Assembly: GCF_018918095.1 (NCBI RefSeq)
Contig: NZ_JAHLPV010000022.1
Coordinates: forward strand, 1-45,142
Source: Acetivibrio sp. MSJd-27
Lineage (GTDB): Bacteria > Bacillota > Clostridia > UMGS1840 > HGM11507
Direction: 5' to 3'
DNA length: 45,142 bases
Each line of letters starts with the position of its first letter. The first letter of the stretch is position 1. Of the stretch, positions 1 to 45,142 are shown in pieces. A program made the translations under genes and the position numbers. The notes beneath the pieces were generated by a model. It did no database searches. It worked only from the letters and a program-made list of their open reading frames with translations, and was not told where the DNA came from.

Positions 1-49
1 CTTTTGCTTTGCGTGCGATTTCCTCCGGCGTTCTTTTTCTTCTTGGCAT
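1..49 (-). CDS. Unknown protein, N-terminal fragment cut by window edge
   Basis: The minus strand carries an ATG at 47-49, followed by about 16 codons (starting MPRRKRTPEE) that run off the left edge. A GGAGG ribosome-binding site lies just upstream at about 57-61, and a good promoter lies at 75-103. The visible peptide is very basic, which fits a nucleic-acid-binding or transposase-type protein, but too little is visible to assign a family. It reads in the same direction as the phosphotransferase gene upstream. Confidence 0.5.
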   Translation of the reverse strand, partial: MPRRKRTPEEIARKAK

Positions 50-50
50 A

Positions 51-103
51 GTAAAACCTCCAAACTCAGTATTTATTATATACCTGTTTGGAGGTTTACA
101 CAA
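51..103 (-). promoter_or_regulatory. Promoter lying between near-perfect inverted repeats
   Basis: On the minus strand there is a -35 box TTGTGT (98-103), a 17-base spacer and a consensus -10 TATAAT (75-80), serving the gene that starts at 49. An inverted repeat flanks the -10: left arm GTAAAACCTCCAAAC at 51-65 and right arm GTTTGGAGGTTTAC at 86-99. One arm occupies the spacer and the other covers the ribosome-binding site. Only one arm would be transcribed, so this looks more like a DNA operator than an RNA hairpin. That role is inferred. Confidence 0.6.
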
Positions 104-118
104 TCTTTGTAAAAGACT

Positions 119-976
119 CTACCAAGTCGGGATTGGATTTCTCATATTATTATACCAACGAAGTACATCTTTTGCCTGATTTATCATTACTTCTACTTTT
201 TCATCACCAAAAGGGATTGCCCAAGGAACAGATGAGAGTGTATTGCTGCTTATATATAAAGCGAGTAGATTCCAAAATTCCATTGGAACATTGTTGTCAA
301 AATAACCATTTACCATACCTGTTGCAAATAATGGATCTGATTCTGCACACCATACGATACGATTAAATTCTTCCCACGGGTCGCCGAAATCATTTCGGTT
401 AAAATCAATGATATATAGCTGCTTATCATTGCCTATCATCATATTTCCTATATGATAATCTCCGTGTTGATATGTGCGGGGGCGACCTTTAAGTAAATGT
501 CGGTGATCATTGATGTAATCAATAAATGCTTGACCGTTTTCGTATTTAATTGGGCATTCATCATATTTTTTTATTTTATAATCTGCTTTACGATTGAAAA
601 ACATCTCCCAGTCCTCAATATCTTCAGGTGCTGGTATCGTATGAATCTTTTTTAATATCTTTCCCGATTTAAAACCATAGTCATACTGTTCTTTACTTGT
701 GAGCAATGGAATATTTTCTTCTGCATCAACTCCATTAATCCAAGTTTGAATCGAATACACCCCTTCATCACAAGTGCCAAATTCCAATGGTTTGCACATA
801 GGAACTTTGAGAGCCGAAACTTTACACATTAGGTCAAATTCGCTTTTCTTGCGGTCATATTGTTCTATCGGAGATACACGAAGCAGATATTTATTTCCGT
901 CTTTATCGGCAACACAGTATTTCTTATCCCCGGACCAGCCTTTGTCAATGATATCTTTTGAAATAAAAGTTTTCAT
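119..976 (-). CDS. Aminoglycoside phosphotransferase (APH) family kinase
   Basis: The 285-residue protein has the APH/choline kinase fold signature. The Brenner motif HGDYHIGN is at residues 171-178, with catalytic Asp173 and Asn178, and the metal-binding IIDFNR with Asp191 follows. Family members transfer phosphate from ATP to aminoglycosides or other small hydroxylated substrates in the cytosol. The start at 976 has an AAGGAG site seven bases upstream. The gene is visibly more AT-rich than the lysC-hom genes beside it and has no functional link to them, which suggests acquisition. I cannot tell a true resistance enzyme from a housekeeping kinase, because substrate specificity is not readable from the motifs. 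Confidence 0.75.
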   Translation of the reverse strand: MKTFISKDIIDKGWSGDKKYCVADKDGNKYLLRVSPIEQYDRKKSEFDLMCKVSALKVPMCKPLEFGTCDEGVYSIQTWINGVDAEENIPLLTSKEQYDYGFKSGKILKKIHTIPAPEDIEDWEMFFNRKADYKIKKYDECPIKYENGQAFIDYINDHRHLLKGRPRTYQHGDYHIGNMMIGNDKQLYIIDFNRNDFGDPWEEFNRIVWCAESDPLFATGMVNGYFDNNVPMEFWNLLALYISSNTLSSVPWAIPFGDEKVEVMINQAKDVLRWYNNMRNPIPTW

Positions 977-1230
977 TTTTGCAGCTCCTTTTCAAAATTA
1001 TATTGCCTATATGCTCTTCAAATTTTTTGCTTGCTGTTTGCTTTTGAATGCTATAATACGAATCTCAATTATGATTAATTTTATTATAAAAAGCAACAGA
1101 TTGAGTGGGATTTTTGTGTCTGCACGGAAATAACTGATGTGAAGTATGCGAAAATAATGTCCGCAAGAGTAACGAGCATCGGATTTTGATACCAAAATCC
1201 AAATTTGCAAACTTTCACTTTGCAGCATAA
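977..1230. other. Intergenic region with no convincing gene
   Basis: This lies between the phosphotransferase start and the terminator-like structure after lysC. Short open frames exist on both strands but none has a usable ribosome-binding site. The first 110 bases are AT-rich and should hold the phosphotransferase promoter, but I see no clear -35/-10 pair. Confidence 0.4.
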
Positions 1231-1291
1231 AAAACGGTGCAACTTCTTTTCAAGGTAAAACCGTAACTTACCCTGCCACACCGCTTTTTAT
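1227..1291 (-). terminator. Probable terminator of the lysC-hom operon
   Basis: Reading the minus strand after the lysC stop, an A-run and GCGGTG are followed about 40 bases later by CACCG and a run of six T. A smaller GGTAA/TTACC stem lies inside the loop. The outer stem is short, so the assignment is moderate. Confidence 0.45.
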
Positions 1292-1314
1292 TGGTTCCAT
1301 CCAATCAAACCTGT

Positions 1315-2523
1315 TTAATTATTGAAAAATTTATCATGAATCGCGGCGACTGCCTTTTCCGCATTCTTTTCGTCAATCAGAACCGACACCTTAATCTCGG
1401 AAGTCGCAATCATATGAATATTGATCTGCGCTTCATACAACGCTTCAAACATCTTTGCCGCAACCCCCGGATTGGAAGCCATACCGGCTCCCACGATCGA
1501 AACCTTGGATACATTATCCGCGTGTTTAATTTCCTTTGCTTCCAGATTTTCAATCTGCTCATTCAAAATCTGCAAAGCTTCCTCCACATGATCTCTCGGA
1601 ACCGTGAAGGAAATATCCTTGGTTCCTTCCCGGCCGATAGACTGCAGAATAACGTCCACATTGATGTTATATTTCGCCATCAGATTGAACAGCATATATG
1701 CTTTTCCCGGTGTATCATTGATCCCCACCACCGATATCCGCGCTACATTGTTATCTCTGGTTACCCCTCTTACCAACATTTTCTCCACGTTGCCAACCTC
1801 CCTCACTTTGGTTCCTTCTATTTTCTCAAAGCTGGATTTAACCTCCAGCGCCACGTTATATTTTTTGGCCAGTTCAACCGAACGGTTGTGCAGAACATTT
1901 GCTCCCAGAGAAGCCAGTTCCAGCATCTCGTCATAGGAGATATCCTTCAGCTTTTTCGCATTCTTCACGATTCTGGGATCGGTGGTATAAACCCCGTCCA
2001 CATCGGTATAGATCTCACACAAGTCCGCATTCAGTGCCGCTGCCAGAGCAACCGCCGTCGTGTCCGAGCCTCCCCGTCCGAGCGTTGTGATGTCATTGTA
2101 TCGGTTAATGCCCTGAAAGCCTGCTACAATAACAATTTTTTTCTGATCCAGCTCGCTTTGCAGCCGCTGGGTGTCTATATGCTTGATTCTCGCATTCATG
2201 TTGTTCCGGTCGGTGTGCATGGCAACCTGCCATCCAGTCAATGAAATCACCGGATATCCCAGTTTTTCCAGAGCCATGGCCAAAAGTGAAATGGTGATCT
2301 GTTCGCCGACGGAGAGAAGCACATCCATCTCCCGCTTGGAATGATTGGGATTGATCTCGTTTGCCTTTTCAATCAGATCATCTGTCGTATCGCCCTGGGC
2401 GGATACCACGACGACCACCTGGTTCCCCGCATTGTATGCATCGGTGACTCTGCCGGCAACGTTGAAGATTTTCTCAGCGTCCGCAACCGAGCTGCCGCCG
2501 AATTTCTGAACAATTAAACCCAT
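1315..2523 (-). CDS. lysC: Aspartate kinase
   Basis: Aspartate kinase phosphorylates L-aspartate to aspartyl phosphate, the first step toward lysine, threonine and methionine. The 402-residue protein has the amino-acid kinase domain with KFGGSS at residues 7-12 and the RGGSDTTA nucleotide/aspartate loop at 150-157. Two C-terminal ACT domains follow (about 263-330 and 341-402), so allosteric feedback by an end product is expected. The length is that of monofunctional LysC enzymes. It is the last gene of a three-gene minus-strand operon, 14 bases after hom, and is followed by a probable terminator. Confidence 0.95.
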   Translation of the reverse strand: MGLIVQKFGGSSVADAEKIFNVAGRVTDAYNAGNQVVVVVSAQGDTTDDLIEKANEINPNHSKREMDVLLSVGEQITISLLAMALEKLGYPVISLTGWQVAMHTDRNNMNARIKHIDTQRLQSELDQKKIVIVAGFQGINRYNDITTLGRGGSDTTAVALAAALNADLCEIYTDVDGVYTTDPRIVKNAKKLKDISYDEMLELASLGANVLHNRSVELAKKYNVALEVKSSFEKIEGTKVREVGNVEKMLVRGVTRDNNVARISVVGINDTPGKAYMLFNLMAKYNINVDVILQSIGREGTKDISFTVPRDHVEEALQILNEQIENLEAKEIKHADNVSKVSIVGAGMASNPGVAAKMFEALYEAQINIHMIATSEIKVSVLIDEKNAEKAVAAIHDKFFNN

Positions 2524-2537
2524 ATTTACCTCCCTGG

Positions 2538-3749
2538 TTAATCAATAAACTTTATTTTTTTGATGGCAGAAACCTGTTTCATCTTTTCTTTCAAGTCAGC
2601 AACCGTCATTTCGCTGGTCATGATGCCGAACTCGCCCTCTTTGATTTGGAGGACTTCTGTCTCTCCAAACAAATTGCATATCCTATCCTTCTGCTCTTTA
2701 TAGCTTCCCGCAATACGAACCAAAAATTTTGCCGTATTCTGATCATAGGGTACAACGAAGTCGGTGTCCACTTCCTCCCAGAAGTAATGGTTATTCCGAT
2801 CCAGATTTCGGACGCAGTCGATCACGTCGGCCACAACCGCGCTGGCAGTCGGCAGTTTTCCGGCGCCGCGTCCGTAAAACATTACATCGCCGATGGCGTT
2901 TCCTTTGACTAAAATGCCGTTAAACACATCTTTGATCCCTGCAAGGGAATGGCTTGTTTTCAGCATTGTCGGTTCCACTGACGCAAACACTCTGTCGTTT
3001 TCTATCTTCGCCCGCCCAATCAGCTTGATCACGCTTCCATAGGCCTCTGCATACTTAACATCTGTCAGAGTGATGTCTGTGATACCATCCGTATTAATCT
3101 TTGTATAGTCCACCCGTTTTCCAAATACCAGGGACGACAGAATGGCAATCTTCCTGCACGCATCGTGCCCTTCCACATCAGCAGCGGGATTTTTTTCCGC
3201 ATATCCCTTGTCCTGTGCATCCTTTAATGCAACCGAAAATTCTTTTCCGGACTCAAACATTTCCGTCAGAATATAGTTGGTAGTACCGTTTAAAATTCCT
3301 ACAATCTCGGTGATTTCATTTGCGGCAAGGCAGCTGTTCAGCGGCCGGATAATCGGAATGCCGCCTCCCACGCTGGCCTCAAACATATAATTGATATCCT
3401 TTTCCCGGGCAATTTGAAGCAGTTCCGCTCCATAGGCCGCCACCAGCTCCTTGTTTGAGGTGACAACATGCTTTCCCTTTAAAAGAAGCCTTTTCGTAAA
3501 ATCATAAGAAGGGTGCAGGCCACCCATGGTTTCCACAACCACGCTGACCTCTTCATCATTTAATATATCCTCAAAATTCTTTGTAAATAACTCATGATGT
3601 GGATCCTCTGAAAAATCCCGGATATCCAGGATATATTTTACCGTAATGGTATCCGAACATTTTTCCGCTATGGAAATTTTATTTGTCTCAAGAACTTCCA
3701 GCACGCCGGAACCGACTGTGCCGAAGCCCATAATTGCTATCTTCGCCAT
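2538..3749 (-). CDS. hom: Homoserine dehydrogenase
   Basis: This NAD(P)-dependent enzyme reduces aspartate semialdehyde to homoserine. The 403-residue protein begins with the Rossmann motif GFGTVGSG (residues 8-15). It carries the family's catalytic region around the lysine-rich DKGYAEKNPAADVEG segment and ends in an ACT domain that begins near FLVRIAG, a candidate threonine-feedback site. It sits between lysC and the ACT-domain gene with gaps of 14-15 bases, so the three are very probably cotranscribed. No thrB or thrC lies in the operon. Confidence 0.95.
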   Translation of the reverse strand: MAKIAIMGFGTVGSGVLEVLETNKISIAEKCSDTITVKYILDIRDFSEDPHHELFTKNFEDILNDEEVSVVVETMGGLHPSYDFTKRLLLKGKHVVTSNKELVAAYGAELLQIAREKDINYMFEASVGGGIPIIRPLNSCLAANEITEIVGILNGTTNYILTEMFESGKEFSVALKDAQDKGYAEKNPAADVEGHDACRKIAILSSLVFGKRVDYTKINTDGITDITLTDVKYAEAYGSVIKLIGRAKIENDRVFASVEPTMLKTSHSLAGIKDVFNGILVKGNAIGDVMFYGRGAGKLPTASAVVADVIDCVRNLDRNNHYFWEEVDTDFVVPYDQNTAKFLVRIAGSYKEQKDRICNLFGETEVLQIKEGEFGIMTSEMTVADLKEKMKQVSAIKKIKFID

Positions 3750-3764
3750 GTGTGTCTCCTTCCT

Positions 3765-4211
3765 TTAAACACCGTTTGATATGATGTCAATTTTGCTGAC
3801 GCCCTCTACCTGCTGAAGCTTCTGAACCAGTTTCTCCACCGAGTATATCAATTCCTTTGTCTCGATCGTCACCGTGATGTTGGCAACGCCATTGACGGGA
3901 ATATTCTGATTGATGGTCAGAATATTGGCTTTGGATTTGGCCATTACCTTCAGGATGTTGGACAGCACTCCGGACACGTCTTCCAACACCAGCAAAAATG
4001 TGATTTTCTTCCCAATCTGGGATTCATAAAACGGTTTAATCAGATCTTTATATTTATAGAATGCGCTTCTCGAAATGTCTGCAATCTTTACCGCTTCACT
4101 GATATTCTCCGCTTTTTCCGTCTCCAGGAGCCGTTTCGCGCGGATCGTTTTTAAAAGTACTTCCGGGAGCGCCGATTCCTCTACAAGATAGTAGGCTGAC
4201 TTCTCTTTCAT
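3765..4211 (-). CDS. ACT-domain protein of the PheB/UPF0735 family
   Basis: This small protein (148 residues from the ATG at 4211) has an N-terminal helical, HTH-like half and a C-terminal ACT domain from about residue 70 (ITFLLVLEDVSGVLS). The family is found beside hom in many Firmicutes and is presumed to bind an amino acid, but its biochemical role is not settled. A GTG at 4220 in the same frame is possible, but the GAGGTG ribosome-binding site is correctly spaced only for the ATG at 4211. As first gene of the hom-lysC operon it could be a regulator of the pathway; that is inferred. Confidence 0.85.
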   Translation of the reverse strand: MKEKSAYYLVEESALPEVLLKTIRAKRLLETEKAENISEAVKIADISRSAFYKYKDLIKPFYESQIGKKITFLLVLEDVSGVLSNILKVMAKSKANILTINQNIPVNGVANITVTIETKELIYSVEKLVQKLQQVEGVSKIDIISNGV

Positions 4212-4249
4212 TCTGTCCACCTCACATATACAATTGTTTTTACCGAATC

Positions 4250-4278
4250 AGTGTATCACACTTATTTTATTACATCAA
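4250..4278 (-). promoter_or_regulatory. Promoter of the ACT-hom-lysC operon
   Basis: The minus strand has TTGATG (4273-4278), a 17-base spacer and TACACT (4250-4255), about 40 bases upstream of the ACT-domain gene. The rest of the divergent gap (4279-4532) is AT-rich. It should hold the promoter of the plus-strand gene, where TAATAT at 4454-4459 is a weak -10 candidate with no clear -35. Confidence 0.55.
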
Positions 4279-4532
4279 AAGCTGTTTTCCTGAAATAATC
4301 CTCATTTTCTTCTGTTTTCTTATAATTTCTCCGTTTTTCTTAATCCAGCATTCGTTTCGGCAAATTCATTTTTTTATGTAAATATAACAAAAAGTATCCG
4401 TACATTTATGGAATTTCGTTCAAATTAGCAATGTTCAAATTCCGTATTTGTGTTAATATAAATTGTGAGAGTGAAAAATACATTTGTCCATGTAGAAAGT
4501 ATATTATTTTTTTGCAGAAAAGAGGAAAGACA

Positions 4533-5744
4533 ATGAGATATGTAATTGTGCTGGGAGATGGTATGGCCGATCTGCCCTGTGACCGTCTTGGCGGAAAAAC
4601 ACCTTTGGAAGCTGCACAGAAACCGAATATTGACCGCGCCGCCAAATACGGCAAAATGGGCATGATGCGGACGGTCTATGAAGGTATGGCTCCCGGCAGC
4701 GACGTGGCCAACCTGTGCGTCATGGGTTACAATCCCAAAATCTATTATTCCGGCCGTTCCCCGCTGGAAGCCGCCAGTATCGGGGTTGCGCTGACCGACA
4801 CGGATATCACCTACCGCGCCAATCTGGTTACCCTTTCCAGTGAATCTGTTTACGAAGAAAAGACCATGTTGGATTACAGCGCCGGTGAAATTACCACGCA
4901 GGAGGCCGCCGCACTGATCCAAACCCTGAAGCAGGAACTGGATTCTGAAACATTTCAGCTCTTCGCAGGGGTCAGCTACCGCCATCTGCTGATTCGCAAA
5001 GATAGGAAGAGAGCCGGCAGGCTGACGCCTCCTCATGATATCTCCGACCGTCCCGTCAAGGACTATCTGCCGGAGGACAGCGTGATTCTTTCCATCATGA
5101 AAAAAAGTCATGAAATATTAAAACAGCACCCTGTCAATCTGGACCGAATAAAAAGAGGGCTTCATCCAGCTGATTCTCTTTGGATTTGGGGCGAGGGAGT
5201 AAAACCGCGCCTGGACAGCTTTGAGGAAAAATATCACCTGACAGGCTCTGTGATCTCTGCGGTGGATCTGATCAAGGGAATCGGTGTTCTGACCGGTCTG
5301 AATGTGATTGAGGTTCCGGGAGCGACCGGTACCGTCCACACCAATTTTGACGGAAAGCGGAATGCCGCCATCAAGGCATTGCAGGACGGCGCCCAGTATC
5401 TTTATATTCATTTGGAGGCTGCCGACGAGAGCGGCCATCAGGGCAGTGCGGAAGACAAGGTTCGCTCCATCGAGCTGATTGATGAAAAAATTTACGGCCC
5501 CGTGCTCAGCTGTCTCAAAGAATTGAACGAGCCGTTCCGGCTGCTTGTTCTGCCGGATCATCCGACGCCGCTGAAGCTGAAAACACACACTGCCGACCCC
5601 GTTCCTTTCCTCCTTTTGAAGGATTCGGACAGCCAAATTCAGGATCCAGATGCCGTATATACGGAGACTTATGCGCAGAAAAGCGGCATTTTCCTGGACG
5701 AAGGGCATACTTTGCTCGAAAAAGTCATAAACAATGAATTGTAA
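4533..5744 (+). CDS. ApgM-type phosphoglycerate mutase family protein; possible homoserine kinase
   Basis: This 403-residue protein belongs to the alkaline-phosphatase superfamily, cofactor-independent phosphoglycerate mutase (archaeal ApgM) group. It has the N-terminal metal motif GDGMAD (residues 8-13), the nucleophile region GSDVAN with Ser56, a central HLEAADESGH motif and a C-terminal PDHPTP motif. Start: the ATG at 4533 follows AGAGGAAAG, whereas the open frame begins 102 bases earlier without a site. Members of this group near threonine genes have been proposed as functional analogues of homoserine kinase. Divergence from hom-lysC and the absence of thrB support that reading, but glycolytic mutase activity cannot be excluded. 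Confidence 0.8.
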   Translation: MRYVIVLGDGMADLPCDRLGGKTPLEAAQKPNIDRAAKYGKMGMMRTVYEGMAPGSDVANLCVMGYNPKIYYSGRSPLEAASIGVALTDTDITYRANLVTLSSESVYEEKTMLDYSAGEITTQEAAALIQTLKQELDSETFQLFAGVSYRHLLIRKDRKRAGRLTPPHDISDRPVKDYLPEDSVILSIMKKSHEILKQHPVNLDRIKRGLHPADSLWIWGEGVKPRLDSFEEKYHLTGSVISAVDLIKGIGVLTGLNVIEVPGATGTVHTNFDGKRNAAIKALQDGAQYLYIHLEAADESGHQGSAEDKVRSIELIDEKIYGPVLSCLKELNEPFRLLVLPDHPTPLKLKTHTADPVPFLLLKDSDSQIQDPDAVYTETYAQKSGIFLDEGHTLLEKVINNEL

Positions 5745-5787
5745 TAACGGATTAGACCTTTGAACATATTTGCAAAGAGGGTACACT

Positions 5788-6870
5788 ATGAATTACGAAA
5801 AACATAAAAAATTTTTTACGGTATTCGCTTATGCCGTTATTTTCGGCGCCTTGGCCTATTTTATACTATTCCGGTACTTCAGTGTGATAGCGCCCTTTGT
5901 ATTCGCCATTCTCTTTGCAATGATCATCAACCCGCTGGTAGACCTCTTTCATCAGCGGCTGAGAATAAACCGAAAATTTGCCGGAATTCTCGTCATTCTG
6001 CTGGTGTTTGGCGTGTTGGGTACCTTTTTAACAGCCTGCATCTCTGAAATTTACTCCCTCTGCAAAGGCTTCTTGACAGAATTTCTAAACAATCCCAACA
6101 GTTTTGACGCAACTGCCCAAGGACTCAACGTGATTTCAGAGCGGATCAGCAGGCTGCTGCATACGGACTTTGATTTGGTGGAAAGTGTGAAAAATATCAT
6201 TATGCCTGCCGCACAGTGGGCAGTAAGCGCGGCAGGCAATATCGCCAAATCGGTGCCGCAGATTTTTGTGGCGGTTATCGTATTCATTTTGGCCTCCTTT
6301 TTCTTTGTGTCAGACCGAAAGCTGATTACGGATTTTTGTCTCAAATATTTAAAGCCAAAACATCTTCGCAGTATAGAAAGATTGAAAAAAATCGCGCGAG
6401 ATTCCATTTTAGGCTATGTGAAGGCCCAGCTGGTACTAATGTCTATCACTTTCGTGGAGCTTCTGATCGGCTTTTCTATCATGAACCTGATGAAGATTGC
6501 TGATCTAAATTATATATTTCTGATTGCACTGGGAACGGCCGTCCTGGACGCGCTTCCGGTGTTTGGAACGGGGACTGTCCTGATCCCATGGACCGTCATA
6601 AAAGTGGTGGCGGGTGATTTCAATATGGCAATCGCTTTGCTGATTCAATATGTGGTGTGCATCTGTGTCCGGCAGTTCATGGAGCCGAAAATTGTCGGGG
6701 AAAGCCTTGGGCTTCATCCTCTGGTTACCCTATTTTCGATGTATATCGGCTTAAATGTAGTCGGCGTGGCAGGGATGATTCTATTCCCCATCATTGCGCT
6801 TTTTTTGGTTCGTTTGTATCAGACAGGCGCGTTTGACCATATTTTAAAAAGAGAAAAAAACAGCAAAATA
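5788..6870 (+). CDS. AI-2E/PerM family membrane transporter
   Basis: This is an integral membrane protein with seven or eight hydrophobic segments: two near the N-terminus, an amphipathic extracytoplasmic stretch at about 90-150, then a C-terminal bundle. It contains the family's MEPKIVGESLGLHPL signature near residue 300. Family members range from AI-2 exporters to sodium/proton antiporters, so the substrate is unknown. The ATG at 5788 follows AGAGGG and is chosen over an upstream in-frame ATG at 5770. It starts about 43 bases after the ApgM-type gene and may be cotranscribed with it. The final TAA is at 6871-6873. Confidence 0.85.
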
Positions 6871-6919
6871 TAACTGCGGGCAAGATGTCCCCCGCATCTT
6901 AAGGCGGCGGGTTCCATAT

Positions 6920-6974
6920 CCGCAATCAGCGGAAGTACAATCTCCCGCTGATCGCGGCACTGCTATGCAGTGCC
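6920..6974 (+). repeat. Two adjacent inverted repeats
   Basis: CCGCAATCAGCGG (6920-6932) pairs with CCGCTGATCGCGG (6945-6957) with one mismatch. It is followed at once by the perfect hairpin GGCACTGC-TAT-GCAGTGCC (6956-6974). This is strong local secondary structure of unknown function, about 50 bases downstream of the transporter stop. Confidence 0.6.
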
Positions 6975-7089
6975 CTTGTCCTCGTTGAATGACGGAGCAA
7001 GCCCTTATTGAACTTCTATATCCCCTGCATGCCCTGTTCGCCCGCCATTCCTTAAGCTTCGCCTTGCCGGCAAGCGGAAAGTTATTTTT

Positions 7090-7126
7090 GGGGTTGCTTC
7101 CAGGATATTTGGAGCGACCCTTTTTT
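7090..7126 (+). terminator. Intrinsic terminator
   Basis: GGGTTGCTTCCA pairs with TTGGAGCGACCC across a short loop and is followed by six T (7121-7126). It could end the ApgM-transporter transcript or a separate structured RNA from the preceding GC-rich stretch. Confidence 0.75.
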
Positions 7127-7135
7127 CAAAAAAAT

Positions 7136-7187
7136 AAACACCGTGATACAGCTTGCTCAGCAGCTGTGTCACGGTGTTTTATTTTTT
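7136..7187. terminator. Long hairpin terminator, active in either direction
   Basis: AAACACCGTGATACAGCT (7136-7153) pairs with AGCTGTGTCACGGTGTTT (7162-7179), with one wobble pair over 18 positions. T-rich tracts lie on both sides (TTTTATTTTTT on the plus strand, A-run on the left). Confidence 0.75.
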
Positions 7188-7425
7188 ATAATCTAAAATT
7201 CTTACTTTTTATTGTAAGAATAGTATCTTTTATTAAAGATAGCTGATTCTATTACTCTTTATCTCACTTTTTCTCTTGTATTAAATCACAAAATATCTTC
7301 TTTTGTCAAATTTATATATGATTATAAGATAATTTCTATACGATTAAATATGAATATAGATAGGTTCCATCGGAAAAATCAACATTATATAATTTATAAT
7401 AAGGTACGATTTGGAGTGCATTATT

Positions 7426-7773
7426 ATGAGTTATTTTGAGAATAAATATGGTCGGCGTGAAAAAGTTTATAGACGGAGCTATTATATTGACAATATACTA
7501 CTTACTCAATTAGAAGATTTGAGTAAAATTTATCGTGCGAAAATTCCTGATTTCATTAATGATAGTGTAGAGGAGTTAATTAAAACAGAAAACATTGAAT
7601 TATATGACAAGGCTGAAGGTGAGTTATCCATAAAATATACTTTATTAGTTCGGAAAAGCAATTTGAAAGGATTAGAGGATTTGAATAAGCGATATGGTAT
7701 CAGTTTATCTAAACTTGTGAATATTGCAATACGTAATCTTTTAAATAGTCAAAAACATCTAATCACCAACTAA
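7426..7773 (+). CDS. Small protein with two ribbon-helix-helix-like repeats
   Basis: This 115-residue, AT-rich gene starts at the ATG at 7426, nine bases after a GGAG; a TTG at 7411 is the alternative. The protein appears to contain two copies of one pattern: a short strand, then L..L..L...Y...I..FIN/LVN and a second helix (residues about 18-55 and 65-105). That arrangement suggests a tandem ribbon-helix-helix DNA-binding protein, possibly a plasmid- or phage-type regulator. I do not recognise a named family. Base composition is well below the neighbours' GC, which hints at transfer. Confidence 0.55.
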   Translation: MSYFENKYGRREKVYRRSYYIDNILLTQLEDLSKIYRAKIPDFINDSVEELIKTENIELYDKAEGELSIKYTLLVRKSNLKGLEDLNKRYGISLSKLVNIAIRNLLNSQKHLITN

Positions 7774-7846
7774 TAACCCATAATTTTATATATTTGTGTA
7801 TCTGTGTGGCATCACGCCAATAAAAACAAAGGAGAAAGAATATCCA

Positions 7847-8176
7847 ATGAGAAAGCAAGGATCCCCCCTTATGCGCATAACCCAAAGAACACCGGACGGA
7901 AAAAAATATATCCCTGATGATCCTATAAAGTTTGATGTTGCCAAACATACAATCGACAAAATAAATCCCATCCCTTTTATACCAAATGAGACGGTCAACC
8001 AGAAGGTTATGGCCGCAGAATTTATTGTCACCGAGTTATATCTGGAGTGCCTTACCCATCTGATAAACAGCGGCAAAGTGTATGATATTGAGCAATTTCG
8101 GCAGGATTTTCTGTCATTGGTTGAAAAGGAGGGGATGAAATCCAAACTGGAAATACTTATAACAGAATTATTTTAG
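7847..8176 (+). CDS. Hypothetical protein of unknown family
   Basis: This gene codes for 109 residues. The ATG at 7847 has AAAGGAG about 12 bases upstream, a long but usable spacing; the frame is open 51 bases further upstream without a better site. The first 40 residues are rich in basic residues, Pro and Ile; the remainder is predicted to be helical with an acidic-basic C-terminus. There is no signal peptide or membrane segment and no motif I recognise. It lies between the ribbon-helix-helix-like gene and the Spo0E-like gene on the same strand. Confidence 0.5.
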   Translation: MRKQGSPLMRITQRTPDGKKYIPDDPIKFDVAKHTIDKINPIPFIPNETVNQKVMAAEFIVTELYLECLTHLINSGKVYDIEQFRQDFLSLVEKEGMKSKLEILITELF

Positions 8177-8279
8177 GCAGGGATAGGTGCGGGCATATCT
8201 TGAAAGTATCTGTGAATTTCAATTAATATCAATTTTCTTAAATGAAATATAAAAATACAGAAAATGGAGAAGAGCAATT

Positions 8280-8453
8280 ATGGCGGCGAGCAGGAAAACC
8301 ATAAAAAAATTACAAGAAGAATTAGACGCCTTGCTGGAGCATGGCGAGGACACTCTTTCGCCCGAGGTTCTGCGTATCGGTCAAAAATTAGACAAAGCTA
8401 TTTTCACGTTTACGCAGTCCAGGGCAAATAAGAAAAAGAAAATGGAAATTTGA
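8280..8453 (+). CDS. Spo0E-like aspartyl-phosphate phosphatase peptide
   Basis: A 57-codon gene with GGAGAAGAG upstream of the ATG at 8280. The peptide forms a helical hairpin, LQEELDALLE then SPEVLRIGQKLDKAI. The second half resembles the Spo0E-family core, in which an S-x-x-VLxxSQxLD motif acts on phosphorylated Spo0A; here the usual SQ is GQ. Spo0E proteins remove phosphate from Spo0A and so hold back sporulation. The size and motif fit; the Ser-to-Gly change lowers certainty. The neighbouring SASP-like gene agrees with a sporulation context. Confidence 0.65.
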   Translation: MAASRKTIKKLQEELDALLEHGEDTLSPEVLRIGQKLDKAIFTFTQSRANKKKKMEI

Positions 8454-8635
8454 ATCAAAAATGATAATTTTAGAAAAAGCGCATAAACTCTCCTGATTAC
8501 GAAAATCAGAATTGCAGATAATAGCTATGGATTCTATTTCATTATCGTTTAAAACTTTGGAAAGTGAAATCCGATATGCCTCATTCCAAATCGGAAAAGA
8601 CATATCGCATTCCACTCTGAAAGGGGTACTTTTAA

Positions 8636-8818
8636 ATGAGCAGAAAAAGCAAAATGAGTGAAGCGTTAAAATATGAAATTGCAAAGGAATTGGGTGTTTT
8701 TGATACGGTTTCGCAGGATGGCGGATGGGGCAATGTCTCCTCCCGGGACTGCGGAAATATCGTGACCAAAGCCATTGAAATTGCGGAAAGAAGCCTTGGC
8801 TCTCAGCAAATGAAATAG
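8636..8818 (+). CDS. Small acid-soluble spore protein (alpha/beta type, divergent)
   Basis: This 60-residue protein contains KYEIAKELGV (about residues 12-21) and a glycine-rich second half (DGGWGNVSSRDCG) leading into a C-terminal helix, TKAIEIAERSL. These match the two conserved blocks of alpha/beta SASPs, which coat and protect spore DNA. The second block departs from the usual GGxM-TKR form, so this is a divergent member. The ATG at 8636 follows AAGGGG at nine bases. The upstream gap (8454-8635) has no clear vegetative promoter, as expected for forespore expression, but I could not confirm a sigma-F or sigma-G site. Confidence 0.65.
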   Translation: MSRKSKMSEALKYEIAKELGVFDTVSQDGGWGNVSSRDCGNIVTKAIEIAERSLGSQQMK

Positions 8819-8834
8819 GATCCTGCAAAACAAA

Positions 8835-8870
8835 AATGAGCTGTCCCGCCATTCGGTGAGACAGCTCATT
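8835..8870 (-). terminator. Terminator of the nagA operon
   Basis: AATGAGCTGTC (8835-8845) pairs perfectly with GACAGCTCATT (8860-8870). On the minus strand the hairpin is followed by TTTTTGTTTTG. It lies about 20 bases beyond the nagA stop. Confidence 0.8.
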
Positions 8871-8889
8871 GCTATATCTATCGGAAAGC

Positions 8890-10074
8890 TTATTTCTGAT
8901 AAACGATTCTGCCTTCCACCATAGTCATTTTCACATCAATATCGGAATCAAAGAGCACCAGATCCGCATCCTTATGCATTGCGATACTGCCTTTTTTCTG
9001 ATCCATTTTAATGATGCGCGCCGGCGTAAGGGTCATCATTTTGACCGCGTCGGTCAGCGGAACCTCCGCCAGATTGACCATTGTCCGGACAAGCCGGTCG
9101 GCGGTGCATACACTTCCCGCAAAAGCGCTGAAATCATTTAAGAAAGCCACGCCGTCTTTGACGGTTACCTTCTGCCCGTCTTTCAGGCTGCCGAGGATGC
9201 TTTCCCCTTCCGGCATACCGGCGCCGCGCATTGCGTCTGTGCACAATGCGGTGCGGTCGGCACCCTTGGATTTGTACACAAGCTGCAAAAGTCCTTTCGG
9301 CAAATGGCAGCCATCCGCGATAATCTCCACCGTCATCCCGTCGATCAGATAGGCGCTCTCAATCACCCCCAGAGAGCGGTAGCCGTTGTTGCGCACGATA
9401 GTGGACATGGCACAGTACATATGCGTGATATGGTTGAATCCATTCTCGTAAGCCAGAATACAATCATGCTCATTGGCGCCGGAATGCCCGATGGAAGCAC
9501 AAATCCCCTTCTCCTTCAGGAAAGAACCAAATTCATCCGAGCCCGGCAGTTCCGGAGCCGCGCTCCAGCGGATGATGTTTCCCTTGGACCATTCATAGAT
9601 CTCTTCATACTCTGCCCGGCTTGGGCTTTTGATATAGCGAGGATCCTGCGCGCCCGCATATTGCGGCGCAAAATACGGTCCCTCCAAATGAAGCCCCAGC
9701 ATTTTGGCGCCGTCATTCTCCACATCCTTGACTTCCTCAAATACCCGAAAGGTATTCTTTAGCTCCTCATTTGTGCTGGTGAGGGTGGTTGGAAGAAGCG
9801 CGGTCGTTCCGAATTTCGCATGCATTTTTGCAGTCTGCAGATAGGCCTCTTTCGTTCCATCCATAAAATCATGGCCGCCGCCCCCGTGAACATGAATATC
9901 AATGAAGCCGGGCGCCAGATACGTTCCGCCTGCATTTATCATTTCTCCGTCAAAGCCGTCTTTGCGGAAACCGGTTCCCACCTCGGCGATTTTTCCGTTG
10001 TCCACCATCACATATCCGTTATGGAGAATACGCTCCGGCGTGATGACCTCAGCGTTATAAAATACTCTTTTCAT
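8890..10074 (-). CDS. nagA: N-acetylglucosamine-6-phosphate deacetylase
   Basis: NagA removes acetate from N-acetylglucosamine-6-phosphate, giving glucosamine-6-phosphate. The 394-residue protein is an amidohydrolase with HVHGG at residues 61-65, the metal-binding Glu131 in HLEGP, His197 in IGHSGAN, His218 in THMYCAMS and the catalytic Asp280 in CTDAMRG. The length is typical. It is the last gene of a minus-strand sugar operon, 15 bases after the TIM-barrel gene. There is no nagB here and no sugar transporter, so the substrate may be a sugar released by the dehydrogenases upstream rather than free GlcNAc. Confidence 0.9.
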   Translation of the reverse strand: MKRVFYNAEVITPERILHNGYVMVDNGKIAEVGTGFRKDGFDGEMINAGGTYLAPGFIDIHVHGGGGHDFMDGTKEAYLQTAKMHAKFGTTALLPTTLTSTNEELKNTFRVFEEVKDVENDGAKMLGLHLEGPYFAPQYAGAQDPRYIKSPSRAEYEEIYEWSKGNIIRWSAAPELPGSDEFGSFLKEKGICASIGHSGANEHDCILAYENGFNHITHMYCAMSTIVRNNGYRSLGVIESAYLIDGMTVEIIADGCHLPKGLLQLVYKSKGADRTALCTDAMRGAGMPEGESILGSLKDGQKVTVKDGVAFLNDFSAFAGSVCTADRLVRTMVNLAEVPLTDAVKMMTLTPARIIKMDQKKGSIAMHKDADLVLFDSDIDVKMTMVEGRIVYQK

Positions 10075-10089
10075 GCGCCTTCCGCCTTT

Positions 10090-10965
10090 CTAATACGCAA
10101 TCCCCAGTTTATCCAGCAATGCATTCCATTTGATCAGGCATTCTTCCGTCGCCTCGTAGCCGTACATGGAAAATGCCGATCCCTTCGGCAATGCCAATAA
10201 TTCCTCGGAGATTTCATGCTTCGGACGGTAATGGGTTTCCATCACACAATAACCGTCATATCCCGCTTCTATCAAAGCCTTGAACTGCCCCTCAAAGTCG
10301 ACCTGCCCTTCCCCAAAGGGCACGCCCTCAATGGTTCCGTCGGCTTTCTTCGCCGCGTCCTTGATGTGCATATGGACAAAATGATCTTTTATGATGTCAT
10401 AGCCGTCCGGGAAGGGAATCTCGCCGTCCGGTTCATAGATATCATTTCCGGGATCCCACAGACCCTTTACCCTAGGGCTGTTGATCGCCTTGAGCACCCG
10501 TGTCAGCGTCCTGGCGTTGGTAGCAAATACGCTGGGATCGAACTCCAAAAGAATATAAATATCATTCTCCTCCGCAATCCGGATCGGTTCCTGATAGCGC
10601 TCTACAATCTTATCAATATAGTCGGAAAGCTCTCCTTTCTTCCAGAAGGTAAAACCACGGATATACTTTGTGCCGAGCTGTTTTGCGAGGTTGATACATT
10701 TGTACAGGATGTCAATGTTTGCGCGGACCTCTTCCTCGCTGTCTATATCACATTTGTAGAAAGGCGCTGATATTCCGCAGCACTCCAGTCCATACTCATT
10801 CATGGTTTCCTTGATTTTTTGAATGTCCGCTTCCTCCAGCTCATGGGGACCTTTTTCCCACACCGAACGAATTTCCAGACCAGTCAAACCGTATTTTTTC
10901 GCCAAGGATGCCGCTTCCACAATATCCTGAGAAATTTCGTCTGTGATGACACCTCTTTTAAACAT
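10090..10965 (-). CDS. Xylose-isomerase-like TIM-barrel sugar isomerase/epimerase
   Basis: This 291-residue protein belongs to the AP-endonuclease-2/xylose-isomerase-like TIM-barrel superfamily. Candidate metal ligands lie in ILLEFDPS (about residue 137), VHMHIKDA (about 195) and VMETHYR (near 242). Members isomerise or epimerise keto sugars, and some cleave 3-keto-glycosides after a Gfo/Idh dehydrogenase has oxidised C3. Three such dehydrogenases precede it, which makes the second role worth considering. The start is firm: AAAGGAGG lies eight bases before the ATG at 10965. The exact substrate is unknown. Confidence 0.8.
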   Translation of the reverse strand: MFKRGVITDEISQDIVEAASLAKKYGLTGLEIRSVWEKGPHELEEADIQKIKETMNEYGLECCGISAPFYKCDIDSEEEVRANIDILYKCINLAKQLGTKYIRGFTFWKKGELSDYIDKIVERYQEPIRIAEENDIYILLEFDPSVFATNARTLTRVLKAINSPRVKGLWDPGNDIYEPDGEIPFPDGYDIIKDHFVHMHIKDAAKKADGTIEGVPFGEGQVDFEGQFKALIEAGYDGYCVMETHYRPKHEISEELLALPKGSAFSMYGYEATEECLIKWNALLDKLGIAY

Positions 10966-10979
10966 TATTTTCCTCCTTT

Positions 10980-11009
10980 AAAGAAAGCCGCCGACTTTTG
11001 GCCGGCGGC
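10980..11009 (-). terminator. Intra-operon hairpin, partial terminator
   Basis: On the minus strand, GCCGCCG and CGGCGGC pair around a GCCAAAAGT loop and are followed by TTTCTTT, between the first Gfo/Idh gene and the TIM-barrel gene. It may reduce expression of the two downstream genes or stabilise the upstream message. Confidence 0.6.
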
Positions 11010-11033
11010 CGATTCCTGTTCTCTTTTTATGGG

Positions 11034-11053
11034 TAAGCATTAGAGAGTCGAAC
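11034..11053 (+). repeat. Solo copy of the MITE end repeat
   Basis: The 20-base TAAGCATTAGAGAGTCGAAC occurs here and, exactly, in inverted orientation at 35652-35671, where it is one end of a 277-base element. Here it stands alone, directly against the stop codon of the dehydrogenase gene ending at 11055; no second end was found nearby. Confidence 0.75.
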
Positions 11054-11054
11054 C

Positions 11055-11945
11055 CTATTTCACCTCGTCCAGTGCAACCTCTTTCCCTTCATCCAATGAT
11101 TTCTGGATTGCATTTAACATGTAAACCGGCTGAACCAGATCGTCAAAAGATAAAGGCATTTTCCCGGTATGCAGCATTTCAACCCATTTCTCAAAGCCCA
11201 GACGATAGATGATAGAAATGTCCAGTTCCATGGTGACGCTCTTCTCGGAACCGTAAGCGGTCAGGATGTAACTGTTGCTGTTTCCGTTGAAGTTTAAGGA
11301 AACCTGTTTGTCCGCATATTTTGCAATCACACAGATATTTTTCGGCTCAATTGCAGTGGCATAAACACTTTTTACATCATACCCAAAAACGGACAGACAC
11401 ATCTCGCACAGGTGGGAACCATAGAAGAACAATCCGCCGTACTCGCTTTCCAGATCGCCGGGGAAATTCATCGCGCCCCCGGTCACCTTGCCCAGGGAAC
11501 CGCTCTGCACCTTGTTCTGCAGCGCCAGAATTTCATAGTTGTATTTCAGTGTGGAGCCGCCGGTGATCAACGTGTTATGCTTTTCGACTGCTGCACGGAG
11601 TTTATTGATGTCATCCACCGAGACTGCCACCGGTTTGTCAATCCAGACGGGATAGCCCGCTTCAATGAAGGGCAGAATAGCCGGCACATGGTATGCGCCT
11701 CTCCGGTAGACCACCATAACCGCGTCTACTTTTCCGATAAAATCCTCCGGTTTTTCCGCAATGAAATCAATTTTTCCCTGCTCTGCAACATCCTTTGTGT
11801 GCTGCGGAGCGTCATCGTTTCCGTATATCGCCGCAATCCTTACATCCGGATAGCGGTACTCCCCGTTCTCCATCGGCAGGTTGCACAACTTTGCAAACGC
11901 CAGTGCGTGGGAATTGTCAGAACCTAAAATACCAATACGAATCAT
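11055..11945 (-). CDS. Gfo/Idh/MocA family oxidoreductase (divergent)
   Basis: This 296-residue protein starts at the ATG at 11945, nine bases after AGGAGG; a longer frame reaching 11993 lacks a site. The N-terminus GILGSDNSHA is a degenerate Rossmann nucleotide motif. The usual EKP motif of the family is DKP (WIDKPVAV, about residue 107), so cofactor or substrate handling may differ from its two operon partners. The family oxidises sugar hydroxyls with NAD(P). It is third in the operon, 68 bases after its paralogue, and that gap holds a 9-bp hairpin (11975-11997). It is clearly more distant from the other two than they are from each other. Confidence 0.8.
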   Translation of the reverse strand: MIRIGILGSDNSHALAFAKLCNLPMENGEYRYPDVRIAAIYGNDDAPQHTKDVAEQGKIDFIAEKPEDFIGKVDAVMVVYRRGAYHVPAILPFIEAGYPVWIDKPVAVSVDDINKLRAAVEKHNTLITGGSTLKYNYEILALQNKVQSGSLGKVTGGAMNFPGDLESEYGGLFFYGSHLCEMCLSVFGYDVKSVYATAIEPKNICVIAKYADKQVSLNFNGNSNSYILTAYGSEKSVTMELDISIIYRLGFEKWVEMLHTGKMPLSFDDLVQPVYMLNAIQKSLDEGKEVALDEVK

Positions 11946-12013
11946 ATGTATATTCCTCCTAAAACATGATTTAAGGCCATGTGAAAAACACACAGCCCTA
12001 TTTTATGTAATTT

Positions 12014-13042
12014 TTACAGTGTAATTTCTCTCTTCTCATCCGAAGACTGGTAAATGGCAAGAATCAGGTCAACCGCTTTTCTTGCTTCTCTCGGCGTAAC
12101 AGCAGGCTTTCTGTCGTTGATGATTGCGTCCGCCATATCTCCTAATGGAACCACATGGGAAGTTCCCGGCAATTTGGTAGGATCGTCTTTCATTTTAAAG
12201 ACAGGCGCTTGAATTTCGGGAGCCTGTTCGTCGCTACCTTCGATGGACCATTGCAGGATGCCCTTATCGCTGACGATCATAGAACCCTTTTCACAGTGAA
12301 TTTCTATCCGGGTATCCTGTGCGGGATAAACGGACGTGGTTCCCTCAATGTTGCCCAATGCTCCGTTTTTGAATTTCAAGGATGCAATTGCAGTATCCTC
12401 CACCTCAATATCTCTGACCTGTGTTGCGCACCGTGCAAATACGCTCTCCACATCCCCAGCCATCCAGGTCAAAAGATCAATGCCGTGTACACCCTGGTTC
12501 ATCAGCGCGCCGCCGCCGTCCAGTTCCCAGGTCGCACGCCAGTCGCCGCTGTTATAGTACTCCTGGCTTCTGAAATATTTTAAGTAAGCGTCCGCCAGAA
12601 TCACTTTGCCAAATCTGCCGCTGTCGATGGCTTCCTTGACTGCTAAAAATTTGGGGTCGCAGCGTCTCTGGAACACACATCCCATTTTTACACCGCTCTT
12701 CTCCACAAATTCGATCACGTCATCCATTTTTTCTTTTGTGATCTCCATCGGCTTTTCACAGAGAATATGTTTCCCGGCCGCAGCCGCATCCTTACACATC
12801 TGCCCATGCATACCGGAAGGCGTACAGATGGAAACACATTCAATTTCAGGATCCTTGAGCATTTCCTTATAATCGGTATAAATCTTTTTCGCACCGTATT
12901 CTTCTGCTTTCGCCTTTGCCTTTTCCTCAATAATATCGCACACTGCATATAACTGCGCATTGTCTACAACGCCCAAAGCATCACAATGCAATTTGGAGAT
13001 AACGCCGCAGCCGATAATCCCCCATTTTACTACTCTACCCAC
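12014..13042 (-). CDS. Gfo/Idh/MocA family oxidoreductase
   Basis: This NAD(P)-dependent sugar dehydrogenase has GIIGCGVIS at residues 8-16, CEKPMEI around residue 95 and the C-terminal-domain block GGGALMNQGVHGIDLL, whose His is the likely catalytic residue. Start: no ATG is in frame; GTG at 13042 stands nine bases after AAGGAAG, giving 342 residues. A TTG at 13051 is too close to that site. It closely resembles the upstream gene (shared ITKEKM/VTKEKM, GDWR.TWELDGGGALMNQG blocks), which points to an ancient duplication. The substrate is not readable from sequence. Confidence 0.85.
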   Translation of the reverse strand: MGRVVKWGIIGCGVISKLHCDALGVVDNAQLYAVCDIIEEKAKAKAEEYGAKKIYTDYKEMLKDPEIECVSICTPSGMHGQMCKDAAAAGKHILCEKPMEITKEKMDDVIEFVEKSGVKMGCVFQRRCDPKFLAVKEAIDSGRFGKVILADAYLKYFRSQEYYNSGDWRATWELDGGGALMNQGVHGIDLLTWMAGDVESVFARCATQVRDIEVEDTAIASLKFKNGALGNIEGTTSVYPAQDTRIEIHCEKGSMIVSDKGILQWSIEGSDEQAPEIQAPVFKMKDDPTKLPGTSHVVPLGDMADAIINDRKPAVTPREARKAVDLILAIYQSSDEKREITL

Positions 13043-13068
13043 TTCATTCAACTTCCTTTCGTCTCAGT

Positions 13069-14109
13069 TTATTGATTAAATTCATCCAGTTTGATTTCTT
13101 TTCCTGTTCTTGCCGACTCATAAATAGCAAGAATGATATTCACACTTTTCATTGCCTCTTCGCCGGTTATCAGTGGATCGCGATCATCCAGCACAGCCCT
13201 CGCCATGTCCTCCACCTGAAGGATATGCCCCACGTTGTTGGTATTATACTGGCAATTCAGACCTCCCATGCTTCCGGAGACATCCGGCTGATCCACCTTG
13301 TTATCCTTGATCTTCCAATGGTAGAAGCCTTCGTCACCAAACATAATGCTGCCCTCAGATCCATTCACCTGAAAAATGGTGTCCAACCCGGGATAAGCCG
13401 TCGTCGCGCCTTCAATGACGCCCAACGCGCCGTTTTTAAACCGCACGCTGATAACTGCCGTGTCTTCCACCTTGATGTCCCAGACCAGTTTTTCACAGTG
13501 TGCGTAAACACTTTCAATGCCGCCCATCATCCAGTTGATCAGGTCAATACCGTGAATCCCCTGGTTCATGAGGGCACCTCCGCCGTCCAACTCCCAGGTT
13601 CCGCGCCAGTCCCCGCTGTCATAATACGCCTGATCGCGGTAATATTTTAGATAGGCGTCGCCCATTGTGACTCTGCCCAGAGTGCCGTTCTCGATGGCTT
13701 TTTTTGTCTCCTGCGCCGCCATAAAGGAACGCCGCTGAAAAATAGCCCCCAGCTTAACGCCGTTATCCTTACATGTCTGTATCATGGTTTTCATTTTTTC
13801 CTTGGTGACATCCAAAGGTTTTTCGCACAAGACATTGACCTTATGACCGGCAACCTTAATCGCTACCTCTGCATGTCTCCCGCTTGGCACCAGCACACAG
13901 CAGACATCCACCTTTTCGTTGTTCAGCATATCGTCAATATCGGTATACCATTTTTCAAGTCCTTGTTCCTCCGCAACCTTCTTCGCCTTTTCCTCGACGA
14001 TATCGCAGACTGCCACCAGCTTCGCGGACGGTGCGTTCTTAATTGCGTCCAGATGGTTTACCGCTATCCTGCCGCAGCCGATTAGGGCAAACCTTGCCTG
14101 TTTCTCCAT
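13069..14109 (-). CDS. Gfo/Idh/MocA family oxidoreductase
   Basis: First gene of the sugar operon, 346 residues from the ATG at 14109, which has a G-run site about ten bases upstream; an earlier in-frame ATG at 14133 has its AGGAAG only two bases away. The N-terminal Rossmann motif is ALIGCGRIAV, followed by CEKPLDVT near residue 95 and GGGALMNQGIHGIDLI near 180. It is a paralogue of the next gene, 26 bases downstream. A TATAAT at about 14200 on the minus strand may be its -10 element, but no good -35 is visible. Confidence 0.85.
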   Translation of the reverse strand: MEKQARFALIGCGRIAVNHLDAIKNAPSAKLVAVCDIVEEKAKKVAEEQGLEKWYTDIDDMLNNEKVDVCCVLVPSGRHAEVAIKVAGHKVNVLCEKPLDVTKEKMKTMIQTCKDNGVKLGAIFQRRSFMAAQETKKAIENGTLGRVTMGDAYLKYYRDQAYYDSGDWRGTWELDGGGALMNQGIHGIDLINWMMGGIESVYAHCEKLVWDIKVEDTAVISVRFKNGALGVIEGATTAYPGLDTIFQVNGSEGSIMFGDEGFYHWKIKDNKVDQPDVSGSMGGLNCQYNTNNVGHILQVEDMARAVLDDRDPLITGEEAMKSVNIILAIYESARTGKEIKLDEFNQ

Positions 14110-14545
14110 TTCTGTTTTCCCCCCGCCTTTCATTGCTTCCTGTAATCAAAACCGTTTCCGCATTTCACACGTTGTTTCCTGGTTTTGGTTCTATTATACT
14201 ATAAATTTGAGAGAGTAGTTTTATTATCTTGCATTTTTTTTGGACTTTTCTATATTTTTATTTCATAAGAGCGTATAGTGCTGAGCAACTGTGCCATAAT
14301 TTCATGCACAATTGCAAAGAATCTCCGGTAAAAACCATATTGTGTTCAACTCTTTAATGAGTATATCACATCTGCTGAAAAACATCAATTTCGATATTTG
14401 CATTTTCTTTTCAAAAAAATAAAATTTCATTTGTTTCGATCTTTTTTCTATCTCTCCGTTGTATGACTGATAAAAATTTGTTATAATTGAAATAATAAAG
14501 TTAATCGTTTTATTCCGGATAAAATGAATGAAGCAGGAGGGTTTT
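14110..14545. other. Divergent intergenic region of the two sugar operons
   Basis: About 435 AT-rich bases. The left part carries a minus-strand TATAAT (about 14200) for the dehydrogenase operon; the right part holds the plus-strand promoter at 14459-14487. The middle shows no convincing gene. A frame at 14302-14664 on the minus strand overlaps the kinase gene and has no ribosome-binding site. Confidence 0.5.
14459..14487 (+). promoter_or_regulatory. Promoter of the kinase-serine dehydratase operon
   Basis: TTGTAT (14459-14464), a 17-base spacer and a consensus TATAAT (14482-14487) lie about 58 bases upstream of the kinase ATG. Confidence 0.65.
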
Positions 14546-15463
14546 ATGGCGAAAGTATTGAATTTCGGTTCCCTGAATCTGGATATTGTATACAGCCTTG
14601 ACCATATCGTTCGGGAGGGGGAGACCATTTCTTCCTCCCATGTGGAGCGATACTGCGGCGGCAAGGGATTGAATCAGTCAGTGGCTCTGAAAAAAGCTGG
14701 TGCAGATCTCTATCATGCAGGTGCTATCGGAAAAGAGGATGGAATTATCCTAAAGAATACGCTGAGAGAACTGGGCGCAGATACCCGCTTTATTAAAGAA
14801 TACAATCAAAAAAGCGGACATGCGGTTATCCAGGTTTCAAAGCGAGGGGAGAACTGTATCATCCTATATCCTGGCACAAATCATTCCATTCAAAGAAAGG
14901 ATATGGATGAAACGCTCTCTTATTTTGAAGCGGGGGATTTTCTTGTCCTGCAAAACGAAATCAATGATATGCAATATTTGATGGAACAGGCGTATCAGAA
15001 AGGATTGCGCATGGTTCTCAATCCATCCCCCATGGATGAAAAGATTCCGACCTATCCCCTTGATTATGTTGAATTTTTTATTTTGAATGAAATTGAAGCT
15101 CGGGATATTCTGAAAAAAGAGTCTCAGTTATCCGAAGGACTGATTGCACGGTTTCCGGATTCCAAAATTGTTTTGACCTTAGGGAAAAAAGGCGTTGTTT
15201 ACCGGGATAAGAACTGCTCTTACTCCAATTGTGCCTATCCGGTCGAAGCGGTGGATACGACTGCGGCAGGGGATACTTTTACCGGATATTTTATCGCGTC
15301 CATTGCCGCCGGGAAGGCTGTCCCTTCCGCCCTGAATCTTGCGTCGGTCGCAGCGTCCATCGCGGTTTCCCGAAAAGGTGCGGCTTCCTCTATCCCGTCT
15401 TTACAGGAAGTTCTGTCCTCGCCTTACCTGAAAGGAGAAAGGAGCCGCGATGAATATCTTTGA
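14546..15463 (+). CDS. PfkB-family sugar kinase (ribokinase-like)
   Basis: This 305-residue kinase has the first PfkB signature in YCGGKGLNQ (about residues 34-42) and the second in DTTAAGDTFTG (about 237-247), the latter with the catalytic Asp of the anion hole. It most resembles ribokinase, which makes ribose-5-phosphate, but PfkB specificity is hard to read. Start: the ATG at 14546 lies after AGGAGGG; an upstream in-frame ATG at 14528 has no site. The last 14 bases overlap the serine dehydratase beta gene, so the two are translationally coupled. Confidence 0.85.
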   Translation: MAKVLNFGSLNLDIVYSLDHIVREGETISSSHVERYCGGKGLNQSVALKKAGADLYHAGAIGKEDGIILKNTLRELGADTRFIKEYNQKSGHAVIQVSKRGENCIILYPGTNHSIQRKDMDETLSYFEAGDFLVLQNEINDMQYLMEQAYQKGLRMVLNPSPMDEKIPTYPLDYVEFFILNEIEARDILKKESQLSEGLIARFPDSKIVLTLGKKGVVYRDKNCSYSNCAYPVEAVDTTAAGDTFTGYFIASIAAGKAVPSALNLASVAASIAVSRKGAASSIPSLQEVLSSPYLKGERSRDEYL

Positions 15464-16109
15464 TATGATCGGTCCTATTATGGTAGGCAGCTCCAGCTCC
15501 CATACGGCTGGAGCTGCACGAGCCGGCTATGTGGCCCGCATGCTGCTGGGAGAGGAGCCAGTCAAAGCGGTTGTCACTTTAAGCGGATCCTTTGCCCAAA
15601 CTTATCAGGGGCACGGCACCGATCGTGCCATTATAGGCGGTATTCTTGGTTTTTCGCCAAGCGATCTCAGAATCCGGAACAGTTTTGAAGAAGCGAAAAG
15701 GAATCATCTTTCCTATACCTTTCAGATGGAAGAGTTGGAGAATACTGCCCCCAATACTGCCAAAATTGAATTGCAGGGAGTAAACGGCGCCGTGATCAGT
15801 ACCATCATCTCCTCTGTGGGGGGCGGCGTCGTTCAAGTCGTCCGGATCAACGATGCAGATGTCAAATTTTCAGCAGAGTATCCAACCACCGTGGTCTTCA
15901 ACGATGATAAACCGGGAATTGTTGCAAAAGTTTCAGAGTATTTTGCCTCCCATCACATCAATATCGCTTTTATGCGGCTGTTTCGCCGGGAAGAAGGCCA
16001 AGAGGCCATTATGGTGATCGAATCGGACCAAAAAGTAGGGAAAGAAATATTAGAATCATTAAGACAGAGTGAACACATCAACAAGGTCATCGCGATTGAA
16101 CCGTTTTAA
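15450..16109 (+). CDS. sdaAB: L-serine dehydratase, iron-sulfur type, beta subunit
   Basis: This is the beta subunit (219 residues) of the two-chain [4Fe-4S] serine ammonia-lyase, which converts L-serine to pyruvate and ammonia. The N-terminal block MVGSSSSHTAGAAR (residues 11-24) is the family signature, and an ACT-like domain (VVFNDDKPGIVAKV onward, about 148-219) is probably regulatory. The GAAAGGAG site lies inside the end of the kinase gene. The alpha subunit follows nine bases downstream. The enzyme supplies pyruvate that the PFOR encoded at 37004 could oxidise. Confidence 0.95.
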   Translation: MNIFDMIGPIMVGSSSSHTAGAARAGYVARMLLGEEPVKAVVTLSGSFAQTYQGHGTDRAIIGGILGFSPSDLRIRNSFEEAKRNHLSYTFQMEELENTAPNTAKIELQGVNGAVISTIISSVGGGVVQVVRINDADVKFSAEYPTTVVFNDDKPGIVAKVSEYFASHHINIAFMRLFRREEGQEAIMVIESDQKVGKEILESLRQSEHINKVIAIEPF

Positions 16110-16118
16110 GGAGTAAGT

Positions 16119-16991
16119 ATGAAAGAATTCAATTCTATCCGCGAACTGGTGACACAAGCAGAAGCCCATCATTGCCCAATCTCTCGCATTGTCATAGACA
16201 ATCAAATGAACTATCTTAAAAAAACGGAGGACGAGCTTCACCTGCAAATGGATGAGCATTTGCAGGTAATGTGGGAGGCCTATCAAAACGGGTATCAGGA
16301 AATGAAATCTCCCAGCGGACTGTCCGGTGGCATGGCAAAAAAATATCATCAAAGCACTGTCAGCGGCAAGCTGTTATCTCCTCTGACCAAAGAGGCTATC
16401 ACCATCGCCCTGTCCATATCGGAATACAACGCCTGTATGGGAAGGATTGTGGCGGCTCCGACTGCCGGCTCTTGCGGTATCCTTCCCGCTGTCCTTTTCT
16501 CGGTATCAAACACGTTTCAGTTGGAACGAAAAAAGACGTTAGACGCCCTGTTTCACAGTGCGGGTGTCTGTATGGTCATTGCAAAAAATGCAAGCATTTC
16601 CGGCGCGGAGGGCGGGTGTCAGGCTGAGTGCGGCAGCGCCGCTGCAGCCGCTGCTTCCGCCGCGGTTGAACTGATGGGCGGCACTCCTGAAATGAGCGCC
16701 CACGCCTGTGCCTTGGCATTAAAGTTTGTGATGGGGTTGGTCTGTGATCCGGTCGCCGGATTGGTGGAGGTGCCCTGCGTCAAACGAAACGCCTCCGGAG
16801 CTGTCAATGCACTGACGGCAGCGGAACTGGCTTTATCAGGAATCGAAAGTGCTATCCCGGTGGACGAGGTGATTGAGGCGATGAAAAACGTGGGAACAAT
16901 GATGCCCTGTGCCCTAAAAGAAACAGCGCAGGGGGGCTTGGCGGCGACAAAAACCGCCAGGAAAATTTCGGAAAGAGTTCATGGAAGGTAA
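16119..16991 (+). CDS. sdaAA: L-serine dehydratase, iron-sulfur type, alpha subunit
   Basis: The alpha subunit (290 residues) carries the catalytic centre. Conserved cysteines that ligate the labile [4Fe-4S] cluster are visible in GGCQAECGSA (about residues 165-174) and in the CDPVAGLVEVPC stretch (about 206-217). The serine-binding block APTAGSCGILP lies near residues 112-122. The cluster is oxygen-sensitive, in keeping with an anaerobe. It is the last gene of the operon and is followed by a strong terminator. Confidence 0.95.
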   Translation: MKEFNSIRELVTQAEAHHCPISRIVIDNQMNYLKKTEDELHLQMDEHLQVMWEAYQNGYQEMKSPSGLSGGMAKKYHQSTVSGKLLSPLTKEAITIALSISEYNACMGRIVAAPTAGSCGILPAVLFSVSNTFQLERKKTLDALFHSAGVCMVIAKNASISGAEGGCQAECGSAAAAAASAAVELMGGTPEMSAHACALALKFVMGLVCDPVAGLVEVPCVKRNASGAVNALTAAELALSGIESAIPVDEVIEAMKNVGTMMPCALKETAQGGLAATKTARKISERVHGR

Positions 16992-17013
16992 GCTTTTAAA
17001 AATTACATTGCAA

Positions 17014-17054
17014 AAGGCATGTCCATCGAAAAACCGGACGGACATGCCTTTTTC
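17014..17054 (+). terminator. Terminator of the serine dehydratase operon
   Basis: AAGGCATGTCC (17014-17024) pairs perfectly with GGACATGCCTT (17040-17050), followed by a T-rich tract, 23 bases after the sdaAA stop. Confidence 0.85.
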
Positions 17055-17094
17055 CTTTGACTATAACAAACCAAGTTTTACGGCACTTCTCATT

Positions 17095-17985
17095 TTATTT
17101 ATTTGATTTTTTATCAATCTTCACCGAAACATAATTATATTTTAATTCTTCGACGATATCATTCAGCTCTCCGCCAAGCACAAGTAAAATTCCCACCAGA
17201 TAGAGCCAGAGCATCAGCACGATAATCGCTCCCAAGGAGCCGTAAATCAGAGAGTAGCGCCCAAAATGATTGATGTAAAAGGAAAATCCCAAAGTCAGGA
17301 TGATCCATCCCACCACGGAAAAGACGGTTCCCGGCAGAACATTTCTCCACTTCATTTTGCGGTTTGGAACAAAGTAGTACATAAATGCCAGCATAACAAA
17401 CAAATCGAGCAGTACGATCACCCATCGCAGATTATCCAAAACGGCCAAAGGGATCAAAAGAAATTCAAAACGTGCGGACAACCAAACCATCATGTTCTTG
17501 CCGATCGTAAGCAGCAGAAGGGAAAGAATAATAGTAACCCCGATTCCAAATGTCAAAATAACCGATAGAAAAAAATCACCGATAAAGCCCCGCGGTTTAT
17601 CAACACGATAAGCCTTGTTAATGGCGTAGTTTAAAGATCGGATCGCACGGGAGGCGGAAAACAGCGTGACGATAAGACCGATCGACAGCAGACTCACATG
17701 CTGATTCTCGGAAATATATTGGATATAGGTGTTAATCACACCGATGATCTCCTGCGGCAAAAAGGATGACAGTGTATCCACAATCTCGGCTTCCGAAAAA
17801 TTAAATGAACCGACCAGAGCATTCAAAAAAATAGCAAACGGAAAGACGGACAGCAGGAAAAAGTAAGCCAGCTGCCCTCCGGTCTGTGAAATATTATGAC
17901 AGAGAAACCGTCCGATTAGGCTTTTTATGACATATATAAGCTTATTGTCCGTTTCTTTGATCTCCAAAAAGCGCGAAAAATCCAT
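17095..17985 (-). CDS. YihY/BrkB family membrane protein
   Basis: This 296-residue integral membrane protein has about six hydrophobic segments. The diagnostic N-terminal region GGQLAYFFLLSVFPF (residues 37-51) is followed by a soluble loop and a C-terminal block with VPNRKMKWRNVLPGT. The family was once called ribonuclease BN by error; its physiological role is unknown. The short, weakly spaced site upstream of the ATG at 17985 is less clear than its neighbours'. It appears to be a single-gene unit. Confidence 0.85.
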   Translation of the reverse strand: MDFSRFLEIKETDNKLIYVIKSLIGRFLCHNISQTGGQLAYFFLLSVFPFAIFLNALVGSFNFSEAEIVDTLSSFLPQEIIGVINTYIQYISENQHVSLLSIGLIVTLFSASRAIRSLNYAINKAYRVDKPRGFIGDFFLSVILTFGIGVTIILSLLLLTIGKNMMVWLSARFEFLLIPLAVLDNLRWVIVLLDLFVMLAFMYYFVPNRKMKWRNVLPGTVFSVVGWIILTLGFSFYINHFGRYSLIYGSLGAIIVLMLWLYLVGILLVLGGELNDIVEELKYNYVSVKIDKKSNK

Positions 17986-18359
17986 TTACATCCCCATTTC
18001 TTCCTCATCTCCTCCTTAGGATACACCATTTTTGTGCATTTTACAAGGGAATTTGAAATTTGCAGCCTTTCCATTTATCTCACAAGAAAAAAACAAATTC
18101 CCTATGGAAAAATAGAATTCAGAGAAAGACTATTTAAAATGCAGTTTGCAATTTCGACTTTGGAGATTCCGTACAAAAAAGAAAAGCAGGACAGCTATAC
18201 TGCCCTGCTTTTCTTTTTTGTACAACCAAATATGAATTCCAGCCTTAATAGAATTCTTTTGATAAGATTATTCTACCATAAAATTCTTACGCTTTTTGCA
18301 TTATTAACCGCAAAAACTGTACGATTTTACAATTCTTTTTCAATAAAATACTTTGTCCG
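17986..18359. other. Intergenic region containing one large hairpin
   Basis: AT-rich DNA between the YihY gene and the DUF975 gene. The only clear feature is the perfect palindromic terminator at 18171-18223. The open frame at 18034-18411 crosses that hairpin and overlaps the DUF975 gene, so I do not accept it. Confidence 0.5.
18171..18223. terminator. Perfect 20-bp inverted repeat, bidirectional terminator
   Basis: GTACAAAAAAGAAAAGCAGG and its exact complement CCTGCTTTTCTTTTTTGTAC enclose a short loop. Polypurine/polypyrimidine runs inside the arms give T-tracts in both directions, so it can end the DUF975 operon on the minus strand. The arms are unusually long and exact. Confidence 0.7.
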
Positions 18360-19034
18360 TTATCCCTTGACCGTGAGCCGTTTTTCTTCTTCTCTTTTGA
18401 TTTCATCATAAAATTTTGCCAGCGCTGTCATATAGTACGGTCCCACATAGATAAGAGCCAAGCCCAAAGTGGCAACCACCAGCAGAAACCATCCAATAAA
18501 GGAAAGCTGCAGCTTAAACAGCCGAAACCGGTTTCCATTCATCAGGCGGAAGCTTTTGGATATTGCCGTCCATGGCTGCATATCCTCATCGTCCGAAAAA
18601 ATAAAATTTGTCATGGCAGTGCTGTAAAAAAAGAAAATGCCGGGAATGATAAAAACCATGAGCCCAATCCCTATCATCATCGTCTTTAAAAAGAACAGAA
18701 TCCAAACCCGGATAAAATTGAAAAAGCCGTCAAACAACACCGAAAAAGCTGGTCTCTGCATCCTCGCAAAAACAAGATATACTCTGTACACACCAAACAG
18801 CATCAGCGGAACAAACACAGCGTTAAAAATAGTGTATAGTACTTTGAATATATTCTGTGTCGGAGAAAGGGTCACTTCCACGCCTCTGGCGATGTCTGCC
18901 AGTGGAAGAAGGCCAACAGCAATCGCATTTACAGCCGCTGTCAGAAACAGAAATACAAGATAAGGCCATATTGCATGTCTGCCAAATGCTTTTCTTGTTT
19001 CCTTGGCATCTTTCATCAGTTCAAAGGATGTCAT
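18360..19034 (-). CDS. DUF975 family membrane protein
   Basis: A 224-residue protein with five or six transmembrane segments. After a basic N-terminus (KDAKETRKAFGRHAIWPYL) it shows the family's central IPGIFFFYSTAMTNFIFSDD block and the WTAISKSFRLMNGNRFRLFKL segment. DUF975 proteins are small bacterial membrane proteins of unknown function. The gene begins directly after the stop of the ECF S-component gene (19035), so the two are probably cotranscribed and translationally coupled. Confidence 0.75.
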   Translation of the reverse strand: MTSFELMKDAKETRKAFGRHAIWPYLVFLFLTAAVNAIAVGLLPLADIARGVEVTLSPTQNIFKVLYTIFNAVFVPLMLFGVYRVYLVFARMQRPAFSVLFDGFFNFIRVWILFFLKTMMIGIGLMVFIIPGIFFFYSTAMTNFIFSDDEDMQPWTAISKSFRLMNGNRFRLFKLQLSFIGWFLLVVATLGLALIYVGPYYMTALAKFYDEIKREEEKRLTVKG

Positions 19035-19586
19035 TTATTCAGCCTCCCGTTTTTTCTTTTTAAACGAGATTCCCTCCGTGATAGAGTACTTGATATATTT
19101 CGCCTTGGACAGCGCCAATAAGATAGGGGTTGCAACCGCAAAATCCAATGCGTGGTGAACGACCGTTCCAAAGAACACCAGCCATGTGCTGGCCTGAGCG
19201 GCTCCGCCGTTTGAAATCGTCCAATACATGAAACCGAGTGCCACGATCGACTCTGCAATGGCATGAATCAGCATCGTCGCGCCGATAACCACAAGATAAT
19301 TCATCTTTTTACGAAGCATATAGGCCCCAATCAATCCAAAAATCAAATGGGTAGCCGCTCTCGCCATAACAACAGGCCCCAATGGTAAAAATCCGAAAAT
19401 ATTTCCGATAGTCGCCAAGACAACTGCATACGGACTGATAAACATAGCGATGAACACCGGAATATGAGCTCCCAGAGTCATGCTGAACGGCGGAATGACC
19501 ACCTTGAAAGAATACATCGGAATAACAACTGCCATTGCAACCAGCAAAGCGACAATTGTATACTCCCTCACCTTCGCGCTTTTCAT
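19035..19586 (-). CDS. ECF transporter S component, probably niacin (NiaX-like)
   Basis: A 183-residue membrane protein with about six hydrophobic segments. The block SMTLGAHIPVFIAMFISP (about residues 34-51) and the following RAATHLIFGLIGA resemble the NiaX-type vitamin-binding S subunit, which takes up niacin with a shared EcfA-EcfA'-EcfT module encoded elsewhere. The ATG at 19586 follows GAGAGGAA; the frame extends 90 bases upstream without a site. A strong promoter with a leader of about 150 bases precedes it, so leader-level control is possible. The family (ECF S component) is firm; niacin specificity is moderate. Confidence 0.75.
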   Translation of the reverse strand: MKSAKVREYTIVALLVAMAVVIPMYSFKVVIPPFSMTLGAHIPVFIAMFISPYAVVLATIGNIFGFLPLGPVVMARAATHLIFGLIGAYMLRKKMNYLVVIGATMLIHAIAESIVALGFMYWTISNGGAAQASTWLVFFGTVVHHALDFAVATPILLALSKAKYIKYSITEGISFKKKKREAE

Positions 19587-19745
19587 AAAAATTCCTCTCT
19601 TTCCTAAATAAATCGTGCTTTTTATTTCATAATTATTTGAAGTTGATATACCGCTTTTAACGATATCATCGGTCATAAATTTCGGTTGTCCGGACTTGTT
19701 CCGGATGGGAAACTTTTAAATAGCCGTATTTTATACCTTGTGCAT

Positions 19746-19773
19746 ATTATACCACAAAATAAAGGCTTGTCAA
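19746..19773 (-). promoter_or_regulatory. Strong promoter of the ECF S-component operon
   Basis: The minus strand has consensus TTGACA (19768-19773), a 16-base spacer and consensus TATAAT (19746-19751). The -35 box lies inside the inverted repeat at 19761-19802. The expected transcript has a leader of roughly 150 bases before the ATG at 19586, with a CCGGA/TCCGG hairpin near 19690-19706. Confidence 0.75.
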
Positions 19774-19802
19774 TTGATTAACAATACAATTGACAAGCCT
19801 TT
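19761..19802 (-). terminator. Perfect 16-bp inverted repeat overlapping a promoter
   Basis: AAAGGCTTGTCAATTG (19761-19776) and CAATTGACAAGCCTTT (19787-19802) are exact complements. On the minus strand it follows the DUF3006 gene and precedes a TTTATTTTG tract, so it can act as a terminator. It also contains the -35 box of the next gene and could be an operator. Confidence 0.6.
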
Positions 19803-19833
19803 CCGAAGTTTTTTATAGAGATTTAATACAAAT

Positions 19834-20037
19834 TCAGCGGAAGATATCATTCAGCAGGTTTTGAATTTCCTCCTTTTTTTTTCCTGTCTGTTCATGATCA
19901 ATAAAAATCCGGACAATGTCCCCTTCCGCCACCGCAGCCGGAAGCAAAGCCAAATCCACCGTCAAAATAGTGCCATCCTCCGCCTCCAGAGAAGCCTTAT
20001 TTTCTTCTATCCCGTCTACAATAAATTTTCTTTCCAT
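19834..20037 (-). CDS. DUF3006 domain protein
   Basis: A 67-residue protein with a small beta-barrel-like half (FIVDGIEENKASLEAEDG) and a short charged C-terminal helix. The DUF3006 family is often encoded beside ComEC-like metallo-beta-lactamase-fold hydrolases, as it is here, 45 bases downstream of one. No function is established. There is no signal peptide, so it should be cytosolic. Confidence 0.75.
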   Translation of the reverse strand: MERKFIVDGIEENKASLEAEDGTILTVDLALLPAAVAEGDIVRIFIDHEQTGKKKEEIQNLLNDIFR

Positions 20038-20082
20038 TACCGAATTCCCCTCTTAAATGTTAGAAAGCTGTATATGGATTTC

Positions 20083-20919
20083 CTATTTTTCTGTTGCAAC
20101 CGTCAGGTTTGTTCCATCCGTATGAATGATAATATCTCCGTTTTTATCTGTTCTATACACTTCAGCATTTTTCAGTGTCTCCAAGGTCTCCTGATGGGGA
20201 TGTCCATACTCATTATCCTTTCCGCAGGAAATAACCGCAATGCGCGGATTCACTTTGGCGATAAACTTTTCGGAGGAGGAGGTTCTGCTTCCATGATGTC
20301 CGACCTTCAGTACATCCGAGCGGATTTCATAGTTCAGCATCTCATTTTCCGAAAGCTTTTCCGCATCTCCGGCAAACAAAAACGTTGTATTCCCATAAGC
20401 GATATGAAGTACCGCACTGTAATTATTCAGGCTTTCATACTTCTCATCCTTTTTCGGTGCGACCAGCTGTATCTTACAACGGTCGGTTTCGTGCAGGACA
20501 ACACCTGACTCTGCTTTGACGGCTGGAATCTCTTTTTCTTTTATTTTTTTCAGCAAATTCTCATAGGTTTTCGATGTATGCACGACCGAGGGGAAAACCA
20601 CTGTTCCGATCTCAGCGCTGTCAATAATGTCTTCCATTCCGCCGATATGATCCGCATGGGGATGCGTGGCAATCAAATAGTCAATTTTTCGGATTCCTTT
20701 TCTTTTCAGCGCCCTGATAATATTACCGCTCTGATCCTTCGTCCCCGCGTCAATAACAATATTTGTGCCGTCCTCCATGCGAATGATTTCACAGTCCGCA
20801 TTTCCTACATCCAGATAGGTGATTTCCATCCCGGAAAGCGGTTCTGCCTTCTGTGTGGTAAACTGGCACCCTGTCAAAAGCAAAAGCATTGCTAGAAGCA
20901 ATATAAAACATTTCTTCAT
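20083..20919 (-). CDS. ComEC-like MBL-fold hydrolase, lipoprotein
   Basis: A 278-residue protein with a lipoprotein signal peptide (lipobox LLTGC, Cys18), so it is anchored on the outer face of the membrane. The metallo-beta-lactamase core shows THPHADHIGGM (about residue 85), GHHGSRTSSS (about 208) and a YGHPHQETL block. These match the C-terminal hydrolase domain of ComEC/Rec2, which is thought to degrade DNA during uptake. This stand-alone form could be an extracellular nuclease or phosphodiesterase; the substrate is unproven. It lies downstream of the hydrogenase-phosphatase cassette and upstream of DUF3006. Confidence 0.85.
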   Translation of the reverse strand: MKKCFILLLAMLLLLTGCQFTTQKAEPLSGMEITYLDVGNADCEIIRMEDGTNIVIDAGTKDQSGNIIRALKRKGIRKIDYLIATHPHADHIGGMEDIIDSAEIGTVVFPSVVHTSKTYENLLKKIKEKEIPAVKAESGVVLHETDRCKIQLVAPKKDEKYESLNNYSAVLHIAYGNTTFLFAGDAEKLSENEMLNYEIRSDVLKVGHHGSRTSSSEKFIAKVNPRIAVISCGKDNEYGHPHQETLETLKNAEVYRTDKNGDIIIHTDGTNLTVATEK

Positions 20920-20938
20920 TCCGCGTCTCCCTCAATTC

Positions 20939-22114
20939 TCAATAATAGGTTACTGTGACCCGTTTTCCTAATGCTTCCATTATAGACACCAACTCGTCCA
21001 GCAGACGAAGTTTGATGCTCAAATCCACTGGGAGATTTGGATTCTGATGGGCAGGATTGATTGCCTTTCCCACAAATAGATGTAGCATGGTGCAATCTTC
21101 AATCAGAAGCTTTGCCAAAAGCGCCGCACCGTTTTTCTGATCCAGTGTTTTCAGATATCCATAATCAATATCATGCTTCATGTATTCCTTTAATATCTCA
21201 ACTGTCTTGGAGATGGTCAGCACGCCCTCCGTAACCAGATCAATTCCGTCAATATAAGCAATCGGCGGAATATCGGGGTCGACATATTCCAAACTGGTGG
21301 CAATCTGTTTGCCGGTAACCCGGCTGACGATATTGGCACTGGTTCCGCCGCATACCACTTTTTTTGCCTGTACATCCTCCAAAAAGTCACAGACGAGCCT
21401 TTGATCCTTGTCCGCTTCCTTCGGCGGGCCGGAAAAGAGGTTGACCACCTTATGTGCCAGAACCTTTGCTACCAGCACGGTGGTGTCATCCCCCGGCTGT
21501 CCCATATACAGGTTGTCACATACACTGGACAGGGATGCACAGATACGGGAAGCAGACATCTCCGGCTTTGCCTCCGCCTGCAGGAAATTAGCCGCATTCT
21601 GCCATTCCCATCCCAGATTCAGTGTTTGACCTACCCCTGCATGAATCACACCATCACTGAAAATGGCAAACACATCACCGGGAAGTACATCAAAATGGCA
21701 TTCTCTCACCTGCTTGCCCCAGATTTCCTTTTCCTCTATCGGCAGCTCCAGCAGCTGCCCATCCCGGATAAATACACAAGAGGGGCTGTCGAACTCTACC
21801 AGATGCGCATGGCGCTCATTGTCGATCTCCAGAATACTGAAGGTGGAATAGGCCAGTTTGCGCACCTTGCACACCGGGAGAGTGTTGACGATGGTTTCCA
21901 CTACCTCCTCCAGCTCCGCACCGTTTTTGAGCATTGTTCCGATAATCTTTGAGGTCAGAGTGGCCAAAATATTTGCCTTTACCCCACTGCCCAGCCCATC
22001 TGCCAAAACCAGAATAATGGATCGGTCGGTGCGGATAATTTCCACTTTATCCCCACATAGCTCCTCGTTTTTTTTATTTAAGCTTTTGTAATAGGCATCG
22101 ACATGGATACTCAT
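20939..22114 (-). CDS. SpoIIE-type PP2C serine phosphatase
   Basis: A 391-residue soluble protein. The N-terminal PP2C/SpoIIE phosphatase domain has the metal motifs ADGLGSG (about residues 38-44), IFSDGVIHAG (about 149-158) and GDDTTVLVAK (about 204-213). Residues 230-390 form a second, unassigned helical region. Such enzymes remove phosphate from serines, typically on anti-sigma-antagonist (STAS) proteins. Its start overlaps the stop of the hydrogenase-PAS gene by four bases (ATGA), so the pair are coupled. This suggests that the phosphatase is the output of a redox or hydrogen sensor; no partner STAS or anti-sigma gene is nearby. Confidence 0.88.
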   Translation of the reverse strand: MSIHVDAYYKSLNKKNEELCGDKVEIIRTDRSIILVLADGLGSGVKANILATLTSKIIGTMLKNGAELEEVVETIVNTLPVCKVRKLAYSTFSILEIDNERHAHLVEFDSPSCVFIRDGQLLELPIEEKEIWGKQVRECHFDVLPGDVFAIFSDGVIHAGVGQTLNLGWEWQNAANFLQAEAKPEMSASRICASLSSVCDNLYMGQPGDDTTVLVAKVLAHKVVNLFSGPPKEADKDQRLVCDFLEDVQAKKVVCGGTSANIVSRVTGKQIATSLEYVDPDIPPIAYIDGIDLVTEGVLTISKTVEILKEYMKHDIDYGYLKTLDQKNGAALLAKLLIEDCTMLHLFVGKAINPAHQNPNLPVDLSIKLRLLDELVSIMEALGKRVTVTYY

Positions 22115-23826
22115 TTTTCTTCCTCTCCGTCATAAATGATGGTCTTCTTCAGTTTGGTAAGGGTTACCTTGGTTTCCGCAGTGGTTTCTCCGAGCAGGGA
22201 TGCAATCTCCTGCGCCACCATCATCTGCTTGTCAATTACCTTTTGGGCCATCTCCATCGTGTCCATCTTCAGCTTGTAAGCCTTTTGCTCTCTGGCCTCC
22301 TCCTGGGTGATGTCCTGAAGAAATCCAATGATAACCTGGTGCTTCGGAACATAAATGATGTCCTGCGATGTTTTCAGTCCAAATTCCGGATAATCCGCTT
22401 TCAGATCGGTCACATCTTGTTTTGACAGCAGCACCTTTCTGAAGTTCTCATCGTCAATAATATCGGAAAGTTCCCGGTTCAGCGCATCCTTTCTGGTCAG
22501 ATGAAAAGCAGATTCTGCCGCGTGATTGAACTCCACAATCTTCATGTCCTGATTCACGGCGATGATAATATTGGGCGTATAGGCCAGCACCACGTTGGAA
22601 AGGGATTGGGTCATCTCATTCATGTAGGGCATACACATGGAAAGCTGTGCCTTGTTCTGGAATACCGCTATCGCTTTATCCCGGCAGGAGGGGTACCCGC
22701 ATGATCCGCAGTTCAGTTCCTGCTCCTCCGTCTCCTTTCCGATGCGCTTCAGAATGCCCCGGATCGTTGCCTCATCCGGAATCGGTTCCTTCGCTCTTCT
22801 GTCTACAAACTGTTTCTGCATGCCAACCTGATGACGAAATACCGGATATGCTGAGGTGTCAGCAGTGGAATACCTTTTAATCTTCTGCTGTGCACCGAAA
22901 AATTCATAGGGTTCCCCGTTGACAGCCGGTCCGTTGATACATCCCTCCGGGCAGGCGTTGATCTCGATGAATGTTTTGTGCAGTTTATTGTTTTTTAACG
23001 CTTCGAATACAAGCTTAACCTGTTCGATGCCGCTGATCGTTATCGTCTGGTATCCATTGAGTCCGCCTTTGCTCAGCAGGCTTTTGATAATCCCGGCAGA
23101 GATCGGATAGCGCCGCGCTACCTTCGGATCCGTACCTGAAAACGAATCCGCCTCAAGAGTTGAAGGAAAAATTCCTTTTTCCAGCATCCAGGAGGAAAGC
23201 TCCTCAAAGGTTAAAACCGCATCCACGGCATCGTCATGCCGAATATCAGCCGCCTCGGCTTTTTTTGAAATACACGGACCGATAAATACAACCTTGATTT
23301 CCCTGCCGTACTTCTCCTTTAACATCTTACCGTGGGCAATCATAGGGGAAACCACCGGCGCCATGTAGGGCAGAACCTCACAATAGTATTTTTCCGCAAG
23401 GGCATTGACAGTAGGGCAGCACGTTGTCACAATATTATCCATCTGCCCTTTAACAAGCAATTTGTAGTATTCATCGGTTACCATGACCGCGCCCTGCGCA
23501 GTCTCACAGACATCGTAAAATCCAAGCTTTTTCAGCGCGTTCACCATCTGTCCCGGCTCTTTGCATTCAAAGGAGCCCAGGAAGGACGGAGCAAGGGAAA
23601 CAAAAACCTTTTTTTCCTCCCGCAAAAAGGATTTCACCAGTTCCAGATCGCTGTACAGGACCTTTGCATTCTGAGGACAGGCCTCCAGGCAGCGACCGCA
23701 GAGAATACACTCTTCCTCAATAATTTCCGCCTGCTCATTGTGTACCCGGATGGATTTCACCGGACAAACCCGGACGCATTTATAGCAATTCATGCAGTTG
23801 GCTTTCTTTAAACCAATGACGCTCAT
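22111..23826 (-). CDS. PAS-containing [FeFe] hydrogenase homologue (putative sensory, group C-like)
   Basis: This 571-residue protein has domains in this order: two [4Fe-4S] ferredoxin motifs (cysteines within 11-50), the H-cluster domain, a CGSCGYPSC iron-sulfur motif (Cys373-381, with Cys398), a PAS domain (about 405-505) and a C-terminal coiled coil. H-cluster motifs are TTCCP (136-137), GPCISKK (Cys185) and ACPEGC (Cys292, 296). The GPC form and the PAS tail fit sensory group C rather than the catalytic MPC type. The ATG at 23826 follows AGGAGG; the longer frame lacks a site. It should need HydEFG (31520-35129) for maturation. A sensing role is inferred from architecture and the coupled phosphatase. 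Confidence 0.88.
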   Translation of the reverse strand: MSVIGLKKANCMNCYKCVRVCPVKSIRVHNEQAEIIEEECILCGRCLEACPQNAKVLYSDLELVKSFLREEKKVFVSLAPSFLGSFECKEPGQMVNALKKLGFYDVCETAQGAVMVTDEYYKLLVKGQMDNIVTTCCPTVNALAEKYYCEVLPYMAPVVSPMIAHGKMLKEKYGREIKVVFIGPCISKKAEAADIRHDDAVDAVLTFEELSSWMLEKGIFPSTLEADSFSGTDPKVARRYPISAGIIKSLLSKGGLNGYQTITISGIEQVKLVFEALKNNKLHKTFIEINACPEGCINGPAVNGEPYEFFGAQQKIKRYSTADTSAYPVFRHQVGMQKQFVDRRAKEPIPDEATIRGILKRIGKETEEQELNCGSCGYPSCRDKAIAVFQNKAQLSMCMPYMNEMTQSLSNVVLAYTPNIIIAVNQDMKIVEFNHAAESAFHLTRKDALNRELSDIIDDENFRKVLLSKQDVTDLKADYPEFGLKTSQDIIYVPKHQVIIGFLQDITQEEAREQKAYKLKMDTMEMAQKVIDKQMMVAQEIASLLGETTAETKVTLTKLKKTIIYDGEEEK

Positions 23827-24068
23827 TTTTTCATTCCTCCTAAAATGTGCTCTGAAAAAAAGCGCTCCGCTTCCTCCGGCTGAAGGGAATAAAGCTGTTC
23901 GTCCAGCTTTACGCCGACACCGTTGACGCATTGTCCCATGCAGAAAGAGCCCCGGAGCTCAACCTTCCCGTCCAGAGCGTTTTCTCCGATTTTCTTTTGA
24001 AAGACATCAATGATTTGTTTTGAACCTTTCAGATGGCAGGAACTGCCCACACAAACCGTTACGACCAT
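23823..24068 (-). CDS. Thioredoxin-like [2Fe-2S] ferredoxin (NuoE-like)
   Basis: An 81-residue protein with the four-cysteine pattern of thioredoxin-fold [2Fe-2S] proteins: Cys6 and Cys11 in VCVGSSCH, then Cys43 and Cys47 in SFCMGQC. The fold is that of the NuoE/HydC-type subunits. The ATG at 24068 follows GAAGGAG; a longer frame to 24110 has no site. Its stop overlaps the start of the hydrogenase-PAS gene (ATGA), so it probably supplies or withdraws electrons for that protein. Confidence 0.88.
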   Translation of the reverse strand: MVVTVCVGSSCHLKGSKQIIDVFQKKIGENALDGKVELRGSFCMGQCVNGVGVKLDEQLYSLQPEEAERFFSEHILGGMKK

Positions 24069-24139
24069 ATCAATTCTCCTTCTTCCATCCCTCTTTTTTC
24101 TTCTTTTCAAAGATTTTTCTCTTTGGCTGCTATATTTTT

Positions 24140-24168
24140 ATCATACAAGAAAACGCTTGAAATTTCAA
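24140..24168 (-). promoter_or_regulatory. Promoter of the sensory hydrogenase cassette
   Basis: The minus strand has TTGAAA (24163-24168), a 17-base spacer and TATGAT (24140-24145), about 70 bases upstream of the 2Fe-2S gene. Confidence 0.6.
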
Positions 24169-24233
24169 CTTATAAATATTGAAACAAAGCCTCTTTCGCA
24201 CACAATTGAGCAAATTGGGATCAATTTTGCTTC

Positions 24234-24262
24234 TTTACTTTTTCCCCGATTATTAATATAAT
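24234..24262 (+). promoter_or_regulatory. Promoter of the propeller/stalk gene
   Basis: TTTACT (24234-24239), 17 bases, then a consensus TATAAT (24257-24262), 37 bases before the ATG. An AATTGA/TCAATT inverted repeat at about 24203-24225 lies just upstream of the -35. Confidence 0.6.
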
Positions 24263-24298
24263 AAAATTGTCATTATCATAAAATAAGGAGGATTTCCG

Positions 24299-26869
24299 AT
24301 GATGAAAAAAATCGTGGCTTTCACCGTGATTCTATGTCTCTGCATCTCATCTTTGACAGGAATATCAGCTGTGGCACAGAGCAACGAAAAAAACTATTTA
24401 CCCCCTGTTGATCTGGGTGAATTTATCGAGACCTGCCAGCCGCTTGACTCAGTAGTGGAAGAGATAGACGGCGTGGACTATCTGTTCTCGTCCTCCACCG
24501 GTTCCCCTGCTGTCTTCAATATCTATAATCTAGATGCACAGCAGTATATCAAATCTTATGAGCTGACAGACTCCAGCTCTCCCTGGATCCATGTAAAGGA
24601 TTCCAAAGGAAAAATATACATTGCGGCCGACGCCTATGTTTACAGCTACGATCCCTATTCCGATCAGTTTGAATCCCTCGGAAAATGTCTATCGACAGAA
24701 TCCGCCACCTTTGTTATGACCATCGATGAAAACGACAATCTGTATATCGGCACCTATCCCAGCGCCAAGATCGTCAAATACGATTCCGTCCAAAAAGAAT
24801 TTATCGATTTAGGGACTGTGGAGAAGGGAGCAAATTATGTTCGCTCTATCGCTTATCATAACGGTTACCTCTATTGCGGCACCTTCGGAAACGGCGCGCC
24901 GAAATTCATTCGTATGAATCCAAATAATCCGGAAGAAAAAAAAGAATTTCCCGTTCCGGCAAATGACAGTTACTATGACGTGAATGAGATGATATGGATT
25001 TACACCATGAACACGCTGGGAGATTACATTGTGATCTACGCATCGGCGGAAGGCATCACACCAATGCTGGTGTTTGACACAAATACGGAACGGTTCATTG
25101 ATATTGATTTTGAAGAATATTACCGCGGTCTTTACACCACGCCTGAACTGAACGGCAAGGCATACTGCATCACCCTTGATAAGATGTATGAAATCGACAT
25201 AACGAACGGATTCCAGATTACCGATTTTGATTTTCCCATTCCCTATAAAACCTCTTTCCGCGGAGGTGGATGGATTACCGTAGAAGACGATCCCGATTTT
25301 CCGGGCAAATCTTACTGCACCGTTGACACTGGAGACGGCAGTCCCACCATTTATAATATGCAGACAAAAAAATATAAAAAGCTTACGGATCACGGTCAAA
25401 AAGGCGGAAAAATCAACCTGCAAGCTATTGAAAAAGGTCCGGGAGACGAAATCTATCTTGGCGGATATATGGGACATCAGGGTGCGGCTTACAATGTGAA
25501 AACCGGGAGTACCGTCACTTTCCCGATCGGTCAAACTGAAGGAATGGTGGAGTATAACGGAAAAATGTATTTCGGTATCTATCCAAAGGCGTGGCTCTAT
25601 GAATACGATCCGTCCCTGCCCGTGGATTCCAAAACCAATCCGAAAGCGTTGGCACAGATAGAGGAAAGCCAGGATCGCCCCTTTGCTCTGACAGCGGCCG
25701 ACGGAAAAATATTTATAGGCACTGTTCCCGATTACGGACAGTTGGGAGGTGCTCTCAGCATTTATGATCTTGCTTCGGGAAAAATGACGACTGTGCGCAA
25801 TCTCGTGCAAAATCAGAGCATCATAAGCCTGGCAGTGAAGGATGGCATGCTGTACGGATCCACCTCCGCATACGGCGGACTCGCCTCCACACCCAGTGAG
25901 AAGCAGGCAAAGCTGTTCGTCTATGACTATAAAACCAATGAGAAAGTGAAAGAGGTTACGGTTGACATTCCCGGCGTGTCAAATCCGCTGTGCATCGGCG
26001 GCATCTCTTTTGACGAAAGCGGTCTTTTGTGGTGCGTGTCGGGCAAAACCTTATTCGCCGTTGACCTCGACACACAAAAAGTTGTAAAAAGCAAAGTTTT
26101 TGAAGAGTTCAGCTATAATCCATCCTCACATCAATGGCGCCCAACTTATATCCGCTGGGCTTCGGACGGCCTGCTCTATACAAACATCAACGGCATAAAA
26201 GCGGTGGACACCGAAACCATGAATGCAATCGATCTGCAGTCTCTGACGGGGAATGCAGCTTTATTTACGATCGGTACCGACGGAAATCTGTATTATAATT
26301 CCGGTTCACACCTGAAAATGATTCCGGTTTCCTCTGTTGCAATGGACAACAGCAATCTGACGGAAATCCGCACTTATTTTACAGAAAATATCGGTCTGTT
26401 CGTGGATAATCCCCTGGCTATGGCGAAAGGAGAACCCCAGAGCATCGATCCGGCGAACAGTGATGTCAAACCAATTGTACAAAATGATAGAACCCTAGTT
26501 CCCGTTCGCTTTATCGCGGAGACCTTGGGCGCCGATGCAGCTTGGGATGATTCCACGCAGACAGCAACACTGACAAAGGGCGATTCTGTCGTGAATGTGA
26601 CGCTAAATCAAAAGGAAATGCTGGTAAACGGCGAAAGAGTTTCTCTGGACGTTCCGGCGCAGACCGTGAACGATCGTACTCTCCTGCCACTGCGCGCTGT
26701 CTCGGATGCCTTTTCCAAGCAGGTCTACTGGGAGCCCTCCGGAAGCGGTCTAATCATTATCTCCGATGAACCGGTGACTATCGACAGAGATATGACGCAA
26801 AGAATGATCGCATACTTCCGTTTCTATATCAAATCTGACAAAAAAGAAACTGGTTTTTCGGCAAAATAA
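24299..26869 (+). CDS. Secreted beta-propeller protein with C-terminal stalk domain
   Basis: An 856-residue exported protein. A signal peptide covers residues 1-27 (cleavage near AVAQ). Residues about 40-690 hold many repeated four-strand units (for example DNLYIGTYPSAKIVKYD, GEIYLGGYMG-like and GKMYFGIYPKAWLYEYD), consistent with one or two beta-propellers. The C-terminus (about 725-830) is the copper-amine-oxidase-N-like stalk domain, with two halves around NDRTLVPVRFIAETLGA and NDRTLLPLRAVSDAF. Stalk domains are common on Clostridia cell surfaces; ligand and function are unknown. GGAGG lies eight bases before the ATG at 24299; a second ATG follows directly. Confidence 0.8.
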   Translation: MMKKIVAFTVILCLCISSLTGISAVAQSNEKNYLPPVDLGEFIETCQPLDSVVEEIDGVDYLFSSSTGSPAVFNIYNLDAQQYIKSYELTDSSSPWIHVKDSKGKIYIAADAYVYSYDPYSDQFESLGKCLSTESATFVMTIDENDNLYIGTYPSAKIVKYDSVQKEFIDLGTVEKGANYVRSIAYHNGYLYCGTFGNGAPKFIRMNPNNPEEKKEFPVPANDSYYDVNEMIWIYTMNTLGDYIVIYASAEGITPMLVFDTNTERFIDIDFEEYYRGLYTTPELNGKAYCITLDKMYEIDITNGFQITDFDFPIPYKTSFRGGGWITVEDDPDFPGKSYCTVDTGDGSPTIYNMQTKKYKKLTDHGQKGGKINLQAIEKGPGDEIYLGGYMGHQGAAYNVKTGSTVTFPIGQTEGMVEYNGKMYFGIYPKAWLYEYDPSLPVDSKTNPKALAQIEESQDRPFALTAADGKIFIGTVPDYGQLGGALSIYDLASGKMTTVRNLVQNQSIISLAVKDGMLYGSTSAYGGLASTPSEKQAKLFVYDYKTNEKVKEVTVDIPGVSNPLCIGGISFDESGLLWCVSGKTLFAVDLDTQKVVKSKVFEEFSYNPSSHQWRPTYIRWASDGLLYTNINGIKAVDTETMNAIDLQSLTGNAALFTIGTDGNLYYNSGSHLKMIPVSSVAMDNSNLTEIRTYFTENIGLFVDNPLAMAKGEPQSIDPANSDVKPIVQNDRTLVPVRFIAETLGADAAWDDSTQTATLTKGDSVVNVTLNQKEMLVNGERVSLDVPAQTVNDRTLLPLRAVSDAFSKQVYWEPSGSGLIIISDEPVTIDRDMTQRMIAYFRFYIKSDKKETGFSAK

Positions 26870-27018
26870 TTAAATTGTTTAGCGGAAGAACACTAAAAGC
26901 ACAGCAAAAATATTCCTTAACAGAAGCAATCGGTTCCGAAAGAACCTATTGTTCTGCCGGCTTAAGCAAAGAACTTTGGTTCTATGCGCAAGTATCTTGC
27001 TGAAAAAAGGAGTAAAAA

Positions 27019-27504
27019 ATGGAATTGTCAATTCGATCATACCGAAAAGAAGATTTGAAACAGATGACAGATATCTGGAATGATATTGTGGAAGCGGCGG
27101 ACAGCTTCCCGGGAGACACCCGTTTGTCCCTCAGAGAAGCGGAGGAAATGTTTGCGGCGCAGACCGCTTCCGTTTGTGCCTGTTTGGGCGAAGAAATCCT
27201 TGGTCTGTATATTCTCCATCCCAATAATATCGGTCGGTGCGCCCATGTTGCAAACGCATCCTACGGTGTCAAAAAAGGCTGCCGCGGTATGGGAGTCGGC
27301 CGTAAAATGGTGGAGCACTCCCTTGCAACAGCCAAAGAATATGGCTTCAAAGGTCTGCAGTTCAATGCGGTGGTTGCCAGCAACGAAGCTGCCATCCGGC
27401 TCTATCTGGACCTAGGCTTTCAGAAAATCGGCAGAATCCCAAATGGATACCGCTTAAAGGATGGAACCTTTATCGATATATTCATCTTTTATCATTCGAT
27501 TTGA
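27019..27504 (+). CDS. GNAT family N-acetyltransferase
   Basis: A 161-residue protein with the GNAT fold. Acetyl-CoA-binding motif A is CRGMGVGRKMVEHSL (residues 88-102), followed by motif B with NEAAIRLYLDLGF (about 125-137). The pattern resembles the amino-acid or small-molecule acetyltransferase (PhnO/YhhY-like) group; the substrate is not inferable. An AAGGAG site precedes the ATG at 27019. It stands alone and is followed by an intrinsic terminator. The 150 bases upstream contain a small GGTTC/GAACC hairpin but no clear promoter. Confidence 0.85.
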   Translation: MELSIRSYRKEDLKQMTDIWNDIVEAADSFPGDTRLSLREAEEMFAAQTASVCACLGEEILGLYILHPNNIGRCAHVANASYGVKKGCRGMGVGRKMVEHSLATAKEYGFKGLQFNAVVASNEAAIRLYLDLGFQKIGRIPNGYRLKDGTFIDIFIFYHSI

Positions 27505-27521
27505 CTTTTCAGGCGATAAGC

Positions 27522-27562
27522 AATCGTCATGGAATTTGAAACATTCCATGACGATTTTTACA
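27522..27562 (+). terminator. Terminator of the acetyltransferase gene
   Basis: AATCGTCATGGAAT (27522-27535) and ATTCCATGACGATT (27543-27556) pair perfectly, followed by a T-run. Confidence 0.85.
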
Positions 27563-27639
27563 TTTCTTTGATCTTTAAAACGTTGTTTTTGCTTTATAAA
27601 AGTGTTTTGTTCAATAAGGCATGGACCCCAGAATGCACA

Positions 27640-27862
27640 TCTCTGTGATGATACAATCCACCACAGAAAAATAAAGTGGAACCCGCCGCCTATGAGGCAA
27701 GGGACAGCTTCCTTTCGTTATAACCTCGCTAAGATTTTCCCCACCTTTTTCGATGTTGGGTACAGCATTATCGAAGCAAGCAGCGGGCATATATTCTCCG
27801 CTTCGCGAGATTGAAACGCCTATAAGGTAACTTTTGCAACATTTTGTTGTAAAAGTGATTTC
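27640..27862. ncRNA. Candidate structured RNA of unknown family
   Basis: A 375-base gap (27505-27879) holds no supportable gene but strong nested pairing. CCCGCCGCC near 27682-27690 faces GCAGCGGGC near 27778-27788; inside, AGCTTC faces GAAGC, and CCCCAC faces GTTGGG. Flanking hairpins lie at 27642-27667 (TCTGTG/CACAGA) and 27829-27856 (ACTTTTGCAACA/TGTTGTAAAAGT). The long, imperfect rod resembles 6S-type RNAs in general shape, but no family motif is recognised and the strand is undetermined. Confidence 0.35.
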
Positions 27863-27879
27863 ATCTTGTTATAACTATT

Positions 27880-28791
27880 TCATTCTCTCTTACCCGCCAA
27901 TTTTTGAAACATATCAGTAAACAGCGCATCCCTTTTTATATAATATACATATCTGAGGAATTTACCGTTTCCGGTATTTTCATATTTGCTGTCATATCCA
28001 GGCATCCTGCGCTCCTCCATTCGTGACAGCATAAATCGGTCATTCTCATTCAGCAGCCACGCGACAGCCGTCACATCCCATATCACCCTGGTCCAAGCTG
28101 TTCCGCTGGCATAGCTTTCCGCCTCACGCACCGTATGCGAGACGAGATAATCGCAAAGTTTGTTTTTCCCTTTCAGCCAATGCTCAAGCTCATGTCTTGA
28201 TGTGGAAAAACTGCTAACCACCCCGTTGCAGGGCAGCAAAACCAACGGCGCGTTGCAGTTAAATACAACCCTTGCAGCCGCAATATCCTGCCGCATGTTA
28301 AACTCGTCAGTATCATGATATTCAAAGGAATGTCCGCCAAGCCAAACGATAACAATCCGTTGGGCTATTTGGGGATTGAGGAGCAGGGCAGAGGCAATGT
28401 TTGTTATTGCGCCGATCGCGACAATATAAAGAGGATTCTCAGCCGAATATTCCATGGCTGTTCTGCTGAGATTCTCGGCTGCCACAGAAAGAACAGGTGT
28501 TTTTTCATCCTTCATATAATTTATGGATCCTTTGTATACATTCGCCGTCATCTCCGTTTCCCCAGCTAGCTGAAGCAAATTTAGGATCTCCTCATAGCTT
28601 TTTTTCATTCCGTCCTCCGGAGAGAAGGCATTCTTGTTAAAAAACGGTGCAGCATATATGGCTTTCACTCTCAGCTTATCCTGTGAACAGAGCATATAGG
28701 ACAGTGCGAACTGATCGTCAATTTCATTATAAGCGTCAGTATCCAATACCACGTCAAACTTTCCTTCCGGCGTACTGCATTTTCTTTTCAT
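27880..28791 (-). CDS. Inosine/uridine-preferring nucleoside hydrolase family protein
   Basis: A 303-residue protein of the nucleoside N-ribohydrolase family, which splits the ribose-base bond of nucleosides. The N-terminal calcium-binding motif is present as VLDTDAYNEIDDQFAL, with Asp17, Asp19, Asp25 and Asp26 (the family's DxDxxxxxDD). The later catalytic His/Asp region is less clear, with VIWDVTAVAWLL near residue 240 as its likely counterpart. An AAGGAGAAGG site precedes the ATG. It is divergent from an AraC regulator 168 bases away, a plausible regulator-target pair. Confidence 0.85.
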   Translation of the reverse strand: MKRKCSTPEGKFDVVLDTDAYNEIDDQFALSYMLCSQDKLRVKAIYAAPFFNKNAFSPEDGMKKSYEEILNLLQLAGETEMTANVYKGSINYMKDEKTPVLSVAAENLSRTAMEYSAENPLYIVAIGAITNIASALLLNPQIAQRIVIVWLGGHSFEYHDTDEFNMRQDIAAARVVFNCNAPLVLLPCNGVVSSFSTSRHELEHWLKGKNKLCDYLVSHTVREAESYASGTAWTRVIWDVTAVAWLLNENDRFMLSRMEERRMPGYDSKYENTGNGKFLRYVYYIKRDALFTDMFQKLAGKRE

Positions 28792-28959
28792 ATTCTTTCC
28801 TTCTCCTTTTCGATTAAAAATTTTCTATGCTTCTGTATGATACAATCCGGAGAGAATTCTTTCTATATTTTATTGGTTTTTTGTATGATCTGGTTTCTTT
28901 TTTTCGATTTTCATGATAAAATGCAGGGAGTAATACCGACAAATAGGGAGGAATTTCAT

Positions 28960-29709
28960 ATGAATGATATCCGCCTCAGTTTCATATTCAAAAATAAGCA
29001 TACAACGGGAAGCATTGTAAAAGATCACTCACATTCCTCTACGGAAATCGTATATTACATCAGCGGAAACGGACAGAGCATCATAAATGGCAGAAGCTTT
29101 GAAATACGTAAAAACAGTCTCGCTGTGATAAAGCCTGGAAGCATTCACAGCGAAAAGCATTGTGCCGAAAGCAGCGTGCTGTTTTTTGGATTTTACGGCG
29201 ATATTCTGTTCGAGGAAATAGAGGAAGGTGTTTTTTATCCGAAACAACACACTCTTATCCTGCAAATAATTCATCAGATATTAAGCGAGGCGATTCACCG
29301 CAGCAAAAACCATACGCTTTTGATCGCCGCAAAAATCTGCGAACTTTCCGTTCTTTTATCGCGAGAATACAGCAATGCAAGTCCTGATGCAAGGAATCTG
29401 TCGTACTGTGCAAACTATCTTTGTGAAAACTGCAGTGAACCGGTGGACATGCATTTACTGGCTGAAAACTTTGGCTACAGCTATGATTATTTCCGCCATA
29501 TGTTTAAAAAAGAATTTGGCATGTCTCCCCAAAACTTTGTGATAGCCCAGCGGCTTAACAATGCATATAAAATGCTCACTACACAAAATATAAGCTGTAC
29601 GGAAACGGCATATTACTGTGGTTTTTCTGACAGCTCACAGTTTTCCAAAATGTTTAAGAGAAATTTTGGGATTTCTCCGAAAAAAGCCCAGTTGAAATCA
29701 AAAGAGTAA
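28960..29709 (+). CDS. AraC family transcriptional regulator
   Basis: A 249-residue protein with an N-terminal cupin sensor half (HSHSSTEIVYYISGNGQ and KPGSIHSEKH, residues about 22-65) and a C-terminal AraC double helix-turn-helix (SYDYFRHMFKKEFGMSPQNFV through SSQFSKMFKRNFGISPKK). Such proteins bind a small molecule, often a sugar or nucleoside, and activate nearby operons. Start: the ATG at 28960 is eight bases after GGGAGG; the longer frame is rejected. Divergence from the nucleoside hydrolase suggests that it controls that gene. Confidence 0.9.
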   Translation: MNDIRLSFIFKNKHTTGSIVKDHSHSSTEIVYYISGNGQSIINGRSFEIRKNSLAVIKPGSIHSEKHCAESSVLFFGFYGDILFEEIEEGVFYPKQHTLILQIIHQILSEAIHRSKNHTLLIAAKICELSVLLSREYSNASPDARNLSYCANYLCENCSEPVDMHLLAENFGYSYDYFRHMFKKEFGMSPQNFVIAQRLNNAYKMLTTQNISCTETAYYCGFSDSSQFSKMFKRNFGISPKKAQLKSKE

Positions 29710-29865
29710 TCCTGGAAATCCAGGGGTACAATTTCATCAACGCTATAAATTTTTCGTACCCCTTTGCTTGTCTCAAATCAATTTTTCGCCATTTTTTGTT
29801 ATTTTATTTTTTCCATTCCTGTGAATACTAGAAAAAGATATGACATGAGGAAAGGAATGAATCAA

Positions 29866-30807
29866 ATGAAATATTTTAAAAATACCGGAACAGTGAAACA
29901 TTTTATATCAGTCTTCCTGATCATTGGTTTACTTTGCTCTCTGGCAGCATGCAGCGGGAAAAACAGTGAGGGAGATAAAAGCGGAGGGAACACTTCCGAT
30001 CCAACGCAAACCGCATTGCCAAGTGTAGACGGTGCCCCAGCCTCTGTAAATGAAAACGCGGGGAATGAGGAAATTGCCGGCGCCGTGCCAGCCAATGTAT
30101 ACACTGCGCTGGATAATAAGGTCTGTGGTTTTGGTTTTGCCAAAGCTCCGAAAGGAAAAGTGCCTGATATCGGCTCTTACGCGAAACTAATAGACAACTC
30201 AAAAGCTCTGTATGTCGGGGACACCAGCCAGAAAAATCTCTACCTCACGTTTGACGAGGGATACGAGAATGGCTTTTCCGGACAGATATTGGATACTTTA
30301 AAAGAGAAAAAGTGTCCGGCAGCTTTCTTTGTCACAGGAGATTATCTGAAACGGGAACCGGAATTGATTGATCGAATGATCAACGAAGGACATATCGTGG
30401 GAAACCACACGTGGAGTCATCCCACCCTGCCAAAAATCGAAGATGAGACAAAGTTCAAGGAGGAGTTGACCAAGCTGGATGACTATCTTGCGGAAAAGCA
30501 TGGGGTGAAAACTACTTATTTCCGATATCCCAACGGCGAATTCAGTGAACGAAGTCTCAAAATAGTGGATGACATGGGCTATAAAACGGTGTTCTGGAGC
30601 ACCACCTATAAGGATTGGGAACGAGATGTATCCAGGGGAGCCGATTACGCTTATGATAATATTGTCAACCACGTTCACGACGGTGCTATCCTCCTTATGC
30701 ATGCGGTCTCCAAAGATAACGCCGAAGCCTTGGGACGGATTATTGATACCCTGCGTGCGGAGGGTTATACCTTCTGCTCGCTGGATGAGCTGAATTTTGA
30801 AAAATAG
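29866..30807 (+). CDS. PdaA-like polysaccharide deacetylase, lipoprotein
   Basis: A 313-residue lipoprotein. The signal peptide ends in the lipobox SLAAC (Cys29), followed by a Gly/Ser/Thr-rich linker. The NodB-type deacetylase domain starts near residue 125 with TFDEGYENG in place of TFDDGP, then HTWSHP and the later YFRYPNGEFSE block. This is the delta-lactam (PdaA) type, which removes the acetyl group from muramic acid during spore cortex synthesis. Three ATGs are in frame; the one at 29866 has the best-spaced AGGAAAGG. The Asp-to-Glu change at the second metal position is typical of PdaA. Confidence 0.8.
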   Translation: MKYFKNTGTVKHFISVFLIIGLLCSLAACSGKNSEGDKSGGNTSDPTQTALPSVDGAPASVNENAGNEEIAGAVPANVYTALDNKVCGFGFAKAPKGKVPDIGSYAKLIDNSKALYVGDTSQKNLYLTFDEGYENGFSGQILDTLKEKKCPAAFFVTGDYLKREPELIDRMINEGHIVGNHTWSHPTLPKIEDETKFKEELTKLDDYLAEKHGVKTTYFRYPNGEFSERSLKIVDDMGYKTVFWSTTYKDWERDVSRGADYAYDNIVNHVHDGAILLMHAVSKDNAEALGRIIDTLRAEGYTFCSLDELNFEK

Positions 30808-30859
30808 GCATTTTACTGTACCTGTGTGGAGATAGCTCTTTATGTCTGCTGGATCAAAC

Positions 30860-30906
30860 AAAAGGCTGCAGCCGGATAGTATCCGCTTGCAGCCCTTTTT
30901 TCTTTT
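30860..30906. terminator. Bidirectional terminator between pdaA-like and ferritin genes
   Basis: GGCTGCA (30864-30870) pairs with TGCAGCC (30888-30894), with an inner CCGGAT/ATCCG pairing. A T-run follows on the plus strand and TTTTGTTTG on the minus strand, so it ends both convergent genes. Confidence 0.8.
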
Positions 30907-30919
30907 CCATAGATTTTGA

Positions 30920-31432
30920 TTACAGCACCAATGACGGCGCGGAATAAACCCTTGCTCCCAGTTCTGCATCCAACATATATAGTCCCTTCGCATCGCTTCC
31001 GAACAGCTGGAATTTTTTCACTAAATCGTCGGTATTTTTCTCTTCTTCTCCCTGCTCTTTGACGAACCAATCTAAAAATTGCATGGTACGAAAATCTTTG
31101 CAGTTATAAGCCGCTTCATAGACTGTGTGAATGGACTCGGTCACGAATTTTTCATGTGCAAGGGCAGCTTCCAGCGGTTCCAGGAAAGAATGGAATTCCT
31201 TGTCCGGCTCCGCGATTTCCTTCAGCACCACCTTCTCGCTGTTGTTCAGCAGATAGGTACGGATCAGCATTGCATGATCCCGTTCCTCCTGGGTCTGAAT
31301 GTAGAACCAGTTTTCAAAACCATTCAACCCTTCCTCGGCATAATAGTTTGCCATTTTCAGATACAGGTATGCGGAATAAAGCTCTTTGTTCAGCTGTTCA
31401 TTTAATAAATCAGAAACCCTTTTGTCCAGCAT
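30920..31432 (-). CDS. Ferritin (FtnA-like)
   Basis: A 170-residue four-helix-bundle iron-storage protein. Ferroxidase-centre residues are visible in LNKELYSAYLYLKMANYY (Glu17 and onward), QEERDHAMLI (about residues 49-58) and the later VKEQGEEEKN (about 128-137). It oxidises Fe2+ and stores the mineral in a 24-mer shell. The ATG at 31432 follows AGGAGG with a nine-base spacer; the frame extends 81 bases upstream without a site. It lies 87 bases downstream of hydF on the same strand and may also have its own promoter. It would buffer iron for the many iron-sulfur enzymes here. Confidence 0.93.
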   Translation of the reverse strand: MLDKRVSDLLNEQLNKELYSAYLYLKMANYYAEEGLNGFENWFYIQTQEERDHAMLIRTYLLNNSEKVVLKEIAEPDKEFHSFLEPLEAALAHEKFVTESIHTVYEAAYNCKDFRTMQFLDWFVKEQGEEEKNTDDLVKKFQLFGSDAKGLYMLDAELGARVYSAPSLVL

Positions 31433-31519
31433 ATAAATTCCTCCTATATTTTTACTTTTAAGTTTATTATAACAAGTTGAAAACGTTTTTGCAAGGCAAA
31501 AGTTGCCGTACAAGTAAGG

Positions 31520-32716
31520 TCATAAATCAATTTTATCCAGAATTCCAGTCATCTTTGCAAGAAAAACACCGTAATTTGTGATTGGCACCCTTTGCCGCTT
31601 TGCCTGCGTGATTCGGGACAGGACATAGCGGCGGTTGAACATACAGGCGCCGCAGTGGATAACCAGATCATAAGGGGTTAAATCCTTTGGAAAGTCAGAT
31701 CCATTGACGATATCAATGGAAATGCTATCCCCGTATTTTTTTCGAAGCAGCCGCGGGATTTTCACCCTGCCGATATCCTCGTCAAGCGGTTTGTGCGTAC
31801 AGGCCTCTGCAATCAAAATCCGGGAGTTTCCGCTGAGCGTTTCCACCGCACCAGATCCCCGCACATATTCCTGAATATCGCCCTTGTATCTGGCAAACAG
31901 CACAGAAAAAGAGGTCAGCATAGCCTCCGGCGGCTTTTTCTCATAGACCTCGCCAAACACCTGTGAATCCGTCACAATCAGCTTTGGCGGTCTCTTCAGA
32001 CTGTCCAGCGCAAACGCAAGCTTATCGGTTGTGACACTCATCACAATACATTTATTGTCCAGTAAATCCCGAATGGTCTGCACCTGCGGCAGGATCAGCC
32101 TGCCCTTAGGCGCCTGAATATCCTGCGGCATAACCAAAAGAACAACGTCGTCCTCTTTGACCAGATGAGAGGTGATACTGCTTGCGGCGAATTCTTCCGG
32201 CATCATCCTCACCAAAGCCTCCATCAGCAGAGATATGTTTTCCCTTTTTTGGGCGCTGACGCTGATTGCCTCCATTCCAAAATTCTCTTTCACTGCGCGC
32301 TTTACGTTTTCCGCATCCGGCAGAATATCTATTTTGTTGACAACGGCAACAACCGGTATGTCTCTCTCCCGAAGCGCCGCGATCCATCCCTCCTCCTCGG
32401 TGGTTTCCGTGTCAGCGAATACCATAACGGCGATATCTGTCCTTTCAATCACCCCACGGGTTTTTTCGATTCGCAGCTTTCCCAGTTCTCCCTGATCGTC
32501 AAATCCCGCCGTGTCGATAAACACACAGGGCCCCAAAGGCAGAACCTCCATGGATTTGTAAACCGGATCGGTGGTCGTTCCCAGCACATCGGATACCAGC
32601 GCGGTCTCCTGATTGGTCACCGCGTTGATCAGGGAAGATTTCCCGCTGTTCCGTTTTCCAAAGAAGGCGATGTGCAACCGTTCTGAACGAGGCGTGTTGT
32701 TTAAATTCATCTCCAC
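31520..32716 (-). CDS. hydF: [FeFe]-hydrogenase maturation GTPase HydF
   Basis: HydF is the scaffold on which the 2Fe subcluster is assembled and from which it is passed to the hydrogenase. The 398-residue protein has a P-loop GKRNSGKSS (residues 20-28), DTAGFDD (about 72-78) and NKID (about 137-140) of the GTPase domain. The C-terminal cluster ligands follow the family pattern, with CTH (in AEACTHKP) and, about 45 residues on, HCGAC. It follows hydG by six bases in the hydE-hydG-hydF operon. Confidence 0.95.
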   Translation of the reverse strand: MEMNLNNTPRSERLHIAFFGKRNSGKSSLINAVTNQETALVSDVLGTTTDPVYKSMEVLPLGPCVFIDTAGFDDQGELGKLRIEKTRGVIERTDIAVMVFADTETTEEEGWIAALRERDIPVVAVVNKIDILPDAENVKRAVKENFGMEAISVSAQKRENISLLMEALVRMMPEEFAASSITSHLVKEDDVVLLVMPQDIQAPKGRLILPQVQTIRDLLDNKCIVMSVTTDKLAFALDSLKRPPKLIVTDSQVFGEVYEKKPPEAMLTSFSVLFARYKGDIQEYVRGSGAVETLSGNSRILIAEACTHKPLDEDIGRVKIPRLLRKKYGDSISIDIVNGSDFPKDLTPYDLVIHCGACMFNRRYVLSRITQAKRQRVPITNYGVFLAKMTGILDKIDL

Positions 32717-32722
32717 TCCTCC

Positions 32723-34141
32723 TTAGAACCGGAAGTCCCGTTTCCCTTCGTGTAATTCCTCCAGATGCTCCCTCACGATCTGTCTGACCTTCTCATTGGA
32801 AATATGGGGAATTTCCTTCTGAATAACCGTTTCCCCTTTCCTCCGGGTATCCTCGGAGGCATAGTCCTCCAAATACTCCTTCAATGTCATAAGCGCGTTG
32901 GGCTGACAGACATTCGCAATCTGTCCGCTCTTGACCAGCTGCATAAAGCGGTCGCCGGTTCTGCCCTCCCGATAACAAGCGGTACAGAAGCTTGGGATAT
33001 AGCCCAGCTCTAACAGCCAATTCACCACCTCATCCAGGGTTCTGGTATCATTCACCTCAAACTGGGCGGAGTTTTCCTCCTCCCGCTCCGCATAACCACC
33101 TACGCTGGTGGAGGATGCGCCGCTGATCTGGGAAACCCCTAATTTCAGAACCTTTTCCCTGGTCTTCTGGGATTCCCGTGTAGAGATAATTAAGCCGGTA
33201 TAGGGCACTGCAATTCGCAGGATCGCGACGATCTTTTCGAAGATTTCATCTGGAATCGCATTGGAATAGTCATTCATGTCCACATCGTCCGCCGGACGGA
33301 TTCTCGGAACGCTGATGGTGTGAGGCCCCACGCCGAAGGTATCCTCCAAATGATGGGCATGCATCAGAAGCCCCACAAAATCATATTTATACAAATTCAG
33401 TCCGAACAGAACACCGATGCCCACATCGTCGATGCCGCCCTCCATCGCCCTGTCCATCGCCTCCGTATGATAACTGTAGTTATGCTTCGGTCCCGTCGGA
33501 TGGAGGTACTCATAGTTTTCCTTGTGATAGGTTTCCTGGAACAGGATATAAGTGCCGATGCCCGCCTCCTTCAGCTTTCGGTAATTCTCCACCGTCGTGG
33601 CGGCTATGTTCACATTCACCCGTCGGATCGCGCCGTTTTTGTGCTTGATGCTGTAGATGGTTTTAATGCTCTCCAGCACATATTCAATGGGACATTTCTC
33701 CGGATCCTCACCGGTTTCCAATGCCAGCCGCTTATGTCCCATATCCTGCAAGGCAGTGACCTCCCGCACAATGTCCTCCTGGGACAGCTGCTTTCTGGCA
33801 ATATGCTTGTTTGAGCCGTGATAGGGGCAGTAACGGCAACCGTTAATGCAGTAATTGGACAGATACAGCGGCGCGAACATGACAATCCGGTTGCCGTAAA
33901 ATTTCAGCTTGATCTCCTGCGCCAGCTTTGCGATCTTCTCCATGATATCAGGGAGCTCACATTCCAGAAGCACTGCCGCTTCCTGATAACTCAGCCCTTT
34001 GCAGTCCTTCGCGCGTTCAAGAATGTCTTCAATCAGAGGACGGTTTTCCTTGTTTTTTTCGGCGTACTCCAAGGTCTTCAAGATCTCTTCATGATCGATA
34101 AATTCCGTTGCGATTTTTGATTTACTGTTATACAATGACAA
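32723..34141 (-). CDS. hydG: [FeFe]-hydrogenase maturation radical SAM protein HydG
   Basis: HydG splits tyrosine to make the CO and CN ligands of the H-cluster. The 472-residue protein has the radical SAM motif CINGCRYC (Cys98, 102, 105) and the C-terminal second cluster motif CX2CX22C (CTAC ... NVC), which distinguishes HydG from the related ThiH. The length matches the family. It lies between hydE and hydF. The start at 34141 has AGGAAG upstream. Confidence 0.96.
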   Translation of the reverse strand: MSLYNSKSKIATEFIDHEEILKTLEYAEKNKENRPLIEDILERAKDCKGLSYQEAAVLLECELPDIMEKIAKLAQEIKLKFYGNRIVMFAPLYLSNYCINGCRYCPYHGSNKHIARKQLSQEDIVREVTALQDMGHKRLALETGEDPEKCPIEYVLESIKTIYSIKHKNGAIRRVNVNIAATTVENYRKLKEAGIGTYILFQETYHKENYEYLHPTGPKHNYSYHTEAMDRAMEGGIDDVGIGVLFGLNLYKYDFVGLLMHAHHLEDTFGVGPHTISVPRIRPADDVDMNDYSNAIPDEIFEKIVAILRIAVPYTGLIISTRESQKTREKVLKLGVSQISGASSTSVGGYAEREEENSAQFEVNDTRTLDEVVNWLLELGYIPSFCTACYREGRTGDRFMQLVKSGQIANVCQPNALMTLKEYLEDYASEDTRRKGETVIQKEIPHISNEKVRQIVREHLEELHEGKRDFRF

Positions 34142-34163
34142 AACTTCCTTTCCTAGTTACCCT

Positions 34164-35129
34164 TTAAACCGGAATTCTTCCCAGCCTGTGTATCATTTCT
34201 TCCAGTTCTCTGCGTTCTTTATAGATATCTGTCTCTCCCAGATCCGCAGGATATATTTCATATAATTTTTTATAGGCGTCCGGCGTGACTTTCCGCATGA
34301 CAACATTTGCTCCACAGGAAAACACACTGTTTTTTTCTTCCGCATCCAACACACCCAAAGCGGTTGTTGCCGGCAGATTGATTTCCGGCATTAAAATGCG
34401 AGTCAGCGCTACCGCCCGCTTTGTCAGCTCTGTGCTGCCGTGAGGTGAATTTTTCAGCGGCGTGTCCGGATGAGGAATAAACGGGCCTATCCCTGCCATG
34501 TCACAACCGATTTCATAAATCAGCAGAATATCCGCAGCGATGGTTTCAAGGGACTGTCCGGGTAGTCCGATCATAAAACCGCTCCCCGTCTCATAACCCA
34601 GTTTTTTTAAGTTTTTCAGACAGGAAATCCGTTCCTCCAGCTGCGAATCCGGATGAAGGGCGCGGTAAATCTCCGGATCTGCCGTCTCCTGCTTCAAAAG
34701 ATAGCGGTCCGCGCCGCATTCTTTTAAATAGGAATAGTCTTCAAAGGACATCTCTCCGCAGCTCAGGGTTATTTTGATGCCTGTTTTTTTGATCTCCCTG
34801 ACAATCTCTCCTAAAAGCTGCGGTGTATAAAAGGGATCCTCTCCCGACTGCAGGACAACTGTCTTGTATCCCGCATCCCACGCCTGCCGGGCGGTAGATA
34901 CAATTTCCTCCGGTTTCATCCGGAACCGCTTTGCTTTCCGGTTTGTGCAGTTTAGACCGCAATAGCGGCACTGCCGCCGGCAGTGGTTGGAAAATTCCAG
35001 AATCGACCGGATGTAAACCACATCAGATACATTGACTTTCCGAACCCTGTCGGCCTCCGCATAGACCGACGAAAAGTCCTCCATTTTCAAAAGGGAAGCA
35101 AGCTCCCGCCTGCCGGGCGCCCTATCCAT
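34164..35129 (-). CDS. hydE: [FeFe]-hydrogenase maturation radical SAM protein HydE
   Basis: HydE acts in assembly of the dithiomethylamine-bridged 2Fe subcluster. The 321-residue protein has the radical SAM motif CRRQCRYC (Cys50, 54, 57) and the family block LSCGEMSFEDYSYLKECG. It is about 25 residues shorter at the N-terminus than many HydE proteins, and no upstream in-frame start exists before a stop codon, so the ATG at 35129 is the best start. It overlaps the end of the TM1266-family gene by eight bases and is followed by hydG after about 22 bases. Confidence 0.94.
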   Translation of the reverse strand: MDRAPGRRELASLLKMEDFSSVYAEADRVRKVNVSDVVYIRSILEFSNHCRRQCRYCGLNCTNRKAKRFRMKPEEIVSTARQAWDAGYKTVVLQSGEDPFYTPQLLGEIVREIKKTGIKITLSCGEMSFEDYSYLKECGADRYLLKQETADPEIYRALHPDSQLEERISCLKNLKKLGYETGSGFMIGLPGQSLETIAADILLIYEIGCDMAGIGPFIPHPDTPLKNSPHGSTELTKRAVALTRILMPEINLPATTALGVLDAEEKNSVFSCGANVVMRKVTPDAYKKLYEIYPADLGETDIYKERRELEEMIHRLGRIPV

Positions 35130-35382
35130 GCTTTTGCCCCGCTTTGGAATACACTGTTTTGATGCGGATTCCCTTCAGCATTCCCAGCTTTCCCGACAGA
35201 GAGCTAATCACATCGTTGGGCGCATCCACCACCACGCTGATGATGCAGATATTTTTCTCACGGTAGGGAACCCCCATTCTTCCAATGATATAACTGCCAT
35301 ATTCATGAAGAATGCTATTGATTTTTTCCGTTGCCTCGGTATCCTCCACAATAATTCCGATCAGTGCAATTCTGGTTTCCAT
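35122..35382 (-). CDS. TM1266-family putative regulator of the [FeFe]-hydrogenase system
   Basis: An 86-residue ferredoxin-fold (ACT-like/NikR-C-like) protein: RIALIGIIVEDTEATEKIN at the N-terminus, RMGVPYREKNICIISVVVD in the middle. The TM1266 family occurs almost only with hydEFG and is presumed regulatory, but it lacks a DNA-binding domain, so it may need a partner or bind RNA or protein. A GGAGG site eight bases before the ATG lies directly against the end of the MITE-like element. First gene of the maturation operon. Confidence 0.9.
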   Translation of the reverse strand: METRIALIGIIVEDTEATEKINSILHEYGSYIIGRMGVPYREKNICIISVVVDAPNDVISSLSGKLGMLKGIRIKTVYSKAGQKHG

Positions 35383-35394
35383 AAAGCCTCCTTT

Positions 35395-35671
35395 TAAGTA
35401 TTAGGGAGTCGAACTCAATATGGTTTTACAGGCAAATTTTCCGCAATTCCGTGTCAAAATGCTCGCCAATCCGTCAGGATTGCCTGCACTTTTTCCTTGC
35501 CTTACGAAAAAATTTGCTCTGTAAAAACTCTGCGACCCTGCACGCAGAGAAATTTTCGTTTTTTTCGATGCGTAAGGGGGAAGCAAGGCTGGCGCCTTAC
35601 AAGACCGACAATTCGAAAAGGCGGAAATTTATCAAGTGCAGGGCATATTGCGTTCGACTCTCTAATGCTTA
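35395..35671. mobile_element. MITE-like element with 28-base terminal inverted repeats
   Basis: The left end, TAAGTATTAGGGAGTCGAAC with a CAATATG tail (35395-35422), matches the inverted right end at 35644-35671 with three differences in 28 bases. The 277-base interior codes for nothing. It has a subterminal inverted repeat (TTTTACAGGCAAATTTT near 35424 against AAATTTGCTCTGTAAAA near 35510) and a CTCTGCG/CGCAGAG hairpin near 35527-35548. No clear target duplication is seen. It lies between the 35674 terminator and the ribosome-binding site of the TM1266-family gene. Confidence 0.65.
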
Positions 35672-35673
35672 TT

Positions 35674-35706
35674 CAAAAAATCCCCGCGCGAAAAATGCGC
35701 AGGGAT
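35674..35706 (-). terminator. Intrinsic terminator upstream of the maturation operon
   Basis: On the minus strand, ATCCCTGCGC pairs with GCGCGGGGAT across a short loop, followed by six T. It lies about 110 bases downstream of the promoter's expected start and before the MITE-like element. Confidence 0.8.
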
Positions 35707-35818
35707 AGCGTAAACTCTCTGTATGGTCCGCCTTCCTGCTCAGGGTTTCCCTTCGCGCATCAGTGCGTTTTCTTTTCATTGCTCTTTGTCCTAGGCATAC
35801 CGCCTCGGACTTAGATTT
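35675..35818 (-). ncRNA. Candidate small RNA or regulatory leader of unknown family
   Basis: A good promoter (35825-35853) and an intrinsic terminator (35674-35706) bound a transcript of about 144 bases with no open frame. It would fold into a GTCC-G-AGGC hairpin closed by GCCT-A-GGAC, then CGCA-CTGA-TGCG and GGG-AAA-CCC hairpins. The loop GTATG of the first hairpin could pair with a downstream CATAC. The layout fits either an independent sRNA or a riboswitch-type leader of the hydEGF operon. I cannot match it to a known class. Confidence 0.5.
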
Positions 35819-35824
35819 GATTCC

Positions 35825-35853
35825 ATTGTAACATTCTTTTGAGGATTACTCAA
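35825..35853 (-). promoter_or_regulatory. Promoter of the candidate leader RNA and maturation operon
   Basis: The minus strand has TTGAGT (35848-35853), a 17-base spacer and TACAAT (35825-35830). The nearest downstream gene is the TM1266-family gene more than 440 bases away, beyond the terminator and the MITE-like element. Confidence 0.65.
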
Positions 35854-35876
35854 GTATATAAACAATTTTCGAATCT

Positions 35877-36761
35877 TTAAAACCACTTTTTCCTTTTAAA
35901 ATAGATGATAACGCCCGCGACTACCGCCGCACTTATACCGATAATTACCGGGTATCCAAACCGCCATCCGTACTCCGGCATTTGCAGATTCATGCCGTAC
36001 CATCCCACAATCAAAGTGAGCGGCAAGAAGATTGCCGTGATGACAGTGAACAGTTTCATAATATTGTTCAGATTAATATCCACCTGAGCCTGATAAGCCT
36101 CACGCACCTGAGTGATATAGTCCCTCAGATTCAAAACCTCTTGATAAAGGCGATCCACCCGGCTTTGAAAGATTCTGAAAAACTTCATTGTCTTTTCGCG
36201 GATCAGCTCATTCTCGTTTTCACAGATATCTTCGGCGATATCCGAAAGCTGTTCATAATATCGTTTCAGAGCCATCAGCCGCCTTCTCAGCCCAATAATC
36301 TCTCTGATATAATTGACTTTTTTGCCGGTGATCAAAAATTCCTCCAGCCGGGAGATTTCCGACTCCATCTGCTGAAGTTTCCGGGCATCATCTTTTGTCA
36401 GCCGGTCAAAAAAATGAAATAAAACCTGTTCCAGACTCAAACTTTCTTCTGTTTCCGTCTGTATCTCCCGGCTGATTCTTTCGGCAATTTCCCTGCTGTC
36501 ACAGATGAATAATAAAAGGGAACGGCAGAAATAAATGCACACCCTTGCCTTTGGCCCGCATCCCGAGGATGGACACAGCACGATAAAATCAAAGCCGTTA
36601 TGGCTTTCAAATTTACAGTTTCGTTCCTCCCTGCACTCTTCATAGACCCGCTGTGGAATAAAAAATTTTTCTTTCGCTACATCCAATTCATCAAATGAGA
36701 TAATGCAGAGTTGAAACGCCTCCCGATCCCACTTATCTGTTAAACCAATCTGCTCCAGCAC
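35877..36761 (-). CDS. corA: CorA family magnesium/divalent cation channel
   Basis: A CorA-type protein of about 294 residues: a soluble alpha/beta N-terminal half, a long helical stalk, then two C-terminal transmembrane helices. The YGMN signature (in GWYGMNLQMPEYGW) ends the first helix, and a lysine-rich tail (FKRKKWF) closes the protein. It carries Mg2+ and sometimes Co2+ or Ni2+ across the membrane. There is no ATG at the start; GTG at 36761 is eight bases after AAGGAAGG, while GTG at 36770 abuts it. A single gene with its own terminator not seen. Confidence 0.88.
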   Translation of the reverse strand: MLEQIGLTDKWDREAFQLCIISFDELDVAKEKFFIPQRVYEECREERNCKFESHNGFDFIVLCPSSGCGPKARVCIYFCRSLLLFICDSREIAERISREIQTETEESLSLEQVLFHFFDRLTKDDARKLQQMESEISRLEEFLITGKKVNYIREIIGLRRRLMALKRYYEQLSDIAEDICENENELIREKTMKFFRIFQSRVDRLYQEVLNLRDYITQVREAYQAQVDINLNNIMKLFTVITAIFLPLTLIVGWYGMNLQMPEYGWRFGYPVIIGISAAVVAGVIIYFKRKKWF

Positions 36762-36907
36762 GTCACGCACCTTCCTTTCAACCTAATGGTATCATCCCCA
36801 AAAGCGAAAAACAAGAGACAAATTATATTCTTTTCACGAATCGTGCGGTTTTCCATTGGATTTTTTTATGATTCACAAGATTTTTCTGCGGAAAATGAGG
36901 ATTTTGC

Positions 36908-36936
36908 TTTACGCCGCCGGAAAAAAGTGATAGAAT
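36908..36936 (+). promoter_or_regulatory. Promoter of the PFOR gene
   Basis: TTTACG (36908-36913), a 17-base spacer and TAGAAT (36931-36936), about 68 bases before the ATG. A GCGCA-GTA-TGCGC hairpin (36943-36955) lies at the expected start of the message and may stabilise it. Confidence 0.6.
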
Positions 36937-37003
36937 AGAAAAGGCGCAGTATGCGCAAAACGATTTCGTTAACCCACATATGATATAAGGAGGCTAATTT
37001 CCA

Positions 37004-40000
37004 ATGGGAAGAAAAATGAAGACAATGGACGGCAACAGTGCCGCCGCTTGGGCGTCCTATGCGTTTACCGACGTTGCGGGCATCTACCCAATCACCCCTT
37101 CTTCTCCAATGGCAGAAGTTTCGGATGAATGGGCAACTGCTGGCAAAGAGAATATTTTCGGCCAGCCGGTTAAAATTGTGGAAATGCAGTCAGAAGCCGG
37201 TGCTGCCGGTACCGTACACGGTTCTTTGACCGCTGGCGCTTTGACCACAACCTACACTGCATCTCAGGGCTTACTCTTGATGATTCCGAATATGTACAAG
37301 ATCGCAGGTGAACTGCTTCCGGGCGTTATCCACTGCAGTGCGCGCTGTGTCGCTACACACGCGTTAAACATTTTCGGCGATCATTCCGACGTTATGGCTT
37401 GCCGCCAGACCGGTTTTGCAATGCTGTGTTCCAACAGCGTACAGGAAGTTATGGACTTAGGCGCAGTCGCTCATCTGTCCGCTATCAAGGGAAGGGTTCC
37501 TTTCCTGCATTTCTTTGACGGTTTCCGGACCTCCCACGAAATCAACAAAATTGAAGTCTGGGATTACGAAGACTTAAAAGAAATGGTGGATATGGACGCG
37601 GTAAAAGCATTCCGCAACAATGCGCTGAATCCGGAACATCCGGTTCTCCGCGGAAGCGCGCAGAATCCTGATATCTTCTTCCAGGCGAGAGAGGCATGCA
37701 ATCCCTTCTATGATAACATTCCTGCTGTTGTGGAAGAGTACATGAACAAAGTCAACGCCAAAATCGGCACCGACTACAGCCTGGTGAACTATTACGGCGC
37801 ACCGGATGCGGATAAAGTTATCGTTGCAATGGGCAGCATTTGCGAAACCATTGAAGAAACCATTGATCATCTGAATGCAAACGGCGAAAAAGTCGGTATG
37901 ATCAAAGTTCATCTGTATCGGCCTTTCCCGGTTGAACATTTCTTAAAAGCAGTTCCTTCCACCGTGAAGAAAATCGCTGTTCTGGACAGGACAAAAGAAC
38001 CTGGCTCCATCGGCGAACCGCTGTATCTGGATGTATGTGCCTGCTATAATGATCAGGCAAGCAAGCCGGAGATCATCGGCGGAAGATTCGGTCTGGGTTC
38101 CAAAGACACGGTTCCTGCCGATATCATTGCTGTTTACCGGAATCTGGATAAGGAAACTCCTCAGCATCCGTTCACTCTGGCTATCGAGGATGATGTAACA
38201 AACCTGTCCCTGCCGAGAACGGAAAATCCGGACACCTCCGCGGAAGGCAACACCGCATGTAAATTCTGGGGTCTGGGCTCCGACGGTACCGTTGGCGCAA
38301 ACAAGAACTCCATCAAAATCATCGGTGACCATACTGATTTATATGCACAGGCTTACTTTGCATATGATTCCAAAAAATCCGGCGGTATCACCGTATCGCA
38401 TCTGCGGTTCGGTAAAAAGCCAATCAAATCCACTTACCTTATCAACAAGGCAAACTTTGTTGCATGTCATAACCCGTCTTATGTTGACAAATATAAGATG
38501 GTACAGGATCTGGTTCCCGGCGGCAAGTTCCTTTTGAACTGCGCTTGGGATGTGGACGAGCTGTCCGAACGGCTTCCCGCTGACATGAAAAAATATATCG
38601 CAGAGAATAACATCTCCCTGTACACCATCGATGCAATCGGTATTGCAAAAGAACTGGGGCTGGGCAATAAAACCAGCATTGTTCTGCAGTCCGCATTCTT
38701 CAAACTGGCGAACGTTATCCCGTTTGACGATGCAGTGAAATACATGAGAGAAGCTGTTGTCAAATCCTTCGGCGCCAAAGGCGAAAAGATTGTCAGCATG
38801 AACCATGCCGCAATCGTGGAAGGCGAAAAGAATATCAAAGAAATCAAAGTTCCGGAAGAATGGAAAAATGCGGTTGATGCTCCGAAACAGGAAGAGACCG
38901 AAGTTCCCGCTTTCGTGAAAGATATTCTGATTCCGTGCAATGCGCAGAGAGGCGATGAACTGCCGGTATCTACCTTTAAGGGCAGAGAAGACGGTACGCT
39001 GGATCAGGGTTCCGCTAAGTATGAAAAACGCGGTATCGCTGTCGATGTTCCGGAATGGATTCCCGAAAACTGTATCCAGTGTAATCAGTGCTCTTACGTT
39101 TGTCCGCACGCCGCTATCCGTCCTGTTGTTCTGACAGAGGAGGAAGCAAAGAATGCTCCTGCGGCTATGAAGTTAAAGAAAATGACTGGCAAGGGCTGCG
39201 AAAACTATCAGTTTGGCGTTGCAGTTACAGTGCTTGACTGTACTGGCTGCGGAAACTGTGCAAATGTCTGCCCTGCAAAAAATAAAGCTTTGGTTATGAA
39301 GCCGATCGATACACAAAGAGAACAGCAGGCTTGCTTCGATTACGGTACCAGTGTATCGGTAAAAGAGGATCTGCCGTTTGCACCGACAACCGTAAAAGGT
39401 TCTCAGTTCAAACAGCCTCTTCTCGAGTTCTCCGGCGCTTGCGCAGGATGTGGCGAAACACCTTATGCAAAACTGATTACCCAGCTGTTTGGTGATAGGA
39501 TGTACATTGCCAATGCAACCGGATGTTCTTCTATCTGGGGCGGCAGCGCACCTTCCACCCCTTACACAACCAACCACAAAGGTCACGGTCCTGCATGGGC
39601 GAACTCCCTGTTCGAGGACAATGCTGAATTTGGTCTGGGTATTGCTCTGGGTTCCAGCCAGATCAGAGACAGACTGGCTGCAAAAGTCAAAGAAATTGAC
39701 GATGCCGGCGTAAAGGCTGCGGCGGAAGAATGGACAGCTACTTATACGGACGGAGAGGCAAATACTCCTGCGACCGAAAAGCTGGTTGCAGCGTTGGAAG
39801 CTTGCGGTAACGCGGCTTGCAAAGAAGTGCTTGACTTCAAAGAATATCTGTCCAAGAAATCTGTCTGGATCTTCGGCGGTGACGGATGGGCCTATGATAT
39901 CGGCTTCGGCGGTTTGGATCATGTGATTGCAACCGGCCAGGATGTAAACATTATGGTATTTGATACGGAAGTTTACTCCAACACCGGCGGTCAGGCCTCC

Positions 40001-40510
40001 AAAGCGACACAAACGGGTGCTGTTGCACAGTTCGCAGCAGGCGGCAAACCGATCAAGAAAAAAGACCTGGCTCAGATTGCAATGTCCTACGGCTATGTCT
40101 ATGTTGCTCAGATTGCTCTGGGTGCTGATATGAACCAGGCTATCAAAGCAATTAAGGAAGCGGAAAGCTATCATGGTCCGTCCCTTATCATTGGTTATGC
40201 ACCCTGTATCAACCATGGTATCAAAGGCGGCATGACAAATACGCAGAAAATCATTAAAAATGCGGTGGAAGCTGGTTACTGGCATACCTTCCGCTTCGAT
40301 CCGAGAGCTACGGCAGAAGGCAACAATCCGTTCCATCTGGATTCCAAAGAACCTACTGGTTCTTACAGAGACTTCATCATGAACGAGGTTCGTTATACCT
40401 CTCTGGCACGTTCCTTCCCGGAAAAAGCAGAAAGACTGTTCGAAGAAGCGGAAAAGAATGCAAAAGCAAAATATCAGCATCTGCTCAACTACGGAAAACT
40501 GTTTGATTAA
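37004..40510 (+). CDS. nifJ: Pyruvate:ferredoxin (flavodoxin) oxidoreductase
   Basis: PFOR converts pyruvate and CoA to acetyl-CoA, CO2 and reduced ferredoxin, the central catabolic step of many anaerobes. The 1168-residue single-chain enzyme has its domains in the usual order. The pyruvate-binding domain I starts near residue 20 (AYAFTDVAGIYPITPSSPM). The 8Fe-8S ferredoxin domain has CIQCNQCSYVC (about 690) and CTGCGNCANVC (about 745). The cluster cysteine region CAGCGE lies near 812, and the thiamine-diphosphate motif GDGWAYDIG with NTGGQ near 960-1000. AAGGAGG precedes the ATG. Codon choice looks strongly biased, as for a highly expressed gene. A terminator follows directly. Confidence 0.97.
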   Translation: MGRKMKTMDGNSAAAWASYAFTDVAGIYPITPSSPMAEVSDEWATAGKENIFGQPVKIVEMQSEAGAAGTVHGSLTAGALTTTYTASQGLLLMIPNMYKIAGELLPGVIHCSARCVATHALNIFGDHSDVMACRQTGFAMLCSNSVQEVMDLGAVAHLSAIKGRVPFLHFFDGFRTSHEINKIEVWDYEDLKEMVDMDAVKAFRNNALNPEHPVLRGSAQNPDIFFQAREACNPFYDNIPAVVEEYMNKVNAKIGTDYSLVNYYGAPDADKVIVAMGSICETIEETIDHLNANGEKVGMIKVHLYRPFPVEHFLKAVPSTVKKIAVLDRTKEPGSIGEPLYLDVCACYNDQASKPEIIGGRFGLGSKDTVPADIIAVYRNLDKETPQHPFTLAIEDDVTNLSLPRTENPDTSAEGNTACKFWGLGSDGTVGANKNSIKIIGDHTDLYAQAYFAYDSKKSGGITVSHLRFGKKPIKSTYLINKANFVACHNPSYVDKYKMVQDLVPGGKFLLNCAWDVDELSERLPADMKKYIAENNISLYTIDAIGIAKELGLGNKTSIVLQSAFFKLANVIPFDDAVKYMREAVVKSFGAKGEKIVSMNHAAIVEGEKNIKEIKVPEEWKNAVDAPKQEETEVPAFVKDILIPCNAQRGDELPVSTFKGREDGTLDQGSAKYEKRGIAVDVPEWIPENCIQCNQCSYVCPHAAIRPVVLTEEEAKNAPAAMKLKKMTGKGCENYQFGVAVTVLDCTGCGNCANVCPAKNKALVMKPIDTQREQQACFDYGTSVSVKEDLPFAPTTVKGSQFKQPLLEFSGACAGCGETPYAKLITQLFGDRMYIANATGCSSIWGGSAPSTPYTTNHKGHGPAWANSLFEDNAEFGLGIALGSSQIRDRLAAKVKEIDDAGVKAAAEEWTATYTDGEANTPATEKLVAALEACGNAACKEVLDFKEYLSKKSVWIFGGDGWAYDIGFGGLDHVIATGQDVNIMVFDTEVYSNTGGQASKATQTGAVAQFAAGGKPIKKKDLAQIAMSYGYVYVAQIALGADMNQAIKAIKEAESYHGPSLIIGYAPCINHGIKGGMTNTQKIIKNAVEAGYWHTFRFDPRATAEGNNPFHLDSKEPTGSYRDFIMNEVRYTSLARSFPEKAERLFEEAEKNAKAKYQHLLNYGKLFD

Positions 40511-40517
40511 TTGGCCA

Positions 40518-40558
40518 AGAGGGATTCACGGAGCTATCTTCGTGAATCCCTTATTTTT
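40518..40558 (+). terminator. Terminator of the PFOR gene
   Basis: AGGGATTCACG (40520-40530) pairs with CGTGAATCCCT (40541-40551), followed by TATTTTT, within ten bases of the stop codon. Confidence 0.85.
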
Positions 40559-40582
40559 AACAGAGAAAGAAGGGAGTTCTAT

Positions 40583-41293
40583 ATGAACAAAAAAATGAAA
40601 ACTTGCGCTTTTGCCGTTGCTGCTGCGCTCACTTTTTCCTGCGGTGTTTTCGCGGACGATATCGTGAAAAATATTACCGCAGAACTAAGAGGGGATGTAA
40701 AAGTGGTGGTAGATGGCAAGGTTCAATCCTTCCAGGATGCAAACGGAAAGACGGTATATCCGGTTATGTATGAAGGAACCACCTATCTGCCGGTGCGTGC
40801 CATCAGCAATCTGATGAGAAAAGCGGTCAACTGGGACGATGCGACACAAACCGTTCAGCTGGGTGCTTTGGATGCTTATACCGATGTAGTTGATATGACG
40901 GACAAAGGAACCGGATATGCCGGCAGCAAGGTCATTGATGCAAATGAGCTGACCTTTAAACACGGGGATACTCAGGAGAATAAAACGTATCGGAATGCCA
41001 TCCGTCTGGTTGAAGTAAACAGCGCGAGAAAAGATTTTGCCTTGAAGCTGGACAATAACTATTCCATGATAAGCGTAACACTTCACAATCCGAAAACCAA
41101 CAGCAGTCAAGTGGTCTTTGAGATTTCCGACGCGGACACTGGGATCGTGCTAGTTACAAAAAACTTGGAGCCGGGTCAGTTCTTTGACTATAAGGACGCC
41201 AACCTGAACAATGCAAAAGGCCTTACCTTTAGCGCAACAGGAAAAGCCGGAGAAAATGCAACCGCATATTTTCTGGATCCGCGGATAAGATAA
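40583..41293 (+). CDS. Secreted stalk-domain (copper-amine-oxidase-N-like) protein
   Basis: A 236-residue exported protein: signal peptide 1-24 (cleavage after VFA), then a single stalk-domain unit (VVVDGKVQSFQD and YLPVRAISNLMRKAVNW, about residues 40-95), then about 140 residues of predicted beta structure without a recognised fold. The stalk unit is the same type as at the C-terminus of the propeller protein at 24299. It is presumably located on the cell surface or in the wall. The ATG at 40583 follows AAGGGAG; the frame extends 72 bases upstream across the PFOR terminator. Function unknown. Confidence 0.8.
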   Translation: MNKKMKTCAFAVAAALTFSCGVFADDIVKNITAELRGDVKVVVDGKVQSFQDANGKTVYPVMYEGTTYLPVRAISNLMRKAVNWDDATQTVQLGALDAYTDVVDMTDKGTGYAGSKVIDANELTFKHGDTQENKTYRNAIRLVEVNSARKDFALKLDNNYSMISVTLHNPKTNSSQVVFEISDADTGIVLVTKNLEPGQFFDYKDANLNNAKGLTFSATGKAGENATAYFLDPRIR

Positions 41294-41312
41294 AAAATTT
41301 TTGAATTTATAA

Positions 41313-41348
41313 GGAGAATAGCTTCAAATGAATGCTGTTCTCTTTTTT
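41313..41348 (+). terminator. Terminator of the stalk-domain gene
   Basis: GAGAATAGC (41314-41322) pairs with GCTGTTCTC (41334-41342), followed by six T. The rest of the gap to 41584 is AT-rich, with a TATAAT at 41513-41518 as a -10 candidate for the next gene. Confidence 0.75.
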
Positions 41349-41584
41349 CATTTACCGTGTATGGCTTTCTGAAGCCTTCCCTCCTACAATATTTAGTATA
41401 TCAACACGATATCGATATCTCATCTCAAAGAAAAATGTAGAGTATTGCTCCACAATACATAGAGAATGGGTTTAATCTATCTAATCTAATGCAAAATCAA
41501 AAGAAATCATTTTATAATAGTTTTAACGGAAAACTATCTGTTTCGGTTTACGTTGCTATTCCAATATGAGACGAGGTTGTAACA

Positions 41585-41875
41585 TTGCTCAATGAACGAA
41601 TCAAAACATTAAGAGATGCTTACCGCATAAATCAAAAAGATCTTGTGGATGCTCTTCACGTTTCAAAACAAACTGTTTCTAACTGGGAGAATGATAACGT
41701 TGTTCCATCGATTGAAATGCTGGTAAAAATGACTGAATTTTTTCATGTTTCGGCTGATTATTTACTGGGTTTAGATAATAGAATTTACTTAGAGATCACT
41801 GGTCTTTCTTTGGAAAAAACATCTCTCATCCAACAAATTGTTGACAATCTCAAAAAAGCCGGAAAATCATCTTAA
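41585..41875 (+). CDS. XRE-family helix-turn-helix regulator
   Basis: A 96-residue protein whose first 65 residues form a Cro/CI-type helix-turn-helix (NQKDLVDALHVSKQTVSNWENDN as the HTH, then PSIEMLVKMTEFFHVSADYLLG). The last 30 residues are helical and may mediate dimerisation. The start is the TTG at 41585, eight bases after GAGG, which gives the usual LNERIKTLR beginning; no ATG fits. It lies just upstream of the manganese riboswitch and mntP on the same strand but is separated by mntP's own promoter. Its target is unknown. Confidence 0.85.
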   Translation: MLNERIKTLRDAYRINQKDLVDALHVSKQTVSNWENDNVVPSIEMLVKMTEFFHVSADYLLGLDNRIYLEITGLSLEKTSLIQQIVDNLKKAGKSS

Positions 41876-41902
41876 TATTTTACATATATATGCCCTTTTC
41901 TG

Positions 41903-41931
41903 TTGACTTTTTGGCCAAAATGTGTTATATT
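41903..41931 (+). promoter_or_regulatory. mntP promoter with palindromic spacer
   Basis: TTGACT (41903-41908), a 17-base spacer and TATATT (41926-41931). The spacer begins with the perfect palindrome TTTTGGCCAAAA (41909-41920), a possible repressor operator directly beside the -35. Confidence 0.7.
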
Positions 41932-41937
41932 ATTTTA

Positions 41938-42058
41938 AGCTTTGAGGGAGTAGATAGCGTCAATGACGTGGCAAGTCAACATGCTGATTATTGATAATCT
42001 GGCTTGTCTTGAATAACGAGACTCAAGTATGGCATTGCCGTACCTGTGTCTTTTTTTA
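41938..42058 (+). promoter_or_regulatory. yybP-ykoY manganese riboswitch
   Basis: The leader shows the family's conserved AGGGAGTAG loop (about 41944-41952), the central CAAGTCAACATGC and CTGGCTTGTCTTG segments, and the closing CGAGACTCAAG, which pairs with CTTTGAG at the 5' end. The expression platform is a GTATGGCA/TGCCGTAC hairpin (42027-42043) followed by a seven-T run (42051-42057), i.e. a terminator that Mn2+ binding should prevent. It directly precedes mntP, the commonest gene under this riboswitch. Some consensus positions differ, but the order and spacing fit. Confidence 0.85.
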
Positions 42059-42109
42059 TTTTGTTCAGGTACTGTAATGTATCTGATTTTTTATTTTTGG
42101 GGGAAGATT

Positions 42110-42679
42110 ATGGGAATTATCGAATTGTTTTTGATTGCCTTTGGCCTATCCATGGATGCGTTTGCCGTATCGGTCTGCAAAGGCTTATCCACGCGGAAAC
42201 TGGAGCCAAAACATTACTTATTGATTGGTGTATGGTTTGGCGGATTCCAGGCTTTTATGCCCACTGTCGGCTACATACTCGGTTCTGCCTTTGAACAGTA
42301 TATCACTGTCTTTGATCACTGGGCGGCATTCATCCTGCTTCTGCTGATCGGTGGAAACATGATAAAAGAAGGCTTCTCAAAAAATGATGAGCAGCCAAAC
42401 GATTCCTTCAGCGCAAAAACCATGAGCATTCTAGCGATTGCTACCAGCATTGACGCGCTGGCTGTCGGTATTACTTTCGCATTATTGCCGGACGTCGATA
42501 TCGGCATAGCTGTTTGCTTTATTGGAATCACTACCTTCCTTTTGTCAGGGGCCGGATTAAAAATTGGAAATATCTTTGGTCTGAAATACAAATCGAAAGC
42601 AGAGATTGCCGGCGGTGTGATTCTTATCCTGATGGGTGCGAAAATCTTACTTGAACATCTGGGTATCATCTGCCTTTAA
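42110..42679 (+). CDS. mntP: Manganese efflux pump MntP
   Basis: A 189-residue membrane protein with six transmembrane helices that exports Mn2+. It has the paired family motifs with membrane aspartates: [15 protein letters not shown] in helix 1 and [16 protein letters not shown] in the second repeat, showing the internal duplication. The ATG at 42110 follows a GGGGGAAG site; the open frame begins 81 bases earlier inside the riboswitch terminator and is rejected. Transcription should rise when Mn2+ binds the riboswitch upstream. Confidence 0.95.
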
Positions 42680-42704
42680 CCTTTTCAACTTTTCAAAATG
42701 GATA

Positions 42705-42750
42705 AAAAAATCCTCTGTCTTGAACAAAAACACAAGACAGAGGATTTTTT
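42705..42750. terminator. Bidirectional terminator between mntP and the S-layer gene
   Basis: AAAAAATCCTCTGTCTTG (42705-42722) and CAAGACAGAGGATTTTTT (42733-42750) are exact complements with T-runs on both strands, serving both convergent genes. Confidence 0.9.
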
Positions 42751-42759
42751 GTTTCATTT

Positions 42760-44997
42760 TTAATAGTCAATCTGAGCGTCAAATTGATCCAAACTATTGC
42801 GGATATTTGCATTTCTTGTTTCAACATCAACATACCCGTCATCTGTATATGCGCTGGTTGCTTTCAGGCAGATCTCATATGCCCAATGGGTAGTATCTTT
42901 CATGTCACTGAAATAATAAGTGTCGGCAGTTACCTGATATTCTTTTCCGTCTTTATCCAATGCTGTCAGTCCCATTTCATTGCGGCCGATAATGTTGTTG
43001 AACAGAGAACAGAACTCCGCCCTTGTCATAATTTTATCAGGTTCAAAGGTTGTATCACTGGTTCCCTTCATATAACCGTATGCCGCCATCATTTTGATAT
43101 ACGGAGCATACTGATTGCCTTCGATATCCGTATAGGAAGTGTCTGTGGTTCTCGACAGGTTTAACCCGCAGGCGACCAGCTTGGCGACTTCGCCTCTGGT
43201 TACCGGCCCTACGTCAACCTTCTCCGTTCCGTCAAAAGCGCCCTTGAATGCCACATAAGCCAAACCGCGGGCATACCAGGTACCCTCGTATGCAGCTATG
43301 TTGTCGGTCATGGGGTATTTCACGTTCTGCGTCTGATAAGCCTGATCGATCATTCTCATCAGCATCGCGCTGACCTGCTCTCTTGTGACAGCATCATCCA
43401 TCGCCATATTCAGAATGACTTCACGGGAGACCGCATTGCCGTCCTCGTCTGTCACGGTATTGATAATCGGTTCATGACCGAAAATATAAGCGTATTTGGC
43501 ACCCTTTAAATTGATTGATTCGTCCGGTTTTTCACCGTAATAAACTACAGACACGTAAAGCGTCTCGGTCGGTGACAAAGTGCCCAAAACGCCGTCGGCA
43601 TCCCCGGTCGTGATCGTCCCGTTCTGATATTCCTTGCCTTTATACGTGATATTGGTCTCAATATCATCCTTCTTGATAATATCTCCTACATCACCCAGCG
43701 TAACAACCTGCGTGATAACCTTCCATTCAGATTCCGGTGTATCCTTGGTTTCCGCATACCAATAGGTTACAGTATAAGACGGCTTCGGAATGAAAATCAC
43801 GCGCACGATATCCGTGTCATCATCGGTGACAATCGTCGCCGTTGCGTTGGGATCGGTCTTAGGCTGGAAATTGTCATCCACAACAAATCCGCCGTAATAG
43901 GTATCATTGGTTGCCAAGGCATGAGTAGCATCATTGATATCTATCATGATATCAGAAACTTTAACTTCGTCGCCTGCATAAACAGACTCGCCGTTTAAAG
44001 TATTTACAACCGTGGAAGCAATCAAACCGGTATCATCATTCGTTGTTCCGTCATACAAAGCGCCGTCATAATATTTTACCATATAGTTTGTGGGCTGAAT
44101 GACATTCAAAGATATTTTACAGTTTGCTTTGCCGGCACCTCTTTCAAGATAAAAAATCTTCAAAGTATGATTCTCCGAAGAGAAATCAAAGCCCAAATCA
44201 GCTAAACTGGAATAGCGCTCCGTATTATCTTTATCCCCGGAATTGATTATACCGGTTGTCGTGATAACTCCCGTATGGAAATTGATCGAGCCGCTTACCG
44301 CATTGTGAATTCCGCCAAGATCAAGCGCAAGCTTTCCGTCCACGAAAATCCATACGTCATCATCCCCGGAAAATTTGAATTCCATATCACTGCCATTGTT
44401 CACGACCCCATTGTTTTTATATACGAAAGGCAGTGTCGTCTCCAGACCAAACCAGAAGTTTCCTTCCCCCAGCGGAAAGAAACCGTCCGCTGTCTTTGGT
44501 GCGTATTCCATTACCCCTGTCATGCTGTTGGCAATCAGATTGTTCTTTGCGCTGTCGTACTCATAAAGCTGTGTTTCGCTGTTGTATTTAAATGGCATCT
44601 GGTATATCCCCTTGGACTCCTCGCTCTGAAAGAGCTTCCCGCTTTTTGCACTCGGTGTCGAGCGATTTCTTGCCAGTACAACATCTTCGTTTTTATCCAG
44701 ATTGTTCTCAACAAGTCCCTGCTGAATTTTGTAGTCATTTTCTTTTGTCCAATAGTTATATTCTCCGAAACGTCCTACTTCGCTGGAGGATGCCCCGGAA
44801 AAGATAAGATAGCTGTCCTTTGTTTTGTTGCTGTATTTGGGAACTACCTGTTCATAGTCAAAGACTTCCGTTTTCGCCATGATGGTGTCAGGGACCGTGC
44901 TCTCAGCCGCAAGAACCGGCATTTGAATCATCATGCAAGACAAAAGCATTGCTGTGATTACAAAAAACAAAGTACATTTTTTAACAATCTTTTTCAT
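42760..44997 (-). CDS. S-layer-anchored fibro-slime domain protein
   Basis: A 745-residue exported protein. After the signal peptide (1-31) comes a fibro-slime domain, with its PA14-like core FSGDDDVWIFVDGKLALDLGG near residue 205-225. Two MucBP-like repeats follow (about 310-510; YMVKYYDG and YTVTYWYAE starts). At the C-terminus are three SLH repeats (about 535-715), containing VTREQVSAMLMRM, VTRGEVAKLVACG and MTRAEFCSLFNNI, which bind the protein to pyruvylated wall polymer. It is probably an adhesin or surface matrix protein. The ATG at 44997 follows GGGAGG; the longer frame is rejected. Divergent from the gene at 45123. Confidence 0.88.
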   Translation of the reverse strand: MKKIVKKCTLFFVITAMLLSCMMIQMPVLAAESTVPDTIMAKTEVFDYEQVVPKYSNKTKDSYLIFSGASSSEVGRFGEYNYWTKENDYKIQQGLVENNLDKNEDVVLARNRSTPSAKSGKLFQSEESKGIYQMPFKYNSETQLYEYDSAKNNLIANSMTGVMEYAPKTADGFFPLGEGNFWFGLETTLPFVYKNNGVVNNGSDMEFKFSGDDDVWIFVDGKLALDLGGIHNAVSGSINFHTGVITTTGIINSGDKDNTERYSSLADLGFDFSSENHTLKIFYLERGAGKANCKISLNVIQPTNYMVKYYDGALYDGTTNDDTGLIASTVVNTLNGESVYAGDEVKVSDIMIDINDATHALATNDTYYGGFVVDDNFQPKTDPNATATIVTDDDTDIVRVIFIPKPSYTVTYWYAETKDTPESEWKVITQVVTLGDVGDIIKKDDIETNITYKGKEYQNGTITTGDADGVLGTLSPTETLYVSVVYYGEKPDESINLKGAKYAYIFGHEPIINTVTDEDGNAVSREVILNMAMDDAVTREQVSAMLMRMIDQAYQTQNVKYPMTDNIAAYEGTWYARGLAYVAFKGAFDGTEKVDVGPVTRGEVAKLVACGLNLSRTTDTSYTDIEGNQYAPYIKMMAAYGYMKGTSDTTFEPDKIMTRAEFCSLFNNIIGRNEMGLTALDKDGKEYQVTADTYYFSDMKDTTHWAYEICLKATSAYTDDGYVDVETRNANIRNSLDQFDAQIDY

Positions 44998-45046
44998 AAT
45001 AGAAACCTCCCTATCTGTTTTTACGTTCTGTAAAGTTAAATGAAAG

Positions 45047-45075
45047 TTGAAAACCCGCCAGCCTTTCTGGTACAA
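45047..45075 (+). promoter_or_regulatory. Possible promoter of the gene at the right edge
   Basis: TTGAAA followed 18 bases later by TACAAT on the plus strand, about 47 bases upstream of the ATG at 45123. Confidence 0.4.
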
Positions 45076-45122
45076 TGGTTTCACCACAAATCCAAGTACC
45101 TCCCGAAAGGAGACGAGTTTTC

Positions 45123-45142
45123 ATGGCTAAAGTATACCAGAT
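45123..45142 (+). CDS. Unknown protein, first codons only
   Basis: An ATG at 45123 with a GAAAGGAG site ten bases upstream opens a frame that reads MAKVYQ before the window ends. The good ribosome-binding site and upstream promoter-like sequence support a real gene. The identity cannot be judged. Confidence 0.45.

Follow-up and report, generated by a model that had tools for sequence, protein, structure and literature searches.

A three-gene cassette on the minus strand of Acetivibrio sp. MSJd-27, running from 24068 to 20939 of the window (the whole 45,142-nucleotide stretch of DNA that we analyzed), encodes a [2Fe-2S] protein, an [FeFe] hydrogenase and a SpoIIE/PP2C phosphatase, and is likely a phosphatase-linked sensory [FeFe] hydrogenase module of HydDB group C3, of the HydS/HfsBC type. 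The hydrogenase, HfsB, is probably an H2 sensor with the phosphatase, HfsC, as the recipient of its signal; the sensing step is one that we infer. Many gut and rumen fermenters carry group C hydrogenases, which are believed to inform the cell of the amount of H2 left by neighbors, and this amount decides between H2/acetate and ethanol. The initial annotation presented the cassette as unusual, but it is a member of an already defined and published class that is widespread among fermenting anaerobes, listed in HydDB as [FeFe] group C3, 'phosphatase-linked (putative)' (PMC5037454). Beyond that annotation, we found that HfsC universally carries a C-terminal domain, that adhE, an APH-fold kinase and a catalytic hydrogenase are frequent neighbors of the cassette elsewhere, and that a STAS/RsbW switch is excluded as its general output.

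Organization of the cassette

The first gene, fdx (23823..24068, minus strand), encodes an 81-aa [2Fe-2S] thioredoxin-fold protein resembling the NuoE C-terminus (PF01257, 2Fe-2S_thioredx, E 5.8e-10). Its C6, C11, C43 and C47 are invariant across 10 homologues, and a GGAG ribosome-site-like stretch lies just 5' of its ATG. It is followed by an hfsB/hydS-like gene for a 571-aa group C [FeFe] hydrogenase (22111..23826, minus strand; called from Pfam, tree and residue counts), for which an alternative in-frame start upstream would overrun the ferredoxin gene, and by an hfsC-like gene for a 391-aa SpoIIE/PP2C protein phosphatase (20939..22114, minus strand; PF07228, SpoIIE, E 9.4e-20). The three genes lie where the initial annotation had placed them and are coupled, as it described, by ATGA overlaps, which we located at 23826-23823 (fdx/hfsB) and 22114-22111 (hfsB/hfsC). 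It had also proposed a single promoter. A promoter-like TTGAAA-17-TATGAT is indeed present 5' of fdx (24140..24168, minus strand; consensus match only), but such sites in the region are no more numerous than in shuffled sequence (4 observed vs 5.1 expected). One promoter for all three genes is no more than plausible.

The gene 3' of hfsC (20919-20083) encodes an MBL-fold (ComEC-like) lipoprotein, and the hfsD-type catalytic hydrogenase that would define an hfsABCD cluster is absent from the position directly 3' of hfsC. Because neither a catalytic hydrogenase nor adhE adjoins the cassette, which stands alone in its own genome, the module must act in trans.

HfsB groups with PAS-type group C hydrogenases

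In a tree with row labels assigned by profile score and without named HydDB references, HfsB grouped with 33 homologues of the PAS type in a single clade (SH-aLRT 88). This PAS-type group C clade was separate from group A (SH-aLRT 100) and from group B (SH-aLRT 91). Profile scores were far below the cut-offs for both other groups (TIGR02512 for group A, 104 bits vs 405.95; TIGR04105 for group B, 212 bits vs 450), and HfsB lay outside both clades. The two features of group C (M2f, HydS), a PAS domain after the H-domain and a C-terminal Cx2Cx4Cx16C cluster, are present. So is the group C3 feature of an adjoining Ser/Thr phosphatase gene, here SpoIIE/PP2C with an ATGA overlap, and we found no difference between the cassette and HydDB C3, in which a PAS-bearing group C hydrogenase likewise stands beside such a gene (PMC5037454). 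The initial assignment to group C, as a putative phosphatase-linked sensor, withstood two of the refuting conditions set for it: in the hydrogenase phylogeny that had been suggested as a check HfsB groups with PAS-type group C and not with group A, and hfsB lies directly upstream of hfsC in 65 of the 67 loci examined. At two loci (L098 and L104) hfsC has no adjacent hfsB, so the link between phosphatase and HfsB is not a strict one.

From N- to C-terminus, HfsB (all coordinates on the minus strand) comprises a two-[4Fe-4S] ferredoxin domain (residues 8-58, 23653..23805; Fer4_10, E 5.3e-9), the H-cluster domain (residues 72-300, 22927..23613; PF02906, Fe_hyd_lg_C, E 3.5e-58), the [4Fe-4S] motif Cx2Cx4Cx16C (C373, C376, C381 and C398, 22627..22719; PF04060, E 4.4e-10), a PAS domain (about residues 409-512, 22291..22602; PF00989, E 2.7e-6, match over residues 417-472) and a C-terminal helix recognized by its conservation (residues 515-562, 22141..22284; core KQMxxxQEIASLLGETxAETK). 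Mean conservation is 0.82 over residues 530-556 vs 0.51 in the PAS domain. The claims that the hydrogenase has a PAS domain in its tail and keeps every H-cluster cysteine were correct: C137, C185, C292 and C296 (L1, L2 and L3 motifs) are retained in 64/64 group C homologues, as is the diagnostic Cx2Cx4Cx16C motif. The GPC variant that had been singled out is present, but it is the rule in group C (glycine in 61/64 homologues) and no oddity.

Compared with the CpI sequence, HfsB has Gly at M353 and Asn at M497, both positions that are altered in sensory enzymes, and E279 and E282 are replaced. The greater part of the catalytic proton path is missing. HfsB does retain the C299-equivalent cysteine (C136), and some catalytic turnover is therefore possible. 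Thermotoga maritima Tm HydS is similar in having a group C H-domain with PAS and Gly in place of M353, while it has Ala where HfsB has Cys (C299) and Ser where HfsB has Asn (M497) (PMC10055695). The C-terminal Cx2Cx4Cx16C cluster is also shared with the group D (M2e) enzyme Tam HydS (PMC8163306) and with a homologue on contig 15 of the same genome; however, these group D proteins have no PAS domain and form a clade separate from HfsB (PMC8163306; our tree).

That HfsB is a plain electron-delivering or H2-evolving hydrogenase with an incidental phosphatase neighbor is highly improbable. Hfs was originally reported as the main hydrogenase of Thermoanaerobacterium saccharolyticum (PMC11837493), and the H-cluster cysteines are kept. 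However, deletion of hfsB in that organism increased hydrogenase activity (PMC5707799), the PAS domain and C-terminal cluster are conserved, and the phosphatase gene adjoins at nearly all loci.

Known systems and the sensed signal

The cassette resembles T. saccharolyticum hfsABCD in that a PAS hydrogenase gene (hfsB) precedes a phosphatase gene (hfsC), but hfsABCD has an hfsD-type hydrogenase downstream, and its hfsB is preceded by HfsA, which is poorly alignable to known proteins, instead of a [2Fe-2S] protein (PMC5707799, PMC11837493). Deletion of hfsB in T. saccharolyticum raised adhE expression and ethanol, whereas deletion of hfsC or hfsD did not (PMC5707799). The cluster of Ruminococcus albus 7 likewise pairs an H-cluster and PAS protein, HydS, with a phosphatase, but there the transcript also covers adhE and a ferredoxin-only A1 hydrogenase, whereas our cassette has neither adhE nor a catalytic hydrogenase beside it (PMC6776011). 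Expression of this eight-gene cluster (group C gene, A1 hydrogenase and adhE among them) dropped 111-fold in co-culture, and its regulation tracks the H2 level (PMC6776011). We did not find a direct demonstration of H2 sensing by any C3 system in the papers that we read.

The window also contains, on the minus strand, genes for the H-cluster maturation GTPase HydF (31520..32716; TIGR03918, 559.9 bits, cut-off 325.55) and the radical SAM maturases HydG (32723..34141; TIGR03955, 920.1 bits, cut-off 312.15) and HydE (34164..35129; TIGR03956, 304.7 bits, cut-off 254.6). On the plus strand it encodes a pyruvate:ferredoxin oxidoreductase (PFOR), a source of reduced ferredoxin (37004..40510; TIGR02176, 1850 bits).

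It is possible, though we do not favor it, that what the iron-sulfur clusters of the module detect is not H2 itself but reduced ferredoxin or redox poise, and that the H-cluster domain acts as a redox or proton valve. The several Fe-S cluster motifs per protein, the [2Fe-2S] partner, the presence of PFOR and hydEGF within the window and the replaced proton-path residues are consistent with such a role. However, a pure ferredoxin sensor would have no need of the H-cluster ligands that all 64 homologues retain, and the R. albus response follows H2.

In the H2-sensing mechanism that we prefer, the H-cluster would be built by the nearby-encoded HydEFG, and its state would be set by H2 or by the ferredoxin redox state. 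The electron state might then reach the PAS domain via the C-terminal cluster of HfsB, with the [2Fe-2S] protein as the probable electron partner. The PAS/helix tail would alter HfsC phosphatase activity, perhaps through the HfsC C-terminal domain, and HfsC may reset a phosphoprotein through which hydrogenase and ethanol (AdhE) metabolism is tuned.

HfsC carries a conserved C-terminal domain

The structure model of HfsC matched SpoIIE and PP2C structures (VIA Z 20.7 to SpoIIE 5ucg_A, rmsd 2.8 over 205 residues), and among 63 homologues the metal-binding aspartates D22, D39, D154 and D209 are retained by 95% or more. Homologue scans and structure comparison delimit a C-terminal alpha/beta domain (about residues 222-391; 20942..21451, minus strand) that is always present in HfsC-type phosphatases. 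The initial annotation had left this region unassigned, and a Pfam scan of it across 59 homologues likewise returned no family, just scattered matches at chance level. The domain is conserved and unnamed, and its near-invariant residues offer targets for mutation.

A Foldseek search with the domain gave no match at E 0.001 or better. The VIA-align matches agree on molybdopterin-oxidoreductase/NuoG domains, at Z scores of 7-9 that are weak. A likeness to phosphoheptose isomerase (SIS) had E 0.0037 in a search with the full profile but 0.078 once the profile was deepened, and was dropped.

Candidate partners of the phosphatase

HfsC is a SpoIIE-type phosphatase, and in a classical partner switch it would remove the phosphate that an RsbW-like kinase had placed on a STAS anti-anti-sigma factor. 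The search for STAS/anti-sigma partners that the initial annotation had suggested was mainly negative. The cassette itself contains neither a STAS substrate nor an RsbW-like kinase. Elsewhere in the genome we identified SpoIIAA/AB, one SulP-like STAS protein and one RsbW-like kinase (HATPase_c_2) on contig 15, the only such protein over the cut-off besides SpoIIAB, located in a hydABC/group D hydrogenase locus. That location is in favor of this kinase as the partner, as is locus L098, where hfsC lies inside a hydABC/group D operon beside DRTGG and HATPase_c_2 genes. However, this is the sole such linkage among the 67 hfsC loci, and the group D locus is absent from 48/109 hfsC genomes, so the contig 15 kinase was rejected as a universal partner. 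Among other cassette-bearing genomes, one (G354) has a single STAS protein, of 692 aa, and lacks any HATPase_c_2 over the cut-off, and another, 98% complete (G201), has neither over the cut-off. Because the latter lacks both proteins, a STAS/RsbW switch cannot be the general output, which narrows the question of how the phosphatase branch signals. For the present cassette, with the contig 15 protein or SpoIIAA/AB as candidates, such a switch is distinctly improbable.

Other genomes often have the cassette next to adhE and to genes for an APH-fold kinase and a catalytic hydrogenase, in the order rex-adhE-kinase-fdx-hfsB-hfsC-hydrogenase. At the 67 hfsC loci, fdx is present in 50 and a catalytic hydrogenase lies at most 4.5 kb away in 46. 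HfsC might oppose the adhE-linked APH-fold kinase, the pair setting the phosphorylation of AdhE or of an adhE regulator. Of the 41 genomes that have both genes, 27 have the kinase gene no more than a few kb from hfsC, and at other sites the kinase gene is directly 3' of adhE in 10/11 loci. Co-occurrence with hfsC gave a Fisher p of 2e-5, which ignores kinship and is not to be read as a probability. Deletion of hfsB in T. saccharolyticum alters ADH but not ALDH activity, in which its authors saw possible post-transcriptional control (PMC5707799). However, the kinase is missing from 68/109 hfsC genomes, which excludes it as a universal partner, and in Acetivibrio sp. MSJd-27 it is an orphan with Asn in place of the catalytic Asp. 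Small molecules are, moreover, often the phosphorylation substrates of APH-fold enzymes. We regard this pairing as unlikely overall, while for part of the genomes the adhE-linked kinase provides a concrete candidate for the antagonist of HfsC. Neither candidate partner (group D-linked kinase or APH-fold kinase) occurs in 27/109 hfsC genomes, and we found no candidate conserved across the cassette-bearing genomes examined.

A more speculative reading, which we consider quite unlikely as a whole, is that the HfsC C-terminal domain is an undescribed sensor that binds a ligand or cofactor and resembles the cofactor domain of FhcB/FwdB and NuoG. The cassette would then integrate two inputs, H2 and a further redox metabolite, and its output would be reversible phosphorylation opposite the adhE-linked APH-fold kinase rather than STAS/RsbW switching, so that H2 would control ethanol metabolism through a kinase/phosphatase switch.

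A scan of the genome collection with one protein as query retrieved 5 loci only, and a scan of viral contigs retrieved one contig that is probably bacterial.

Cassette organization and relation to known systems

The cassette lies on the minus strand and comprises fdx (24068-23823), encoding an 81-aa NuoE-like protein with a 2Fe-2S_thioredx domain; hfsB (23826-22111), encoding a 571-aa [FeFe] hydrogenase with two N-terminal [4Fe-4S] motifs, an Fe_hyd_lg_C domain (residues 72-300), a C-terminal FeS motif (residues 370-400) and a PAS domain (about 409-512); and hfsC (22114-20939), encoding a 391-aa phosphatase with a SpoIIE domain (residues 30-218). No NCBIfam model reached its cut-off with any of the three proteins. 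The initial annotation described genes coupled by ATGA overlaps under one promoter. ATGA is present at both the fdx/hydrogenase and the hydrogenase/phosphatase junction; a promoter-like site is found immediately 5' of fdx, but shuffled sequence yields sites of this kind no less often.

Downstream lies a gene for an MBL-fold ComEC-like lipoprotein (20083-20919), and upstream a divergent gene whose secreted product has a Cu-amine-oxidase N-terminal domain (24299-26869). A second secreted protein with a similar domain, judged by eye, is encoded at 40511-41293; the two flank parts of the window and, as far as seen, have no relation to the cassette.

Group C3 of the [FeFe] hydrogenases was defined in HydDB as 'phosphatase-linked (putative)' with its role given as undetermined (HydDB 2016, PMC5037454), and the cassette is a further C3 member with a stand-alone layout. 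In R. albus, the C-type gene shares a transcript with adhE and an A1 hydrogenase gene; the cluster is strongly down-regulated once a partner removes H2 (PMC6776011). In contrast, no catalytic hydrogenase, adhE or APH-fold kinase gene stands beside the cassette in the window; the adhE of this genome is on contig 1 and its kinase homologue on contig 17. Deletion of hfsB in Thermoanaerobacterium raises ethanol yield and adhE expression, an effect that requires hfsC and hfsD (PMC5707799). The system is already known and common, and our results narrow the question of its signalling path without answering it.

Conservation of the gene order

Of 391 genomes drawn from the class, about 109 encode phosphatases of the hfsC type, nearly all at full length with the C-terminal region included. 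In the 67 loci examined closely, the gene order noted in the initial annotation is conserved, with hfsB immediately 5' of hfsC in 65 and an upstream fdx detected in 50. In 46 loci a catalytic hydrogenase is encoded no more than 4.5 kb away, most commonly a group B-type enzyme directly 3', the hfsD position (37 loci). The APH-fold kinase is present in 18 loci and adhE in 14, and the longest order is rex-adhE-kinase-fdx-hfsB-hfsC-hydrogenase.

Several loci (L046, L049, L121, L122, L127, L129, L130 and others) carry two tandem [2Fe-2S] genes before hfsB, the second copy being more divergent. One single-contig genome (G125) has an fdx-hfsC pair with no hfsB alongside, adjoining hydABC (L104:8996-10448). 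A contig filed as viral, IMGVR_UViG_3300010275_000261 (L080), carries hydA-like, hfsB and hfsC genes and is probably bacterial and misfiled.

Placement and residues of the hydrogenase

A tree of 65 rows, built with hydrogenases of this genome and of its class, places the protein inside a PAS-type clade (SH-aLRT 88, with 97 for a 24-member subset). Group D adjoins this clade, whereas groups A (100) and B (91) are separate from it. The assignment of the protein to group C, as first proposed, rests on domain architecture and the published description, with tree rows named by profile score.

All 64 group C proteins compared keep the H-cluster cysteines (137/185/292/296), as had been claimed for this protein, and also Cys 373/376/381/398, an exact match to the Cx2Cx4Cx16C motif described for sensory enzymes (PMC8163306). 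Relative to CpI, Met353 is replaced by Gly183 (Gly in 61/64) and Met497 by Asn290 (Ser in 41, Asn in 18), and the catalytic proton-path residues Glu279 and Glu282 correspond to Tyr120 and Leu123. The counterpart of the proton-relaying C299 is retained as Cys136 (Cys in 46/64); 17% of sensory enzymes in the HydDB set have Cys at this position (PMC10055695).

The helix following the PAS domain (core KQMxxxQEIASLLGETxAETK) has a mean conservation of 0.82 over residues 530-556, versus 0.51 for the PAS domain. It is the best candidate surface for a putative phosphatase contact, consistent with the earlier suggestion that the PAS tail could meet the C-terminal region of the phosphatase.

Predicted structure of the phosphatase

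In a model of the whole phosphatase (pLDDT 82.6), residues 1-221 match SpoIIE and other PP2C structures (VIA Z about 20). Because at least 95% of the 63 homologues compared keep D22, D39, D154 and D209, the protein should be an active metal-dependent enzyme. No Pfam family fits the C-terminal part, which, folded separately from 59 sequences, is confidently predicted to form an alpha/beta domain (pLDDT 90, pTM 0.86). In structure comparison it consistently comes closest to the dinucleotide-binding type domain found in FhcB, FwdB/FmdB, NuoG and formate dehydrogenases (with 6s6y_B, rmsd 2.8 over 114 residues at Z 9.0, a Z that a common arrangement can give); Foldseek returned nothing significant for this domain. 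The model places the conserved motifs G229-P-P, C255-G-G, L293-V-T-E-G297, G349 and N353-x-A-H356 after successive strands. Judged from sequence order and secondary structure rather than coordinates, these motifs would sit where folds of this type usually have a binding site.

Candidate output partners

The initial annotation had called for a search for STAS and anti-sigma partners, and such proteins do exist in this genome. It encodes two SpoIIE-domain proteins (the sporulation SpoIIE and the cassette phosphatase), two HATPase_c_2 kinases (SpoIIAB and another encoded next to the group D hydrogenase) and two STAS proteins (SpoIIAA and one SulP-like). Among 28 cassette-bearing genomes, however, G201 (98% complete) lacks any STAS match and any HATPase_c_2 over the cut-off, and G354 (99% complete) has no HATPase_c_2 over the cut-off and a single STAS protein, of 692 aa. 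Subject to possible assembly gaps, these two genomes rule out partner switching as the general output of the cassette. A single locus of the 67 (L098, G101 contig 19) physically joins hfsC to an RsbW-like kinase: hfsC, without hfsB, lies within a group D operon by DRTGG, HATPase_c_2, PHP and hydABC genes, a layout that hints at a link.

Forty-one genomes have both hfsC and the APH-fold kinase, a candidate antagonist of HfsC, and in 27 of them the two genes are near each other; when away from hfsC, the kinase gene is immediately 3' of adhE in 10 of 11 loci. The kinase is absent from 68 of the 109 hfsC genomes, and 27 of the 109 lack both partner candidates. The kinase homologue in this genome (L144:10806-11549, contig 17:24802-25545) stands alone and may be a pseudokinase, since HGN replaces the HGD catalytic motif invariant in 15 homologues.

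Maturation genes and other hydrogenases

Predicted maturation genes for the hydrogenase are present in the window: hydE (34164-35129), hydG (32723-34141) and hydF (31520-32716), all over curated cut-offs. They form a single cluster (31520-35129) beside a ferritin-like gene and an adjoining pyruvate:ferredoxin oxidoreductase gene (37004-40510), so the window is a region of hydrogen and ferredoxin metabolism that extends past the cassette. The genome (98.8% complete) encodes three further [FeFe] hydrogenases: contig 15 carries a group D enzyme as well as the HydA of a hydABC locus, and the third, of group B, is on contig 18. This HydA (L005:10343-12097) has TSCSP where CpI has TSCCP, placing Ser at the C300 ligand position; TSCSP is also found in HydA1 of PDB 7q4v.
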